Assembly: GCA_035945995.1 (NCBI GenBank)
Contig: DASYZR010000103.1
Location: 1-55,899 of the forward strand
Length of the DNA stretch: 55,899 bases
From: a bacterium
GTDB taxonomy: Bacteria; Sysuimicrobiota; Sysuimicrobiia; Sysuimicrobiales; Segetimicrobiaceae
Direction of reading: 5' to 3'
The notes beneath the pieces are model-generated. The model ran no database searches and was not told the origin of the DNA. It saw nothing but the letters and a program-made list of their open reading frames with translations. Within the stretch, counting starts at the first letter, position 1. Every line of letters begins with the position of its first letter. This document shows, piece after piece, positions 1 to 55,899 of this stretch. Made by a program: the position numbers and the translations under genes.

Positions 1-947
1 ACCCTGGCGGCCCGCAGGTAGAAGACCGCCGGCGTCAGGATGATGACCAAGGCGATCATCGACATCGCGGCGCCCAGGCCGAAGTTGAAGGTGATGAACG
101 AGCTCACGTAGATGTTGAGCGGCAGGACGTTCACCGAGTCCGGCGGGCTGGCGCCGAACATCACGAACGGCAGCGAAAAATTGTTGAAATGGTTGATGGT
201 CGAGAGCACCAGCGCCAGGTTGAGCGTCGGCCGGATGAGCGGCAGCGTGACGTGCCGAAATGCCCGGGCGCCGCCGGCGCCGTCGATCCTCGCGGCGTCA
301 TAGAGCTCTTCCGGAATCGTCTGGAGCGCGGCGAGAGACATCAAGTAGACAAACGGCCACGCCGCCCAGACGTCGGCGACGATCATCGCCCAGAACGCGT
401 TCGGGCCGATCAGCCAGAACGTGTTCGGGCCGGCCAGGCGCAGCGCCGACAGGAGGCGATCCGCCACGCCCCAATCGCTCATGAACACGAGCCGCCACAG
501 GATCGCGTTGACAAACGTCGGGATGACATAGGGCAGGAGCATGATCGCGCGCAAGACGCCCCGCCCCCACACGCGGCCGTTGAACAGCACCGCGCCGCCG
601 ACCGCGATCGGCGTAATGCACACCGTCGTGAGCACGGCAAACGCCAGGCTGACGCGAATCGAGTTGAGCAGCGAGCCGGTGAGCGGGCCTCTGGGGTTCA
701 GGCCGTCGACGTAATTGCGCAGCGCGACAAACGGCGCGTGCAGCCAGTTCGTGATCGTGTACTGGTTGAGCGCGGTGGTGCTGATGTAGAGCGCACAGAG
801 CATGGGCAGCCAGACGACCACCGCCAGCAGGACGACGCTCGGGACCATGAGCGCGTACGGAGGCGCGACCGCGGCGCCCGCGCCGGGCCGCGCGGCGCCC
901 GCGGCGCGGGCGCGGGATTCTTCCGACAGCGAGGCGATGTGCCGCAT
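1..947 (-). CDS. Carbohydrate ABC transporter permease (MalF/UgpA type), C-terminus cut by window edge
   Basis: This is an inner-membrane permease subunit of a carbohydrate ABC importer. The reading frame is open from an ATG at 947 to the left edge, giving 315 codons with the stop outside the window. After a roughly 30-residue Ala/Pro/Arg-rich cytoplasmic N-terminus there is a first membrane helix (VVLLAVVVWLPMLCALYI). A periplasmic stretch and further helices follow, then the family's EAA loop (ELYDAARIDGAGGARAFRHV) that contacts the ATPase. The start lies 9 bases after the stop of the binding-protein gene at 957, so the two are co-transcribed. A MalG-type partner would be expected just beyond the edge. 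The substrate cannot be read from the sequence. Confidence 0.93.
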   Translation of the reverse strand, partial: MRHIASLSEESRARAAGAARPGAGAAVAPPYALMVPSVVLLAVVVWLPMLCALYISTTALNQYTITNWLHAPFVALRNYVDGLNPRGPLTGSLLNSIRVSLAFAVLTTVCITPIAVGGAVLFNGRVWGRGVLRAIMLLPYVIPTFVNAILWRLVFMSDWGVADRLLSALRLAGPNTFWLIGPNAFWAMIVADVWAAWPFVYLMSLAALQTIPEELYDAARIDGAGGARAFRHVTLPLIRPTLNLALVLSTINHFNNFSLPFVMFGASPPDSVNVLPLNIYVSSFITFNFGLGAAMSMIALVIILTPAVFYLRAAR

Positions 948-956
948 GGCGGCCCG

Positions 957-2351
957 TCACTTGTGCTGCTTCAGCGAGGCCTCCAGCTCCGCGTTCGCCT
1001 GGGTCAGCGCCTGCTTCAGGTCGCCGCGCGTGTACGATCCCTTCGTGGCGATCTGGGCCGCGATCTTGTTGATCGCATGGCCGACCACGACCTCGAGCTG
1101 CCCCCACGACCCGAAGAACGGCGTCGGGTACGCGTGCTGCTCGGCGGTGTAGAAGATGTTCCAGGGCGGCTGCTTGGCTTCCGGGTGGGCGTCGAACGTC
1201 CGCAGGGTGACCGGGAGCTGTCCAAATTTCGTCAGGAACTGATACTGAATGGCCGGGCTCGTCATGAGCCGGATGAGATCGAGCGCCAGGTCCTTGTTCT
1301 TGCCGTACTTGAAGATGCAGAGGTACTGGCCCGCGACGAAGCCCTGGGCCGGTTTGCCCCCGGCCGGCACTCCGGTCATGCCGTACGGCACGTAGGGATC
1401 GGGCGTCCAGGCGTACTCCTTGGCCACCGGAGACTTGTCGAGCACTGGGATCGCACCGGGACCCTGCATCACCCACATCGCCGCCTGCCCGTTCGCAAAC
1501 GCGTGGAGGGCGTCCGGCCCCCGGTACGTGGCGTCGGCACGGGCCGCGATCTGGAATTTGGCCATCCAGTCCAGCCAGAACGACGACGCCTCGACGACGA
1601 GCGGCGCGTCCAGGAGACCCTTTGTTCCCGTTGCGTCCATGAGCCGGCCGCCGAGTTGGGTGGCAAAGAGCCAGACCATGTGCCAGGGATCGAAGCCGTC
1701 GGACGGATCCACCACGGTTCCCCACTGGTTCTTTCCGGGCACGGTCAACTTCTTCGCCGTGTCCACGAACTCGGTCCAGGTGGCGGGCGGCTTGGCGATC
1801 CCCGCCTCTTTGAACATCCGGGTGTTGTACACCATCGCAAAGGGGTTGGCGAACTCCGGCACGGCGATCAGCCGATCCGCGGACGGGCCGCTCATCGCGA
1901 GCTGCGGCTTGAAGAACGCGGTCTGGCCGCCGAGGTGCCCCCACATCGCCGGGGTGATCACGTCGAACGCCCCGGTCGCATACGCGGTCGGGACGAGGGT
2001 CGAGCCGAACTCGAAGACGTCCGGGCCTTCGTGGGCGGCGGCCGCGGTTTCCAGTTTCGTCAGTTCTTCGCCCGCCGTCGCATACGTGTCGTAGGTCATG
2101 GTGACGCCGGGGTGCAGCCTTTCGAAGGCGGCCTTGACCGTCTCCATGACCTGGATCTGGGCCTGGGGATTGGCGTTGAATTTCCCCACGAAGAGCGAGA
2201 TCGCAGTACCGCCTTGGGCGCGCGCCCGGCGCGCGGGCAGCAACGTCGCGGCCAGCACGCCCGCGCCGCTCACTTTCAAGAATCGGCGGCGGGTGAGTGT
2301 CCCGGCTCGCGGTCCAAGACGCTTCTTACGAGACTTCCCGGTATCGTCCAT
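957..2351 (-). CDS. Carbohydrate ABC transporter substrate-binding protein, Tat-exported
   Basis: This 464-residue extracytoplasmic solute-binding protein (SBP_bac family 1) should capture a sugar or polyol for the permease encoded next to it. The N-terminus has a clear twin-arginine signal: RRRFLK at residues 21-26, a hydrophobic stretch, then ARAQG as a probable cleavage region. The mature part has typical family features, including a VMETVKAAFERLHPGV segment early and a YLCIFKYGKNKDLALDLIRL segment late. I chose the ATG at 2351 because a strong Shine-Dalgarno (AGGAGGA, about 2358-2366) lies 7 bases upstream and because the Tat motif then sits at a normal position. The frame stays open further upstream, but that part reads as shadow sequence. 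Confidence 0.93.
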   Translation of the reverse strand: MDDTGKSRKKRLGPRAGTLTRRRFLKVSGAGVLAATLLPARRARAQGGTAISLFVGKFNANPQAQIQVMETVKAAFERLHPGVTMTYDTYATAGEELTKLETAAAAHEGPDVFEFGSTLVPTAYATGAFDVITPAMWGHLGGQTAFFKPQLAMSGPSADRLIAVPEFANPFAMVYNTRMFKEAGIAKPPATWTEFVDTAKKLTVPGKNQWGTVVDPSDGFDPWHMVWLFATQLGGRLMDATGTKGLLDAPLVVEASSFWLDWMAKFQIAARADATYRGPDALHAFANGQAAMWVMQGPGAIPVLDKSPVAKEYAWTPDPYVPYGMTGVPAGGKPAQGFVAGQYLCIFKYGKNKDLALDLIRLMTSPAIQYQFLTKFGQLPVTLRTFDAHPEAKQPPWNIFYTAEQHAYPTPFFGSWGQLEVVVGHAINKIAAQIATKGSYTRGDLKQALTQANAELEASLKQHK

Positions 2352-2371
2352 CTCGCGTCCTCCTCTTCGTC

Positions 2372-3316
2372 TCAGTCGGATCTCCCGATGGTCGCCGCCA
2401 CCTCCTCTCGCAGAAGAGCGCGCAGGGATGCCACCGCGGCCCCAAAGCGCCTCGGTCCGTCCTGATCCGGCAGCCGGCGCTGCAGGTGGGGCTCGATGAC
2501 GAGAAAACCGCCGTACCCGCGCCCGGCCAGCGCGCGAAGCAGCGGGCGCAGTTCGCCCGCGCCCTCGCCCGGCAAGCGCACGGCGTCCATCAGCCGGTCG
2601 TGCGGGACCGGCGCCGGATAGGGCGCCAGGCCGGCCCGGTCCACCGCGACCGCGTCCTTGACGTGCACGTGCGCGACGTACCGCTCGAGGAGCGGCCACG
2701 CCTCCGCATACGGCCGAACGCCCACCTGAACAAAGTTGGCGGGATCGAATGCCAGACGCAGCGCCGGAGAGCCGACCCCCTCGATGAGGTCGCGGCACCG
2801 TGCGGGTGTGTCGCCATAGACGTACGACTCGTTTTCGTGGACCAGCGTCAGCTCCCGGGACCCGGCGTCCCGGGCCAGGACGGCCATGCGCCGGAGTACC
2901 TCATCCCGGTGGGCGTCGTAGCGCCCATCGGGAATGAAAAACGAGAACACGCGGATCTGCGCGGTCCCGAGACGCCGGGCGGCCTCCGCCGCGCGGGCCA
3001 ACCGGCGGCGCTCCACGCCGAAGTCTTCATGGATCGGCGTCTTCCCCACCGGGGACGCAATCGCGGAGACGCCGACCCCGGCCTCGGCGAGGCGCTCGCG
3101 GATCCGGTCGAGCGCCTCGTCCGGCAGATCGACGACGCTCGTCTTCGACACGGCGCGGACCTCCAGAAAGCGAACGTCCTCGCCGCGCAGGGCGGCGAGT
3201 TGGGCGTCGAGGCCGTCCGCCACTTCGTCGCCGAACGCGCTCAGCTCGAAGGAATCGTGCCCCGGGGGAGCAAACGTCACGAACTCAGGCCCCCGAGCCG
3301 GCTGCCACGGGTCCAT
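2372..3316 (-). CDS. Sugar phosphate isomerase/epimerase (xylose isomerase-like TIM barrel)
   Basis: This is a putative metal-dependent sugar isomerase/epimerase of the AP-endonuclease-2-like TIM-barrel family. The family hallmark ELSAFGDEVADGLDAQ opens the fold. Metal-ligand segments typical of the family follow: LVHENESYVYG (Glu), AFDPANFVQ (Asp), HVHVKDA (His) and GFLVIEPH (Glu). The ATG at 3316 overlaps the regulator gene by 32 bases. A GTG at 3280, just after the regulator's stop and behind a G-rich stretch, would give 302 residues and is equally plausible. Its place between a LacI regulator and an ABC importer suggests it acts on the imported sugar. The exact reaction is not known. Confidence 0.88.
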   Translation of the reverse strand: MDPWQPARGPEFVTFAPPGHDSFELSAFGDEVADGLDAQLAALRGEDVRFLEVRAVSKTSVVDLPDEALDRIRERLAEAGVGVSAIASPVGKTPIHEDFGVERRRLARAAEAARRLGTAQIRVFSFFIPDGRYDAHRDEVLRRMAVLARDAGSRELTLVHENESYVYGDTPARCRDLIEGVGSPALRLAFDPANFVQVGVRPYAEAWPLLERYVAHVHVKDAVAVDRAGLAPYPAPVPHDRLMDAVRLPGEGAGELRPLLRALAGRGYGGFLVIEPHLQRRLPDQDGPRRFGAAVASLRALLREEVAATIGRSD

Positions 3317-4328
3317 TCGCGAGAGCCGGCTGTGTCACGCGCCAGTGGGATTCCCGTAGGATCAGACGCGACTCCAGCACGACGGCTTGGTCGCCTGCCG
3401 AGGGCTCGCCGGAGATGGCCGCGAGCAGCAGCCGTGCGGCCGTCTCCCCCATCAACCGGCTCGGTTGCTCGATCACGGTAAGCGGCGGGGTCACGAGCGG
3501 CGCCCAAATCGTGTCGCCAAACCCCACCACGGCGATGTCGTCCGGCACCCGCAGCCGGTGCTCGCGGAGCGCCCACATCATGCCGGCCGTCAGGATCGTG
3601 CTGCTGCTGAACACCGCGGTCGGCGGCTCGGGCAGGCCGAGCAGCGCCCGTGTGCCGTGGAGCCCGTGTTCGAAGCTGAACGCCCCGCTCTGCACGAGCC
3701 CGGGATCGAACGGAAGCCCGGCGAACGCGAGCGCCTCGGTATAGCCGCGTAGCCGCTCGCGCGCGGTATCGATACGATCCGGACCGTTGACGAGCCCGAT
3801 GCGGCGATGGCCGCTCTCCCACAGCAGGCGCACCGCTTGAAAAGCGCTCCGATAATTGTCCATGGTCACCCGGTTCAGGCCGGTCGAGCCGCCCTCGCGG
3901 TCCATGATCACCATTGGGGCGACCCGTCGCCCCAGCCGCCCGGCCTCGCGAGAGATCTCCGCACATGGTGTCAGGACCAGGCCGGCGACACCCCGCCGGA
4001 CGAGTGACTGGATCAGATGCCGCTCGCGGACAGGATCTTCCCCGCTCGATCCGACCACGACGAGGTGACCCGCGGGACGCAGCACGTCTTCGATGCCCTG
4101 GACGGCCCGCGCGAAGAAGGCATTCGTCACATCCGGGACAACGACGCCGATCACCAGCACCCGGCGCGGCGCAGACGCGCGGGGCTGATAGTCGAGTTCG
4201 TGTGCCGCCGCGCAAACCCGTTCCCGTCGGGCGGCACCGACGCGGCGGGGCCCATTGTTGAGTACATAGGACACCGTGGCCAGGGAAACGCCCGCTCGCT
4301 TTGCCACGTCACGCATCGTCGCAACCAT
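3285..4328 (-). CDS. LacI family transcriptional regulator
   Basis: This DNA-binding repressor probably controls the downstream isomerase and ABC transporter genes. An N-terminal LacI helix-turn-helix is plain (MRDVAKRAGVSLATVSYVLNN, with the hinge-region LDYQPRASA after it). A periplasmic-binding-protein-like effector domain follows (VIGVVVPDVTNAFFARAVQGIE, then VVGFGDTIWAPLVTPPLTVIEQP). About 345 residues is normal for the family. Several in-frame starts exist: GTG 4346, ATG 4340, ATG 4328 and ATG 4316. I took 4328 because a GAGG lies upstream at a usable distance, but this is uncertain. It is the first gene of the operon, so it probably regulates itself. Confidence 0.92.
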   Translation of the reverse strand: MVATMRDVAKRAGVSLATVSYVLNNGPRRVGAARRERVCAAAHELDYQPRASAPRRVLVIGVVVPDVTNAFFARAVQGIEDVLRPAGHLVVVGSSGEDPVRERHLIQSLVRRGVAGLVLTPCAEISREAGRLGRRVAPMVIMDREGGSTGLNRVTMDNYRSAFQAVRLLWESGHRRIGLVNGPDRIDTARERLRGYTEALAFAGLPFDPGLVQSGAFSFEHGLHGTRALLGLPEPPTAVFSSSTILTAGMMWALREHRLRVPDDIAVVGFGDTIWAPLVTPPLTVIEQPSRLMGETAARLLLAAISGEPSAGDQAVVLESRLILRESHWRVTQPALANGPVAAGSGA

Positions 4329-4405
4329 CGCGGCCCGCATCCTCACGTCGTTATGGAAACACAGGTTGGAGGTTCGCGCCCTTGTTCAACCGGCGTATTC
4401 GATCA

Positions 4406-4416
4406 TTTCGACGAAA
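4406..4416. promoter_or_regulatory. Candidate operator: 11-bp palindrome upstream of the lacI-type gene
   Basis: TTTCGACGAAA is a palindrome (5+1+5) in an AT-richer island (about 4388-4445) between the regulator and csaA. Position and symmetry fit an autoregulatory site. Most LacI-family operators have even symmetry and are longer, so this is a weak candidate. Confidence 0.3.
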
Positions 4417-4485
4417 AACCATTCTTGTTCGAAGACTGTTAGAATCTCGGCCGCGGCGGGGGCCGGGCGGAGACCTCACTGGCCG

Positions 4486-4824
4486 TCAGAACATCCGGCC
4501 ACCAGGGGGTACGTCGCGCTCCGTCGACAGGAGTACGACACGGCCTTCGGCGTCCGGCACCCCGAGCACCAGCACTTCCGAGGCGAAACCGGCGATGCGG
4601 CGCGCGCCGAGATTCACGGCGGCGATGATCGACCGGCCCACCAACTGCTCGGGACGATACAAGTCCGTGAGTTGAGCGCTCGAGCCGCGGACGCCGAGCG
4701 ACCCGAAGTCGATCGTCAGCCGGTATGCGGGCTTCTTTGCGCCGGGCAAGGGTTCCGCGGCCGTGATCCGGCCCACCCGCACGTCCAGTGTGTGGAATGC
4801 ATCCACCGGGTCCATCGGTCTCAC
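4486..4824 (-). CDS. csaA: tRNA-binding / chaperone-like protein CsaA
   Basis: This is a small cytoplasmic protein with a single OB-fold tRNA-binding domain (EMAP-II/Trbp111 type). In Bacillus, CsaA is a dimer with chaperone-like activity on exported proteins and with tRNA binding. The 112 residues match the family length almost exactly. Its signature segments are present: FHTLDVRVGRI, KKPAYRLTIDFG, SSAQLTDLY, and VNLGARRIAGFASEVLVLG. The start codon lies 4 bases after the stop of the DUF427 gene at 4829, so the two are probably translated from one message. Confidence 0.93.
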   Translation of the reverse strand: MRPMDPVDAFHTLDVRVGRITAAEPLPGAKKPAYRLTIDFGSLGVRGSSAQLTDLYRPEQLVGRSIIAAVNLGARRIAGFASEVLVLGVPDAEGRVVLLSTERDVPPGGRMF

Positions 4825-4828
4825 GCGG

Positions 4829-5110
4829 TCACCGGATCTCGACGTCCTCCCAGAAACCCATCCAATGATCCACCCGCTTCATCGATGCGCGGGGCGCTTC
4901 GTACGACCATGCGGCCCGATCGCTCCGGGCGGCGTCCCCGACGACGTCGTAGAACTGCACGCCGTGCGGGCAGGCCAGGTCGCTCTCCGTCTTCGGCACC
5001 GCCTGCAGGAGATCCATCCGCACGGTCTCCCGCGGGAAGTACCGGTACCCGCCCACCTCGACGGTGCGATCACTCGCCGCGATCACCTGACCGCGCCATA
5101 TCGCCTGCAT
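4829..5110 (-). CDS. DUF427 domain protein
   Basis: This 93-residue protein belongs to the DUF427 family, whose biochemical role is not established. The family pattern is clear: AIWRGQVIAASDRTVEVGGYRYFPRE at the N-terminus, then TESDLACPHGVQFYDV, and a C-terminal aromatic stretch (DHWMGFWEDVEI). It is cytoplasmic, with no signal or membrane segment. It sits immediately upstream of csaA in the same orientation. Confidence 0.88.
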   Translation of the reverse strand: MQAIWRGQVIAASDRTVEVGGYRYFPRETVRMDLLQAVPKTESDLACPHGVQFYDVVGDAARSDRAAWSYEAPRASMKRVDHWMGFWEDVEIR

Positions 5111-5131
5111 GCTCGTCTCCTTCGGCGGTGC

Positions 5132-5698
5132 CTAGACGGCGGGGGCCGTCATGCGTCCCCTCAGACGGAACGCCAGGATCAGGCCCAGCAGTCCGAACAC
5201 AATCGCGTAGATTCCGATCAGCCACAAGAGCGCGAGCGCCCCGGCCAGCGGGTGAATGATCAAGATGATCCCGAAGATGACCGACGCCGCGCCGCCCAGG
5301 AGCAGCATCCACTCGCCGGCGAGATGCCCCCGCAGATGAAACCCGGCGATGAGTTCGAGGACACCGGTCACCAGTGCCCAGAACGCGATCAGGTACAGAA
5401 GGACGATGGCGGTGATCGCCGGCCACACCAGGGTGATGATCCCCGTCAGGACGCCGGCGATGCCCTCCACGACAAGCCAGCCCCAGCGGTGACGGGCTTC
5501 CGCCGCCCGCACCGCCGCGATGATGCCGAAAAACCCGTCGACGAGCGAGTATGCGCCGAAGAGGATCACGAGGGCGACCAGGGTCACGCCCGGTGCCAGC
5601 AGGGCGATCAGCCCGAACACAATGGCGAAAACACCGCGAAGCGCGAGCGCCCACCAGTTCCTGGCCAAGACCTGGACCTTACCCACGTCCACGCTCAT
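5132..5698 (-). CDS. HdeD-like (DUF308) integral membrane protein
   Basis: This 188-residue membrane protein has six predicted helices in three pairs, separated by short charged loops, as in the HdeD/DUF308 family. It starts with the typical NWWALALRGVFAIVFGLIAL segment, which is repeated in weaker form later (GWLVVEGIAGVLTGIITLVW, LLGGAASVIFGIILIIHP). HdeD is linked to acid resistance in E. coli, but homologues in other phyla have no assigned function. I use the ATG at 5698, where family homology begins, rather than the upstream TTG at 5713. Confidence 0.88.
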   Translation of the reverse strand: MSVDVGKVQVLARNWWALALRGVFAIVFGLIALLAPGVTLVALVILFGAYSLVDGFFGIIAAVRAAEARHRWGWLVVEGIAGVLTGIITLVWPAITAIVLLYLIAFWALVTGVLELIAGFHLRGHLAGEWMLLLGGAASVIFGIILIIHPLAGALALLWLIGIYAIVFGLLGLILAFRLRGRMTAPAV

Positions 5699-5770
5699 GT
5701 CTCCACCCCGCAACCGTCATTGTCCGGTCCGCTTCCCGGGATTCGTCTCTTTGCCCGTGCATGACTGCGA

Positions 5771-6199
5771 CTACTCAGGCAACACCCTCAGACCCGTCTT
5801 CACAGCCGCGGCCGAGAGGTTCGGATCCCAGCAGGCAAAGAGGACGTCTTCGGTCGCGTCACCCTTGGTCGCAACGCCGGCCGCCAGATGCAGCGCATCG
5901 TACGCACGCAGCGCATACTGCTCCGCGATGGCGGCGGCTTCCCGAATCAGCGGCCCGCGCGCCGCCACAAGGAAAAACTGCGGCCAGTCGGCTTCGAGGT
6001 CGCGGATCGCCCCGCGGTATCCCGACCGGCTCAACGCCCGTTCCCGGTAGCGGCGGGCCAACGCCGCGCGTGCCTCCACGTACGCGATCTCGCACGTCGC
6101 CACGATCTCCGCGTCGCGCACCGCACTCCGGGCGACGGTCGCGCCGTCTTCGTCGATGTAGAGCTTCACCAACGCACTGGCGTCGAGATACAAGATCAC
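5771..6199 (-). CDS. PIN-domain ribonuclease toxin (VapC family)
   Basis: This is a probable toxin of a type II toxin-antitoxin pair, a metal-dependent RNase that in relatives cuts tRNA or rRNA. The 142 residues fit a PIN domain. The first acidic ligand is in LYLDASALVKLY, a conserved Glu is in EIAYVEARAAL, and the C-terminal acidic residues are in AYDALHLAAG and CWDPNLS. The start is a GTG that overlaps the antitoxin stop by four bases (GTGA, 6196-6199), which argues for translational coupling. Confidence 0.9.
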   Translation of the reverse strand: MILYLDASALVKLYIDEDGATVARSAVRDAEIVATCEIAYVEARAALARRYRERALSRSGYRGAIRDLEADWPQFFLVAARGPLIREAAAIAEQYALRAYDALHLAAGVATKGDATEDVLFACWDPNLSAAAVKTGLRVLPE

Positions 6200-6468
6200 C
6201 TGCGTTCCTCGATGACGGCCTCGGCAACCGGCCGCCCGCGCAGGAGACGGGCCGGCTTCGCGGACCCGCGCGGCTTGCCGCCGGCCCACCGGGCGGCCCC
6301 CGCCCTCAGCATGGCCTGAAGCCGCACCGTGTGCGCGGCGGAGGCGATGGGGCTCACGATCACAACCGGCCGCCCGCGTTCGGTTACGACAAGGCGTTCA
6401 CCCGATTTCACCCGCTTCAAGTAACTGCTCAGGCGCGCCTTCAGTTCGCGGACGCCCACCGTGGCCAT
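6196..6468 (-). CDS. Phd/YefM-family antitoxin
   Basis: This 90-residue antitoxin should neutralise the PIN toxin encoded next to it and repress the operon. The N-terminal Phd/YefM fold is clear (VGVRELKARLSSYLKRVKSGE then LVVTERGRPVVIVSP). The Arg/Ala-rich C-terminal half would be the toxin-binding tail. A good Shine-Dalgarno (GAGGAG) precedes the ATG. Confidence 0.9.
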   Translation of the reverse strand: MATVGVRELKARLSSYLKRVKSGERLVVTERGRPVVIVSPIASAAHTVRLQAMLRAGAARWAGGKPRGSAKPARLLRGRPVAEAVIEERR

Positions 6469-6485
6469 ACTCTCCTCGCCCTACG

Positions 6486-6503
6486 TGTAATGACTACATC
6501 TTA
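6486..6503 (-). promoter_or_regulatory. Candidate promoter and operator of the toxin-antitoxin operon
   Basis: On the minus strand a -10-like TAAGAT (6498-6503) is followed at once by an interrupted palindrome TGTA-N5-TACA (6486-6498) and then the antitoxin Shine-Dalgarno. A palindrome at the transcription start is where a Phd-type antitoxin would bind to repress its own operon. No convincing -35 box was found. Confidence 0.4.
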
Positions 6504-6598
6504 GCACATTGTGACCACAAAGCATGGAGCATGGACGGTCCACGCCGGCGGTCCCCTTCTGCGCAGAGATCACACAGCCCCCTTCGGTTGCCTCCCGC

Positions 6599-7267
6599 CT
6601 AGCGCCCCCGGTCTCCGGCCACCAGGACCAGTGCGAACCCGTCCCACCCCTTGGCGCCGACGGTCTGAATCGCCGTGGCGGTTAGACGCGAATCGGCCGC
6701 GATCAGCTCGTTGAATCGGCGAACGCCCTGGACATCCGGATCGGGACTGGCCCGGTCGGCCACCGCGCCCCCGCGCACCACGTTGTCGGCGATGATCAAC
6801 GTGCCGGGACGGGACAGCCTGAGCGACCACTCGAGGTAGCCTGGATTGTTGCGCTTGTCGGCGTCGATGAAGACGAGATCGAACGGGCCCGCCACCTGCG
6901 GGAGCGTGTCAAGCGCCGGTCCCACGCGGACGTCGACCACGCCGGTCAGCCCGGCGCGGGCGACGTTGGCGCGGGCAACGTCGGCGCGCCGCGGATCGCC
7001 CTCCAGGGTGACAAGCCGTCCGTCCGGTGGCAGCGCGCGGGCGAGCCATATCGTGCTGTAGCCGGCCAGCGTCCCGATCTCGAGAATCGCCCGCGCACCT
7101 TGGATGCTCGCAAGGAGATAGAGCAGCTTGCCCTCATTCGGCGAAACGTCGTGCGCCGGCAGCCCCGCCGCGGCGCGGGCGGCGACCGCCGCGTCCAAGC
7201 CCGGATCGGGCTCCACGAGGAGACCGGTGATATACGCGTCGACCGCCGCCCATCGCTTCCGGTCCAT
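6599..7267 (-). CDS. S-adenosylmethionine-dependent O-methyltransferase (family 3, COMT-like)
   Basis: This is a soluble, probably Mg-dependent methyltransferase of the catechol/caffeoyl-CoA O-methyltransferase-like family. The SAM-binding motif I reads ILEIGTLAGYSTIWLARALP. It is followed by RLVTLEGDPRRADVARANV, the metal-site segment DLVFIDADKRNNPGYLEW, and the second-site segment LIIADNVVRGGAV. About 222 residues is the usual size. The start is ATG 7267 or GTG 7276. The substrate is unknown. Confidence 0.9.
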   Translation of the reverse strand: MDRKRWAAVDAYITGLLVEPDPGLDAAVAARAAAGLPAHDVSPNEGKLLYLLASIQGARAILEIGTLAGYSTIWLARALPPDGRLVTLEGDPRRADVARANVARAGLTGVVDVRVGPALDTLPQVAGPFDLVFIDADKRNNPGYLEWSLRLSRPGTLIIADNVVRGGAVADRASPDPDVQGVRRFNELIAADSRLTATAIQTVGAKGWDGFALVLVAGDRGR

Positions 7268-7300
7268 CGCTCTCACCGCCTCGAGATCCCGGAGGCTCCC

Positions 7301-7687
7301 CTATCCCCAGACCACGAATCGGCCGCCGGCCGTGGTGAGGATCACGAGGCTCATGACTATCATGATGAGATCGTAGCTCCAGCCGGCCGCCGCGTCGCCC
7401 CAAAATCCCGTGTGCCAGGCAAAAATCTTCTTGTAGATCGCCCCCGCGTTGATCAGGATCAGGCCGGCCGCGGCCGGCTGAATCAGGACTCCGAAGGCGA
7501 CCGCGAGCCCGCCGAGGCCCTCGGCGACCCCCAGCCACACCGTGAACGGGCCGCCGAGCCCGAGATCCTTGGCGCGCGCCGCCGGATCCCTGAGCGTGCT
7601 CCAGCCGCTGTTGACGAACACCACCGCCACCATGAGCCGGAGCAGCAGGAGCGCGACGTCGGTGAACGCGTGCAGCTGTGGAAACAT
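7301..7687 (-). CDS. DoxX-family membrane protein
   Basis: This 128-residue protein has four predicted membrane helices and the DoxX family layout: DVALLLLRLMVAVVFVNSGW first, then GVAEGLGGLAVAFGVLIQP, the AGAIYKKIFAWH loop, and YDLIMIVMSLVILTTAGG last. Family members are thought to take part in respiratory or redox membrane complexes, but most have no proven function. An AGGGGG stretch precedes the ATG at 7687. Confidence 0.88.
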   Translation of the reverse strand: MFPQLHAFTDVALLLLRLMVAVVFVNSGWSTLRDPAARAKDLGLGGPFTVWLGVAEGLGGLAVAFGVLIQPAAAGLILINAGAIYKKIFAWHTGFWGDAAAGWSYDLIMIVMSLVILTTAGGRFVVWG

Positions 7688-7898
7688 AGAGGCCCCCTGG
7701 CGCGTGTGGCGGGCGAAAGAGCGGCCGGACGACCGTCCCGCGACACGACCGATCCGGTATTGGCGCGGTGTCCGGTCCACACCTCCACCGCACGAGGCGG
7801 GAGGTCGCGCTCGGGTGTAGCCGAACCAAACGGTGCCGCCCCCGGTGCCGCCCGGTCGGGTCCCGCCGCGCGGCCGGACACGCTGAGGAGGAGATCCC

Positions 7899-8435
7899 AG
7901 GGCCCGATATCTGAGAGTCGCCGCCGCGCAGATGGGCCCGAACAACGACGGGACGCCCGTCGAAACGATCGTCGCGCGCATGCTGCGGCTCATGGACGAG
8001 GCGATCGCGGAGCGGGCCCAGGTCGTGGCCCGGCATCCCCGGACGCGCGCACGAACCCTGCTACTTCGATCCCGGCGACACCGGCTATCGGGTGTTCGAG
8101 ACCGGACCGGCGCGCATCGGGATCGCGATCTGCCAGGACCGCCGCTACAGCGAAACGTACCGCTGCCTCGGGCTCCGCGGGGCCGACGTGGTGCTGATCG
8201 GGTACAATACGCCGGCCGCCCCGCAGGCGCTCGCGCTGAACGACCTCGTCATGCAGAGGCCGCCACCACCGGCGACGAGCTTGTCGCGGCGAAGATCGAT
8301 CTGGAGCAGTCCCGCGAGGCACGCGAGCGGTGGAATTTCTTCGGGCGCCGCCGCCCCGAACACTACGCCCCCCTCACCGCCCCCGTCCCGAAGGCATGGC
8401 ACGACGAGCGCCTGGCCACGCCGTCACGGCGGTGA
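7899..8435 (+). pseudogene. Broken N-carbamoyl-amino-acid hydrolase / nitrilase-family gene with two internal deletions
   Basis: Three blocks of one carbon-nitrogen hydrolase can be read in order but in changing frames. The N-terminal block (RYLRVAAAQMGPNND..., 7905 to about 8035) ends before the catalytic Glu region. The middle block begins at HEPCYFDPGDTGYRVFE (about 8050) and holds the catalytic Cys in GIAICQDRRYSETYRCLGLR. It ends at ALNDLVMQ near 8255. The C-terminal block (TTGDELVAAKIDLEQSRE..., WNFFGRRRPEHY) ends at the stop at 8433-8435. Compared with intact N-carbamoylases (about 300 residues), roughly 90-100 and 60 residues are missing at the two joints, including the catalytic Glu and Lys. 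A ribosome-binding site (GAGGAGGAG, 7885-7893) survives. An assembly error is possible but two separate losses make it less likely. Confidence 0.85.
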
Positions 8436-9314
8436 CAGGTACCAGCGATCCATCTCCGCGGCAAGTCGGGCCGGATCCGGATACTCCGCTTCGACGGCGT
8501 GGATGGCCGTCTCGATCTCGGGCGGGGACGGCACAAGTTCCGACACCGGGACGCCCACGTCGTACGGGGAGACGCCCGCGACCGGCAGCACCCGCGTGAG
8601 GGGGAGCGTCTCGGTGTGCCGCCGCGCCAGCACGCGGCGATAGACGGCTTCGTAGAGCGCGGGATCGTAGCCAACCCCGGCCGTCTCGCGCGCCGGCCGC
8701 AGCCCCAGCGTCTGCGCGACGCCGGCGAGATCGGCCCACAACGCGCGGAGGACATGGCTCGGCGCATCGTCACGCTCTCGCGGATGCAGCGGTTGGGCCA
8801 TCCGGCGATCGCGCTCCGCCTCGATGAACGCCCGCACCTCGCCGGACGGCACGGGGACCACGAACCGGCACGACGGCGCCGCCAAGACGGGCTCGGCGTG
8901 ATCGGGCGCCGGACGGGCCAGTTCGACGAATCGCCCGCCCGCACACGGTGCCTCTCCGATCAGCACGTGCACGGCGCCCGAATGCGCCGCGTTCCAGGAC
9001 GCCACGGCCGCCCGCACCCACAGCCCGGCCGCCTTGCGAATGACGACGTGCGTCACCCCGTCGGCCAGCGGATATCGGCGCCCCGCCGGCGCGACCTCGA
9101 AAGCCGGCCGCACGACATCCCACTGCAGCGTGTGCACCGCCCGGCCGGCGGCGGCCGCGTAGCCGGCCAGCGCCCGGATGACGAGACTCTTGCCGGTGCC
9201 GGGCAGCCCGGCGACGAAGACGAGGCGCGACCCGGTCGCGAGCGCGCGCAGGCACCCCGCCAGCGCAGGGTCCCGGTGCGCGAAATCACCTTCCCCTCGG
9301 CTATGGTCTCCCAC
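8424..9314 (-). CDS. AAA-type P-loop ATPase of unknown role
   Basis: This 296-residue cytoplasmic protein has a clear Walker A motif (GLPGTGKS, residues 36-43) after a strand LVFVAG. I did not find a confident Walker B; VHVLIGEAP near residue 115 sits where one might be expected. The C-terminal half (after about residue 170) is rich in Arg, Glu and Pro with no recognised domain. The N-terminal layout resembles zeta-toxin/AAA_33-like kinases, but I cannot assign a substrate. Its 3' end overlaps the convergent N-carbamoylase pseudogene by 12 bases. Confidence 0.75.
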   Translation of the reverse strand: MGDHSRGEGDFAHRDPALAGCLRALATGSRLVFVAGLPGTGKSLVIRALAGYAAAAGRAVHTLQWDVVRPAFEVAPAGRRYPLADGVTHVVIRKAAGLWVRAAVASWNAAHSGAVHVLIGEAPCAGGRFVELARPAPDHAEPVLAAPSCRFVVPVPSGEVRAFIEAERDRRMAQPLHPRERDDAPSHVLRALWADLAGVAQTLGLRPARETAGVGYDPALYEAVYRRVLARRHTETLPLTRVLPVAGVSPYDVGVPVSELVPSPPEIETAIHAVEAEYPDPARLAAEMDRWYLSPP

Positions 9315-9329
9315 CCGGCCCGACGACGC

Positions 9330-9809
9330 CTAACCGCTCCAGGCGCCCAACAGGCGTCGGATGACGAGCAACTGCCCCACGTGATAGGACGTGTGCTGAG
9401 CGGCCAGCAGGGCCATGTGCACGATGTTGACCTCCGGATCGTGCGGGAGCGGCGCGAGCACGTCGGCGGCAGGATCCATCACCAGGTCGCAGAACGCCTG
9501 GCGGTCGGCGCGATACGCCTTGATGCTACGGTCCCACGACGCGCGTGACGGCGGCGACGGACGCTTCGGCCAGTACTCCTCCGGCCAGGCGAGAGACGGG
9601 TGCTTGGGATCGCGCGTGTACCCGAGAATATCGGCCTGAGTGATCCGGATGTGCTCGACCTGCTGCCAGGGCGAGTACGGGAGGCCGCGCGGCCGGCGTC
9701 CGCGCAGCGCTTCGGGCAGACGCGCGACCGCCTTGTCAAACGCGACGTGGGCTCTGCCCCCCTGCAACAACACAACCAGACGCCGTCTGAGATCATGCTC
9801 GTCGGCCAC
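9330..9809 (-). CDS. DinB-like (DUF664/DinB_2) four-helix bundle protein
   Basis: This 159-residue protein is of the DinB/YfiT-like metal-binding four-helix-bundle superfamily, which includes thiol-dependent transferases. The expected histidines are visible: QQVEHIR around residue 52, and the C-terminal pair in LLAAQHTSYHVGQLLVIRRLLG. WPEEYWP lies in the middle loop. Members are usually enzymes or stress proteins; this one's substrate is unknown. It lies 15 bases upstream of the P-loop ATPase gene on the same strand. Confidence 0.85.
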   Translation of the reverse strand: MADEHDLRRRLVVLLQGGRAHVAFDKAVARLPEALRGRRPRGLPYSPWQQVEHIRITQADILGYTRDPKHPSLAWPEEYWPKRPSPPSRASWDRSIKAYRADRQAFCDLVMDPAADVLAPLPHDPEVNIVHMALLAAQHTSYHVGQLLVIRRLLGAWSG

Positions 9810-9823
9810 GGATCGTCTCCCCC

Positions 9824-10438
9824 TTACGGCGGTGGTGCGGACGCGGCGGTGACGGCGGCGCGGACGCCGCGAGCGAGCGCGTTGTCCAGAGCCTCCTCCA
9901 GGGCGAGACCGCGCGCCGGAGCTATACCGTATCCTTCTGTCTCACGCTGCCATGTGATGCGACTCTGGCGCGCGTCGAAGACCTGCGTGTCCAGCACCGC
10001 GTGCCCGTCGAACTCAAAGAAGCTCTGAGGATACGCCTCCGCCTGTTTGATCCATCCCACGATCAGCCGATCGGCGCGGACCGCCTGCGCCAGGGCCCCG
10101 AGCCGGCCGAAACTGAGCGCGTCGGACGTGCGCCAGCCGAGCGCGGCCTCCGCGCGGTGCATCTCGGCGCGCGGCAGGACCGTGAGGACGTCTGCGCCGG
10201 CGCGCGCCGCCAGGGCGGTCAAGGCATCCGCGCAGTAGCGCTCCGGATCGGTCAGCGCGAACAGGGGCAGCGTGCCGACGGCGTAGAATTCCGCCACGCC
10301 GGCCACCGGGTGGGTGGCGGCGGGACCCCGCGCCGGCAGCCCCAAGACGAGGGCGGCCGCCAGCGTGAACGCAAGGGCGGCCGGCCGCAACCCGCCCCGC
10401 GGGCCGCGACGTCGGCCGCGATCGTGTCGATCCGGCAT
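9824..10438 (-). CDS. Exported protein of unknown function
   Basis: This 204-residue protein has an Arg-rich N-terminus, a hydrophobic core (ALAFTLAAALVLGLPA) and a probable signal-peptidase site near ARGPAAT, so it is probably secreted. The mature part alternates predicted strands and helices (ADVLTVLPRAEMHRAEAAL, ADRLIVGWIKQAEAYP, LDTQVFDARQSRITWQRETE). This loosely recalls periplasmic lipoproteins that assemble surface structures, but no family is certain. It is divergent from the LOG-family gene, whose start is 78 bases away. Confidence 0.65.
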   Translation of the reverse strand: MPDRHDRGRRRGPRGGLRPAALAFTLAAALVLGLPARGPAATHPVAGVAEFYAVGTLPLFALTDPERYCADALTALAARAGADVLTVLPRAEMHRAEAALGWRTSDALSFGRLGALAQAVRADRLIVGWIKQAEAYPQSFFEFDGHAVLDTQVFDARQSRITWQRETEGYGIAPARGLALEEALDNALARGVRAAVTAASAPPP

Positions 10439-10516
10439 GCGGTGGCCTCCGTGTCTGCGTCAGCCCGGTCGCCTTTCTATTATGCCAGAGTAGCGAAACG
10501 CGAGGAGGATCCCGTC

Positions 10517-11053
10517 ATGTCCGGCCGCGTGACCGTCTTCGGCTCATCGAGATTGTTGCCCGCAGACCCGGCGTATCGCGAGGCGCAGCGGCTCGGAGGC
10601 CTGCTCGCGGAAGCGGGCTACACGGTCTACACGGGCGGCTACGCCGGCGTCATGGAGGCCGTCAGCCGGGGCGCCGTCGAGGCCGGCGGCCGCGCGGTCG
10701 GCGTCACCGTGTCGTCCTGGGCGGCCCGCATCCGCCCCAACCGGTGGGTCACCGACGAGGTCGCGACGCCGGACCTCTTCCAGCGCATCGCGACCCTCAC
10801 GGCGACCGATGCCTACGTCGCCATGCCCGGCGGCCTGGGGACACTCGGCGAAGTGGCCCTCACGTGGAATTTGTTCCAGACGGACTCGATCCCCCGGCGG
10901 CCGCTCGTGCTCGTGGGGCCGGAGTGGCGCGCCGTGCTGGACCGCCTGCCGGAGGCCGTCAGAATCGAGCCGGGAGACCTCGAGTTCGTCCGGCTGGTCG
11001 ATGCCGTCGGCGACGTGGTCGGCGTGATCCGGAGCGCGGCGCCGCGCCGGTGA
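10517..11053 (+). CDS. LOG-family (TIGR00725-type) nucleotide-binding protein
   Basis: This 178-residue cytoplasmic protein has the Rossmann-like fold of LOG phosphoribohydrolases / 'lysine decarboxylase-like' proteins. The conserved motif PGGLGTLGE lies at about residue 102, with GGYAGVMEAVSRGA earlier. The short single-domain length fits the TIGR00725 branch, whose activity is not established. The ATG at 10517 has a strong Shine-Dalgarno (GAGGAGGAT, 10502-10510), and TATTAT at 10478-10483 could be its -10 box. It converges on the glycolate-oxidase-like gene with 13 bases between them. Confidence 0.88.
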   Translation: MSGRVTVFGSSRLLPADPAYREAQRLGGLLAEAGYTVYTGGYAGVMEAVSRGAVEAGGRAVGVTVSSWAARIRPNRWVTDEVATPDLFQRIATLTATDAYVAMPGGLGTLGEVALTWNLFQTDSIPRRPLVLVGPEWRAVLDRLPEAVRIEPGDLEFVRLVDAVGDVVGVIRSAAPRR

Positions 11054-11066
11054 GCCCCGCGGCCTC

Positions 11067-12542
11067 CTACACCCACCACCCGTCGCCCGCCGGGACTCGG
11101 GTGGGCGCGAGCAGCACGTCCGCGCTCGAGATCGGGGTCGGGAACATCTTCCACGGATTCATGCGCCCGTCCGGATCGAACACGTCCTTGACCCGGCGCA
11201 TCGCGCCGAGGTCCGCGCCGGTGTAGATCCACGGCATGTAGTTGTTCTTTTCGAAGGCGATGCCGTGCTCGCCCGAAATCGTCCCGCCGGCGTCCACGGC
11301 CAGCCGGAGTATCTCCTCGCCGGCGCGGATCACCCGCTCCGTCTCGCCCGGCACGCGCGCGTCGAAGATGATGATCGGGTGGAGGTTGCCGTCGCCCGCG
11401 TGAAACACGTTCGCGACGGTCAGCCGCTCGCGGCGGGCGACCGCCTGAACCGCGCGCAGCACCTCCGGCAGCCGCGATCGCGGCACGACCGTGTCGTGCA
11501 GATAGTAGTTGACCGCGATCCGGCCCATCGCGCCGAACGCCGCCTTGCGGCCCAGCCACAGCGCGGCCCGCTCGTCCTCGGACCGGGCGGCGCGCACCTC
11601 GGTCGCGCCGCGCGAGCGGCATATCGACTCGATGACCTCGGCCGAGCGGCAGAGCACGCCGCGCAGGCCCTCGACCTCAATGAGCAGCACCGCCTCCGCG
11701 TCGAGCGGGTAGCCGGCGTGGACAAACGGCTCGACCACCTGGATCGTGTTCCGGTCCAGCATTTCGAGCGCGACCGGGCCGACGCCCCGTCCGATGATCT
11801 CGGTCACGGCCTCGCTCGCGCGATCGAGGTCCGGGAAAATGGCGAGCAGCGTCGTGACGGCCTCGCGCCGGCGGAGCAGGCGCACCCAGATCCGTGTCAC
11901 GACCCCGAGCGTCCCTTCGCTCCCGACGACGAGCCCCGTGAGGTCGAGCCCCGGCGCATCCGGGGCCGGGCCCCCCGTGCGCACCCGCGTGCCGTCCGCC
12001 AGCACGACTTCCAGCGCGAGGATGTGGTTCGACGTTACGCCGTAGGCGATCGTGTGCGGGCCGCCCGAGTTGTGGCCGACGTTGCCGCCGATGCTGCTCG
12101 CGTACTGGCTCGACGGATCGGGCGCGTAGAAGTAGCCGTCGCCGGACACTCGGCGGGTAATGTCGATGTTCGTGACGCCCGGCTCCACCACGGCGAACCG
12201 GTTGTCGAGATCGATCGCCGGGATCTGGTCCAGCCGAGTGAGGGCGGCGACGACGCCGCCGACAATCGGGAGCGCGCCGCCGGCGATGCCCGTCCCCGCC
12301 CCGCGGGCCGTCACCGGTACCTGATGGCGCGCCGCGACGGCGAGGACCTCGGCCACCTCGGCGGCGCTGCCCGGCAGCACGACCAGGTCGGGGGGCGCGG
12401 TGAGATTGGACGCGTCGTACTCGTAGGCGAGCACGTCCGAGGAATGCCGAAAGACGTACGCCGGGCCGACCACCGCCGCCATGTCCCGGGCCAGCGCCTC
12501 GGGTGACGCGATGGCCACCCGCGATGCGGCGAGATCCTTCAC
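11067..12542 (-). CDS. FAD-linked oxidase (GlcD/D-lactate dehydrogenase family)
   Basis: This 491-residue flavoprotein should oxidise an alpha-hydroxy acid such as glycolate or D-lactate. The FAD-binding domain has VTARGAGTGIAGGALPIVGGVV near residue 75 and YAPDPSSQYASSIGGNVGHNSGG near residue 140. The C-terminal FAD-oxidase domain has FHAGDGNLHPIIIFDAR and SGEHGIAFEKNNYMPW. The start is a GTG that shares GTGA with the stop of the methyltransferase gene (12539-12542). No separate GlcE or GlcF gene lies nearby, so it may act alone. Confidence 0.92.
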   Translation of the reverse strand: MKDLAASRVAIASPEALARDMAAVVGPAYVFRHSSDVLAYEYDASNLTAPPDLVVLPGSAAEVAEVLAVAARHQVPVTARGAGTGIAGGALPIVGGVVAALTRLDQIPAIDLDNRFAVVEPGVTNIDITRRVSGDGYFYAPDPSSQYASSIGGNVGHNSGGPHTIAYGVTSNHILALEVVLADGTRVRTGGPAPDAPGLDLTGLVVGSEGTLGVVTRIWVRLLRRREAVTTLLAIFPDLDRASEAVTEIIGRGVGPVALEMLDRNTIQVVEPFVHAGYPLDAEAVLLIEVEGLRGVLCRSAEVIESICRSRGATEVRAARSEDERAALWLGRKAAFGAMGRIAVNYYLHDTVVPRSRLPEVLRAVQAVARRERLTVANVFHAGDGNLHPIIIFDARVPGETERVIRAGEEILRLAVDAGGTISGEHGIAFEKNNYMPWIYTGADLGAMRRVKDVFDPDGRMNPWKMFPTPISSADVLLAPTRVPAGDGWWV

Positions 12543-13327
12543 AGCACGGCCACCCGAAAACCGACGTCCCAGCGGTGCCGGATGCGGACCCGGACCCGGC
12601 GCCCGCGCGTCACGCGCACGGGCCGGATCCAGCGGATGAGCACGTCCCCGCGTGTTCCCGCACGGGGGGACGGATGGCCGTCGCGCACCTCTTCGTAACT
12701 CCACAGCCGCAGGGTGTTGACGGCCCCGCTCGCCAGGGGTGTGAGGGACACCGTCGTGTCGATCGGCGCGATCGTGCGGTTGAAGTCGGTGGTCGCGGCC
12801 AGCACCGGCAACGACATCTCCTCGATCGCACCGGGCTCCCCGAAGATCGCCGCGTACGTCCCGGGCGGAAAGTCGAGCTCCGGGCCGACACCATGATCGG
12901 CGTAGCCGAGTTGCAGGACGTGATGGCCCCGCACCGGGATGACCGTGCACCGCGGCGCGTACCGCCGGAAACGGTTGAGGGCCTGCACCATGGGCCAGTC
13001 GCTCAGCCAGGACGACCACATCTCGCATACCACCACGTCCGGCGGTTCCCCGGGGAGCGGTCCCCGCACGGCATCGCCCCGGATCGGCACGAACTGAGGA
13101 AACCGGCGGCCGAGCCGCCGGAGTTGCTGGTACGCGTCCCGGTCCGCTTCGATACCGTAGACGCGCCGCGCCCCCGCCTGGAGGGCATACAGCGACATCG
13201 GGCCCACGCCGGCGCCCACGTCGTAGACGACGCGGCCGGGGGCGGTCTCGAGGATGGCCGCGCGGTACGCGTCGTTCCGGCGGCTGTCGCTCAGCATCTC
13301 CCAATGAAAGCTCATCTCCGGGCCCAC
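12539..13327 (-). CDS. PRMT-like SAM-dependent methyltransferase
   Basis: This 262-residue class I methyltransferase resembles the N-terminal half of protein arginine methyltransferases. HWEMLSDSRRNDAYRAAI (8-25) matches the helix that closes the PRMT active site. VYDVGAGVGPMSLYALQAGA (34-53) and VYGIEAD (57-63) are the SAM motifs. PDVVVCEMWSSWLSD (96-110) is in the place of the PRMT double-Glu loop but keeps only the first Glu. The C-terminal part is beta-rich and shorter than the PRMT barrel. The start is GTG 13327, or ATG 13315. It is translationally coupled to the downstream flavoprotein by a GTGA overlap. The substrate is unknown. Confidence 0.8.
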   Translation of the reverse strand: MGPEMSFHWEMLSDSRRNDAYRAAILETAPGRVVYDVGAGVGPMSLYALQAGARRVYGIEADRDAYQQLRRLGRRFPQFVPIRGDAVRGPLPGEPPDVVVCEMWSSWLSDWPMVQALNRFRRYAPRCTVIPVRGHHVLQLGYADHGVGPELDFPPGTYAAIFGEPGAIEEMSLPVLAATTDFNRTIAPIDTTVSLTPLASGAVNTLRLWSYEEVRDGHPSPRAGTRGDVLIRWIRPVRVTRGRRVRVRIRHRWDVGFRVAVL

Positions 13328-13389
13328 GTTCGCGTCGTCACCCCCCGGTGGAATCGGTCAGCGGCGCCCGCGAGGCACGCTCGCGGCCG

Positions 13390-14181
13390 CTACAGGGGCG
13401 GGGTGAACCGCCCGTCGATGGCGGTCCATCCCGCGTCGACGAACAGGACGGACCCGGTGATGTAGCTCGCCGCGTCCGAGGCCAGAAACGCCACCGGCCC
13501 GGCGATCTCGTCGGGGGAGGCCCAGCGGCCGAGCGCGTTGCGCTCGGCGTAGGCGCGGTGCCACGCCTCGTCCTTCGCAATTTGCCGCGTCAGCGGCGTA
13601 TCCACGACCCCGGGGGCCACGGCGTTCACGCGCACCCCGCGCGGCCCGAGCTCCGCGGCGAGCGTCCGGCAGAGCTGCGCGATGCCGGCCTTCGTCGCGG
13701 AGTAGACGCTTTGCCCCGGTTCGACCTGCACGGCGCGAATGGAGGCAAACGCGATGATGCTGCCGCGGCCGCGCTCCGCCATGCGCCGGCCGGCTTCGCG
13801 AAGGACGTAGAAGGTCCCCTTCAAGTTGACGCCGATCACCCGGTCGAGATCCTCCGACGTGTACTGCAGCACGGGTTTGCGCGCGTTCACGGCAGGGGTC
13901 ACGACGCAGACGTCGAGGGCCGTGTGCCGGTCCGCCACGGTCGAAAACAGGCGCACGACGTCCGATTCCCGCGCGATGTCGACCTGGTCCGCGCTGGCCC
14001 CGCTCCCCGCCTCGACGATGAGGCGCGCCGTGGCTTCAGCACCTCCCCGGTCGACGTCCGCGCACACGACGTGGGCACCGAGCGCCGCGAGCGCGCGCGC
14101 CGAGGCCTGCCCGATCCCGGAGGCGGCGCCCACCACGAGGGCCACCCGGCCGTCGAGCCGGAACAGCGACGCGTAATCCAT
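13390..14181 (-). CDS. Short-chain dehydrogenase/reductase
   Basis: This 263-residue classical SDR has a Rossmann dinucleotide motif (VVGAASGIG, about residues 16-24) and a catalytic YSATKAG (about 163-169) with Ser in FASIRAV. Where most members have NNAG this one reads VVTPAVN, a noticeable departure. A C-terminal GSVLFVDAGW is typical. The ATG at 14181 has a clean GAGGAGG ribosome-binding site. The next gene on the strand begins 62 bases after its stop, so the SDR, methyltransferase and oxidase may form one unit. Confidence 0.9.
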   Translation of the reverse strand: MDYASLFRLDGRVALVVGAASGIGQASARALAALGAHVVCADVDRGGAEATARLIVEAGSGASADQVDIARESDVVRLFSTVADRHTALDVCVVTPAVNARKPVLQYTSEDLDRVIGVNLKGTFYVLREAGRRMAERGRGSIIAFASIRAVQVEPGQSVYSATKAGIAQLCRTLAAELGPRGVRVNAVAPGVVDTPLTRQIAKDEAWHRAYAERNALGRWASPDEIAGPVAFLASDAASYITGSVLFVDAGWTAIDGRFTPPL

Positions 14182-14333
14182 CGATTTGCCTCCTCTTTCG
14201 ACCGCCGGCGGTCCCGCCGTCAACGCCGCGGACGGCGGCAGGAACGGATTCCGCCGACCAGGGATTCCAGAGCGACCGGGCCAAATACTTCTTGCGGTCC
14301 GGTCCGTGCGGGCCGGGCAAAGGAGCGTGCCGT

Positions 14334-15692
14334 ATGGCCGAGACGAGAGTGCTGCCGACCGATCTCACCGCAGAATACACGCAGGCGAGGCCGCGGTCGC
14401 GCGCCCTCTTCGAGCGCGCCGGGGGCGTCCTCCCCGGCGGCATCACCCATGAGTCGAGGCAGTTCACTCCGTTCCTGCCCTACATCGCCCGCGCCGAAGG
14501 CGCCCGCAAGTGGGACGTCGACGGTCACGAGTACATCGACTACGCGATGGGCCACGGGGCCCTGATCCTGGGACACGCTCACCCGGCGATCGTCGAGGCG
14601 GTGCGCCGGCAGGTCGGACTCGGCACACACTACGGGGCCAACCACGAGGGCGAGCTCGAATGGGCGGACCGCATCACGCGCCTCGTGCCCGGCGCCGAGA
14701 TGGTGCGGTTCACAAGTTCCGGCACCGAGGCGACGCTGCTGGCCCTCCGGGTGACGCGGGCCGCGAGCGGCCGGACGAAGCTCGTCAAGTTCCAGGGGCA
14801 CTTCCACGGGTGGCACGACGCGGTCTCGCCCGGCCAGGCCCCGCCGTGGGACGACGTGCCGGCCGGGGTCACCCCCGCCGCGGCGGCGGACACGCTCGTG
14901 CTGCCGCCCGACCTCGCCGTGCTCGATGAAACGCTGCGGCACGATCGCGACGTCGCCGCCGTCATCGTCGAGCCGAGCGGCGCCTCGTTCGGATCGGTCC
15001 CGATGAGGCTCGATTTTCTGCGCGGCCTGGACGAGGTGACGGCCGCGCACGACGTCTTTCTCATCGTCGACGAGGTGATCACCGGCTTCCGGTGGTCGCC
15101 GGGGGGCGTCCAGCAACTGGCGGGGATTCGCGGGGACCTCACGACGATGGCCAAGATCGTCGCGGGGGGCCTGCCCGGCGGGGCGGTGGCCGGGCGGCGA
15201 GATCTGCTGGAGTTGATCGCGCTGTCCGGTGGGCCGCGGCGGCAGTTGCGTCATCCGGGCACATTCAACGCCAACCCGGTGTCCGCGGCCGCCGGCGTCG
15301 CGTGCCTCGACATCGTGCGCGACGCGACGGTACAGGAGGGTTGCGATCGCACGGCCGCGGCGTTGCGCCGCGACGTCAACGCCGTCCTTGCCCGCCACGG
15401 CGTGTGCGGGATCGCCTACGGCGATTCATCGACGTTCCATCTTGCCTTCGACGAACGTCTCCGGCCGGGCGATCCGGCGTCGATCGCCGCGCTCAGCCCC
15501 GAGGACCTCAAGGGCCAGCGCCAGACCGCGGCCTACACCGCGTTGGCCCTCGCAGCGTTGATCGAGGGCGTCCACATCTTCGGGAGCGGCGGCTTCCTCA
15601 GCATCGCCCACGGCGAGCGGGAGATCGGCCAAACCGTCGAGGCGCTCGATCGCGCGGTCGGTCGAGTTATCGGGACGCTGCCCGCCGTATAG
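14334..15692 (+). CDS. Class III PLP-dependent aminotransferase (glutamate-1-semialdehyde aminomutase-like)
   Basis: This 452-residue fold-type I PLP enzyme is related to HemL and omega-aminotransferases. PLP-site segments are VRFTSSGTEATLLALRVTRA, the aromatic/His FQGHFHGWHDAV, VDEVITGFR, and the Schiff-base Lys in TTMAKIVAGGLPGG. A Gly-rich N-terminal PGGITHESR is shared with HemL-like proteins. I do not call it hemL, because no other tetrapyrrole gene is nearby and such paralogues often act on other amino acids. The ATG at 14334 has AAAGGAG at 14319-14325. The gene diverges from the SDR operon. Confidence 0.9.
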   Translation: MAETRVLPTDLTAEYTQARPRSRALFERAGGVLPGGITHESRQFTPFLPYIARAEGARKWDVDGHEYIDYAMGHGALILGHAHPAIVEAVRRQVGLGTHYGANHEGELEWADRITRLVPGAEMVRFTSSGTEATLLALRVTRAASGRTKLVKFQGHFHGWHDAVSPGQAPPWDDVPAGVTPAAAADTLVLPPDLAVLDETLRHDRDVAAVIVEPSGASFGSVPMRLDFLRGLDEVTAAHDVFLIVDEVITGFRWSPGGVQQLAGIRGDLTTMAKIVAGGLPGGAVAGRRDLLELIALSGGPRRQLRHPGTFNANPVSAAAGVACLDIVRDATVQEGCDRTAAALRRDVNAVLARHGVCGIAYGDSSTFHLAFDERLRPGDPASIAALSPEDLKGQRQTAAYTALALAALIEGVHIFGSGGFLSIAHGEREIGQTVEALDRAVGRVIGTLPAV

Positions 15693-15703
15693 GCTGCCGC
15701 CCG

Positions 15704-15726
15704 CCCGCGCGCCGGTCGCGCGCGGG
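15704..15726. terminator. GC-rich hairpin between convergent genes
   Basis: A perfect 9-bp stem (CCCGCGCGC at 15704-15712 with GCGCGCGGG at 15718-15726) with a 5-base loop lies between the convergent aminotransferase and aldo/keto reductase genes. There is no T-run, so it is at most a terminator-like structure. Confidence 0.4.
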
Positions 15727-15806
15727 GATTGCGCGAGCATCCACTGCTGATAGGTCTTGTGCGGCGGCTCGGTTTCCGACACGCGACCACCGGAATGCCG
15801 CCCGCC

Positions 15807-16637
15807 TCACCACCACCTGTCTTCGAGGGCCCGGTCGGTGCCGCCCGCCCGGTCGAGCGCGTCCAGCGCCGCCATGTCTCGGTCCGAGAGCGTGAAGTCG
15901 AAGATCTGGGCGTTCTCTTCGATGCGCTCGCGATGCGTGGACTTGGGGAGCACGATAAGGCCGTGCTGCAGGCACCAGCGAAGCAACACCTGAGCCGGTG
16001 TGCGGCCGGCTCGCGATGCGACCCGCCGAACCGTATCGTTCCGGAGATGCCGGCCGGTCCCGAGGGGGCTGTACGCCTCCACCGCGATGCGGCGGTCCTT
16101 CGCCGCGTCGAGCAGTGCGCGGCGGTGCTCAAACGGACTGAACTGCACTTGGTCGACCACCGGCGCTACGGTAGCCGCCGCCAGCACCTGCTCCAACTCG
16201 TGAACGCCAAAGTTGGAAACGCCGATCGAACGTGCGTAGCCGAGTTCACGAGTCCGCTCCATACCCGGCCACGCCCGGGTTGCACCACCCTGTGGCCAGT
16301 GGACGAGGTACAGGTCGACGTAGTCGACGCCGAGCCGTCTCAGGCTGCGCTCAGCCTCCGCAGCCGGGTCCTTGCGTGCCGGATCAAACTTTGTCGTGAG
16401 GAACACTTCCTCGCGCGGCACGCCGCTGTCCCTCAGCGCCCGCCCGACGCTTTCTTCGTTGCCGTAGATCTGAGCGGTATCAATGTGTCGGTATCGGGCG
16501 TCTAACGCCCAGCGTACGGCCCTGACGCACCCGGGCCCGTTGGGTACCTGCCAGACGCCGAGGGCGAGCACGGGGATGCGCCTGCCGTCGGCAAGCACCC
16601 GCACGTGTCCATCTGCCGCATTCGGAGGCGTTGACAT
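15807..16637 (-). CDS. Aldo/keto reductase
   Basis: This 276-residue NADPH-dependent oxidoreductase has the TIM-barrel fold of the 2,5-diketo-D-gluconate reductase type. The catalytic tetrad is visible: Asp and Tyr in HIDTAQIYGNE, Lys in FLTTKFD, and His in YLVHWPQ. GVSNFGVHELEQVL and the C-terminal NADP phosphate site (VLPKSTHRERIEEN) are canonical. It begins 9 bases after the stop of the dienelactone hydrolase gene, so the two are co-transcribed. The true substrate is unknown. Confidence 0.93.
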   Translation of the reverse strand: MSTPPNAADGHVRVLADGRRIPVLALGVWQVPNGPGCVRAVRWALDARYRHIDTAQIYGNEESVGRALRDSGVPREEVFLTTKFDPARKDPAAEAERSLRRLGVDYVDLYLVHWPQGGATRAWPGMERTRELGYARSIGVSNFGVHELEQVLAAATVAPVVDQVQFSPFEHRRALLDAAKDRRIAVEAYSPLGTGRHLRNDTVRRVASRAGRTPAQVLLRWCLQHGLIVLPKSTHRERIEENAQIFDFTLSDRDMAALDALDRAGGTDRALEDRWW

Positions 16638-16646
16638 TGACGTCTG

Positions 16647-17591
16647 TCAGGCGCTCCGCAGATACCGTCCGAACCAAACCTGCAACCGCGTCCAGGCGTC
16701 CTGCGCGGCCTCGGCGTGATAGCTCGGCGCCGTGTCGTTGAAGAACGCGTGACCGGCGCCGGGCTCGACGACGATCTCGTACACCACCTTGGCGGCGTCC
16801 ATCGCGCCGCGGATTGCCGGAATGCCCGCGTCGACCCGCGCGTCGAGTGCGCCGTACAGGGCGAGTACCGCGGCGCGGATGTTCGACACGTCTTTGAGCG
16901 GCGGATTGATGCCGTAAAATGGGACCGCGGCTCGGAGGTCGGGCACCGCGGTCGCCAGGCGCCACGTCACCCCGCCCCCGAAACAGAACCCTACGGCGCC
17001 GATCCGGTCGGCGCGGGCGGACGGGAGCGACTGCAGATAGCGCAGCCCGGCCGCCGGCATCGCCACCAGTTGCTCGGGCGGGATCTGGCCAAGCGTCGCC
17101 GCGATCTCGGCCGGATCGGCGACCTTGTCCGTGCCGCCGGCGCCGGACATGAGATCGGGCGCCAGGGCGACGTACCCGGTCTTGGCAAGGCGGCGCGCGA
17201 CGTCCTGGATGTGACCGACGAGGCCGCGGTTCTCATGGATCACGACCACGCCCGGCGCGTGCGACGCGCCCTTGGGCTGCGCGAGGTACCCGATCACCGT
17301 CCGCGGGCCCGGCGGCGTGCCGGGAAACGAGACCATTCGGGTCTCGAGCGTCGGATCGTCCGGCGCCACCGCGGGTGCCGCGGCCACGACGGCCGGAGGC
17401 GCGGGCGCGCCGGCGGCGGCCGCGACCTCTTCGGCTGAAGCCACGATCCCGAGCGCGGCGAGCACGCTCGCCCCCCGCGGCGCGCCGCCGCCGAAGATCA
17501 CGACCCGGCGCAGGAATTCTCGCCGTCCCAGGCGGCCTTCACGGTAATCTTCCGCCCACTCCTCGAGGATGTAACGCCCCAAGTCGGTCAT
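16647..17591 (-). CDS. Dienelactone hydrolase family protein with Tat-like leader
   Basis: This 314-residue alpha/beta hydrolase has the dienelactone hydrolase active site: nucleophilic Cys in GFCFGGG, the supporting Glu in VVVIHENRGL, and His in GAGHAFFND. Cys in place of Ser marks the true DLH branch. The N-terminus has RREFLRRV followed by a short hydrophobic stretch and an Ala/Pro-rich linker, which suggests export through Tat or membrane anchoring. I chose the ATG at 17591 (MTDLGRY), behind a G-rich ribosome-binding site, over an upstream ATG. Confidence 0.9.
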   Translation of the reverse strand: MTDLGRYILEEWAEDYREGRLGRREFLRRVVIFGGGAPRGASVLAALGIVASAEEVAAAAGAPAPPAVVAAAPAVAPDDPTLETRMVSFPGTPPGPRTVIGYLAQPKGASHAPGVVVIHENRGLVGHIQDVARRLAKTGYVALAPDLMSGAGGTDKVADPAEIAATLGQIPPEQLVAMPAAGLRYLQSLPSARADRIGAVGFCFGGGVTWRLATAVPDLRAAVPFYGINPPLKDVSNIRAAVLALYGALDARVDAGIPAIRGAMDAAKVVYEIVVEPGAGHAFFNDTAPSYHAEAAQDAWTRLQVWFGRYLRSA

Positions 17592-17778
17592 GCCCGGCCC
17601 CCTGTTCTCGCCTTCTAGTGCTCTATAATATTCCACCAGCGTCGCACGGCTCCGTCACCGCCGGGTCACGTCCGCGAGGCGCCGCCCGGGCAGGGGCCGT
17701 TTGCCGGGCACCGAACGTTGGGTGACAGCCGATCGGCCGGTGATCACCATCGGCACCATGAGACAGGAGGCAGACTCA
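17592..17778. promoter_or_regulatory. Divergent promoter region, hydrolase / NitT-type transporter
   Basis: This is a 187-base gap between divergent genes. An AT-rich patch reads TATAAT on the plus strand (17624-17629) and TATTAT on the minus strand (17625-17630), so either gene could use it as a -10 box. Matching -35 boxes are poor on both strands. Nothing else stands out. Confidence 0.35.
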
Positions 17779-18795
17779 GTGCATCGCTCGGCTTTCACGA
17801 CCGTCGTGATCGCCGCCGCCCTCGCCGTGACGATTACCACGTCCGGCGCCGTGGCGCAGGCGCCCGCGGCGGTCCGCGTCGGGACCTTGAAACTGGTCGG
17901 GGGCGCCCCGCTCTTTTGGGGCGTCGAGAGGGGGTACTTTCGTCAGGAGGGCCTTCAGGTCCAGTTCACGTACTTCGGCGCCGCCGCTCCGGTCGCCACG
18001 GCCACGGTCACCGGCGACATCGACGTCGGTGCGACGGGGATTACCGGGACGCTGTTCAACCTGGCCGCGGGCGGCGGGAAGATCTACCTCGTCGCGGACC
18101 GGGGCCAGGAGCGTCCGGGCTACCCCCTCAACGCCGTCGTGGTCACCAAGGCGACGTATACGTCCGGCGTCCGGTCGCTGCGGGATTTGCGCGGCAAACG
18201 GATCGGCATCACCACGCTCGGATCGACCTTCCACTACCAGATCGCGAAACTCCTGGAGCGGGAATCGATGACGCTCCAAGACGTGCAGTTGGTGCCGCTG
18301 CGGGAGGTGAGCCTCGTCGCCGAGGCGCTGCGCACCGGCCAGATCGCCGCCGCGCTGCTCTCGCCGCCGTGGGGCGCGGCCGCTGAGCAGGACGGCTGGG
18401 GCAAGATCCTCTTCTACGTCGGCGACCGGCTCGTCAACCAGGTTACGGGTGTGTTCTACGGCCGGCGGCTCACCCAGGATCACGCCCTGGGCGTGCGGTT
18501 CATGCGCGCATACGTCCGCGCGACGCGCGACTATTTCGACGCGTGCCTTCGCCGGCCGCCGCGGGGGTCGTGCGCGTCGATCGTCGCCGTCACGGCCCGC
18601 GCCATCGACCAGACGGAACCGGCCGTCGCCAAGTCGCTGCCGTACATCGACCGTGACGCCCGTCTCTACCTCCTCGATCTCGAGCGGCAGGAGGCGTGGT
18701 ACGTCGCCAACGGCATGGCGACCCGGTACGTGCCGCTCAACCAGTTCGTGGACACCGGTTTCGTCACCGAAGCCGTTCGATCGCTGGGGCCGTAG
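17779..18795 (+). CDS. ABC transporter substrate-binding protein, NitT/TauT (NMT1/SsuA-like) type
   Basis: This 338-residue extracytoplasmic binding protein is of the NMT1/THI5/SsuA-like family. These proteins bind nitrate, sulfonates, bicarbonate or thiamine precursors. A signal peptide (AFTTVVIAAALAVTITTSGAVAQA) opens the protein. The family pattern follows: GGAPLFWGVERGYFRQEGLQVQ, then TYTSGVRSLRDLRGKRIGI and STFHYQIAKLLE. The GTG at 17779 is chosen because AGGAGG at 17765-17770 sits 8 bases upstream; an in-frame ATG at 17758 has no such site. It is the first gene of a three-gene importer operon. Confidence 0.9.
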   Translation: MHRSAFTTVVIAAALAVTITTSGAVAQAPAAVRVGTLKLVGGAPLFWGVERGYFRQEGLQVQFTYFGAAAPVATATVTGDIDVGATGITGTLFNLAAGGGKIYLVADRGQERPGYPLNAVVVTKATYTSGVRSLRDLRGKRIGITTLGSTFHYQIAKLLERESMTLQDVQLVPLREVSLVAEALRTGQIAAALLSPPWGAAAEQDGWGKILFYVGDRLVNQVTGVFYGRRLTQDHALGVRFMRAYVRATRDYFDACLRRPPRGSCASIVAVTARAIDQTEPAVAKSLPYIDRDARLYLLDLERQEAWYVANGMATRYVPLNQFVDTGFVTEAVRSLGP

Positions 18796-18802
18796 CGGTC
18801 GC

Positions 18803-19579
18803 GTGGAGATCCGGTTCGAGCAGACCACGAAGCGGTACGCGCGCCGGGACGGAAGCGCGATCGACGCCCTCGCCGGCGTCGACCTGACCGTCGGCAGCGG
18901 GGAATTTCTCGCGATCATCGGCCCGAGCGGGTGCGGAAAGTCCACGCTGCTGCTGCTGGCCGCCGGACTCCTTCCGCTGTCTGCCGGGCGCATCGTGTTC
19001 GACGGCGAGCGCGCGGACCGGCCCCTGACCGCGCTCGTCTTCCAGGAATTCGCCCTCTTCGAATGGCGCACGGTGCTCCACAACGTCGCGTTCGGCCTGG
19101 AGGTGCGGCGGGTCCCCGCCGCGGAGCGCGACCGGCGCGCGCGCGAGTACGTCCGCCTGGTCGGCCTCGACGGGTTCGAGACCCGGTATCCGTCCGAGTT
19201 GTCGGGCGGTATGCGGCAGCGCGTCGGCATCGCCCGCGCCCTGTGCGTCGATCCGGCGGTGCTGTTGATGGACGAGCCGCTGTCCGCGCTCGACGCGCAG
19301 ACGCGGCAGCTGATGCAGGACGAAATCCTGGCCATCTGGGAGCGCACGCGTAAGACGGTGCTGTACGTCACGCACAACATCCAGGAGGCGGTCTACCTGG
19401 CGGACCGGATCGCCGTGCTGTCCCGGCGGCCCGGCCGGGTGCGCGCCGTCCTGCCGGTCCCGTTCGAACGCCCGCGGCGCGAAACCATCCTCGCCGACGC
19501 CGCCTTCGGCCGCTTCACGCACGAGGTCTGGTCGATGATCCGCGATGAGGCCCGGACGGCGATGCAGGAGGCGGACTGA
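18803..19579 (+). CDS. ABC transporter ATP-binding protein, NitT/TauT type
   Basis: This 258-residue ATPase subunit has all nucleotide-binding motifs: Walker A GPSGCGKST, Q-loop VFQEFALFEWRTV, signature ELSGGMRQRVGIARAL, Walker B VLLMDEPLSALD, and H-loop YVTHNIQEAVYL. Its size and its PFERPR C-terminal segment match SsuB/TauB/NrtD-like proteins. The start is a GTG 7 bases after the stop of the binding-protein gene. Confidence 0.93.
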   Translation: MEIRFEQTTKRYARRDGSAIDALAGVDLTVGSGEFLAIIGPSGCGKSTLLLLAAGLLPLSAGRIVFDGERADRPLTALVFQEFALFEWRTVLHNVAFGLEVRRVPAAERDRRAREYVRLVGLDGFETRYPSELSGGMRQRVGIARALCVDPAVLLMDEPLSALDAQTRQLMQDEILAIWERTRKTVLYVTHNIQEAVYLADRIAVLSRRPGRVRAVLPVPFERPRRETILADAAFGRFTHEVWSMIRDEARTAMQEAD

Positions 19580-19580
19580 C

Positions 19581-20459
19581 GTGGCCGCGCCCTCGCGACC
19601 CGACGCCGCGCCGGTCATCGGTGAGGCCGCTCTGCCGCCGGCCGGGCGCCCCGGCGGTTCCCGCGAAGTCATCACGCTCGAGGCCCGGCCGGTTGCGTCT
19701 CGGGGCGGGCGCGGGCACCGGGTGTTGCGGATCGGGTCGATTGTGGGCCTGCTCGCCGCATGGGAGGCGCTGGCCCGATCACACGCGGTCCCCGCGGTGT
19801 TTCTGCCGTCGCCGGAGGCCGTTGCCGGCGAGCTCGCCCATCTGGCCTCCACGGGCGACCTGTGGCGGAGTCTCGGCGCGAGCCTGGGCCGGATCGCCGC
19901 CGGGTTCGCGCTCGGGAGCGCCGCCGGCCTGATCGTGGGGGTGTTGGCGGGCGTCTCGCGGCCGGCAGAGGCGGTGGCCGACCCGCTCATCGCCGCCATC
20001 TACCCGATTCCGAAAATCGCCCTGCTGCCGCTCCTCATCCTGTGGCTGGGCATCGGCGAAGCGCCGAAAATCGCCGTCATCGCCGTGGGCGCGTTCTTTC
20101 CCGTCGCCATCGGGACGATGAGTGCCATTCGCGACGTCGATCCGCTGCTCGTCCGGGCGGCGCGGAGTCTCGGCGCCGGCCGCCTGCACATCATCACGAA
20201 AGTGCAGCTGCCGGCGTCCGTCCCGATGGTCTTCGCGAGCCTGCGCCTCGCCGCCGGGATGTCTCTGCTGCTGGTCGTCTCCGCCGAGATGATCGCCGCG
20301 ACCGCCGGCATCGGTTACCTCATTCTCTATGCTGGCGATCTGATGCAGACGGCGCGCCTGCTTGCGGGAATCGCCGTCCTGTCCGTCCTCGGCCTGCTCT
20401 CCACGAGCGGCCTCGCGGCGCTCGAGCGGCGGCTGTTTCGGGGCCGAGCGCGGAGTTAG
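19581..20459 (+). CDS. ABC transporter permease, NitT/TauT (SsuC-like) type
   Basis: This 292-residue membrane permease has about six helices and an EAA loop (RAARSLGAGRLHIITKVQLPASVP). It carries the family signature YPIPKIALLPLLILWLGIGE before it. A roughly 50-residue polar N-terminus precedes the first helix. The GTG start is one base after the ATPase stop, behind GGAGG. With the two genes upstream it completes one importer; the ligand is not evident. Confidence 0.92.
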   Translation: MAAPSRPDAAPVIGEAALPPAGRPGGSREVITLEARPVASRGGRGHRVLRIGSIVGLLAAWEALARSHAVPAVFLPSPEAVAGELAHLASTGDLWRSLGASLGRIAAGFALGSAAGLIVGVLAGVSRPAEAVADPLIAAIYPIPKIALLPLLILWLGIGEAPKIAVIAVGAFFPVAIGTMSAIRDVDPLLVRAARSLGAGRLHIITKVQLPASVPMVFASLRLAAGMSLLLVVSAEMIAATAGIGYLILYAGDLMQTARLLAGIAVLSVLGLLSTSGLAALERRLFRGRARS

Positions 20460-20474
20460 GCGCGGCGCGGCAAG

Positions 20475-21385
20475 TCAGGCCGCGGCGGCGTCGCCCTGAT
20501 CCAAGGCGAGCTCCGCCCGCCACAGCAGCGCGGCGGTGGAGGCTTCCGCCTGCCCGAACAACCGCGCGGCCTCGTCCCAGCGCCCCCGACGCCGCCGGAG
20601 CTCGGCCAGCCGAGCCGTCGCAGAGAGACCGAGCGCCGGGCGGATCACCGCCAATTCCCGGGCGGCGGCGGTGATCTCACGCTCCGCCGCCGCCCACTCG
20701 CCGCGCCAGATGAGCACGCCCGCATACTGGATCCGGCACACCGCGAACAGCATGCTGAGACGCCAGCGCCGGCAGAAGTCCGTGAGACGGTCGCACCACT
20801 GCGCGGCGCGCGGATAGTCGCGCACACGATCACAGGCGTAGATCATGTAACAGCTCGTCAAGGCGACGGCCTGCAGGTCCCCGATCTCACCGGCCGAGGC
20901 CGCCGCGGCGGCTTCGTCGAGGAGGTGCATCCCGTCGTGGATCCGGCCTTGACTCACCAAGGCCAGTGGTGCGCGTCAAACGTCATGAGCCAGGCATGCT
21001 CCGGGGACTGCGGAGTCTTCTCCAACAGCCGGTGGGCGCGCCGGAGCCAGCCGCTCGCGACGGCCGACTGGCCGCGAAAATCGACGTGATCGAGACCGAG
21101 CCACGTGGCGGAGCGCGCCGCGCCGCGGCAGTCGCCGCGCCTGCGATAGAGCCGGTAGGCTCGTTCGCGAGCCTCGAAGATCGCGGGGATGTCGTCGAGC
21201 CACCACGCCGCCCAGGCGAGACCCTCCCACGCTTCGGGAGTGTCGGCCTCCGCAAGGGCCGCCTCAAACCGGACCTGCGCCTGCTTCCACTCCCCGCGGC
21301 CCAGGGCCGCCCAGCCCTGCGCGGCCTCGTCCGGCATGGGGCCGGCGGGCGTCAGGGCCGCGAGCGCGCGCGTGTCTGGGTCCAT
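20475..21385 (-). pseudogene. Truncated, frameshifted LuxR-type regulator remnant (TPR-like part only)
   Basis: The first frame starts at ATG 21385 and codes for a helical-repeat region (WAALGRGEWKQAQVRFEAAL, GLAWAAWWLDDIPAIFEARE, RLYRRRGDCRGAARSATWLG). It stops at 20954 just after HAWLMTFDAHHWPW. The same repeat type resumes in another frame with ALVSQGRIHDGMHLLDEA and YDRVRDYPRAAQWCDRL-like text, then stops at 20475. In intact relatives about 50 more residues lie at this joint, and a LuxR helix-turn-helix ends the protein at about 550 residues. Both are missing here, so the gene has lost its DNA-binding end. The family assignment rests on my memory of similar proteins. Confidence 0.7.
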
Positions 21386-21389
21386 CCGC

Positions 21390-22631
21390 CTACTCGAAGA
21401 CGACCGCGGGGAACCCCACAAGGCCGCCCGCCGGGTCGGCCCCTTGATCGTATCCCAACACGCGGCCCCGCACCGGGGAGAGCAGCCGCAGCACCGTGTA
21501 GATGGCGCCAAGCCCGCAGACGTGGCACGCGTTTCCCCCGCCGGCCACGGTCCGCCACCACCCCTCCGCGTCGCCTCCTTCGACGTGCCGCAGCGCGGCG
21601 AGGTCGGCGTCATGCGCGCGCCGGGCCAGCTCCGGGCCGAGCCGCTCCGAATCGCCGAAGCGGGGACCCACGTGGCTCAGATCGACGCCGCCGACGATGC
21701 AGACCGGCCGGCCGATACCGGCAATCGCCGTCCGCAGTGCGGTGATGAAAGCCTCAACCGCGGGCACGCCGGCCGGCGTCCCGCCGGGGCCGTCGCCGTC
21801 CAGCAATCCCGTCAACACCGGCAGCACGGTAAACCGCCGGCCGCGCAACATGTGCGCGAGCCAGAGGACCTGAAACTCGACGGAGTGCTCGCCGCGATGC
21901 ACGCTCTCCTCGGCCAGCGGATCGAACGGTGAGCGCTCCACGATCGCGTCGAGCAGCGCGCGGTCGACGTTCACCACGCCGAACGGCGTCTCGTATCCCT
22001 TCCCCGTGAGCACGTACGGTGCGCGCGGCGCGGCGTGCGCAACGCCGACCACCACGACGCAGACGCCGGCCGGGAGATGCGCAAGCGCCGTGTACGCGCG
22101 GCCGTACAGCGCGCCGCCCCGCGCAAAGTCGATGTGCGGCGCCAGAATCCCGCGCGGGCGCGCCGGCCTGCGGGGAGCAGTCCCGTTCCCCCCGCCCGCG
22201 GCAAGGTAACCCTCCAGCACCGCGGCACACGCGTCCGGCTCGGCAGGATAGCCCGTGCCCGCGTGGGCCATCGCGCGGTGCGGCGCCGCCCGGTACGCGT
22301 CCACCGCCGCGCGGCGGCGCTCGGCGAGCGCGGGACTGTCGAGCAGGCCGTGGGCGTCGAGGTCGCGCACGATGCGGTCGAGGTCGGCCGGCGGCAGCAT
22401 GGCTCCGCCGCTCGCACGCGCATACTCCGCCCGCACCGCCCGGGCGTCGCGCCGGCCGTCCAGGAGGAGCGCGACCAACATGATCGGCAGCGGCACGACG
22501 ACCGGTCCGTCGAGGAGACCTTCGTAGTCCCGCGCGCAGACGACGCGCCGGCCGTCCCACTCCGCCGCGACGAGGTCCAGCGCGCGAAGCCTCGGAAGCG
22601 GCACCGGGGAGGCGCCGCGGGCCCCGGTCAT
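21390..22631 (-). CDS. amrB: AmmeMemoRadiSam system protein B (Memo family), with N-terminal extension
   Basis: This 413-residue protein has a C-terminal Memo domain (about residues 160-413). Its dioxygenase-like fold carries conserved His residues: ILAPHIDFARGGALYGRAY, then VHRGEHSVEFQVLWLAHML, and VGGVDLSHVGPRFGD. The first 150 residues form a separate, mostly helical region (VVVPLPIMLVALLLDGRRDARAV, then a short winged-helix-like stretch). Memo proteins usually occur with an AMMECR1 protein and a radical-SAM enzyme; neither is in the window. The biochemical role of the system is unsettled. Confidence 0.85.
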   Translation of the reverse strand: MTGARGASPVPLPRLRALDLVAAEWDGRRVVCARDYEGLLDGPVVVPLPIMLVALLLDGRRDARAVRAEYARASGGAMLPPADLDRIVRDLDAHGLLDSPALAERRRAAVDAYRAAPHRAMAHAGTGYPAEPDACAAVLEGYLAAGGGNGTAPRRPARPRGILAPHIDFARGGALYGRAYTALAHLPAGVCVVVVGVAHAAPRAPYVLTGKGYETPFGVVNVDRALLDAIVERSPFDPLAEESVHRGEHSVEFQVLWLAHMLRGRRFTVLPVLTGLLDGDGPGGTPAGVPAVEAFITALRTAIAGIGRPVCIVGGVDLSHVGPRFGDSERLGPELARRAHDADLAALRHVEGGDAEGWWRTVAGGGNACHVCGLGAIYTVLRLLSPVRGRVLGYDQGADPAGGLVGFPAVVFE

Positions 22632-22672
22632 GCGGAGGAACGGACCGCCGCCGCCCCGTATCTCCCCGTGCC

Positions 22673-23416
22673 ATGGGGGGACGGCTCACCGGACGGGTCG
22701 CACTGGTCACCGGCGGAGGCACGGGCATCGGCCGTGCGACGTCGATCGCGCTTGCCGCCGAAGGCGCCGCGGTCGCGATCAACTACACCCGCTCGCGCGG
22801 CGACGCGGACGAGACGGCGTCGGAGATCGTCTCGCGGGGCGGCCGCGCCATCACGGTCGCCGCCGACATCGCGGACGAGTCCGCCGTCGAGTCGATGGTG
22901 CGCCGCGTCGCCGGCGAGCTCGGCCGGCTCGACGTGCTCGTCAACAACGCCGGCACGACGCGGTTCGTCGACCACAAGGATCTCGAGGCCTTGACGGCTG
23001 AGATCTGGGACCGCATTCTCGCCGTGAACGTGAAAGGCACGTTCTTTTGCATCCGCGCCGCCGCGCGCGCCATGACGGACGGCGGCCGGATCATCAACAT
23101 CGGGTCGGTCGCCGGTGTCCGAGGCAACGGCAGTTCGATCGCCTACGCCGCGAGCAAAGCCGCGATCCACACGATGACGCTCTCGCTGGCCCGCGCGCTC
23201 GCGCCCTCGATCACGGTGAACGCCATCGCGCCCGGACTCATCGAGACCCGCTGGCAGCACGGACACGAAGCGGAGAACGCCGCGCGCGCCGCGCGGTTCC
23301 CCGCCCGGCGCATCGGCCGGCCGGAGGACATCGCGCAGGTGGCCCTGGCACTCGCGACCGCGGATAACTTCCTGACCGGCCAAGTCATCGTCGTCGACGG
23401 CGGCGCGGGGCTCTAG
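22673..23416 (+). CDS. Short-chain dehydrogenase/reductase (FabG-like)
   Basis: This 247-residue classical SDR has the cofactor motif TGGGTGIG (about residues 14-21), NNAG (about 91-94) and the catalytic Ser/Tyr/Lys set in IGSVAGVRG and YAASKAA. It ends with LTGQVIVVDGGAGL, typical of 3-oxoacyl-ACP-reductase-like enzymes. The substrate cannot be told. It diverges from the Memo-family gene across a 41-base gap with no clear Shine-Dalgarno. Confidence 0.9.
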   Translation: MGGRLTGRVALVTGGGTGIGRATSIALAAEGAAVAINYTRSRGDADETASEIVSRGGRAITVAADIADESAVESMVRRVAGELGRLDVLVNNAGTTRFVDHKDLEALTAEIWDRILAVNVKGTFFCIRAAARAMTDGGRIINIGSVAGVRGNGSSIAYAASKAAIHTMTLSLARALAPSITVNAIAPGLIETRWQHGHEAENAARAARFPARRIGRPEDIAQVALALATADNFLTGQVIVVDGGAGL

Positions 23417-23441
23417 CGGCCGACGCCCGGAGGATCGTGGT

Positions 23442-23481
23442 CGAACAGGTGTTTGCATGACCGGTTGAGGTGTGTTATAAT
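23442..23481 (+). promoter_or_regulatory. lexA promoter with overlapping LexA (SOS) box
   Basis: CGAACAGGTGTTTG (23442-23455) matches the Gram-positive LexA box CGAAC-N4-GTTCG with one mismatch. It overlaps the -35 element TTGCAT (23453-23458). After a 17-base spacer comes a perfect -10 TATAAT (23476-23481). Bound LexA would block RNA polymerase, so lexA is probably autorepressed. Confidence 0.8.
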
Positions 23482-23499
23482 CCGACCGCTCTCGGTCGG
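23482..23499 (+). promoter_or_regulatory. Small hairpin at the 5' end of the lexA transcript
   Basis: CCGACCG (23482-23488) and CGGTCGG (23493-23499) form a perfect 7-bp stem with a 4-base loop directly after the -10 box. It would sit at or just inside the transcript's 5' end and may protect the message. No function is shown. Confidence 0.4.
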
Positions 23500-23530
23500 G
23501 GTGTCGCATGCACAGTGTGGGAGGCAGCGC

Positions 23531-24145
23531 GTGGGCCGAGTATTGACGAAACGCCAACGCGAGATTCTCGAATACCTGCTGGACACTATGCAGCGCAAGG
23601 GCTACCCGCCGTCCGTCCGCGAGATCGGCACGGCCCTCGGCCTCACCAGCAGCTCGACCGTGCACAGCCACCTCGCCGCGCTGGAAAAAAAGGGCTACAT
23701 CCGCCGCGATCCGAGCAAGCCTCGGGCGATCGAAATCCTGAAGGACGGCGCCAGCCAGCCGCCCAAGCGCGTCGTCAACGTACCGGTGGTCGGCCGGATC
23801 GCGGCCGGCGCGCCGCTCCTGGCCGATGAGAATATCGAGGATGTGTTCCCGCTGCCCCGCGACTTCGTCCGTGAAGACGGGGCGTTCATGCTTCGCGTGC
23901 GCGGGGAGAGCATGATCGACGCCGGGATTTACGACGGCGACTACGTGGTCATCCGCCCGCAGGCGACCGCCGCGAACGGCGAAATCGTGGCGGCGCTCAT
24001 CGGCGACGAGGCGACGGTCAAGCGGTTCTACAAGGAACGCGACCACATCCGCCTGCAGCCCGAGAACAGCACGATGTCGCCCATTCTCACGCGTGACGTC
24101 ACGATCATCGGCAAGGCGGTGGCGCTCATCCGCCGGCTGGCGTAG
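23531..24145 (+). CDS. lexA: LexA repressor
   Basis: This is the SOS-response repressor with self-cleaving peptidase domain, 204 residues. The winged-helix DNA-binding domain is at the start ([20 protein letters not shown], then [20 protein letters not shown]). The cleavage site is Ala92-Gly93 in GRIAAGAP. The catalytic Ser127 is in GESMIDAG and Lys164 in EATVKRFY. I chose the GTG at 23531 because GGGAGG lies 6 bases upstream; the frame is open further upstream but that overlaps the promoter. It carries its own LexA box. Confidence 0.97.
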
Positions 24146-24168
24146 CCGCGCCCCACCGATCGCGTGCC

Positions 24169-24198
24169 CCGGGGCCGCCTCCGCGGAGGCGGCCCCGG
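24169..24198. terminator. 30-bp perfect palindrome between convergent lexA and hflX
   Basis: The 30 bases from 24169 to 24198 are their own reverse complement (15-bp arms around CCGCGG, starting CCGGGGCC). Lying between two convergent stop codons, it can form a strong hairpin on either strand and probably ends both transcripts. No T-run follows. Confidence 0.6.
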
Positions 24199-24231
24199 CG
24201 GCGTCCGGATCGAGATTCGCCGGGCCGCCCG

Positions 24232-25632
24232 TCATCGCGTCCCCGCGGTCCCGCCCGCGGGTGGGCGAGGGAGCGCCCGCCCGCCATCGACGTAGGGGCG
24301 GAACGGGCCCAGCCCGGCCGCCGGAATGTCCGCGTCGACGACGATGCCGGCATCCCCGTCCTCGCGGCGCACGACGCGGCCGATCCCGTAGAGGCGCGAG
24401 AGCACGCCGAGACGCTGGTACGGGATCACCAGGCGGACGCGCTCGACGGGATCCGGCAGGACCGCGGCGATCGTGCGGAGCAGGTGCGCCAGCCCCACGC
24501 CGCGGACCGCCGAAACGGGCACGCCGGCCGGTTCTTCCGCCGTCACGTCGCGCAGCGCCTCCGCCGACAGCCGGTCCGCCTTGTTGAGCACGGTGACGCG
24601 CGGGGTGCCGGCCGCGCCGAGATCCCCCAGCACCTGCTCCACGGCCGCGCGCTGGGCGGTCCAGCGGGTATGGCTCGCGTCGATGACATGAATCAGCAGA
24701 TCGGCCTCCGTCACTTCTTCCAGGGTGGCGCGGAACGCCGCGACGAGGTCGTGCGGCAGCTTCTGGATGAACCCGACGGTGTCGACGAGCAGCAGCGAGC
24801 GGTGGTTCGGCAGGACCACGCGCCGGGTCGTCGGGTCGAGGGTCGCGAAGAGTTTGTCCGCGGTCAGCACATGCGCGCGCGTGAGCGCGTTGAGCAGCGT
24901 GGACTTGCCGGCGTTTGTATAGCCGACCAGCACCGCCACCGGCAGCGCCGCGTCCTTGCGCGACTGGCGCTCCCGCTGCCGGTGCCGCCGCAGCGCGTTG
25001 ATCTCGCGCCCCAGCGCGGTGATCCGGGTGCGGATCCGCCGGCGGTCGACCTCGAGCTTCGTTTCGCCGGGCCCCCGAGTGCCGATGCCGCCGCCCAATC
25101 GCGAGAGGAGGGTGCCGCGGCCGGCCAGCCGCGGCAACAGATAGGTCATCTGCGCGAGCTCGACCTGGAGGCGCCCCTCGCGGGTCCGCGCGCGTTGGGC
25201 GAAGATGTCGAGCACGAGCGCGGTTCGATCGAGCACCTTGGTGTCGAGCGCCCGCTCGAGATTGCGCTGCTGGGCCGGGGTGAGTTCGTGGTCGAAGATG
25301 ACCACGTCCGCCCCCGCCGACCGCACGCGGGAGCGAATCTCTTCGACCTTGCCGGCGCCCACCGCGGTGGCCGGATCCGGCCGGGACCGGTGCTGCACCA
25401 CCATGCCCGTGACCCGGGCCCCCGCCGTGTCGGCGAGCCGGGCCAGTTCTTGGAGGGTCTCCTCCCCCTCGTCGGCCCGCGGCGCGAGCATGCCGACGAG
25501 CACCGCACGCTCAGGACCGCCCCGGCGGAGGTCGGCGGCGGGCCCGCGGCCGGCGTCCTCCGGCGCGCCGTCGGCGCCGGCGGCGAGGCCTCGGCGGAGT
25601 TTGTGGCCGAGCGGCGTCCCGGTGGTGCGCAT
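24232..25632 (-). CDS. hflX: GTPase HflX
   Basis: This 466-residue ribosome-associated GTPase is of the family that splits stalled or heat-damaged 70S ribosomes. The N-terminal HflX domain has VGAGKVEEIRSRV and VIFDHELTPAQQRNLERAL. The GGGIGTRGPGETKLE linker leads into a coiled helical pair. The G domain shows G1 GYTNAGKSTLLNAL, G3 DTVGFIQKLP and G4 NKADRL. A C-terminal basic tail ends the protein. It is the last gene of the HEPN-miaA-dapL-hflX operon, 9 bases after dapL. Confidence 0.95.
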   Translation of the reverse strand: MRTTGTPLGHKLRRGLAAGADGAPEDAGRGPAADLRRGGPERAVLVGMLAPRADEGEETLQELARLADTAGARVTGMVVQHRSRPDPATAVGAGKVEEIRSRVRSAGADVVIFDHELTPAQQRNLERALDTKVLDRTALVLDIFAQRARTREGRLQVELAQMTYLLPRLAGRGTLLSRLGGGIGTRGPGETKLEVDRRRIRTRITALGREINALRRHRQRERQSRKDAALPVAVLVGYTNAGKSTLLNALTRAHVLTADKLFATLDPTTRRVVLPNHRSLLLVDTVGFIQKLPHDLVAAFRATLEEVTEADLLIHVIDASHTRWTAQRAAVEQVLGDLGAAGTPRVTVLNKADRLSAEALRDVTAEEPAGVPVSAVRGVGLAHLLRTIAAVLPDPVERVRLVIPYQRLGVLSRLYGIGRVVRREDGDAGIVVDADIPAAGLGPFRPYVDGGRALPRPPAGGTAGTR

Positions 25633-25641
25633 TCCCGCCCG

Positions 25642-26817
25642 CTACCTCGGGGTCGCGGCGCGCAGATGGTCCCCGATGCGCCGGACCGCTTCGTCGAAGC
25701 GGGCGTCGGGCGCGGTCAGCGAGATCCGCACGTACCCGTCCCCGTGCGCGCCGTACCCGGTCCCCGGTGTCACGATGACCCCGGTGTGCTCGAGCAGGTC
25801 GCTCGCAAACGACACCGAGGTGTGCCCCGCCGGAACCGGGATCCACAGATAGAACGTCGCGCGCGGCACCGGAACGTCGAGCCCGGCCTCGCGCAGCCCC
25901 CGCACGACCCTGTCGCGCCGCCGCTGCCAGACGGCCACGCGCTCCCGGATCGGCGTCTCCGGACCGGTGAGGCCGGCGACCGCGGCCTCCTGGATCGCCA
26001 CCCACTGCCCGCTGTCGATGTTGGTCTTCAGCGTGCCCAGCGCCTGGACCGCGGTCTTGTTGCCGACGACGAAGCCCATGCGCCACCCCGTCATGCAAAA
26101 CGTCTTGCTGAGGGAATGGAACTCGACGGCGACGTCCTTGGCCCCGGGCGCCTCGAGCAGGCTCGGCGGCCGGTAGCCGTCGTAGGCGATCTCGGAATAG
26201 GTGTTGTCGTGCACGACGAGGATGTCCCAGTGCCGCGCCAGCTCCACGACGCGGGTGAAGAACGCGAGATCGGCCACGGCGCCGGTGGGATTGTTCGGGT
26301 AGTTCAGAAACAGCACGCGCGCGCGCCGGAGCACCTCGTCGGGAATCACGGAGAGGTCCGGTACCCACTCCTGCTCCCGGGTCATCGCGACCGGATAGAC
26401 CTCGCCCTCCGCCATGAGCGTGGCCACGGCGTACACCGGATATCCCGGGTCGCTCACGAGCGCGACGTCGCCGGGGTTGATGAACACCCACGGCACGTGC
26501 GCCAGCCCCTCTTTGGACCCGATGAGGGCCAGCACTTCGCTCCCCGGATCAAGGCGCACGCCGAACCGCCGGGCGTACCACCCGGCCACGGCGTCCCGGA
26601 ATTCCCGGGTTCCTTCGTACGGGGGATAGACGTGGGTGCGCGGGTCGCGGGCGGCGCGGGTCAGCGCCTCGACGATGTGGTCGGGCGTCGGCAGGTCCGG
26701 ATCGCCGATGGAAATGTTGATGACGTCGACGCCGCGGGCGCGCAGCGCGGCCCGCTTCTTGTCGATGTCGGCGAACAGGTACGGCGGAATCCGCTCCATC
26801 CGGCGCGCAACGCGCAT
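25642..26817 (-). CDS. dapL: LL-diaminopimelate aminotransferase-like class I/II aminotransferase
   Basis: This 391-residue fold-type I PLP enzyme should make LL-diaminopimelate from tetrahydrodipicolinate in lysine and peptidoglycan precursor synthesis. Markers are INISIGDPDLPTPDHIVEAL, YPPYEGTREFRDAVA, FLNYPNNPTGAVA, and the PLP Lys in HSLSKTFCMTGWRMGF, which is typical of DapL. The C-terminal Arg is in GYVRISLTAP. General aspartate-type aminotransferases look similar, so the substrate is probable, not certain. It sits between miaA and hflX, in the position where Enterobacteria have hfq. Confidence 0.85.
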   Translation of the reverse strand: MRVARRMERIPPYLFADIDKKRAALRARGVDVINISIGDPDLPTPDHIVEALTRAARDPRTHVYPPYEGTREFRDAVAGWYARRFGVRLDPGSEVLALIGSKEGLAHVPWVFINPGDVALVSDPGYPVYAVATLMAEGEVYPVAMTREQEWVPDLSVIPDEVLRRARVLFLNYPNNPTGAVADLAFFTRVVELARHWDILVVHDNTYSEIAYDGYRPPSLLEAPGAKDVAVEFHSLSKTFCMTGWRMGFVVGNKTAVQALGTLKTNIDSGQWVAIQEAAVAGLTGPETPIRERVAVWQRRRDRVVRGLREAGLDVPVPRATFYLWIPVPAGHTSVSFASDLLEHTGVIVTPGTGYGAHGDGYVRISLTAPDARFDEAVRRIGDHLRAATPR

Positions 26818-26850
26818 CGGGCACCTCCGGTCATCACTGCGCCGCTGCCA

Positions 26851-27807
26851 TCATAGCATGGGGTACCCGGCGGCATCGAGCGCCTCGAGCACGCGCGACG
26901 CCACTCCGTCGGCGGGCTCGTCGTCCACGTCGATCCAGCGGTAACGCGGGTCCGCGCGAAACCAGGTCCACTGCCGCTTGGCGTACCGGCGCGTGTTGCG
27001 GCGCAGTTGCGCCACCGCCGCGTCAAGCGTTGCCTCGCCCTCGAGGTACGCGGCGAGTTCCTTGTAGCCGAGGCCCTGCATTGCCGGCAGCGTCCGGTCG
27101 TAGCCCGCGCGGAGCAGCGTCCGGACTTCGTCGACCAGTCCCGCGGCGAGCTGGGACGCGATGCGCCGGTCGATCCGCTCATTGAGCCGGGCGTGGTCCA
27201 GAGTCAGCGCGATCATGCGGGCGGGACGGGCCCCCTCGCCCGCCGCCCACCGGCCCTCTCGCACCTGTTCCTGAAGCGACGACACCGGCATGCCCGTTAC
27301 CGTCCAGACCTCGAGTGCGCGGATGACCCGGCGCACGTTTCGCGGGTGAATCCGCATCGCCGCCACCGGATCCACCTGCCGCAGCCGGCCGTGCAGCGTG
27401 CCGGGACCGCCCGCACGCTCCTCCGCCGCGAGCCGCCGGCGAAGGTCCCAATCCGGAGCCGCGGCGGGGACGGCCACGCGGTCGACGACCGCGCGCAGGT
27501 ACAATCCGGTGCCTCCCGTCAGAACGACGGCGCGGCGGCGCCCCCGGATGCTCTCGATCGCGTCGCCCGCCAGGCGCTGATAGTCCGCAAGCGTGAACGG
27601 CTCGCCCGGATCGGCGACGTCCAGAAGATGGTGCGGCACGATGGCCCGCTCGCGCAGCGTCGGCTTGGCCGTGCCGATGTCGAGGCCGCGGTAGACGGTT
27701 CGGGAGTCGGCGCAGACGATCTCGGCGCCCAGCCGCCGGGCGAGCGCGATCGCGGTCCGCGTCTTCCCGGTCCCGGTCGGGCCGGCGAGGACGATGAGGT
27801 CGAACAC
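26851..27807 (-). CDS. miaA: tRNA dimethylallyltransferase MiaA
   Basis: This 318-residue enzyme adds a dimethylallyl group to A37 of tRNAs that read UNN codons. The P-loop GPTGTGKT is at residues 9-16, followed by ADSRTVYRGLDIGTAKPT. PHHLLDVADPGEPFTLADYQ, LTGGTGLYLRAVV and the zinc-free C-terminal tRNA-binding part (GLGYKELAAYLEG, RRYAKRQWTWFR) are all standard. Its product is the substrate for MiaB, encoded at 33153-34484. It begins 8 bases after the HEPN-like gene's stop. Confidence 0.97.
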   Translation of the reverse strand: MFDLIVLAGPTGTGKTRTAIALARRLGAEIVCADSRTVYRGLDIGTAKPTLRERAIVPHHLLDVADPGEPFTLADYQRLAGDAIESIRGRRRAVVLTGGTGLYLRAVVDRVAVPAAAPDWDLRRRLAAEERAGGPGTLHGRLRQVDPVAAMRIHPRNVRRVIRALEVWTVTGMPVSSLQEQVREGRWAAGEGARPARMIALTLDHARLNERIDRRIASQLAAGLVDEVRTLLRAGYDRTLPAMQGLGYKELAAYLEGEATLDAAVAQLRRNTRRYAKRQWTWFRADPRYRWIDVDDEPADGVASRVLEALDAAGYPML

Positions 27808-27815
27808 CCGGCGCG

Positions 27816-28778
27816 CTAGCGTGTTTGGGGACGCGCGCCTTTCCTCCGCCCGCCTCTGCGGCGCCGCCGGCGGGGCGCCGGCGGAGCGCTCGGTGTCGGA
27901 GCGGGCGTGAGCGGCGCCGCGTTACCGGAGGTCGCCCCATCGCGCTCGCCTGCGGCCGTCGCGCGGGACGGCGGAGCGGCCGGCGGCAAGACCGGCCGGC
28001 CGGCCCCGGCGACCCGGACGGGAACACGGTCGTCGAGCCACACGAACTGGCGCGGCGGGGATCGCCGGTCCATCTCGTAAAAGGCACGATAGAGCATGGT
28101 GGCGGTGTCGACGGCGTGTTTCGCGTTGGCCGCGGACAGGAGCGCATCGACCTGCGTCTCACCGCCCGCCTGCGTGTCCTTGTACCGGCCTTTGTAATGC
28201 GTCAGCATGTTGCGCCAGGACCGCAACGTCGACAGCGCCGAGAGCTCCTTGCCGTCATCGGTGAACGTGCGTCCCGTCTTGCTCACAAGACGGGTGACCT
28301 CGAGCCACTTGCCTTCCGGCGACATGCGGTCGTAGTGGCGGAACCGGCCGCCGAGGCGGTCCTGTCCGACCATGTTGATAAACGCCTCGACCGCGAAGTA
28401 TGCCATGAGCACGCTGACGAGACTGTGCGTCCGTTCCCCGTCGCGGTCCGGCGGCGTCGCCGCCGCGCACCGAGCCGCCGCTTCGGCGTGCTCGCGGGCG
28501 AGACGAAACATCACCTGCTCGAGGTGCGTGCGTTCCCAGGCCTTCTCCTCGGCTGCAAGCGCGGCCGCGCTGGGACCGGACGGAGCCGGCGCGCCGGCGC
28601 GGCGCGATGGTGAGGGCGCCGCGTGACGCGCCGCGGGTGCGGTGGCATCGTCCACTGCTGCGTCCCCGGCCGTCATCGCTGGTACCGCCGCACCCGGCTG
28701 GGAACGCGCCCGCCCGCCTCGTCCTCTGCGCCGCCGCCGGCGCTGCGCCGGTGCCGCGCGGTGTTGAATGTCGTCCAT
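27816..28778 (-). CDS. HEPN-like (R-x4-H) protein with arginine-rich tails at both ends
   Basis: This 320-residue protein was not recognised as a named family. A helical core (about residues 75-245) is flanked by Ala/Pro linkers and by strongly basic ends: six arginines in a row at 13-18, and six more at 303-308 followed by GGRRKG. In the core, VSVLMAYFAVEAFINMVG (121-138) is followed by STLRSWRNMLTHYKG (183-197). RNMLTH (189-194) is an R-x4-H motif, the catalytic hallmark of HEPN-fold RNases. I infer an RNA-binding, possibly RNA-cleaving protein. It heads the operon with miaA, dapL and hflX and diverges from mutS. The ATG at 28778 is chosen because an upstream extension would run into mutS. 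Confidence 0.72.
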   Translation of the reverse strand: MDDIQHRAAPAQRRRRRRGRGGRARSQPGAAVPAMTAGDAAVDDATAPAARHAAPSPSRRAGAPAPSGPSAAALAAEEKAWERTHLEQVMFRLAREHAEAAARCAAATPPDRDGERTHSLVSVLMAYFAVEAFINMVGQDRLGGRFRHYDRMSPEGKWLEVTRLVSKTGRTFTDDGKELSALSTLRSWRNMLTHYKGRYKDTQAGGETQVDALLSAANAKHAVDTATMLYRAFYEMDRRSPPRQFVWLDDRVPVRVAGAGRPVLPPAAPPSRATAAGERDGATSGNAAPLTPAPTPSAPPAPRRRRRRGGRRKGARPQTR

Positions 28779-28786
28779 CGCCCCGT

Positions 28787-28808
28787 CTGTTCGCCACACG
28801 CCGAACAG
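28787..28808. promoter_or_regulatory. Inverted repeat in the HEPN-operon / mutS divergent region
   Basis: CTGTTCG (28787-28793) and CGAACAG (28802-28808) form a perfect 7-bp inverted repeat with an 8-base spacer, nearly centred in the 62-base gap between the two divergent starts. A protein bound here could control both operons. The half-sites are in the opposite order to a LexA box. Confidence 0.45.
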
Positions 28809-28840
28809 GACCCCTTCCCGGTGCGACGAAGTCAGACGCA

Positions 28841-31384
28841 ATGAGTGAACCGACGCCCATGATGCGCCAGTACCAGGCGCTCAAGGACGAGCACCCGCAC
28901 GCCCTGCTGCTGTTCCGGTTGGGCGACTTCTACGAGGCCTTTTTCGGCGACGCGCAGGTGGTGGCCCGTGAACTCCAACTGACGCTGACGAGCCGGCCGG
29001 TCGCCAAGGGACGCCGGATCCCGATGTGCGGCATCCCCCATCACGCGCTGCACACCTACCTGCGCCGGCTCATCGATCGGGGCCACCGGGTCGCCATCTG
29101 TGACCAGGTCGAGGATCCGCGACAGGCCCGGGCCCTCGTGCGCCGCGAAGTCGTGCGCGTCGTCACGCCGGGGACCGTGATCGAAGACGACCTCCTCACG
29201 GCGCGTGAAAACAACTTCATCGCGGCGACCGTGATCGACGCCGACGACTGGGGGATCGCGCTCGCGGACGTGTCGACCGGCGAGTTCGTCGCGGCGCAGG
29301 GTGCGGGATCCGAGCGGCGCGACGAAGTCCTGGCACGGTGGCGGCCCCGCGAGCTGATCGTGCCCGACGAGCCCGACGGCCGGGGGCACGGTGCGTTCGC
29401 CGGTCCCGACGGCCTCGGCGCCGTCGTGACGCCGTTCGACGCGTGGCGGTTCGATCCCGGCGTCGCCGCCCGCGAACTCCGCGCGCACCTCGGCGTCGCC
29501 GCCCTCGACGCGTTCGGCCTCGACGCGTCACCGGCGGCCGCGGCGGCGGCCGGTGCGCTCGTGCAATACCTGCGGGCCACGCACCGCGGGTCCCTCGCCC
29601 ACCTCCGTGGGCTTAGATTGCTGCCGCCTCACGACGGCCTGGTGTTGGATGATGCGACCCGACGCGCCCTCGGCCTGTGGGCCTCCGCGCGCGACGAGCG
29701 GCGCGGCCCCACCCTGCTCGATGTGGTCGACCTCACCGAGACGGCGATGGGAGGCCGCCTCCTCCGCCGGTGGCTGGGCCAGCCGCTCGACAGCGTCGAG
29801 GAGATCACGGCCCGCCAGGACGCGGTGCAGGCCCTCGTCGACGCCGGCCAGACCCGTGAGCGCGTCCGGACCCACCTGCGCGCGCTCGGCGACCTCGAGC
29901 GTCTGATCGGCCGGCTGAGCCATGACGCGGGCGGGCCGCGCGACCTCGCGGGCCTGCGCGACACGCTGGAGGCGATCCCCGGCGTCGTACCTGCGGCCGC
30001 ATCGCTCGCGGCCCCGGCGCTGCGGCGGCTCGTCCCCCTGCTGGCGCCGCCGCCCGACCTCGCCGACCGGCTGCGGCGGGCGCTCGCCGACCCGCCGCCG
30101 CTCTCACCGCGCGCGGGCGGCGTCATCCGGCCCGGGTTCGACGGGGACGTCGACGCGCTCCGCGAGGGATCCAGGGAGGCGAAGGACTGGATGGCCGGAC
30201 GCGAGGCCGCGGAGCGACAGCGCACCGGCATCCGCGGCCTGAAGATCGGCTACAACCAGGTGATGGGCTACTACATCGAGGTCGGCAAGTCGCAGACCCA
30301 TCTCGTCCCCGCGGACTATGTCCGCAAGGGCACCCTGGCCGGCGCCGAACGCTACATCACGGCGGAGATGAAGGAACGGGAGGCGTTGATCCTCAGCGCC
30401 GAGGACCGGATCAACGCCCGGGAGTACGCGGTGTTCTGCGACCTCCGCGCCGCGGTGCGCGCCGAGAGCGATCGGCTCCAAGCCTGCGCCCGCGCCCTGG
30501 CCGAACTCGACGTCTATGCCGCGCTCGCCGAGGTCGCCGTCCGCTCCGGCTACGTCCGTCCGCATGTGAGCGGCGATCGCGCGATCCGCATCGTCGCCGG
30601 CCGGCACCCCGCGGTCGAACAGGCGCTGGGGCCTGAGCGCTTCGTCCCCAACGACCTCGCGCTCGGCACGGACGGCCGCGACCTCCTCATCGTGACCGGC
30701 CCGAATTTCGGCGGCAAGAGCACGTACATCCGCCAGGCCGCCCTGCTCATCGTCCTCGCCCAGCTCGGGAGCTTCGTCCCGGCCGGCCAGGCCGACATCG
30801 GACTCGTCGACCGCATCTTCACGCGGGTCGGCGCTACGGACGATCTCGCGGCCGGCCGCAGCACGTTCCTGTCCGAGATGATCGAGGTGGCGCGTCTCTT
30901 GACCCAGGCCACCCCGCGCAGCCTCGTGATTCTTGATGAAGTCGGCCGCGGGACGAGCACGTACGACGGCATGAGTCTCGCCTGGGCCGTGGTCGAAGAT
31001 CTGCACGACCGCGTGCGGGCCCGCACGCTGTTCGCCACACACTACCACGAACTGACCGAGCTCGCGTCGCAGCTCGACCGCGTGGCCAACCTCCAGGTTC
31101 TCGTGCGCGAGGAAGGCCGTGACGTCGTGTTCTTACATCAGGTGGCCGACGGCGCCGCCGCGTCATCCTACGGCATCCACGTCGCCGGGCTGGCCGGCGT
31201 CCCGGACGCCGTGATCCGGCGCGCGCGGGAAGTCCTGGGCGGGCTCGAGCGGGCCGCCCACGCGCCGCGGGGCCGCCGGCCGAGACGCGGGCCGTCGCGC
31301 GGCCAGCAGCTCGCGCTTCCGCTCCCCCGCGACGCCGGCGCATTCCGCCGGCTAGTCCCGCGTGAGCGGGACGGCCGCCGGTGA
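28841..31384 (+). CDS. mutS: DNA mismatch repair protein MutS
   Basis: This 847-residue mismatch sensor is of the MutS1 type. The mismatch-wedging motif FYE is present in LLFRLGDFYEAFFGDA (near residue 21). The ATPase domain has Walker A GPNFGGKSTYIRQ, in which Phe replaces the usual Met. It also has DEVGRGTSTYDGMSLAWA and ATHYHELTELA. The clamp region contains GYYIEVGKSQTHLVPADYVRK. The ATG at 28841 lacks a strong Shine-Dalgarno. The stop shares GTGA with the mutL start. Confidence 0.97.
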   Translation: MSEPTPMMRQYQALKDEHPHALLLFRLGDFYEAFFGDAQVVARELQLTLTSRPVAKGRRIPMCGIPHHALHTYLRRLIDRGHRVAICDQVEDPRQARALVRREVVRVVTPGTVIEDDLLTARENNFIAATVIDADDWGIALADVSTGEFVAAQGAGSERRDEVLARWRPRELIVPDEPDGRGHGAFAGPDGLGAVVTPFDAWRFDPGVAARELRAHLGVAALDAFGLDASPAAAAAAGALVQYLRATHRGSLAHLRGLRLLPPHDGLVLDDATRRALGLWASARDERRGPTLLDVVDLTETAMGGRLLRRWLGQPLDSVEEITARQDAVQALVDAGQTRERVRTHLRALGDLERLIGRLSHDAGGPRDLAGLRDTLEAIPGVVPAAASLAAPALRRLVPLLAPPPDLADRLRRALADPPPLSPRAGGVIRPGFDGDVDALREGSREAKDWMAGREAAERQRTGIRGLKIGYNQVMGYYIEVGKSQTHLVPADYVRKGTLAGAERYITAEMKEREALILSAEDRINAREYAVFCDLRAAVRAESDRLQACARALAELDVYAALAEVAVRSGYVRPHVSGDRAIRIVAGRHPAVEQALGPERFVPNDLALGTDGRDLLIVTGPNFGGKSTYIRQAALLIVLAQLGSFVPAGQADIGLVDRIFTRVGATDDLAAGRSTFLSEMIEVARLLTQATPRSLVILDEVGRGTSTYDGMSLAWAVVEDLHDRVRARTLFATHYHELTELASQLDRVANLQVLVREEGRDVVFLHQVADGAAASSYGIHVAGLAGVPDAVIRRAREVLGGLERAAHAPRGRRPRRGPSRGQQLALPLPRDAGAFRRLVPRERDGRR

Positions 31385-33156
31385 CGCGTCCGCGCATTCA
31401 GGTGCTGCCGCCGGCCGCGGCCGAGCGCATTGCGGCGGGGGAAGTCGTCGAGCGCCCCGCCTCCGTCGTCAAGGAATTGATCGAAAACAGCCTCGACGCC
31501 GGGGCGGGCCGCATCACGATCGAGATCGACGACGCCGGCGGCCGCCTCATCCGCGTCAGCGACGACGGCCAGGGCATCCCGGCCCAGGAACTGGCGGTCG
31601 CGTTCGAGCGATTCGCCACGAGCAAGATTCGCTCGGCCGACGATCTCAAACGCGTGGACACGTATGGCTTTCGGGGAGAGGCCCTGCCGAGCATCGCCGC
31701 GGTGGCGCGCCTGACCGTCGTGACCCGGCCGCGCGGGGCCGAGACCGCGGCCACGCTTGCCGTGACCGGAGGCGTCCGGGACCCCATGGCCGTGACCGGC
31801 GGGGCCGAGGGCACGACGGTCACCGTCGAGGACCTATTCTACAATACCCCGGCCCGGCGGCGGTTCCTGAAGTCCCCGGCGCGGGAAACCGCGGTGATCG
31901 TCGAGACCGTGCAGGCGCTCGCCCTGGCCGCGCCGGCCGTCGCCTTTCGTCTGCTCGACGCGGGGCGCGAACGGCTGTGGATGCCGCCCGAGCCGCTTGC
32001 CGAGCGGGCCCGGCGTGTGCTCGGCCCCGCGGTCGCCGGCGGAACGCTCCCGATCGACGCCCGCGGTCCCACGGCGATCACCGGTGTGCTCGGCGCGCCG
32101 CAGGCTGCGCAGGCCCGGCGGAGTCACCAATGGTTTCTCGTCAACGGCCGGCCGATTCGCAGCCCCATGCTGGCCCGGGCGCTCGACCAAGCCTACCATA
32201 CCCTCGTCCCGGAGGGCCGGGTCCCGGTCGCGGTCCTCCACGTCCGGGTGCCACCCGAGTCGGTCGACGTCAACATCCATCCGCGCAAGGCCGAAGTCCG
32301 GTTTGCGCAGGAGCGGATCGTCTTCCACGACGTCGTCCGCGAGGCGCGCCGGGTCCTGCACGGCGCCTCCCTGGTCCACACCGCCCCCGGCGCCGCCGGC
32401 CTGCCCCCTGCCGGGGGCGCGGCGGTGTCCGGCGGCGACTTCGCGCGCATGGCGATCACCTCGTCGGGACGCGTCGCCGAGCCGCCCGGTGCCTACGGCC
32501 TGACGACCGGCGACAGCGCGACAGACGGCGGGGCGTCGACCGCGCTGTGGAACCCCGAGCGCTCGCCGGCCGGATGGCCATCGCTTCGCGTGCTCGGCCA
32601 GCTGGGCCTGACCTACATCGTGGGCGACGCCGGTGGCGATCTCGTGCTCATCGATCAGCACGCCGCGCACGAACGCGTCCTGTACGAACGCCTTCTCGCC
32701 CGGCGCCGGGCCGGCGGCGCGCAGGCGCAGGGGCTCGTCACGCCGGCCGTCGTGGACCTGAGCGCGGCCGAGGACACGCTCGTGTCGGAACTTCGTCCGA
32801 TGCTCGCCGCGCTCGGCTTCGAGGTCGAAGCCTTTGGCCGGACGACGGTGCGGCTGCTCGCGATCCCCGCGATCGCGGCGGGCCGCGACGCGCCGACGCT
32901 CTTCCGGTCATGTCTTGCCGATCTCGGCAACGAACGAGGGGCTCATGCCGGCGCCGATCTCGAGGAGCGGCTCGCCATCGCGACCGCGTGCCACACCGCC
33001 GTGCGCGCCGGCGACCGGCTGGAGCCGGCCCAGATGGCGGCGCTGCTCGACGAGCTCGCTGGGACCGAGGATCCGTATTCATGCTTCCATGGAAGGCCGA
33101 CCATGGTACGGGTCCCGGCCCGCGATCTCGAGCGCTGGTTTTATCGGCGGGTCTAG
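31381..33156 (+). CDS. mutL: DNA mismatch repair protein MutL (endonuclease type)
   Basis: This 591-residue GHKL ATPase couples mismatch recognition to strand incision. N-terminal motifs are RIAAGEVVERPASVVKELIENSLDAGA, DDGQGI, and ATSKIRSADDL with GFRGEALPSIAAVA. The C-terminal metal-dependent nuclease motif DQHA-x2-E-x4-E is present near residue 425, with ACHTAVRAGD and CFHGRP completing the site. This type works without MutH, and none is seen. The GTG start overlaps the mutS stop by four bases. Confidence 0.97.
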   Translation: MTRPRIQVLPPAAAERIAAGEVVERPASVVKELIENSLDAGAGRITIEIDDAGGRLIRVSDDGQGIPAQELAVAFERFATSKIRSADDLKRVDTYGFRGEALPSIAAVARLTVVTRPRGAETAATLAVTGGVRDPMAVTGGAEGTTVTVEDLFYNTPARRRFLKSPARETAVIVETVQALALAAPAVAFRLLDAGRERLWMPPEPLAERARRVLGPAVAGGTLPIDARGPTAITGVLGAPQAAQARRSHQWFLVNGRPIRSPMLARALDQAYHTLVPEGRVPVAVLHVRVPPESVDVNIHPRKAEVRFAQERIVFHDVVREARRVLHGASLVHTAPGAAGLPPAGGAAVSGGDFARMAITSSGRVAEPPGAYGLTTGDSATDGGASTALWNPERSPAGWPSLRVLGQLGLTYIVGDAGGDLVLIDQHAAHERVLYERLLARRRAGGAQAQGLVTPAVVDLSAAEDTLVSELRPMLAALGFEVEAFGRTTVRLLAIPAIAAGRDAPTLFRSCLADLGNERGAHAGADLEERLAIATACHTAVRAGDRLEPAQMAALLDELAGTEDPYSCFHGRPTMVRVPARDLERWFYRRV

Positions 33157-34484
33157 AGCGCGCCCGTCACGCACCGGCCGCGGAGCACCCACGACCCGCC
33201 GTCCACGATCTCGACCGGCACCGTCCGGCCGATCAGCTCCGCGCCGCCGTCGAAGGTGACGATCTTGTTGGTCCGCGTCCGCCCGAGCACCCCGCCCTTG
33301 CGGCCGGGTTCCTCGACGAGGACCTCCTGCACAGACCCCACGAGGCCCCGGTTGATGTCCGCGGCGATGCGCTCTTGCATGCGGTTGAGGGCCTGCAGCC
33401 GCCGCCGTTTGACCTCGTCGGAGATCTGATCCGGATAGCGCGCCGCCGGTGTGCCGTCGCGGGGCGAGTACATCGCCGTGTTGACCGCATCGAAGCGCAC
33501 GTCTTCGACGAACCGCAGCGTCTGCGCGAACGCGTCCTCGGTCTCGCCGGGGAAACCGACGATGATGTCCGTCGTGAGACTGCCCTGCGGCATCGCGGCC
33601 CGCACGGCGTCCGCGGTTTCGCGGTACTGCGCCGTGGTGTAGGCCCGGTGCATCCGGCGGAGGATCTCATCGTCGCCGGTCTGGACCGGGAGGTGGATGT
33701 GCTCGCAGGCCTTGGGCAGGCGCGCGACGGTCGCGATGAGGCGCTGTGTCATGTCCCGCGGGTGGCTCGTCGTAAAGCGGATCCGGTCGATGCCCGCGAC
33801 GCCGTGGACCGCCTCGAGCAGCGCGGCGAGGTCGCGCCGCGGCGCAAAGTCGTGCCCGTAGCTGTCGACGTTTTGCCCGAGCAGCGTCACCTCGCGGATG
33901 CCCTGCGCCGCGAGCGTCCCAACCTCGGCGACGACGTCCTCCGGCGGCACGCTGCGCTCGCGCCCCCGGACGTACGGCACGATGCAGAACGTGCAGAACT
34001 TGTTGCATCCATGGATGATGTTCACGAACCCCCGGACCCCCCTCCCGGGGACCTGATGGGCGGGCAGGACCGGCAGGGGGCGGTCCCGGTCGGACCGGTC
34101 CCACACCTCATAGATCGGCATGCAGCCGTCCCGGGCCTGACGCAGCAGATCGGGCAGCCGGTGGATGTTGTGGACGCCGAAGACGAGGTCGAGCCAGGGC
34201 AGGCGGTCCAGCACCCGCTCGCGCTCCTGCTGGACGAGGCACCCGGCGATGCCGAGGAGCAGCCCGGGACGCCGCCGCTTGAGCGCGCGTAACTCGCCGA
34301 GCCGGCCGTAGGCGCGCTCCTCGGCGCCCTCGCGGACGGTGCAGGTGTTGAGAATGACGACATCCGCGTCGGCGGGATCATCGGCCGCGGCGTACCCCAT
34401 CTGCGCCAGCAGCCCGGCCATCGCGGCCGAATCGCGGACGTTCATCTGACAGCCCTGCGTGATGATGTGAAACCGCTCAGGCAT
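33153..34484 (-). CDS. miaB: tRNA-2-methylthio-N6-dimethylallyladenosine synthase MiaB
   Basis: This 443-residue radical-SAM methylthiotransferase converts i6A37 to ms2i6A37, the step after MiaA. The N-terminal MTTase domain has cysteines in TQGCQMN, NTCTVRE and IAGCLVQQ for the auxiliary cluster. The radical-SAM triad is in HGCNKFCTFCIVPY. GQNVDSYG and VGFPGETEDAF are standard. A C-terminal TRAM domain ends the protein. It converges on mutL; the two stops share CTAG at 33153-33156. Confidence 0.96.
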   Translation of the reverse strand: MPERFHIITQGCQMNVRDSAAMAGLLAQMGYAAADDPADADVVILNTCTVREGAEERAYGRLGELRALKRRRPGLLLGIAGCLVQQERERVLDRLPWLDLVFGVHNIHRLPDLLRQARDGCMPIYEVWDRSDRDRPLPVLPAHQVPGRGVRGFVNIIHGCNKFCTFCIVPYVRGRERSVPPEDVVAEVGTLAAQGIREVTLLGQNVDSYGHDFAPRRDLAALLEAVHGVAGIDRIRFTTSHPRDMTQRLIATVARLPKACEHIHLPVQTGDDEILRRMHRAYTTAQYRETADAVRAAMPQGSLTTDIIVGFPGETEDAFAQTLRFVEDVRFDAVNTAMYSPRDGTPAARYPDQISDEVKRRRLQALNRMQERIAADINRGLVGSVQEVLVEEPGRKGGVLGRTRTNKIVTFDGGAELIGRTVPVEIVDGGSWVLRGRCVTGAL

Positions 34485-34679
34485 CCCGATGCGTCTCCAC
34501 CCTACCCGCTCATCGCCGAGGTGCGTGTGCGACGCGATTCACCGCAGAGGGTACCATAATGTGGATGCGTCCGCACGGCGGCGGCACGGCGGCGCGTGCT
34601 CCGCCGTGGCCGGCACAGGAGTTTCCAGGGCAACCGCGAACACGGCCCCAAGACGCGCGCGTCCCTGGAGGGACCAGCG

Positions 34680-35126
34680 ATGGCTACACTCTTCGCGATC
34701 TGTTCCGACCCCGAGTGCACCGGATCCGCGAACGCGTTACGGTTCGAAGCGCTGCCCGAGATCTGCGCCGTCTGCGGGGCGCCGATGATCACCACCTGTT
34801 GGAAGTGCGGCGCCGGCGTCCCCGAGGCGACGGCGGGGTACTGCCGGGGCTGCGGGGTGCCTCTCAAGCGCGTACTGCCCCGGCACGCGGCCGCACCCCT
34901 CGTCCTGATCTGCGGCAACCCTGAGTGCGACTGGGCGTCGGCGGGGAGCTCGGCCGGGGCGATGCAGACACGGTGTCCCCAATGCGGAAGCACGGTGACC
35001 GCGGACTGCTGGAAGTGCGGCGCCCGCATCAGCGATCCGCGCCAGCATTACTGCGTCGGCTGCGGGGTGCCGCTCAAGCGGGGCCGCCGGCCGGCGGCCA
35101 GCGGCCTCTCCGGAACCGGCCGGTAA
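34680..35126 (+). CDS. Double zinc-ribbon protein made of an exact 70-residue internal duplication
   Basis: This 148-residue protein is not recognised as a named family. It contains 16 cysteines in two identical sets: Cys 8, 13, 29, 32, 40, 43, 55, 58, and the same pattern shifted by exactly 70 residues (78, 83, 99, 102, 110, 113, 125, 128). Each half has CxxxxC, CxxCG, CWKCG and GYCRGCGVPLKR or HYCVGCGVPLKR. Each half could hold two zinc ions. There is no membrane helix or catalytic domain, so it is probably a binding or scaffold protein. The ATG at 34680 has GGAGGGA upstream. Confidence 0.85.
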   Translation: MATLFAICSDPECTGSANALRFEALPEICAVCGAPMITTCWKCGAGVPEATAGYCRGCGVPLKRVLPRHAAAPLVLICGNPECDWASAGSSAGAMQTRCPQCGSTVTADCWKCGARISDPRQHYCVGCGVPLKRGRRPAASGLSGTGR

Positions 35127-35133
35127 CGCGCCC

Positions 35134-35598
35134 CTACAGCGAGAAGTCGACGAGCGCGGTCACCCCGACACCGTATACGCGGTGCAGGTGGCCGGGCAGC
35201 GGATTGAGGCTGTCGACCGGGATCAGAGCTTTGAGGCGCACCGCGTTCATGAACGAGCCCTCGATCTGCGCTACGGCCTGTACTTGATCGATGGCGGCCT
35301 TGGGCCCCTGGACCTGGACCGCGCCGACGTAGGCGCCTCCGGACGTGCCCACGCCGACGCCGACGCTGAGGATGGGGACCACCTTGGTCAGCTCTTTGTT
35401 CTGGGCTTGGTTGTTCAACATGAGAGTGTTAATGGCGCTGTTGATCTGCGGGCCGAACTGCTTGACGACATAACCGATGCCGAAGAGTTTGATGAGCGAG
35501 CCGATCGACACTTGAGCCACCGCCGTGCCGGCGGTGACGCCGGCAAGCGTCCCCACGATCACACCGACAGCAAACGCCTTCCGCCACGCGACCCGCAT
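35134..35598 (-). CDS. Small exported protein of unknown function
   Basis: This 154-residue protein has a clear signal peptide (AFAVGVIVGTLAGVTAGTAVAQ). The mature part begins VSIGSLIKLFGIGYVVKQFG, continues with INSAINTLMLNNQAQNKELTKVVPI, and has a Gly/Val-rich strand region (LSVGVGVGTSGGAYVGAVQV). A C-terminal VYGVGVTALVDFSL follows. It might associate with the membrane or form an oligomer. No family could be named with certainty. It converges on the zinc-ribbon gene with a 7-base gap. Confidence 0.75.
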   Translation of the reverse strand: MRVAWRKAFAVGVIVGTLAGVTAGTAVAQVSIGSLIKLFGIGYVVKQFGPQINSAINTLMLNNQAQNKELTKVVPILSVGVGVGTSGGAYVGAVQVQGPKAAIDQVQAVAQIEGSFMNAVRLKALIPVDSLNPLPGHLHRVYGVGVTALVDFSL

Positions 35599-35620
35599 GC
35601 GCTTCCCACCTCCGTTGCGG

Positions 35621-37039
35621 CTATGAGACGTTGTCTCCTGGTGCGTCGGGCGGCGCGGCCGCGGTCACCCGGGCCTCCCGCGACCTGATGGACACCGGCA
35701 CCGGCTCGAGCCCGCCCCGCGGGCCGGTCTCCGGGCGGTGCTCGGCGATCTCTTCGAGACCGCGCCCGGCGGTTTCTTCGCCGAACACAAGGACGATACC
35801 CACCGCGAGGACCAGAGCCGCGGCCACGATCGCGAGGGCCTGGGTCCGGCCGCCGTTCCAGGTGTGCATCAGCGCCGCCAGCATGAGCGGCGTCACGATC
35901 CCGGCGCCGCGTCCCGCCGCGGAGCCCCAGCCGGTGGCCGTCGCCCGGATGCGAGTCGGGTATAACTCGCCCGCGTAGGCCAGGATGACCGGCCACGACG
36001 CCAGCACCCCGCCGGCGAGCGCGCCGCCGCCCAGCACGAACGCCGCTTCGGTGCGCGCCACGGCGAGTTCGATCGTCCCGAATGCCGCGAGCCCGAGGGC
36101 CGCCGCGAGCACCGGCTTCCGCCCGAGCCGGTCGAGCGTGAAGGTCGCGGCGATCGTCGGAGGCAGCATCATCACGGCGACCACGAGCGAGGCCTCTGCG
36201 GGGTGCCCCATGCCGGCCGCCTGAAACATCGCGGGAATCCAGACGATGGGTCCCTGGAACGCGCCGATCATCATGAACCACACGCTCCACAGCAGGAAGG
36301 TACGCCGGCGAAACCGCGGGCTCCAAAGCTCACGGAGGTGCGCGATCATCGTGACGCGGGCGGCCTGCTCCTGGTCGGGCAGGTCGAGCATGATGCCGTA
36401 GCGCGCTTGGAGGGAGGCGACGACCGCCTCCGCCTCCCGGCGGCGTCCGTGCGCGAGGAGGAAGCGCGGCGACTCGGGGATGAGCCGGGGACCGGCCAGC
36501 GCGAGCGCGAGCGGCAGCGCGCCGATCGCGAATGTCCCGCGCCAGCCAAGCGTATGCGCCAGCGCGACGCCGCCCACGCCGGCCGCGAGCCATCCCGTGC
36601 CCCAGAGGACCTGTGTCCACCCGAGCAGCGCGCCGCGGCGGTCGGGCGGCGCGAACTCGCTGATCAGGCTGGTGGCCACCGGCGCCACGCCGCCGAACCC
36701 GATGCCCATGAGGAGCGTCGCCGCGATCAACCAGCCGAGCGAGGGGGCGGCGGCGGCGAGCGCGGCGGCGAGGCTGCTCGTCCCGACCGTCAACCCAAAC
36801 GCGGCGCGCCGGCCGATCCCGTCCGCGACGTAGCCGGTCGCGATGCCGCCGAGCAACTGTCCGGCGCCGATGGCGGCGGTCAGAAACCCCGCCTGCGCCG
36901 GCGTGAGACCCCAGTCCCGGCGAAGACCGAGCAGCGCGAAGCTGACCACGCCGAGCGTCACTCCGTTGGCGCCGAAGCCCAATCCGGCGACGAACGTGAC
37001 ACGCTCGTGCAACGGCCGGCGCGACAGAGACCGGTTCAC
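35621..37039 (-). CDS. MFS transporter (sugar/aromatic-acid porter type)
   Basis: This 472-residue major facilitator has 12 predicted helices. The loop 2-3 signature GYVADGIGRRAAFG and its loop 8-9 counterpart TLDRLGRKPVLAAALG are clear. A PESPRFLLAHGRRREAEAVV segment after helix 6 is typical of sugar porters and of related metabolite carriers. The start is a GTG overlapping the flavoprotein stop by four bases (37036-37039), so it is coupled to that enzyme and may import or export its substrate. The C-terminus is a long polar tail. Confidence 0.9.
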   Translation of the reverse strand: MNRSLSRRPLHERVTFVAGLGFGANGVTLGVVSFALLGLRRDWGLTPAQAGFLTAAIGAGQLLGGIATGYVADGIGRRAAFGLTVGTSSLAAALAAAAPSLGWLIAATLLMGIGFGGVAPVATSLISEFAPPDRRGALLGWTQVLWGTGWLAAGVGGVALAHTLGWRGTFAIGALPLALALAGPRLIPESPRFLLAHGRRREAEAVVASLQARYGIMLDLPDQEQAARVTMIAHLRELWSPRFRRRTFLLWSVWFMMIGAFQGPIVWIPAMFQAAGMGHPAEASLVVAVMMLPPTIAATFTLDRLGRKPVLAAALGLAAFGTIELAVARTEAAFVLGGGALAGGVLASWPVILAYAGELYPTRIRATATGWGSAAGRGAGIVTPLMLAALMHTWNGGRTQALAIVAAALVLAVGIVLVFGEETAGRGLEEIAEHRPETGPRGGLEPVPVSIRSREARVTAAAPPDAPGDNVS

Positions 37040-38214
37040 GCGCCCGCCGGCGGGGTCGCGCCCCCCGTCGCGGGGCTCACGCCGGCGAACCGCGCCGGGG
37101 AGAGGAACGCGATCGGCTGGGACGTTCGCCCGTCCAGCGCGAGATCGGCCAGAATCTCGCCGACCACCGCCGCGAATTTGAACCCGTGACCGCTGAACCC
37201 GGTGGCGTACACCAGCGTCTCGTACCCGCCGGGGCGGTCGATGATGAAGTGCCAGTCCGGCGTCATCGTATAGAGACAGGTCTCGATCTCGAGCAGCGGC
37301 CCGGCCGCCGCGGGAAGGATCCGGCGCAGCAGCGCCGTGAGGCGCTCCACTTCCGGCTTGTCCACCTCACGCCGGCACGTCTCCGGCGTGCAGCCGTGTC
37401 CCCGTTCGTGGATCGCGGCCTTCGAGCCGTGCCCGTCATTGACGTCGGGAATCCCGTAGATGTTGGTACCGCCGACCTCGCAGATCCACACCGGGCATCG
37501 GTCGGCGCGCAGCAGGGGCGCCTGGTCGGCCGACGCCGCCGCAAACCAGCCGACGACCTGGCGCGTGGCTTCGATGGGCAGGGCCAGCGACCTGAGCAAC
37601 GCCGGGGCCCAGGCCCCCGACGTCACGACCACCGCCCCGGCCTCGTAGCGGCCGTGCACGGTCTCGACCGCGGCGCGGCCGGCGCCCGTCTGCCACGCGA
37701 CGACCGGCTCGTGGTACCGTAACTCGGCGCCGGCGCGCGCGGCGCCGGCAAGATGCGCCGCGATGGAGCGCTCCGGGAAGAGCACGCCCGCTTCGGGATC
37801 CCAGAGCGCGGCCATGTCGGCGCCCGGCGAAAACATAGGGAAGCGCCGACGGACCTCGGAAGCCGTCAGCACCTCGTGGGCCACGCCGTGGGCACGGGCG
37901 CTGGCGAGCGCGCCCCGGACCACCGGCGCGTCGGCCGGGCCGAGCCAGAGACCGCCGGTGCGGCGGTAGAGGGCCTCCCCCGTCTCCCGCGAGAGTTCGG
38001 CCCACAACTCGTACGCCCGGTGCAACAGCGGCACATACGCGGGGTGCTCGAAATAGGCTTTGCGGATGATCCGGGTGTAGCCGTGGGACGATCCGAACCG
38101 GTGACCGGGCGCACGCGCGTCCACGCCGAGCACGCGGCGGCCGCGGCGGGCCGCATGAAAGGCCGCGGCGCTTCCCATCGCCCCGAGACCGACGACGATG
38201 ACGTCGTAGGTCAA
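37036..38214 (-). CDS. Monomeric sarcosine oxidase-family FAD oxidase (SolA/pipecolate oxidase-like)
   Basis: This 392-residue flavoprotein oxidase acts on secondary or N-methyl amines. The FAD motif VVGLGAMGSAAAFHAARRG opens it. Cys313 in ETCLYTMTPDWHFIIDR matches the covalent flavin-linking Cys of the family, and the C-terminal SGHGFKFA is conserved. Possible substrates are sarcosine, N-methyltryptophan or pipecolate. The start is a TTG at 38214 sharing TTGA with the stop of the glutaryl-CoA dehydrogenase gene. The frame is open far upstream but is shadow there. Confidence 0.9.
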   Translation of the reverse strand: MTYDVIVVGLGAMGSAAAFHAARRGRRVLGVDARAPGHRFGSSHGYTRIIRKAYFEHPAYVPLLHRAYELWAELSRETGEALYRRTGGLWLGPADAPVVRGALASARAHGVAHEVLTASEVRRRFPMFSPGADMAALWDPEAGVLFPERSIAAHLAGAARAGAELRYHEPVVAWQTGAGRAAVETVHGRYEAGAVVVTSGAWAPALLRSLALPIEATRQVVGWFAAASADQAPLLRADRCPVWICEVGGTNIYGIPDVNDGHGSKAAIHERGHGCTPETCRREVDKPEVERLTALLRRILPAAAGPLLEIETCLYTMTPDWHFIIDRPGGYETLVYATGFSGHGFKFAAVVGEILADLALDGRTSQPIAFLSPARFAGVSPATGGATPPAGA

Positions 38215-39425
38215 CGGCCGGCCTGCGTCGCCTGCACCTGGGGGACCGGCGCCCCGAAAGCGTCGAACCCGGTGATGTCGCGCCCCAGAATCAGCGTGTG
38301 GACGTCGTACGTGCCCTCGTAGGTATCCACCGTCTCGAGATTGGCCGCGTGCCGCATCGCCTGATATTCGAGCGTGATCCCGTAGCCGCCCAGGATGCCG
38401 CGGGCCGCGCGCGCGATGTTGAGCGCGGCCCGCACGTTGTTCCGTTTGGCCAAGCTGACCTGGGTGTACCCGAGCGTGCCGGCGTCCTTCCGCCGTCCGA
38501 GGTGGTACGCCAGCAACTGAGCCTTCGTGATCTCGGTGAGCATGTCGACGAGCCGCTCCTGCATCAACTGCGTCGCGGCGATCGGCCGGCCAAACGCGAC
38601 CCGCTCCTTCGCATAGGCGAGCGCTTCCTCGTAGCAGGCAACCGCGGCGCCGATGGCGCCCCAGGCAATGCCGTAACGCGCCTGCGTGAGACACCGGAGC
38701 GCCGCGCCGAGTCCCGCGGCGCGCGGCAGCACGTCCGCCTCGGGAACGAAGACGTCCTCGAGCACCAGTTCGCTCGTGACCGACGCGCGCATCGACGCCT
38801 TCGTGTGGATGTCGTGCGCGGCGAACCCCGCCGCGCGCGGGTCGGCAAGGAACCCCCGGATCACGCCGTCGTCGTCCTTCGCCCAGACGAGCGCCACGTC
38901 GGCCAGGGACCCGTTCGTGATCCACATCTTGGTCCCCGTGAGCGCCCAGCCGCCCGGACGCCGCCGCGCCCGCGTCTGCATCGCCGCCGGATCGCTGCCG
39001 GCCGTCGGCTCGGTCAGGCCGAAGCAGCCGAGCTTTTCCCCCGCCGCCATGGCCGGCAGCCAGCGGCGCCGCTGCTCTTCGCTGCCGAACTCGTAGATCG
39101 GATACATGACGAGCGCGCCCTGGACCGAGGCGAACGACCGCACGCCGCTGTCCCCGCGCTCCAGTTCCTGCATTATGAGCCCGTAGGCCACGTTGCTCAC
39201 GCCGGCACAGCCGTACTCTTGGGGGAGGTTGGCGCCGAACACCCGCAGCGCCCCGAGCGAGGCGATCACATCGCGCGGGAAGTCGCCGGCCAACCAGGCA
39301 CGGCCGATGCCCGGGAGCACCTCCTTGTCGACCAGGCGCGCGATCGTATCGCGCGTGAGCCGCTCATCTTCGGTCAACAGTTCTTCGATACCGTAGTAAT
39401 CGACACGACGACCGGGCTGTGACAT
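38211..39425 (-). CDS. Glutaryl-CoA dehydrogenase-like acyl-CoA dehydrogenase
   Basis: This 404-residue FAD enzyme probably oxidises and decarboxylates glutaryl-CoA to crotonyl-CoA. The substrate-pocket segment RSFASVQGALVMYPIYEFGSEEQ, FGLTEPTAGSDP, TGTKMWITNG, and the catalytic base Glu370 in VDTYEGTYDVHTLILGRDITG all match the GcdH branch rather than generic acyl-CoA dehydrogenases. It is the first gene of a coupled trio with the amine oxidase and an MFS carrier. This context points to amino-acid breakdown. Confidence 0.88.
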   Translation of the reverse strand: MSQPGRRVDYYGIEELLTEDERLTRDTIARLVDKEVLPGIGRAWLAGDFPRDVIASLGALRVFGANLPQEYGCAGVSNVAYGLIMQELERGDSGVRSFASVQGALVMYPIYEFGSEEQRRRWLPAMAAGEKLGCFGLTEPTAGSDPAAMQTRARRRPGGWALTGTKMWITNGSLADVALVWAKDDDGVIRGFLADPRAAGFAAHDIHTKASMRASVTSELVLEDVFVPEADVLPRAAGLGAALRCLTQARYGIAWGAIGAAVACYEEALAYAKERVAFGRPIAATQLMQERLVDMLTEITKAQLLAYHLGRRKDAGTLGYTQVSLAKRNNVRAALNIARAARGILGGYGITLEYQAMRHAANLETVDTYEGTYDVHTLILGRDITGFDAFGAPVPQVQATQAGR

Positions 39426-39496
39426 CCGCCACTCCCTCGGGAACGTGTCGGGCAGCGCCTCCTACTTCCGTCCTCGCGAATCCGTATCCTGTCCGT

Positions 39497-40735
39497 CTAC
39501 GCGCCCGGTTCGGGGACGCGGCGCGCCACGGCGTAGCCGAAGGCCACGACGCCGGCCAGCGCGGCCCAGGCGGCCGCGTACGAGGTCCGCTCGACGAACC
39601 AGCCGAAGGCCGGGGGCGTCACGAACGTGACGGCGTACAGCATCGTCATGCTGATCCCCATCGCGGCGCCCGCCCCGTGCGCCCCGGCTTCTTCCATGAT
39701 CAGGGTGTTGAACAGGCCGTTCCACCCGAGCAACAGGAGCCCCCCGGCGACCGCCACCGCCGCGGCCACGACGACGGGCACGGGCCGGGGCATCGCCAGG
39801 AGGGCCAGCGGAAAGACAGCGCACAACGCCGCGCACCACGCATACGCCGGCGTCCGCCGCCCGCCGAGCAGGCGGTCGGACACGGCGCCCCACCCCAGCC
39901 GTCCCACGATCCCGCCGCCGTGCACCGCCAGCAACAGCGCCGTCGCGAGGTGCTTGCTCCACCCGAAACGGTCGACCATGTAGAGCGCCAGGTAGCCCTG
40001 GTAACAGAACTGGCCGATGACGAGCAGCATCGCGACGATCGTCGTGCGCCGGATGCCCGTATTCGCGAGGATGGCACGCACGCGGCCGCCGAGCCGCCCG
40101 CCGCGGACACCCGGTTCACCGCGGCCGTCTGCGGGACCGTCCGCGTCTCCGCCGACATCGCGCAGGCCGGCCGCGCAGAGCAACCCTGTGAGCCCGCACA
40201 CGACGGCGGCACCGAGGATTGCGGCGCGCCACCCATAGACGGCCGCGAGCGGGGGCAGCAGGAGCGCGGCGATCACGCCGCCGAGCGGCAGCCCGGATTG
40301 GCGGATGCCCATCGCCGTGCCGCGGCCGCGCGGTCCAAACGCCGCCGCGACGGCCTTCGTGCCCGCGGTCTGACCGCTCCCATAGCCGAGCCCGGCCACG
40401 AAGAGCAGGACGGCGAGCGCGCCGAACCCGCGCGCGCTCGCGACCACCGCCGCCATCGCGGCGGTGAACAGCGCACCGGCGGTCAGCACCAGGGGTTCGC
40501 CCCACCGGTCCGCCAGGAGGCCGAGGGGCAGAAACAGGAGCAGTGCGCCGAGATCGAACGCGCCGAAGAGGATGCCGACCTGCGCGAGCGAGAGGCCGAA
40601 CGCCTCGCGCCAGAACGGCGCCAGGACCGGCAGGCCGAAGCGGATCGTGGTCAACCCCGCCTGCTGCAGCGTGGTCAGGGTGAGGACGCGAAGCGCCGCA
40701 GACGCGCGCGGCGGCCGCACCGGCGCAGCGGTCAC
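39497..40735 (-). CDS. MFS transporter
   Basis: This 412-residue major facilitator has 12 predicted helices in two bundles separated by a polar loop near residue 200 (DVGGDADGPADGRGEPG). GLLADRWGEPLVLTAG is the loop 2-3 motif, and GYGSGQTAGTKAVAAAFGPRGRGTAMGIRQSG follows, similar to cyanate- or organic-acid-permease-like members. The GTG start is 7 bases after the Nramp stop, so it may be expressed with it. The substrate is unknown. Confidence 0.88.
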   Translation of the reverse strand: MTAAPVRPPRASAALRVLTLTTLQQAGLTTIRFGLPVLAPFWREAFGLSLAQVGILFGAFDLGALLLFLPLGLLADRWGEPLVLTAGALFTAAMAAVVASARGFGALAVLLFVAGLGYGSGQTAGTKAVAAAFGPRGRGTAMGIRQSGLPLGGVIAALLLPPLAAVYGWRAAILGAAVVCGLTGLLCAAGLRDVGGDADGPADGRGEPGVRGGRLGGRVRAILANTGIRRTTIVAMLLVIGQFCYQGYLALYMVDRFGWSKHLATALLLAVHGGGIVGRLGWGAVSDRLLGGRRTPAYAWCAALCAVFPLALLAMPRPVPVVVAAAVAVAGGLLLLGWNGLFNTLIMEEAGAHGAGAAMGISMTMLYAVTFVTPPAFGWFVERTSYAAAWAALAGVVAFGYAVARRVPEPGA

Positions 40736-40742
40736 CGGGGCC

Positions 40743-42065
40743 TCAATGCGCCTGGGTCGCCAGTTGCCCGAGGCTCAGCAGCGCCAGCGCGAGCGTCAGG
40801 AGCGTTGTCCCCCAGCCCACGACGAGCGATGCGGTCCCGTTGACATGGCCGCGGCAAATGCGCCGGTCGCTCGACAGCAACAGCAGGACGATGAACAACG
40901 GAACGAGCAGCCAGCCGTTCAATACCTGCGACCAGAACATGAGGGTTACCGGCGGAATCCGGAACAGCGCGATCGCCGCGCCCACCGCGAGGGCCCCGCC
41001 GAGCACGACGTAGAATCCACGGGCCTGCCACACCTTCTTGTCGAGGCCCTCGACCCAGCCGAACGCCTCCGCCAGCGCGTACGCCGAGCAGGCCGCCATG
41101 ACCGGGATCGACATGATGCCGCTCACCACGATCGCCACGGCGAAGATCGTGCCGGCGGCGGGACCGGCGATGGGCCGCAGCGACGCCGCGGCCTCGGCCG
41201 CCGAGCGGATGCCGGCCTGGTGTCCCAGCAGCACCACGCCCGCCACCAAGATGATGAAGTAGCAGATCAGATTGGAATAGGCCATCCCGACCGCCACATC
41301 GGCCGCCTCCGCGTCCAGGTCCTTGACCGTGCGGCGACCTTCCACTTCTTCGGTGGTCTGCCAGAAGAAGATGTAGGGCGTCAGGGTCGCGCCCAGCAGT
41401 CCCAGCGCGGCCGCGAAGTACCTCGGCGTGAACCGGATCGGCGGCAGCAGCGTGTCCCGCACCACCGCGGCCCAATTGGGATGCACGATGAACCCCTCGA
41501 TGACATAGAGGAAGAAGAGCGGCGTGATCAGCAGCAGGAACCGGCTAACCATCCGGTAGCTGGCATAGACGAGCATCACGCCGAGCGCAAGGCTGATCGG
41601 GAGAACCCACCACTCCCAGGCGAGACCCGTCACGAGCTCGAGCGCGGCGCCCGTGCCGGCCAGATCCGCGCCGATCGAGATGACGTTCGAAACCAAGAGC
41701 GGAACGACCACGATCAGCGCGACGGCGGGCCCGTAGTGGGTGCGGAGAATTCGTGCGATGCCCTGCTTGGCCACGACCCCGAGCCGGGTGGACATCTCCT
41801 CCAGGTAATACATCATGATTGTGGACAGTGCCATCAGCCACAGCAGACCAAATCCCGTTGTGGCGCCTATCTGGATGTACGTGACGATGCCGGCGGGATC
41901 GTTGTCGGACGCCCCGGAGACAATGCCGGGGCCCATGACGCGGAAAAACTGCCGCCACGTCCGGCGGTGGTACAGATGCCGGCCGTGGGGGCCGGCGGCG
42001 GCAGCACACACAGCAGGATCGGTTCGGCCGCGAGCAGGCCGTCCCTGCCCGCGGAGGGGGGACAT
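40743..42065 (-). CDS. Nramp-related divalent metal transporter with altered metal-site motifs
   Basis: This 440-residue membrane protein has about 11 helices of the Nramp/SLC11 fold. The helix-1 metal site of classical Nramp (DPGN) reads DNDPAG (residues 54-59). The helix-6 site (MPH) is replaced by TPYIFFWQ (229-236), so the ion preference may differ, perhaps Mg2+ as in Nramp-related magnesium transporters. ATG 42065 is used, but a strong hairpin sits just upstream and a GTG at 42011 is an alternative start. It is preceded by a long structured leader. Confidence 0.85.
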   Translation of the reverse strand: MSPLRGQGRPARGRTDPAVCAAAAGPHGRHLYHRRTWRQFFRVMGPGIVSGASDNDPAGIVTYIQIGATTGFGLLWLMALSTIMMYYLEEMSTRLGVVAKQGIARILRTHYGPAVALIVVVPLLVSNVISIGADLAGTGAALELVTGLAWEWWVLPISLALGVMLVYASYRMVSRFLLLITPLFFLYVIEGFIVHPNWAAVVRDTLLPPIRFTPRYFAAALGLLGATLTPYIFFWQTTEEVEGRRTVKDLDAEAADVAVGMAYSNLICYFIILVAGVVLLGHQAGIRSAAEAAASLRPIAGPAAGTIFAVAIVVSGIMSIPVMAACSAYALAEAFGWVEGLDKKVWQARGFYVVLGGALAVGAAIALFRIPPVTLMFWSQVLNGWLLVPLFIVLLLLSSDRRICRGHVNGTASLVVGWGTTLLTLALALLSLGQLATQAH

Positions 42066-42362
42066 GGCGCGAGGCCGGCGGTGCGTTACGCGCCGCCGGC
42101 CTCGAATACTTTCGTGTCCTACCCCCGCTCCTCGCCTCCGCGACGTTCAAGTCGCCTCTGTGGGGACGCATCCCCGTGGCTGGAGGGTAACGAGGGGTTC
42201 GCTGGAGCGGCCGGAAAACTCGACCGCCGCTCCGTTACTGCTTCGGTGGCCGCTCCCGGGCCGTAGCCGTGTTCCGACGTGACCGACGCGTTCTTGCTCG
42301 CATCGTCCCGCCTCCTCGCTTCCCGGGTTGCCTGCCGATGCGATCGTGCCGGAAGGCTTTTC
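42066..42362 (-). promoter_or_regulatory. Long structured 5' leader of the Nramp-like gene; candidate riboswitch
   Basis: About 300 bases lie between the promoter and the coding region with no convincing gene. Perfect stems visible are: TCGCATCG/CGATGCGA (42298-42305 with 42336-42343), GGAGCGG/CCGCTCC (42204-42210 with 42227-42233), GGGGA/TCCCC (42162-42175), and a 35-base hairpin with a stem of about 16 bp at 42070-42104. I compared it by eye with M-box, yybP-ykoY and NiCo leaders and found no match. Confidence 0.5.
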
Positions 42363-42368
42363 ACCTAT

Positions 42369-42397
42369 ATTCTCCACCCGCCGCCTGCACCTGTCAA
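42369..42397 (-). promoter_or_regulatory. Promoter for the Nramp-like gene leader
   Basis: On the minus strand there is a perfect -35 TTGACA (42392-42397), a 17-base spacer and a -10 GAGAAT (42369-42374). Transcription would start near 42362 and give an untranslated leader of about 300 bases. Confidence 0.6.
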
Positions 42398-42460
42398 CCC
42401 CGATGCGGCCGGGTTGGGACGGTTGTCCGCCGTTTCACGTTGATGGTAGCCTGATAGCCG

Positions 42461-44011
42461 ATGAACGCCGCGCGCGGTGCAGGATCCGAGACCAAGGTCG
42501 CCATCTTGATCGTGGTGCTGCTTGTGGGCGCGCATGCGCTGTGGCAGGCATGGATCACCGCGGCGGCCCCCTATCCCGCCCGGTACGACTACGACGAAGG
42601 CGTGTACGCCGAGAGCGCGGTCGCGGCCGCATCCGGAGCGCGCCTCTATTCCGCGGTCTTTCTCAGTCAGCCACCGCTTCTCGTCGGCGTGCTCGCGCGC
42701 GCCTTTGGCGCATTCGGCAGTTCGCTGGCCACAGCCCGCGGCGTCGTCATCGCGTTCTCGGTCCTGTGGCTCGCCGCCCTGGCCGCCGCGGCGGCGCGCG
42801 GAACCCGTCCTCGTGCGGCGGTATGGGCGCTCGGCATTGCCGTCACGGCCCCCGCGTTCGTCGAAGCCGCGCATACGGTGCAGATGGAAGCTCCGTCCGA
42901 AGCGCTGGCCGCCTTGGCCGTCGCGCTCGGGGTGATGGCGGCGCAGCACTCCGGCACGTCGCGCGGGCAGCGCGCGGCGCATGCGGCGCTCTGGGGTCTC
43001 GTGGGGGCGGCGGCCGGATTGGCCGTCATGACCAAGCTGACCGCGGTGACGTGCGTCGCACCACTCGCCGCGGCCGCCGCGGCGGGAGACGGAACGGCGC
43101 GCCGGCGGAACCTAGTGGCGCGCGCCGCCGTGGCCGCAATCGGCGCCGTGACCGCCATGGCCGCGACCGTCCTATGGACCGGAACCCCGCCCGGCGAGAT
43201 GTGGATGCAGGCGGTGGTGTTTCATGGGGCGGTCGCGCGCGCGACCATGCTTGATCCGGCGCGACCCGCGTCGTTCCTCGCCGGGTTCGCCGCCGCCAAC
43301 TGGCTGCTCGCGGCCCTCGGGCTCGTGGCCCTCGGGAATTTCCTGCGGCCGCATCCCGCGGGCGGCCCGCCGGCCGAACCCGGGGCGCCGAGGGTGGCAC
43401 TCCGGACGGCCGCCGCACACCGCCTCGCCGCGGCATGGCTCGGGGCGGACCTCCTGCTCCTCTTCCTCCTGCGCCCTGCGTGGCCGCATCATCTCGGGAT
43501 CCTCGTCTCGCCGCTTGCGCTCCTCGCGGCGCTGGGCGTGGAATCCGTCGTCTCGACCGGCGGCGATTCGCGTCCTGGGGTCTCCGCGGCGCCCCCGGCC
43601 CTGCGCACGCGCGTGGCGGCCGCGCTGCTGATCGTCGTCTGGATTGCGGCCCTCGCGAGAACGGCCGCGGCCCTGCGTCCCGCGTCCTCCGCGTTGCTGC
43701 GGGATGCGGTCGTGCGCACACGGGAGGCCGTGCCGGCCGGAGGGTTGGTGATTGCCGACGATCCGATAGTCCCGCTGCTGGCGGGACGCGCCGTGCCGGC
43801 CGCCTTCTGCGATACGTCCGAGACGCGCGTGCGAGCCGGCGGGCTCAGCCCCGACGCCCTCATCGCGGCTCTCGGCGACGGGCGGGTGCGCGCCGTGCTC
43901 CTCTGGCGGGGCACCTTTCGCCGGATGCTCCCGGGCTTCGTCGACGTTGCCGCCCAGCGATTCCCGCGGCGCTGGGACGCGGATGCGACCCGTGAGCTCC
44001 TCACACGGTGA
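42461..44011 (+). CDS. GT-C fold membrane glycosyltransferase (family 39/ArnT-like)
   Basis: This 516-residue membrane protein has many predicted helices and a large C-terminal soluble domain. The first external loop holds the acidic catalytic motif of lipid-linked sugar transferases (YDYDEGVYAESAVAAASGARLY, then FLSQPPLLVGVLA). It should move a sugar from a polyprenyl-phosphate carrier onto a lipid, protein or glycan at the cell surface. The helical core is very Ala-rich. The ATG at 42461 is taken; no strong Shine-Dalgarno is seen. Confidence 0.82.
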   Translation: MNAARGAGSETKVAILIVVLLVGAHALWQAWITAAAPYPARYDYDEGVYAESAVAAASGARLYSAVFLSQPPLLVGVLARAFGAFGSSLATARGVVIAFSVLWLAALAAAAARGTRPRAAVWALGIAVTAPAFVEAAHTVQMEAPSEALAALAVALGVMAAQHSGTSRGQRAAHAALWGLVGAAAGLAVMTKLTAVTCVAPLAAAAAAGDGTARRRNLVARAAVAAIGAVTAMAATVLWTGTPPGEMWMQAVVFHGAVARATMLDPARPASFLAGFAAANWLLAALGLVALGNFLRPHPAGGPPAEPGAPRVALRTAAAHRLAAAWLGADLLLLFLLRPAWPHHLGILVSPLALLAALGVESVVSTGGDSRPGVSAAPPALRTRVAAALLIVVWIAALARTAAALRPASSALLRDAVVRTREAVPAGGLVIADDPIVPLLAGRAVPAAFCDTSETRVRAGGLSPDALIAALGDGRVRAVLLWRGTFRRMLPGFVDVAAQRFPRRWDADATRELLTR

Positions 44012-44035
44012 CCGGACGCCGCTCGGCGCCGGATG

Positions 44036-45007
44036 CTACCGCCGAAGCAGCAGTTCCGCCAGCAGCACGAGGACCGCGGTGCCGAGCGCGATCAACCCCA
44101 GCAGCGCGAGCGGATGCCGCGTGAGCCCCTCGCGGAGCGGCGAGCCGACCGGAGGATCGGGCCGCTCCAGAATGCCCGCGTCGACGCCGTCGGGCGCGCG
44201 CAGCGCCGCCAGCAGCTCGCCGCCGTCGGCGAAGCGTTCGGCCGGCCGGCGCCGCATCGCGCGGGCCACGATCGCGGCCACGGACCGCGGCACCTCGGGC
44301 CGCAGCCGGGCAAGCGGCTCGGCGGCCATGTTGAGATGCTGGTACATCGTGGCCAGCGGATTCGTGCTGCGAAAGGGCGGCCGGCCGGCGAGCATCTCGT
44401 GCAAGATCACGCCGGCGGCGTAGACGTCAGTTTCGGGACCGCCCCGCTCCCCACGGATCTGCTCAGGCGCCATGTACTCGGGCGTGCCGACCAGGCCCGA
44501 AAACCCGCGCCAGGTCACCCGGGGGGCGCCGTCGAGCAGGGCAATTCCGAAATCGATGATCGACACGCGGCCGTCGTCGCCGACGACAATATTCTCCGGC
44601 TTGAGGTCGCGGTGGTAGACGTGCTGCGCGTGGCAGTACGCGATCACGTCGGCGAGGCTGCCCGCGATCGCGAGCGCACGCGCAAGAGGCAGCCGCCCTT
44701 CGCGGTCGAGGATCTCCCGCAGCGACCGTCCCGGCGCATAGGCGAGAACGAGATACGGCGGGCGTGCGTCCTCGTGGGCCTCGAGCAGCCGGGGCACGCC
44801 GGGATGGTCGAGCGTCCGGCCGATCGCGACCTCACGCCGCATCCGCTCGAAGGCGGCGACGTCGCCGAGTTGCGACGGTTCCAGGAACTTGAGCACCACG
44901 CGGCGGCCGTCGATGGCGTCGCGGCCCTCGAAGACCGCCGCTTCGCCGCCCCGGCCGAGCGGGCGTTCTATTCGATAGTGGCCGACGTGGTCGCCGGGAG
45001 CCGGCAT
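44036..45007 (-). CDS. Hanks-type serine/threonine protein kinase with C-terminal membrane anchor
   Basis: This 323-residue kinase has a complete catalytic domain: Gly-rich loop LGRGGEAAVFEG (17-28), Lys40 in VVLKFLE, HRDLKPEN (132-139), DFG (152-154) and APE (180-182). The activation loop contains GLVGTPEYM. One C-terminal transmembrane helix (LALLGLIALGTAVLVLLAELLL) ends the protein, with only a few residues after it, so no extracellular PASTA sensor is present. It is the third gene after the response regulator and the PP2C phosphatase. Confidence 0.95.
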   Translation of the reverse strand: MPAPGDHVGHYRIERPLGRGGEAAVFEGRDAIDGRRVVLKFLEPSQLGDVAAFERMRREVAIGRTLDHPGVPRLLEAHEDARPPYLVLAYAPGRSLREILDREGRLPLARALAIAGSLADVIAYCHAQHVYHRDLKPENIVVGDDGRVSIIDFGIALLDGAPRVTWRGFSGLVGTPEYMAPEQIRGERGGPETDVYAAGVILHEMLAGRPPFRSTNPLATMYQHLNMAAEPLARLRPEVPRSVAAIVARAMRRRPAERFADGGELLAALRAPDGVDAGILERPDPPVGSPLREGLTRHPLALLGLIALGTAVLVLLAELLLRR

Positions 45008-45035
45008 CGCACCCCGTTGGGCGGGCGCTGCGCGG

Positions 45036-45818
45036 CTATCCGCCGAGGCGCACGCCGAGGACGGTCAGGTTGTCATACCCTCCGCGGCGGTTCGCGTCAT
45101 CGACACAGGCCTGCGCCGCCGCGGGCGGAGGCAGGGTCGTGAACGCGTCCCGTACGTCCTCCGGCGTCAGGTGCTCGTAGAGGCCGTCGGTGGTCAACAC
45201 GAAGCAGTCGCCCGCCTGCACGGAGCCGGCCGACACGTCCACACGCACCATCGCATCGCCGCCGATGGTCCGCGTGAGCAGATGCCGGTGGCGGTGCCGG
45301 TCGGCGCCGGCGCGGTCGACGAGACCGATCCGCCGCATCTCCTCGACAATGGTGTGATCGCGGGTGAGCCGGAGCAGCGCGCCGCCCCGGAGCAGCCACG
45401 CCTTCGAGTCTCCCACGTGCGCGACCCGGTACCGCCCGTCGCCGATCGCGAGCGCGGTGAGGGTGGTCTGCATCCCGGCGAGGTCGGGGTGGCCGAGACG
45501 CATCGTATAGACGTGCAGGTTCGCCTGCTCCACCGCGCGGCGCAGCGCCCGGCCGGCATCCCCGCGCCGGTGCAGGTAATACTCTTGGACCACCGTGTGC
45601 GCGGCCTCGGCGCTCGCGACGGCGCCGCCGCCGTATCCGCCCACACCGTCCGCCACGATCAACAGGGCGCCGCGGCCGGTCCGGAGCTCGCGATCCTCGG
45701 GGATCTCCCAGAGCAGGACATCTTCGTTCTTGGGACGCACGCGACCGGCGTCCGTGGCGGCCCCGATCTCGAGCATCTCCACGGCGGCGCTACGGCTCGT
45801 CGAGAGCAACGATCGCAT
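45036..45818 (-). CDS. PP2C-type protein phosphatase
   Basis: This 260-residue metal-dependent Ser/Thr phosphatase should oppose the kinase encoded just downstream. PP2C motifs are present: GRVRPKNEDVLL, LLIVADGVGGYGGG, GMQTTLTALAI, VAHVGDSKAWLLRGG, LTTDGLYEHLTPEDV and GGYDNLTVLGV. The ATG at 45818 lies inside the end of the response-regulator gene (29-base overlap) and has GAGGTGG upstream. GTG 45782 and ATG 45776 are possible shorter starts. Confidence 0.94.
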   Translation of the reverse strand: MRSLLSTSRSAAVEMLEIGAATDAGRVRPKNEDVLLWEIPEDRELRTGRGALLIVADGVGGYGGGAVASAEAAHTVVQEYYLHRRGDAGRALRRAVEQANLHVYTMRLGHPDLAGMQTTLTALAIGDGRYRVAHVGDSKAWLLRGGALLRLTRDHTIVEEMRRIGLVDRAGADRHRHRHLLTRTIGGDAMVRVDVSAGSVQAGDCFVLTTDGLYEHLTPEDVRDAFTTLPPPAAAQACVDDANRRGGYDNLTVLGVRLGG

Positions 45819-46368
45819 CCGCCACCTCGGTGATCGTGCGGCCGGAGGCTTTCGCGAGCCGGCGCAGGCGCGCCGCCGCGTCGTCCGCCGACAGCCGGTA
45901 GCGCTCCGCGAGCCGGCGCGTCGCTTCGGCGACTCGCGGGGCGTCCGCCTCCCCGGCGCCGGGCGGGCGCCGCCTCAGCCACGCGAGCTCCGCGAAACGG
46001 GCGCGCGCGACCTCGATCGCGGGTTGGAGCTCGGCTTCGCGCACGGGCTTCATGAGGTAGGCCAAGACGCCGGCATCGGCGGCTTCCGCCACGAGGCCCT
46101 GTTGATTGTAGGCGCTGAGCACGATAATCGGGACCGGATGGGTCGCCATGATGCGCCGCGTCGCCTCGAGGCCGTCCATCCCAGGCATCTTGATGTCCAT
46201 GATGACAACGTCCGGGGCCAGCTCGGTGACCTTGGCGACGGCCTGGTGGCCGTCGGCGGCCTCCCCCGCCACTTCGTAGCCGAGCTCCCGGAGCATCACC
46301 CGCAGCCCCATGCGGATGAGCGCTTCATCGTCAACGAGCAAGACCCGGACGCGGGATGATGTGTCCAC
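45790..46368 (-). CDS. Response regulator with ANTAR RNA-binding output domain
   Basis: This 192-residue protein joins a receiver domain (VLLVDDEALIRMGLRVML, phospho-acceptor Asp58 in VVIMDIKMPGMDG, IIVLSAYNQQ, YLMKPVREAEL) to an ANTAR domain (about 125-180: LAERYRLSADDAAARLRRLAKASGRTITEVADAIV). ANTAR domains act as antiterminators by binding paired hairpins in nascent RNA. No histidine kinase is adjacent. The GTG at 46368 has an AGGGGGG ribosome-binding site. It heads the operon with the phosphatase and kinase. Confidence 0.92.
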   Translation of the reverse strand: MDTSSRVRVLLVDDEALIRMGLRVMLRELGYEVAGEAADGHQAVAKVTELAPDVVIMDIKMPGMDGLEATRRIMATHPVPIIVLSAYNQQGLVAEAADAGVLAYLMKPVREAELQPAIEVARARFAELAWLRRRPPGAGEADAPRVAEATRRLAERYRLSADDAAARLRRLAKASGRTITEVADAIVALDEP

Positions 46369-46391
46369 GGCCGAACCCCCCTGAGATGCGA

Positions 46392-46423
46392 CGACGCCCC
46401 CGCCCGTCCGGGCGGGGGCGTCG
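46392..46423 (-). promoter_or_regulatory. 14-bp perfect hairpin in the leader of the ANTAR regulator operon
   Basis: Positions 46392-46405 and 46410-46423 are perfect complements (14 bp) with a 4-base loop. It lies between the promoter and the ribosome-binding site of the ANTAR gene. No T-run follows on the transcript, so it is more likely a leader structure than a plain terminator. The 4-base loop does not fit the usual 6-base ANTAR target loop. Confidence 0.6.
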
Positions 46424-46435
46424 CGGCCCACCCCT

Positions 46436-46465
46436 ATCTTAACACGGCCGCGCGGCCGCGGGCAA
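46436..46465 (-). promoter_or_regulatory. Promoter for the ANTAR regulator operon
   Basis: On the minus strand, TTGCCC (46460-46465), an 18-base spacer and TAAGAT (46436-46441) fit a sigma-A-type promoter. The start point would be near 46429, just before the 14-bp hairpin. Confidence 0.5.
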
Positions 46466-46467
46466 CG

Positions 46468-46680
46468 TCAGTCGCCGCGCACCGCGCGGTTGGCCGCAGC
46501 GAACCCGACCTTGCTGTGCGTGCCGTCGCAGAACGGCTTGGTTGTCGAACCACCGCAACGGCACAGCGCCACCGTCTCTTTCTTGACCTCGAAGACGCCG
46601 CCCTGCGCATCGATGATCTTCACGGGCCCCTTCACGAGGTAGGGTCCGTTGTCGAGCGGCGTGATCGTCACGTCGGCCAT
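46468..46680 (-). CDS. CDGSH iron-sulfur domain protein
   Basis: This 70-residue protein should bind a 2Fe-2S cluster through three Cys and one His: Cys40 and Cys42 in ALCRCGGS, Cys51 and His55 in PFCDGTHSKVGF. The N-terminal part is a small beta domain (ITPLDNGPYLVKGPVKIIDAQGG). It is soluble and probably redox-active; a specific partner is unknown. The ATG at 46680 is preceded by AAGGGGGA. It is followed by the promoter of the response-regulator operon. Confidence 0.93.
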   Translation of the reverse strand: MADVTITPLDNGPYLVKGPVKIIDAQGGVFEVKKETVALCRCGGSTTKPFCDGTHSKVGFAAANRAVRGD

Positions 46681-46832
46681 CAAACATTCCCCCTTCGGTG
46701 GAGTGCCTGCACAGGCTCCCCCGCCCAATCGAGGGGCTGCCCGCTACTCTGAGTCTAACGCGACCGGCGGCATCATCATTCCGACCGCCGACAACGAATT
46801 CTTCACCGATTGCGCCGGGTCGCAACAACGTC

Positions 46833-46862
46833 TTGACACCGGGCCGCGGGGTCTGGGATAAT
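46833..46862 (+). promoter_or_regulatory. Promoter upstream of the APC transporter
   Basis: A perfect -35 TTGACA (46833-46838) is followed, after 18 bases, by GATAAT (46857-46862). Transcription would start near 46869 and give a leader of about 165 bases before the start codon at 47036. Confidence 0.65.
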
Positions 46863-46901
46863 CCTGGGCAAGGATCGCACCAGGACGTGCACCGCGAGGC
46901 C

Positions 46902-46931
46902 GTGACGCCGAGCCCATGGGCTCGGCGTCAC
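46902..46931 (+). promoter_or_regulatory. 30-bp perfect palindrome in the leader of the APC transporter
   Basis: All 30 bases from 46902 to 46931 (arms starting GTGACGCCG, centre CCATGG) are their own reverse complement. It lies about 33 bases after the predicted transcription start. It could be an operator for a dimeric regulator, or a leader hairpin. No T-run follows. The rest of the 46681-47035 gap holds nothing I recognise. Confidence 0.6.
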
Positions 46932-47035
46932 GCGCTTCCAGGCGGCTTCGACGCCCCCCGCTGCCCCGGCGCAGCCCGTAGTCACAGACCATTCTGCCTC
47001 CCTGCCCGGGGGGCGACGTGCCCAGGAGGGTGACG

Positions 47036-48568
47036 ATGTCGTCGGAGACCGGGTTTCGAAAAAGCCTGACGCTCACCGGCGTGACGGTCAACGCGATGGC
47101 CCTCATCGCGCCGGGAGCGTTTCTCTGGATCACCTACCAGGTGCAGGCCTCGCAGGTCGACGCGGCCGGCGCGTCGACGGCGATGGACATCTGGCCGGGG
47201 CTCGCGCTCGCGCTCGTGCTCGCGTTCCTCACGGCGATCTCCTACGCGATGCTCAGCGAATTGTACCCGAACGCCGGCACCGGGTCGTCGTACTACTTCG
47301 CCGAAAAGGCGTTCCTCGACAAGGAAGAGTCCACGCTCCACCGCTGGGCGCGGCTCGCCAAGTACGTCGTCGGATGGATCTCCCACCTGTACTACTGGGT
47401 CTATCCCGGCGTCATGGTCGCGATGATGGCGACCATGATCGTCTACATCCTCGGGCTGTCCAACATCAACCTGCCGCCCGCGGCCCAGGTGGGGATCGCG
47501 GTCGCTTTCTCCTTCGCCACGGCCTACGTCGCCTACCGGGGCATCAGCGGCTCGACGCTCGCGAGTCTCCTGGTCAACGTGATCCAGATCGCGGCCCTGG
47601 TCCTGATCTCCGTCCTCGCGCTGAGCTACCGGTTCGGCGGACCGCACGTGACGTTCGTGCACCCCAATCTCGCGAACGTCGTTCTGCCCCATAACCTCAG
47701 CCACGTCCTCTTCCAGGCCACGGTCGCGATTCTGCTCCTCGTCGGGTTCGAGTCGGCGACCGCGCTGAGCGCCGAGGCCCTGCACCCCAGCTTCGTCAGC
47801 CGGGGCGTGATCCTCTCGCTGATCATCCAGGGGCTCATCGCCTACCTCTTCGAGTACTTCGCCACCGGCGCGTGGATGAACACCGCCTACGCGCTCAAGG
47901 ACGCCAAGGGCAAGCTCCTCACCGGCTACGACGCGGCCGGCATCTCGTCCGCGCCGATCGGCGACATGGTCCGCAGCCTCGGCAACACGATGCTGGGCGG
48001 GATCGGCTTCGCGCTGCTGCTCGTGATCGCGTTGACGGTGGCGATCGCCGTCTTCGGCACGACGCTCGCCTGCATGAACACCGGGGTCCGGCTCACCTTT
48101 GCCATGGGCCGGGACGAGGAAGTGCCGGCGATTCTCGGCCTGCTCCACGGACGGTACGCCACCCCGCACTTCGGCCTGTGGCTCATGGCGATCGTATCCG
48201 CCGTCATCGGCGGGTTCGGCGTCCTCTCGATCATGAACCTGACCGCGATCACGTTCCTGTCGAACATCGGGACGTTCTTGCTCTACGGCCTGACCAACTT
48301 CGTCGCGTTCATCGCGTTTCGCCGGGCGCCGCAGGCCAGGACGGTCAAGCACGTCCTGGTGCCGCTCCTCGGCGTCGTCGCCAACATCGGGATGCTCCTC
48401 GCCGTCATCTACCTCGGCATTCTGGGCGGCGGCGACACGCGCACGGCGGCGCTCATCTCCATCATCACGGCCGGGGCCTGGCTCGTGGCGGGCGGCGTGT
48501 TCTTCGCCACCAACAGCCGCGCCCGGAGCCGGGAGGTGTGGGCCGTCCGCCCGACCGAAACGGCCTGA
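47036..48568 (+). CDS. APC-superfamily amino acid permease
   Basis: This 510-residue transporter has 12-14 predicted helices. The helix-1 signature region TLTGVTVNAMALIAPGAFLW is typical of the amino acid/polyamine/organocation family. An aromatic segment (HLYYWVYPGVMVAMMATMIVYILG), VGFESATALSAEAL (helix 6 region) and a late GRDEEVPAILGLLHGRYATPHFGLW are also typical. The substrate is not evident. The ATG at 47036 has AGGAGG 6 bases upstream (47024-47029). It has its own promoter and leader. Confidence 0.92.
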   Translation: MSSETGFRKSLTLTGVTVNAMALIAPGAFLWITYQVQASQVDAAGASTAMDIWPGLALALVLAFLTAISYAMLSELYPNAGTGSSYYFAEKAFLDKEESTLHRWARLAKYVVGWISHLYYWVYPGVMVAMMATMIVYILGLSNINLPPAAQVGIAVAFSFATAYVAYRGISGSTLASLLVNVIQIAALVLISVLALSYRFGGPHVTFVHPNLANVVLPHNLSHVLFQATVAILLLVGFESATALSAEALHPSFVSRGVILSLIIQGLIAYLFEYFATGAWMNTAYALKDAKGKLLTGYDAAGISSAPIGDMVRSLGNTMLGGIGFALLLVIALTVAIAVFGTTLACMNTGVRLTFAMGRDEEVPAILGLLHGRYATPHFGLWLMAIVSAVIGGFGVLSIMNLTAITFLSNIGTFLLYGLTNFVAFIAFRRAPQARTVKHVLVPLLGVVANIGMLLAVIYLGILGGGDTRTAALISIITAGAWLVAGGVFFATNSRARSREVWAVRPTETA

Positions 48569-48727
48569 TCGAGACCCGTCGCACGGCGAAATTAGATCAC
48601 GGCGGCTCGGCTCTGTCCACCGGGGCCGGGCCGCCCGTGCTCGGGCCGCCGTGACCGCCGTCGGGTAACGGACTGAGGTGGCCACACCGGCAAGGAGTTT
48701 CGCGGCGATGGCGGGAACAACGGCCCG

Positions 48728-49672
48728 ATGTCGCAGGCTATGGCCGCCGTTTCCGGGTCGCGGACCGCGGCCCCACCCCAGAAGAACCACATCGAACCCA
48801 GGCGGCGTCAAGAGATCCGCTTGGCCTATCTGCTGCTTACTCCCGCCGCCCTGCTTGTCTTCGGCGTCGTCGCCTATCCGCTCGGCTGGCAGGTGTGGAC
48901 GAGCTTGACGAGCCGGTCCGTCGCCGAGCCGGTCACGCGCTTCGTTGGCGCGGGCAACTACATGGCGCTGCTGGCCGACGCGGGGTTCTGGGGGGCGGCC
49001 GCCAATACCCTCGGATACGTCGTGATCACGACGATCCTGAAGCTCGCGGTCGGGATCGCGATGGGTATGGGCCTCGCCCATCCGTTCCCGGGACGTACAC
49101 TCGCGTTCATCGCGGCGTTCCTGCCGTGGGCCTATCCGGCCGGTCCCGCGGAGGTGGGCTGGTTCTGGTTCCTGATTCCGCCGATTCCCGCCTCCTACGC
49201 CAATTTCATGGCGCACCTGCGGCTTTTCTTCGATAACGCCTTAGGTTACGGCACGTGGGGATTCATCAGCGTGGTCCTTTTGAACGTCTGGCGGGGCGGC
49301 TCGTTTGTCGGCATCTTTCTCCTGGCCGCCCGCAACGGGATTCCCGATCAGCTCTTCGAGTACGCTGCCCTCGAGGCCCGGAGCGGATGGCAGATGTTCT
49401 GGATGGTGACGGTCCCCATCCTGCGGCCGTTCCTCGCGCTGGCGGCGTTCCTCACTCTGACGAGCGCGGTCGGCGACTTGAGCAACCTGTGGATGCAATC
49501 CGGCCAGCGCGACGTCTATCCGATCGTCTGGACCCAGGCGATCCAGCTGGCCCTGAACGGCGGGCTGTGGGGGCAGGCGGCCGCGGAGTCGTTGGTGCTC
49601 CTCCCCGCGTTGATCGCGATTCTCCTCATATGTTTCCGCCTGTTCGAGCCCCTTGAGGAGGGACAGACGTGA
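48728..49672 (+). CDS. Carbohydrate ABC transporter permease (MalF/UgpA type), orphan
   Basis: This 314-residue permease has about six helices. After a polar N-terminus the first helix is LAYLLLTPAALLVFGVVAYPLG. The EAA loop is YAALEARSGWQMFWMVTVPILRP. It forms a pair with the permease that follows (4-base overlap), but no binding protein or ATPase lies next to them. The 160 bases upstream hold no gene I can recognise, and an alternative start cannot be excluded because the Shine-Dalgarno is weak. Confidence 0.88.
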   Translation: MSQAMAAVSGSRTAAPPQKNHIEPRRRQEIRLAYLLLTPAALLVFGVVAYPLGWQVWTSLTSRSVAEPVTRFVGAGNYMALLADAGFWGAAANTLGYVVITTILKLAVGIAMGMGLAHPFPGRTLAFIAAFLPWAYPAGPAEVGWFWFLIPPIPASYANFMAHLRLFFDNALGYGTWGFISVVLLNVWRGGSFVGIFLLAARNGIPDQLFEYAALEARSGWQMFWMVTVPILRPFLALAAFLTLTSAVGDLSNLWMQSGQRDVYPIVWTQAIQLALNGGLWGQAAAESLVLLPALIAILLICFRLFEPLEEGQT

Positions 49673-50574
49673 GGCGGCACCGCCCCGATGCGGGACTAGC
49701 CGGCGGGAGGCGCCGGCGTCGCCGTCTCGGCCGGGTGCTCCACGGCCTACTGCTCGCCCTCCTTGCGGCGTACAGCATCTTCCCGATCTACATGCTGACA
49801 GTGGAATCGCTCAAGACCGTCAATGAAGACCAGTTCGGCAACCCGCTGTACGTTCGGCAGACGAGCTTCGAATGGTACAACGGCCTGTTCGAGGACGAGG
49901 AATGGGTCACCAGCGGCGGCATGACGCGGCACACCGTGCCGTTCCTCCACTGGGCTCTCAACACGGCGATCGTCTTCAGCGTTGCGCTCGTCCTCGTGCT
50001 CGGGACCAGCCTGGCGGCGGCTTATGCGCTCGCGCGCCTGCGGCCGCCCGGGTGGCAGTGGTGGCGGCGGGCGATGCTCGCGACGTTTCTGGTTCCTCAA
50101 ACGCTGTTGTTCCTGCCGCTGTTTCAGGTGGTGTTCCGGCTCCACCTGGACGACAGTCTGCTGTCGCTCGTCCTGACGTATCCGATGCTGGCAATCCCGT
50201 TCTGCGTCTGGCTGCTGTCGGCGTATTTCCAGAAGCTCGCGCCGGAGATCGAGGAGTCGGCCTACATCGAAGGCGCCGGCCGGTGGACCGCGTTCACCCG
50301 GATCGTGCTGCCGATCAGCTGGCCGGTGCTGGTGGCCGCGGGACTCTTCGCCCTCGGAGTGATGAGCAGCGACTTCATGCTGGCCGGCGTGTTCCTGCCC
50401 AATCAGTGGCACCAGACGATCGCGGCCGGGATGGCGACGATGAACGTCAGCTTGGAGGACCTGAGCGTGGTGGCGGGGATCAACGCCGGCGGTCTGCCGG
50501 TGCTCCTGATCGCGGCGCTGCTTGCCCGGACCTACACCCGGGGCCTGACGGCCGCCATGATTGAAGGGGCCTGA
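49669..50574 (+). CDS. Carbohydrate ABC transporter permease (MalG/UgpE type), orphan
   Basis: This 301-residue partner permease starts with a basic N-terminus (RRRRRRLGRVLHG) and the MalG-type first helix with FPIYMLTVESLKTVNEDQF after it. The EAA loop is ESAYIEGAGRWTAFTRIVLPISWP. The GTG start shares GTGA with the previous stop. The gap that follows (50575-50738) shows no gene. Confidence 0.9.
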   Translation: MRRHRPDAGLAGGRRRRRRLGRVLHGLLLALLAAYSIFPIYMLTVESLKTVNEDQFGNPLYVRQTSFEWYNGLFEDEEWVTSGGMTRHTVPFLHWALNTAIVFSVALVLVLGTSLAAAYALARLRPPGWQWWRRAMLATFLVPQTLLFLPLFQVVFRLHLDDSLLSLVLTYPMLAIPFCVWLLSAYFQKLAPEIEESAYIEGAGRWTAFTRIVLPISWPVLVAAGLFALGVMSSDFMLAGVFLPNQWHQTIAAGMATMNVSLEDLSVVAGINAGGLPVLLIAALLARTYTRGLTAAMIEGA

Positions 50575-50738
50575 GCGCCTCCTAGACGCCCCGCCCACCG
50601 GAGTTTGATAAGCGGCGTTGACGTCGGGGTCGCGACGCGGTGCGGCTGGGCGCCAAACGGTGATGCGGCCGAATACGACGAAGGTAACAGCCGCGGGTTA
50701 GGGCGATATCGGCGCCCGGCCGGTCCTGTGTTCCGCGT

Positions 50739-51590
50739 TCACAGGCGGCCGCGGGTCGACGCGTCCAGGTCGTGGGTAAGCCCGACGATGAGCTGCGAGA
50801 CCAGACCGAGCACGGGCGCGGACACGCCTGCCTCGCGCGCCGTGTCAAGCGCCAGGCCGGTGTCCTTCACCAGAATATCGAGCGACGTGCCGGGCCGATA
50901 GCCCTCGATCCACTCGCGGACGACCGGCCAGTGCTCGACGACCCACGTCGTCCCGGTACAGGTACGGAGGACGTTCCACACCGCTTCAGCGGCCAGTCCG
51001 GCCGCGCCCGTGAGGTCCGCCATCTCCCGCGCGGCGAGCAGGCTCACGGTCAGCAACACTTGATTGGCCATCTTGACCGTCGTCCCGGCGCCCGCCTCGC
51101 CGACGTGCTCGATCTGCGTGCCCATAGCGGCAAGCAGGGGGCGCGCCGCCTCGACGTCGGCCGCGGCGCCACCGACGATAATGGTGAGCGTGCCGTCTTC
51201 CGCGCGGGCGCGTCCCCCGCTCACCGGCGCATCGAGGAACCGGAGACCGCGCCGGCGCGCGGCGTCCGCGAGACGGCGCATACAGGGCACACCGACCGTG
51301 CTCATCACGATCAGCAGCGTTCCCCGCCGCGCGCGCTCGAGCACGCCGCCCTCGCCCAGCACGACGGCTTCAGCCTGAACGGGCGTCCGCACCATCACGA
51401 TCGTGACGTCCGAGCCGGCACCGACGTCCCCTGCCGACGGCACGATCTCACCGCCGAACGTAGCGAGTTCGCGCGCGCGTTTATCGTCAACATCACGGCC
51501 GAGAACGTGAAATCCCGCGCCGCGGAGCCGGCGCGCCATGGGCAGTCCCATCTCACCGAGCCCGATCACGCCCACCGTGGTCACTTTCAC
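50739..51590 (-). CDS. NAD(P)-dependent beta-hydroxyacid dehydrogenase (3-hydroxyisobutyrate dehydrogenase family)
   Basis: This 283-residue oxidoreductase has the Rossmann motif VGVIGLGEMGLPMARRL at the start, the substrate motif FLDAPVSGGRARAEDGTL, and the catalytic Lys in GAGTTVKMANQVLL. Family members oxidise 3-hydroxyisobutyrate, tartronate semialdehyde or related acids. The GTG at 51590 shares GTGA with the stop of the amidohydrolase gene. It is the last gene of the right-hand ABC operon, so it probably acts on a product of the imported compound. Confidence 0.9.
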   Translation of the reverse strand: MKVTTVGVIGLGEMGLPMARRLRGAGFHVLGRDVDDKRARELATFGGEIVPSAGDVGAGSDVTIVMVRTPVQAEAVVLGEGGVLERARRGTLLIVMSTVGVPCMRRLADAARRRGLRFLDAPVSGGRARAEDGTLTIIVGGAAADVEAARPLLAAMGTQIEHVGEAGAGTTVKMANQVLLTVSLLAAREMADLTGAAGLAAEAVWNVLRTCTGTTWVVEHWPVVREWIEGYRPGTSLDILVKDTGLALDTAREAGVSAPVLGLVSQLIVGLTHDLDASTRGRL

Positions 51591-52819
51591 TCGCCCTCCG
51601 TGACGAGGCCTCCTGCGTGATAGACGATACGGCCCCCGCGCAGGACCAGCCGCACGCGTCCCAGCGCCGTGGTGTCTGCGAGCGGGTCGCCGTCGACCGC
51701 GATGACGTCCGCAATCTTGCCAACCTCGAGCGTGCCGAGCCTGTCGGCCATCCCGAGTGCGGCGGCCGGCCACGCCGTGGCCGCCTGGATGGCCCGCATG
51801 GGCGTCTCGCCGAGCGTCACCGCCCATGCAACCTCATCGGGTAAATGGCCGTGCACCGCGTCCGTGCCGACGACGTAGCGCACCCGGCGCGCGATGACCT
51901 TTCGCGCCGTCTCCCGCGCCGCCTCGCCGAGCCGGGCTAGACGGGCCGTCTCCCCCGACGAGGGGTCGCCGAAGGCGCGGCCGTGCGGACCGCACAGCAC
52001 GCCGAGCGTCAAGGTGAGCAGCGTCTCCTGCCGCGCCGCCAGGTCGAGATCGGCGTCGGTCAGAAACCATCCGTGCTCGATCACATCGAGCCCGCCGCCG
52101 ATCGCCTCCGCCACGCCGGGCCCGCCGAGCAGATGCGCCGCGACGCGGCGCCCCGCGGCGTGTGCGGGACGCACCGCAGCCGCCACGTGCGCTTCGCCAT
52201 AGTAGCAGGCGGTCGGCTCGCGCGACGGATCGCCGACGCCGTCGGAAACGAACAACTTGACGAAATCGACCCCGTCGGTGATATTCGCTTCGGCCGCGCG
52301 GGCAATCTCTCCGGGGTCATCTGTCATGACCGAGGCGATGGCGCCTCCGCCCCCGCGCGGCGACTTGATGGCGCGGCCGGCCACGACGAGGCGCGGCCCG
52401 ACGATCCGTCCGGCGTCGATCTCCGCGCGAAGCCGCAGGTCAAGGCCGCCGAGGTCGCCGCAGAGCCGCGCGGTGGTGACGCCGCCGCGCACATCGTCCT
52501 GCAGCCGGCCGAGCGCGTTGCCCGCGGCGACCGGCGGCGGCTCATGCGCCTGCGCAAGCAGGGCGCCTCGGCGCGTGTCGATGCCGGCATGGGTGTGGAA
52601 ATCGATGAACCCGGGAAGCAGCGTGCAGCCGGGCAGCGAGATGCGCAGGACTCCGGGCGCGGCTCCGGCGCGCGCGCCGCCCGGGCCGGCTACGGCGCTC
52701 TCCGGCTCGCTCACGGACCGTTCCACGGCGGCGATGCGATCGCCGTCGATCAAGAGACCGCCGGGCGCGGACACGCCGCCTGTCCCGTCGATCAGCCGGT
52801 CGGCGTAGAGCCGGAGCAT
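51587..52819 (-). CDS. Metal-dependent amidohydrolase (imidazolonepropionase-like)
   Basis: This 410-residue hydrolase is of the amidohydrolase superfamily (TIM barrel). Metal ligands are visible: HTH in FIDFHTHAGIDT, a candidate carbamylated Lys in VDFVKLFVSDGVG, His in RRVAAHLLG and IEHGWFL, and the late Asp in VVGTDAVHGHL. The N- and C-terminal beta parts (LIDGDRIAAVERSV; VGKIADVIAVDGDPLAD) are typical. Related proteins act as prolidases or cleave cyclic amides. It begins 4 bases after the MalG-type stop. Confidence 0.9.
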   Translation of the reverse strand: MLRLYADRLIDGTGGVSAPGGLLIDGDRIAAVERSVSEPESAVAGPGGARAGAAPGVLRISLPGCTLLPGFIDFHTHAGIDTRRGALLAQAHEPPPVAAGNALGRLQDDVRGGVTTARLCGDLGGLDLRLRAEIDAGRIVGPRLVVAGRAIKSPRGGGGAIASVMTDDPGEIARAAEANITDGVDFVKLFVSDGVGDPSREPTACYYGEAHVAAAVRPAHAAGRRVAAHLLGGPGVAEAIGGGLDVIEHGWFLTDADLDLAARQETLLTLTLGVLCGPHGRAFGDPSSGETARLARLGEAARETARKVIARRVRYVVGTDAVHGHLPDEVAWAVTLGETPMRAIQAATAWPAAALGMADRLGTLEVGKIADVIAVDGDPLADTTALGRVRLVLRGGRIVYHAGGLVTEGE

Positions 52820-52823
52820 CCCG

Positions 52824-53732
52824 CTACTTGACGGCCGCGCTGGTGATCCCCGAGATGAAGTTGTCGAGGAAGAAGACGTAGAGAATGGCGACAGGCACCC
52901 CCACGAGAAGCGCGCCCGCCATGAGCGACCCCCAATAGTACACGTCGCCGCGTATGAGGTCCGTGGCCACGCCGAGCGGCACCGGCTTCTGATCGGACAC
53001 CGACACGTACACGAGTGAGTACAGGAAGTCTTGCATTGTGAGCGTGAACGCGAAGATCACGGCGGTGAGGATGCCGGCGAGACTCACGGGCAGCACCGTC
53101 CGGATCAAGGCCCCGAGCCGTCCGCAGCCATCGACCTGGGCGGCCTCTTCGATCTCCGGCGGCACCGTCTTGAAGAACCCGCTGAGCAGCCACGTGCAGA
53201 ACGGGATCGTGAACGTCGGATAGATGAGCACGAGGGCCCACTTCGTGTCGATGATGTGCGTCATGGCGACGACCCGGGACAGCGGGATGAACAGCAGGAT
53301 CGGCGGGATGAGGTACCCGAGAAAAATGCCGATGCCCATGTTCTCCGAGCCCGGCAGCCCGACCCGCGCGAGCGCGTAGCCGGCGGGGACGCCTACCAGC
53401 AGCGTGATCAGCGACACGCAGGCGGCGATCACCATCGTGTTGGTGATCCAGTCCCCGTAGTACGTGTGCTGGAAGAGGTAGGCGAAGTGCTCCCACGTCG
53501 GGTGCTGATGGAACCAGAACGGAAAAACGGTCGGGTTCACCAGGTCGGCGTCGGTCTTGAACGCGGTAATGCCCATCCACACCACCGGGAAGACAGCGAT
53601 GAGGATGAACGGCGCGAGCCCGAGGTAGACCAGCAGGTGCCGCCTGAGCGACCGCGCCTTCGCGCGACGGGCGCCGGCCGCCACCAGCCCGATCTTGTCG
53701 AGCGGGAGCGCGTGGCCCCGGACGGCGGTCAC
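52824..53732 (-). CDS. Carbohydrate ABC transporter permease (MalG/UgpE type)
   Basis: This 302-residue permease starts with a polar stretch, then a first helix in LVYLGLAPFILIAVFPVVWMG with ITAFKTDADLV after it, typical of the MalG branch. The EAA loop is EEAAQVDGCGRLGALIRTVLPVSL. A GTG start shares GTGA with the MalF-type stop (53729-53732). No ATPase gene is adjacent. Confidence 0.92.
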   Translation of the reverse strand: MTAVRGHALPLDKIGLVAAGARRAKARSLRRHLLVYLGLAPFILIAVFPVVWMGITAFKTDADLVNPTVFPFWFHQHPTWEHFAYLFQHTYYGDWITNTMVIAACVSLITLLVGVPAGYALARVGLPGSENMGIGIFLGYLIPPILLFIPLSRVVAMTHIIDTKWALVLIYPTFTIPFCTWLLSGFFKTVPPEIEEAAQVDGCGRLGALIRTVLPVSLAGILTAVIFAFTLTMQDFLYSLVYVSVSDQKPVPLGVATDLIRGDVYYWGSLMAGALLVGVPVAILYVFFLDNFISGITSAAVK

Positions 53733-54658
53733 AGTGTCTCGCGCCTCCGGAGATTCCGCAGCAGCAGGTAGACGACCGGCAGCAAGATCGGGAACAGCAT
53801 GAGCGAGATGGCGGCCCCGCGGCCGAGCGCCCCGGCCTGGATACCGACCTCGAGGGCCTTCGTCGGAAGGATCTCGGTCGCGCCCATCGGACCGCCAAGC
53901 GTGAGCAGGTATACAATGCTGATGTCGGAGAGCGTAAACACCGTATCGAAGAGGAGCCCCACGAGCAGAATCGGCGCGATCACCGGAATGACGATGTACC
54001 GGTAGCGCAGAAAGAAGTTGGCGCCGTCGACCTTGCCCGCGTCGAGCAGCTCGAGCGGGACGGCCGACATTCCGGCCATCAACACGATCGCGGCGAAGGG
54101 AAACCCACGCCAGACGTTGACCGAGATGACGGCGATCCCCGCGAGTGTGTTGTCGCCGAGCCAGTTCGGCCAGCCCTGGATCAGGTGCAGCCGGGTGCCG
54201 ACGTAATTGATGGCGCTGAACTGCGGATCGTACATCCACTTCCAGGCAAGCGCGCTGATTGCCACCGGCAGCGTCCACGGGATTACGATGAGCGACCGGA
54301 TGAGCTTCTTTCCGCGCACCTCCTGCACGAGCAGAAAGGCGAGCAGCGTTCCGAGAATGCCCTTGAAGATACCGGCGACCACGGTGAAGACAATGGTGTT
54401 GCGCAGCGCCTGCCGGATCGTCGAGTCCGACAACACCGCGACAAAGTTCGACAGCCCGACGTAGTTGGCGGACGTGCCGGCGACCGTCGCATCGCTCAAC
54501 GCCAGATACAGGGAGAAGAAGAACGGGACGCCGACCAGCACCGCCATGTAGATGACGGCCGGCGCGAGCAGCGAGTACCCGAACCGCAGCCGTTCGGCCG
54601 TAAAGGCGCGATGGCGCACCACGGCCGGGCGGGTGATGATCGCTTCGGCATCCGGCAT
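53729..54658 (-). CDS. Carbohydrate ABC transporter permease (MalF/UgpA type)
   Basis: This 309-residue permease has six predicted helices. The first (YSLLAPAVIYMAVLVGVPFFFSLYLAL) and the EAA loop (LLDAGKVDGANFFLRYRYIVIP) are typical. Loop segments such as SLIVIPWTLPVAISALAWKWMYDP are family landmarks. The 80-base gap to the binding-protein gene contains a strong hairpin. Confidence 0.93.
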   Translation of the reverse strand: MPDAEAIITRPAVVRHRAFTAERLRFGYSLLAPAVIYMAVLVGVPFFFSLYLALSDATVAGTSANYVGLSNFVAVLSDSTIRQALRNTIVFTVVAGIFKGILGTLLAFLLVQEVRGKKLIRSLIVIPWTLPVAISALAWKWMYDPQFSAINYVGTRLHLIQGWPNWLGDNTLAGIAVISVNVWRGFPFAAIVLMAGMSAVPLELLDAGKVDGANFFLRYRYIVIPVIAPILLVGLLFDTVFTLSDISIVYLLTLGGPMGATEILPTKALEVGIQAGALGRGAAISLMLFPILLPVVYLLLRNLRRRETL

Positions 54659-54693
54659 TGTCTTCTACCTATCTCGGCGGCAGGTCGGCCGCA

Positions 54694-54724
54694 CCGGGAG
54701 GGCGGTGCGAACCCGCCCTCCCGG
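54694..54724 (-). terminator. Intercistronic hairpin between binding protein and permease genes
   Basis: CCGGGAGGGCGG (54694-54705) and CCGCCCTCCCGG (54713-54724) form a perfect 12-bp stem with a 7-base loop. In ABC operons such hairpins shield the 3' end of the binding-protein message and let it accumulate above the permeases. There is no T-run, so it is probably partial or a stabiliser. Confidence 0.6.
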
Positions 54725-54738
54725 CAACCGGTGCCAGG

Positions 54739-55899
54739 CTACTTGTACTTCGCGTAAATGCTCTTGATCTGACCCATACCCCACTTGATCGACCCTTCCA
54801 AATCGTTGCTCTGGACGTACCGGGTCATCATGTCGGGAACGACAAACGTCGCAAACACTTCGGCCACGGCCGCGGTGTAAGGCCCGGGATAACCACCGAT
54901 AAGCGCGTACTTGCCCATGTCCTGCAGGTACGTGACCGTCGGGTCGCTGCCCAACACGACCATCGGCTTCGTGTACCACTTGTTGAGCATCGGCATGTTG
55001 TAGCCTTTGCTCTCGGTGGCGCTGAACTTGACGTCCGCGATGTACTTTTCGAGGAACGCCTTGGCCGCGGCCTGGTTCTTCGAGAACTTCCAAATGCCCA
55101 TCGCGACCGGGTCGACGACCGGCGTCGGCCGGCCGACGCTGCCCTTCGGCTCGATCCACGGCCCGGCCACCTGGATCTTCTTGTAGAGGTCCGGGTTGAC
55201 ATTCTGGATCGACCGGAACGCCGAGATCGCGTCGTGGATCCAGATGGCCACACCTGACCCGAGATACCGGTTGTCGGAAACGTTGTCCCACGACAGCACT
55301 TGCGGGGTCATGCACTCGTCGTAGAGCGCCTTGCCGAAACGCATCGCTACGCGCAGTTCCTTGGAATCCCAGGCGATCTCCTTGCCTGAGGGATCGGTTT
55401 CCTTGACGCCGAAGGCGTAGAAGATCGCGCGCCAGTCGTGGTCGGAATCGTTGCAGTGCGAGATCTGAACGCCGGTGTCATGCTTCGGGGTCTTGCTCTT
55501 GCCGACGCGCCCGGCGATCCGAGCGTTCTCCCACGTGCTCGGCTCCTTAAGCCCAAACTGCTTGAACAAGTCGGTTCGCCACAGCATCGGCTGCGCGATG
55601 TAGAATTCCGGCAGCAGGTACCAGGTACCGTTGACCCGGGCGATCTGGTCGGCCATCGGGATCCAGCCGCCGTTGGCCTTGCCGATCTTGCCCGCGAGGT
55701 CGCTCAACTCCACCAGCTGCTGATGGTACTGAGATACAAGAATCCGTGTATGATGCTGGACGATATCGTGCCCGGCGCCCGCAGCCAGTTCGGAGGCGAG
55801 CCGGGCGGGCAGCTGGTCGATCGGGATGTGGTCCACGCGGACCGTGACGGCGTTCTCGACGCCCCAGTCGTTGGCGTACTTGTCGAACGCGGTGTCGTA
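54739..55899 (-). CDS. Carbohydrate-type ABC transporter substrate-binding protein, N-terminus cut by window edge
   Basis: The frame is open from the right edge of the window to a TAG at 54739 (387 codons including the stop), so the signal peptide and first residues are outside. The visible part is an SBP_bac family 1 protein: FDKYANDWGVENAV at the edge, then HHTRILVSQYHQQLVELSD, an aromatic ligand-pocket segment WYLLPEFYIAQPMLWRTDLF, and VDPVAMGIWKFSKNQAAAKAFLEKYI near the C-terminus. It is the first known gene of the operon with the two permeases, the amidohydrolase and the dehydrogenase. Confidence 0.92.
   Translation of the reverse strand, partial: YDTAFDKYANDWGVENAVTVRVDHIPIDQLPARLASELAAGAGHDIVQHHTRILVSQYHQQLVELSDLAGKIGKANGGWIPMADQIARVNGTWYLLPEFYIAQPMLWRTDLFKQFGLKEPSTWENARIAGRVGKSKTPKHDTGVQISHCNDSDHDWRAIFYAFGVKETDPSGKEIAWDSKELRVAMRFGKALYDECMTPQVLSWDNVSDNRYLGSGVAIWIHDAISAFRSIQNVNPDLYKKIQVAGPWIEPKGSVGRPTPVVDPVAMGIWKFSKNQAAAKAFLEKYIADVKFSATESKGYNMPMLNKWYTKPMVVLGSDPTVTYLQDMGKYALIGGYPGPYTAAVAEVFATFVVPDMMTRYVQSNDLEGSIKWGMGQIKSIYAKYK

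Follow-up and report, generated by a model that had tools for sequence, protein, structure and literature searches.

Gene X of the Segetimicrobiaceae, uncultured soil bacteria of the Sysuimicrobiota, represents a real, new HEPN-type family that combines an unusual architecture with a fixed place in the core genome, and whose function we infer. The gene lies in a window of 55,899 nucleotides (the whole stretch of DNA analysed) from a 4.1 Mb genome that is 98.8% complete. A sequence-only reading had proposed that it encodes a HEPN-type RNA-binding protein at the head of a tRNA-modification and ribosome-rescue operon.

Gene X between mutS and miaA

The 320 aa of the X protein are encoded by positions 27819-28778 of the (-) strand, with the stop codon at 27816-27818. 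Its translation reads as an Arg-rich tail, a Pro/Ala-rich linker, a HEPN-like core, a further linker and a second Arg-rich tail. The features of the locus are as follows.

27816..28778, (-) strand: gene X, 320-aa protein, stop codon included; supported by translation and by homologues in 12/12 Segetimicrobiaceae genomes
28026..28547, (-) strand: conserved HEPN-like core, residues 78-251; 67-94% identity to X in the alignment, all helical in the AF2 model
28197..28214, (-) strand: R-x4-H motif RNMLTH, residues 189-194, at the end of helix 3; invariant in 11 orthologues
28386..28388, (-) strand: codon of Glu131 in helix 2 (EAFIN), a candidate second active-site acid; invariant in 17 divergent members
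28725..28742, (-) strand: N-terminal Arg run RRRRRR, residues 13-18; mixed codons, cluster recurs in homologues
27855..27872, (-) strand: C-terminal Arg run RRRRRR, residues 303-308; cluster recurs in complete homologues
26851..27807, (-) strand: miaA (tRNA dimethylallyltransferase), downstream of X
25642..26817, (-) strand: PLP aminotransferase gene, from the ORF list; conserved order
24232..25632, (-) strand: hflX GTPase gene, last of the (-) strand unit, from the ORF list; conserved order
28841..31384, (+) strand: mutS, with ATG as its start codon, divergent from X
28779..28840, no strand: X-mutS intergenic region, 62 bases between the two starts, with a conserved GGGTCC element

The gene order is thus X-miaA-aminotransferase-hflX on the (-) strand and mutS-mutL on the (+) strand. 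These coordinates agree with the earlier description of X as lying 8 bases upstream of miaA (which starts with GTG at 27807), in an operon ending in hflX and divergent from mutS. Translation likewise confirmed the RNMLTH motif and the runs of six arginines near both ends. Most Segetimicrobiaceae genomes share the GGGTCC element of the intergenic region. The window also has a LexA-type palindrome (CTGTTCG-8-CGAACAG) in the X-mutS interval, which was set aside because it is not repeated in the relatives. Elsewhere in the same genome are two ordinary HepT-like genes, distinct from X (G000:C71:17629-17916, L147; G000:C23:874-1155).

A core profile search found X in single copy in all 12 Segetimicrobiaceae genomes, and no orthologue at E <= 0.001 among the remaining 31 from the phylum, which comprises one class and one order (PMC11604079). 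The named records with close homologues are 'Terrabacteria group bacterium ANGP1' (Candidatus Segetimicrobium genomatis, Segetimicrobiaceae) and two MAGs labelled 'Bacillota'. The genomic setting is conserved: X adjoins divergent mutS in 10/10 regions taken and is followed by miaA at each of the nine homologous loci whose contig reaches that gene, so that the place beside miaA is kept. Farther along, where the contig continues, come the aminotransferase gene, hflX and lexA. The gap between the X stop codon and the miaA start is 2-13 bases in L004, L005, L007, L008 and L010, and up to about 60 in the others.

In six sister-family genomes (five of f4 and one of f3), mutS and miaA are immediate neighbours that diverge from each other. 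Since the 31 non-family genomes yielded no orthologue of X and these six have miaA abutting mutS, the simplest reading is that X was probably gained between the two genes in the ancestor of the Segetimicrobiaceae. A broader profile detected distant relatives in G013 and G029, both of which belong to the same order; in the first, the relative lies away from that genome's mutS-miaA. As to the suggestion that X is a house-keeping gene, X is core to the Segetimicrobiaceae (12/12 genomes), but because it is restricted to this family it is not an ancient housekeeping gene.

Conservation of the core motif and the arginine tails

Since R-x4-H arises readily by chance in an Arg-rich protein, the case for X was built on conservation and homology. 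Of whole-protein shuffles of X, 72% contained one or more R-x4-H and 10% contained R[NDH]-x3-H; the motif alone is not significant, and it is conservation that carries the case. Eleven homologues with core identities of 67-94% keep R189, N190 and H194 unchanged, and E131 and K157 are likewise invariant among the orthologues. Across 17 aligned sequences, among them relatives that are 15-26% identical to X, no column other than E131, K157, R189 and H194 is invariant, a pattern partly selected for in members found with profiles containing these motifs, which does not apply to the tblastn matches. The conservation of Arg and His on which the earlier assignment depended is therefore borne out, both residues being invariant in all orthologues and in the distant relatives.

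HEPN domains, as defined by Anantharaman et al. 2013 (PMC3710099), have a four-helix up-down fold in which helix 3 ends in R-x4-6-H; the motif Arg is followed by a polar residue, helix 2 carries an acidic one, and the segment joining helices 2 and 3 often contains an insert. In the X family, the residue after the motif Arg is N in every orthologue and N or D in the relatives. The helix-2 acid is E131, invariant in all members and located in helix 35-73 of the core model; in the orthologues it occurs as E-x3-N/S rather than in the Ex3[KR] form, which is typical of HEPN domains but not universal.

Outside the core, the linkers and tails cannot be aligned, yet Arg-rich clusters recur at both termini of complete homologues, and the Arg runs of X are written with mixed codons (CGC/CGG/CGT/CGA/AGA/AGG), which together argue that the clusters are kept at the protein level. 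Exceptions are L006, which is cut by a contig end, and L010, in which the N-terminal cluster is weaker. The tails are present in the orthologues and not in the plasmid relatives. In genome G003 the copy of X (L008:1396-2073 and upstream) is interrupted by an in-frame TAG within the linker that joins the Arg-rich N-terminus to the core, owing to misassembly or to decay of the tail. X is a real gene under selection.

Probable HEPN membership and the orphan relatives

Against Pfam, NCBIfam and PADLOC, X exceeds no model's curated cut-off, a PHROG search returned nothing convincing, and a sequence search against solved structures gave chance matches only. Distant relatives were found by other routes. 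The X profile matched a 200-aa orphan in another phylum (E 0.005), tblastn with X recovered Pseudomonas plasmid proteins (E 2e-5), and tblastn with the 200-aa orphan recovered plasmid proteins of Bradyrhizobium (E 2e-9) and Sphingomonas (E 8e-8). A rebuilt profile then matched four more (L168 to L171) with E-values of 6e-18 to 3e-5. All of these relatives are solo 'hypothetical proteins' or unannotated frames. Two weak matches were rejected as chance, namely L045 (E 0.0066), which is a radical-SAM protein frame, and L017 in G004, which is not an R-x4-H protein.

Several observations concern the surroundings of these genes. An SOS response-associated peptidase gene (SRAP/YedK type) lies within a few kb of the plasmid relatives L048, L052, L053, L054 and L055, and a tyrosine recombinase is immediately downstream in L049, L054 and L055. 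The Bradyrhizobium relative has a CBASS cGAMP-activated phospholipase gene (L052:985-2028) some 2 kb away, and a macro-domain-like open frame (L168:2285-2827) precedes an orphan HEPN gene on the same strand.

In hhalign comparisons the X profile matched the orphan relatives at 97.6% (E 3.9e-12). The orphans in turn matched RiboL-PSP HEPN at 54% (E 1.3e-4) and HepT at 22% (E 9.8e-4), and in both cases the motifs align in register. Reversing these pairs as controls gave 0.7% or less, and one self-reversed control scored 12% in an earlier run. X alone gave less than 1% against each of HepT (0.5%) and RiboL-PSP, so the link to HEPN runs via the orphans. When the four newly found relatives were submitted to hmmscan, three of them had a HEPN family as best Pfam match, namely MAE_28990 and Cthe2314 (E 0.0022 each) and RiboL-PSP HEPN (E 0.043), all below cut-off. 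This chain of profiles to known HEPN families adds to the motif and supports the HEPN-type assignment.

The AF2 model of the core (pLDDT 81, pTM 0.81) is all helical. The third long helix, 100-116, terminates in the motif (R112-H117 in core numbering) and is preceded by an insert helix, 77-88; the model thus has the motif position and the helix 2-3 insert described for HEPN domains. The best PDB matches in Foldseek were HepT chains (7bxo, 6m6w, 6m6u and 7ae6) with probabilities up to 0.97, E-values of 0.18 or worse and TM scores of 0.44-0.59, and are suggestive of a HEPN fold; the model did not refute the fold proposed from the sequence. A low-confidence model of the relative P0002 (pLDDT 65) gave no HEPN match, and Foldseek returned low-probability 14-3-3 and other helical proteins for it. 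Among viral folds, the best match of the X core was an uncharacterised siphovirus protein (BFVD A0A8S5NC87; probability 0.99, E 0.08). Taken together, the conservation, the profile chain, the model and the Pfam matches of the relatives make it very likely that X belongs to HEPN.

Proposed function and comparison with known HEPN systems

HEPN RNases generally act as dimers, and Arg-rich tails can bind RNA or ribosomes. On balance we favour the reading that X is a solo, metal-independent HEPN endoribonuclease, captured from a mobile pool, whose Arg tails reach RNA or ribosomes; its catalysis, targets and control are our inference. The helical core would dimerise, pairing two R-x4-H motifs (R189/N190/H194), and E131 of helix 2 may contribute to a composite metal-independent RNase site that would leave 2',3'-cyclic phosphate ends. 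Characterised HEPN RNases require the His and Arg for metal-independent cleavage, which yields cyclic phosphate ends (PMC3710099). Tethering to RNA or ribosomes would fall to the Arg-rich tails, which sit on flexible Pro/Ala linkers. As to its origin, X probably came to the Segetimicrobiaceae ancestor out of a pool of mobile solo HEPN genes, became the first gene of the miaA-aminotransferase-hflX unit and was then fixed as a cellular factor in RNA processing or translation stress. That X leads a unit containing miaA and hflX weakly suggests a link to tRNA or translation stress. The 'RNA-processing or translation-linked' role given to X earlier would follow from its location and Arg tails only, and hflX is the one gene that would point to a 'ribosome-rescue' label for the operon. 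X might even found a new housekeeping class of HEPN endoribonuclease, namely a captured mobile RNase that is Arg-tethered, antitoxin-free and essential in RNA maturation or translation stress in an uncultured phylum, although we hold this broader proposal only tentatively.

An unlikely, but the best-surviving, alternative is a non-catalytic role in the cell: X would be an RNA-binding or scaffold protein of HEPN fold, in which tails and core bind RNA and R189 and H194 are kept for binding. Its most conspicuous gain over the relatives is the pair of Arg-rich tails, the lack of a toxin-control partner beside X would suit a harmless binder, and nucleic-acid-binding HEPN versions have been noted (PMC3710099). 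Such versions are, however, described as lacking conserved charged or polar residues (PMC3710099), whereas X keeps E131, R189, N190 and H194.

It is less probable still that X is a domesticated defence or abortive-infection RNase, silent until phage or other stress and governed by an unlinked or intrinsic switch. This would fit the plasmid relatives beside integrases, one of them near the CBASS phospholipase gene, and the many HEPN families that are defence RNases (PMC3710099). X, however, is single-copy and fixed beside mutS and miaA in 12/12 family genomes, belongs to no convincing PADLOC family and has no match in the phage collection. A phage origin was rejected because neither a phage-collection match nor a confirmed viral contig was found.

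A core that is a non-HEPN helical bundle, with a fortuitous R-x4-H in an Arg-rich DNA/RNA-binding factor, is very improbable: such motifs are common by chance in so Arg-rich a protein and the Foldseek E-values are not significant, but the E, K, R and H residues are invariant in divergent relatives, whose profiles match two HEPN families in register and whose best Pfam matches are HEPN.

X was also considered as a replacement for Hfq and discarded, canonical Hfq being nearly absent across the phylum with or without X. Most Hfq matches in Sysuimicrobiota (e.g. L065-L092) are Hfq-like segments embedded in long open frames, most of these being about 280-500 aa.

Known bacterial HEPN proteins are mainly toxins, defence effectors and CRISPR nucleases. 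The HepT toxin (PF01934) of the HEPN/MNT type VII toxin-antitoxin system resembles X in having R-x4-H at the end of helix 3. By contrast with HepT pairs, the MNT gene is absent beside X, whose conserved neighbours are mutS, miaA, the aminotransferase gene and hflX, in line with the earlier observation that no antitoxin gene adjoins it. MntA adenylylates the tyrosine of the HepT RX4HXY motif (PMC7641770); the corresponding residue in X is Lys196 (H194-Y195-K196), a Lys invariant in 11 orthologues. Judged by its sequence and neighbours, X cannot be under HepT/MntA-type control, because an adjacent MNT gene is lacking and the tyrosine is replaced by Lys.

In RiboL-PSP HEPN (PF18735), the helix-2 Glu and R-x4-H are in register with the orphan relatives of X. 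Unlike these shared positions, the sequence between the motifs differs from that of X, hmmscan finds no match to this family for X, and the members fetched are without Arg tails. Cthe_2314-like (PF18730) and MAE_28990-like (PF18737) are the best Pfam matches of L169 and L168, respectively, below the curated cut-offs, and X itself matches neither.

The closest kin of X are the orphan HEPN-like proteins of Pseudomonas, Sphingomonas and Bradyrhizobium plasmids (about 206-239 aa; L044, L168-L171), with which it shares the EA[FY][ILV]N-like helix 2, a GK[W]-type segment and R[ND]x3HxK. These unannotated solo orphans, found on plasmids and in several phyla, are thereby tied to the HEPN superfamily, and current family libraries miss them. 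The orphans are without terminal Arg runs and several sit on plasmids beside integrases, whereas X is chromosomal, fixed in place and Arg-tailed. If the proposed reading of X as a captured endoribonuclease is true, a mobile RNase fold has become a fixed cellular component that is family-wide, single-copy, syntenic, antitoxin-free and Arg-tailed.
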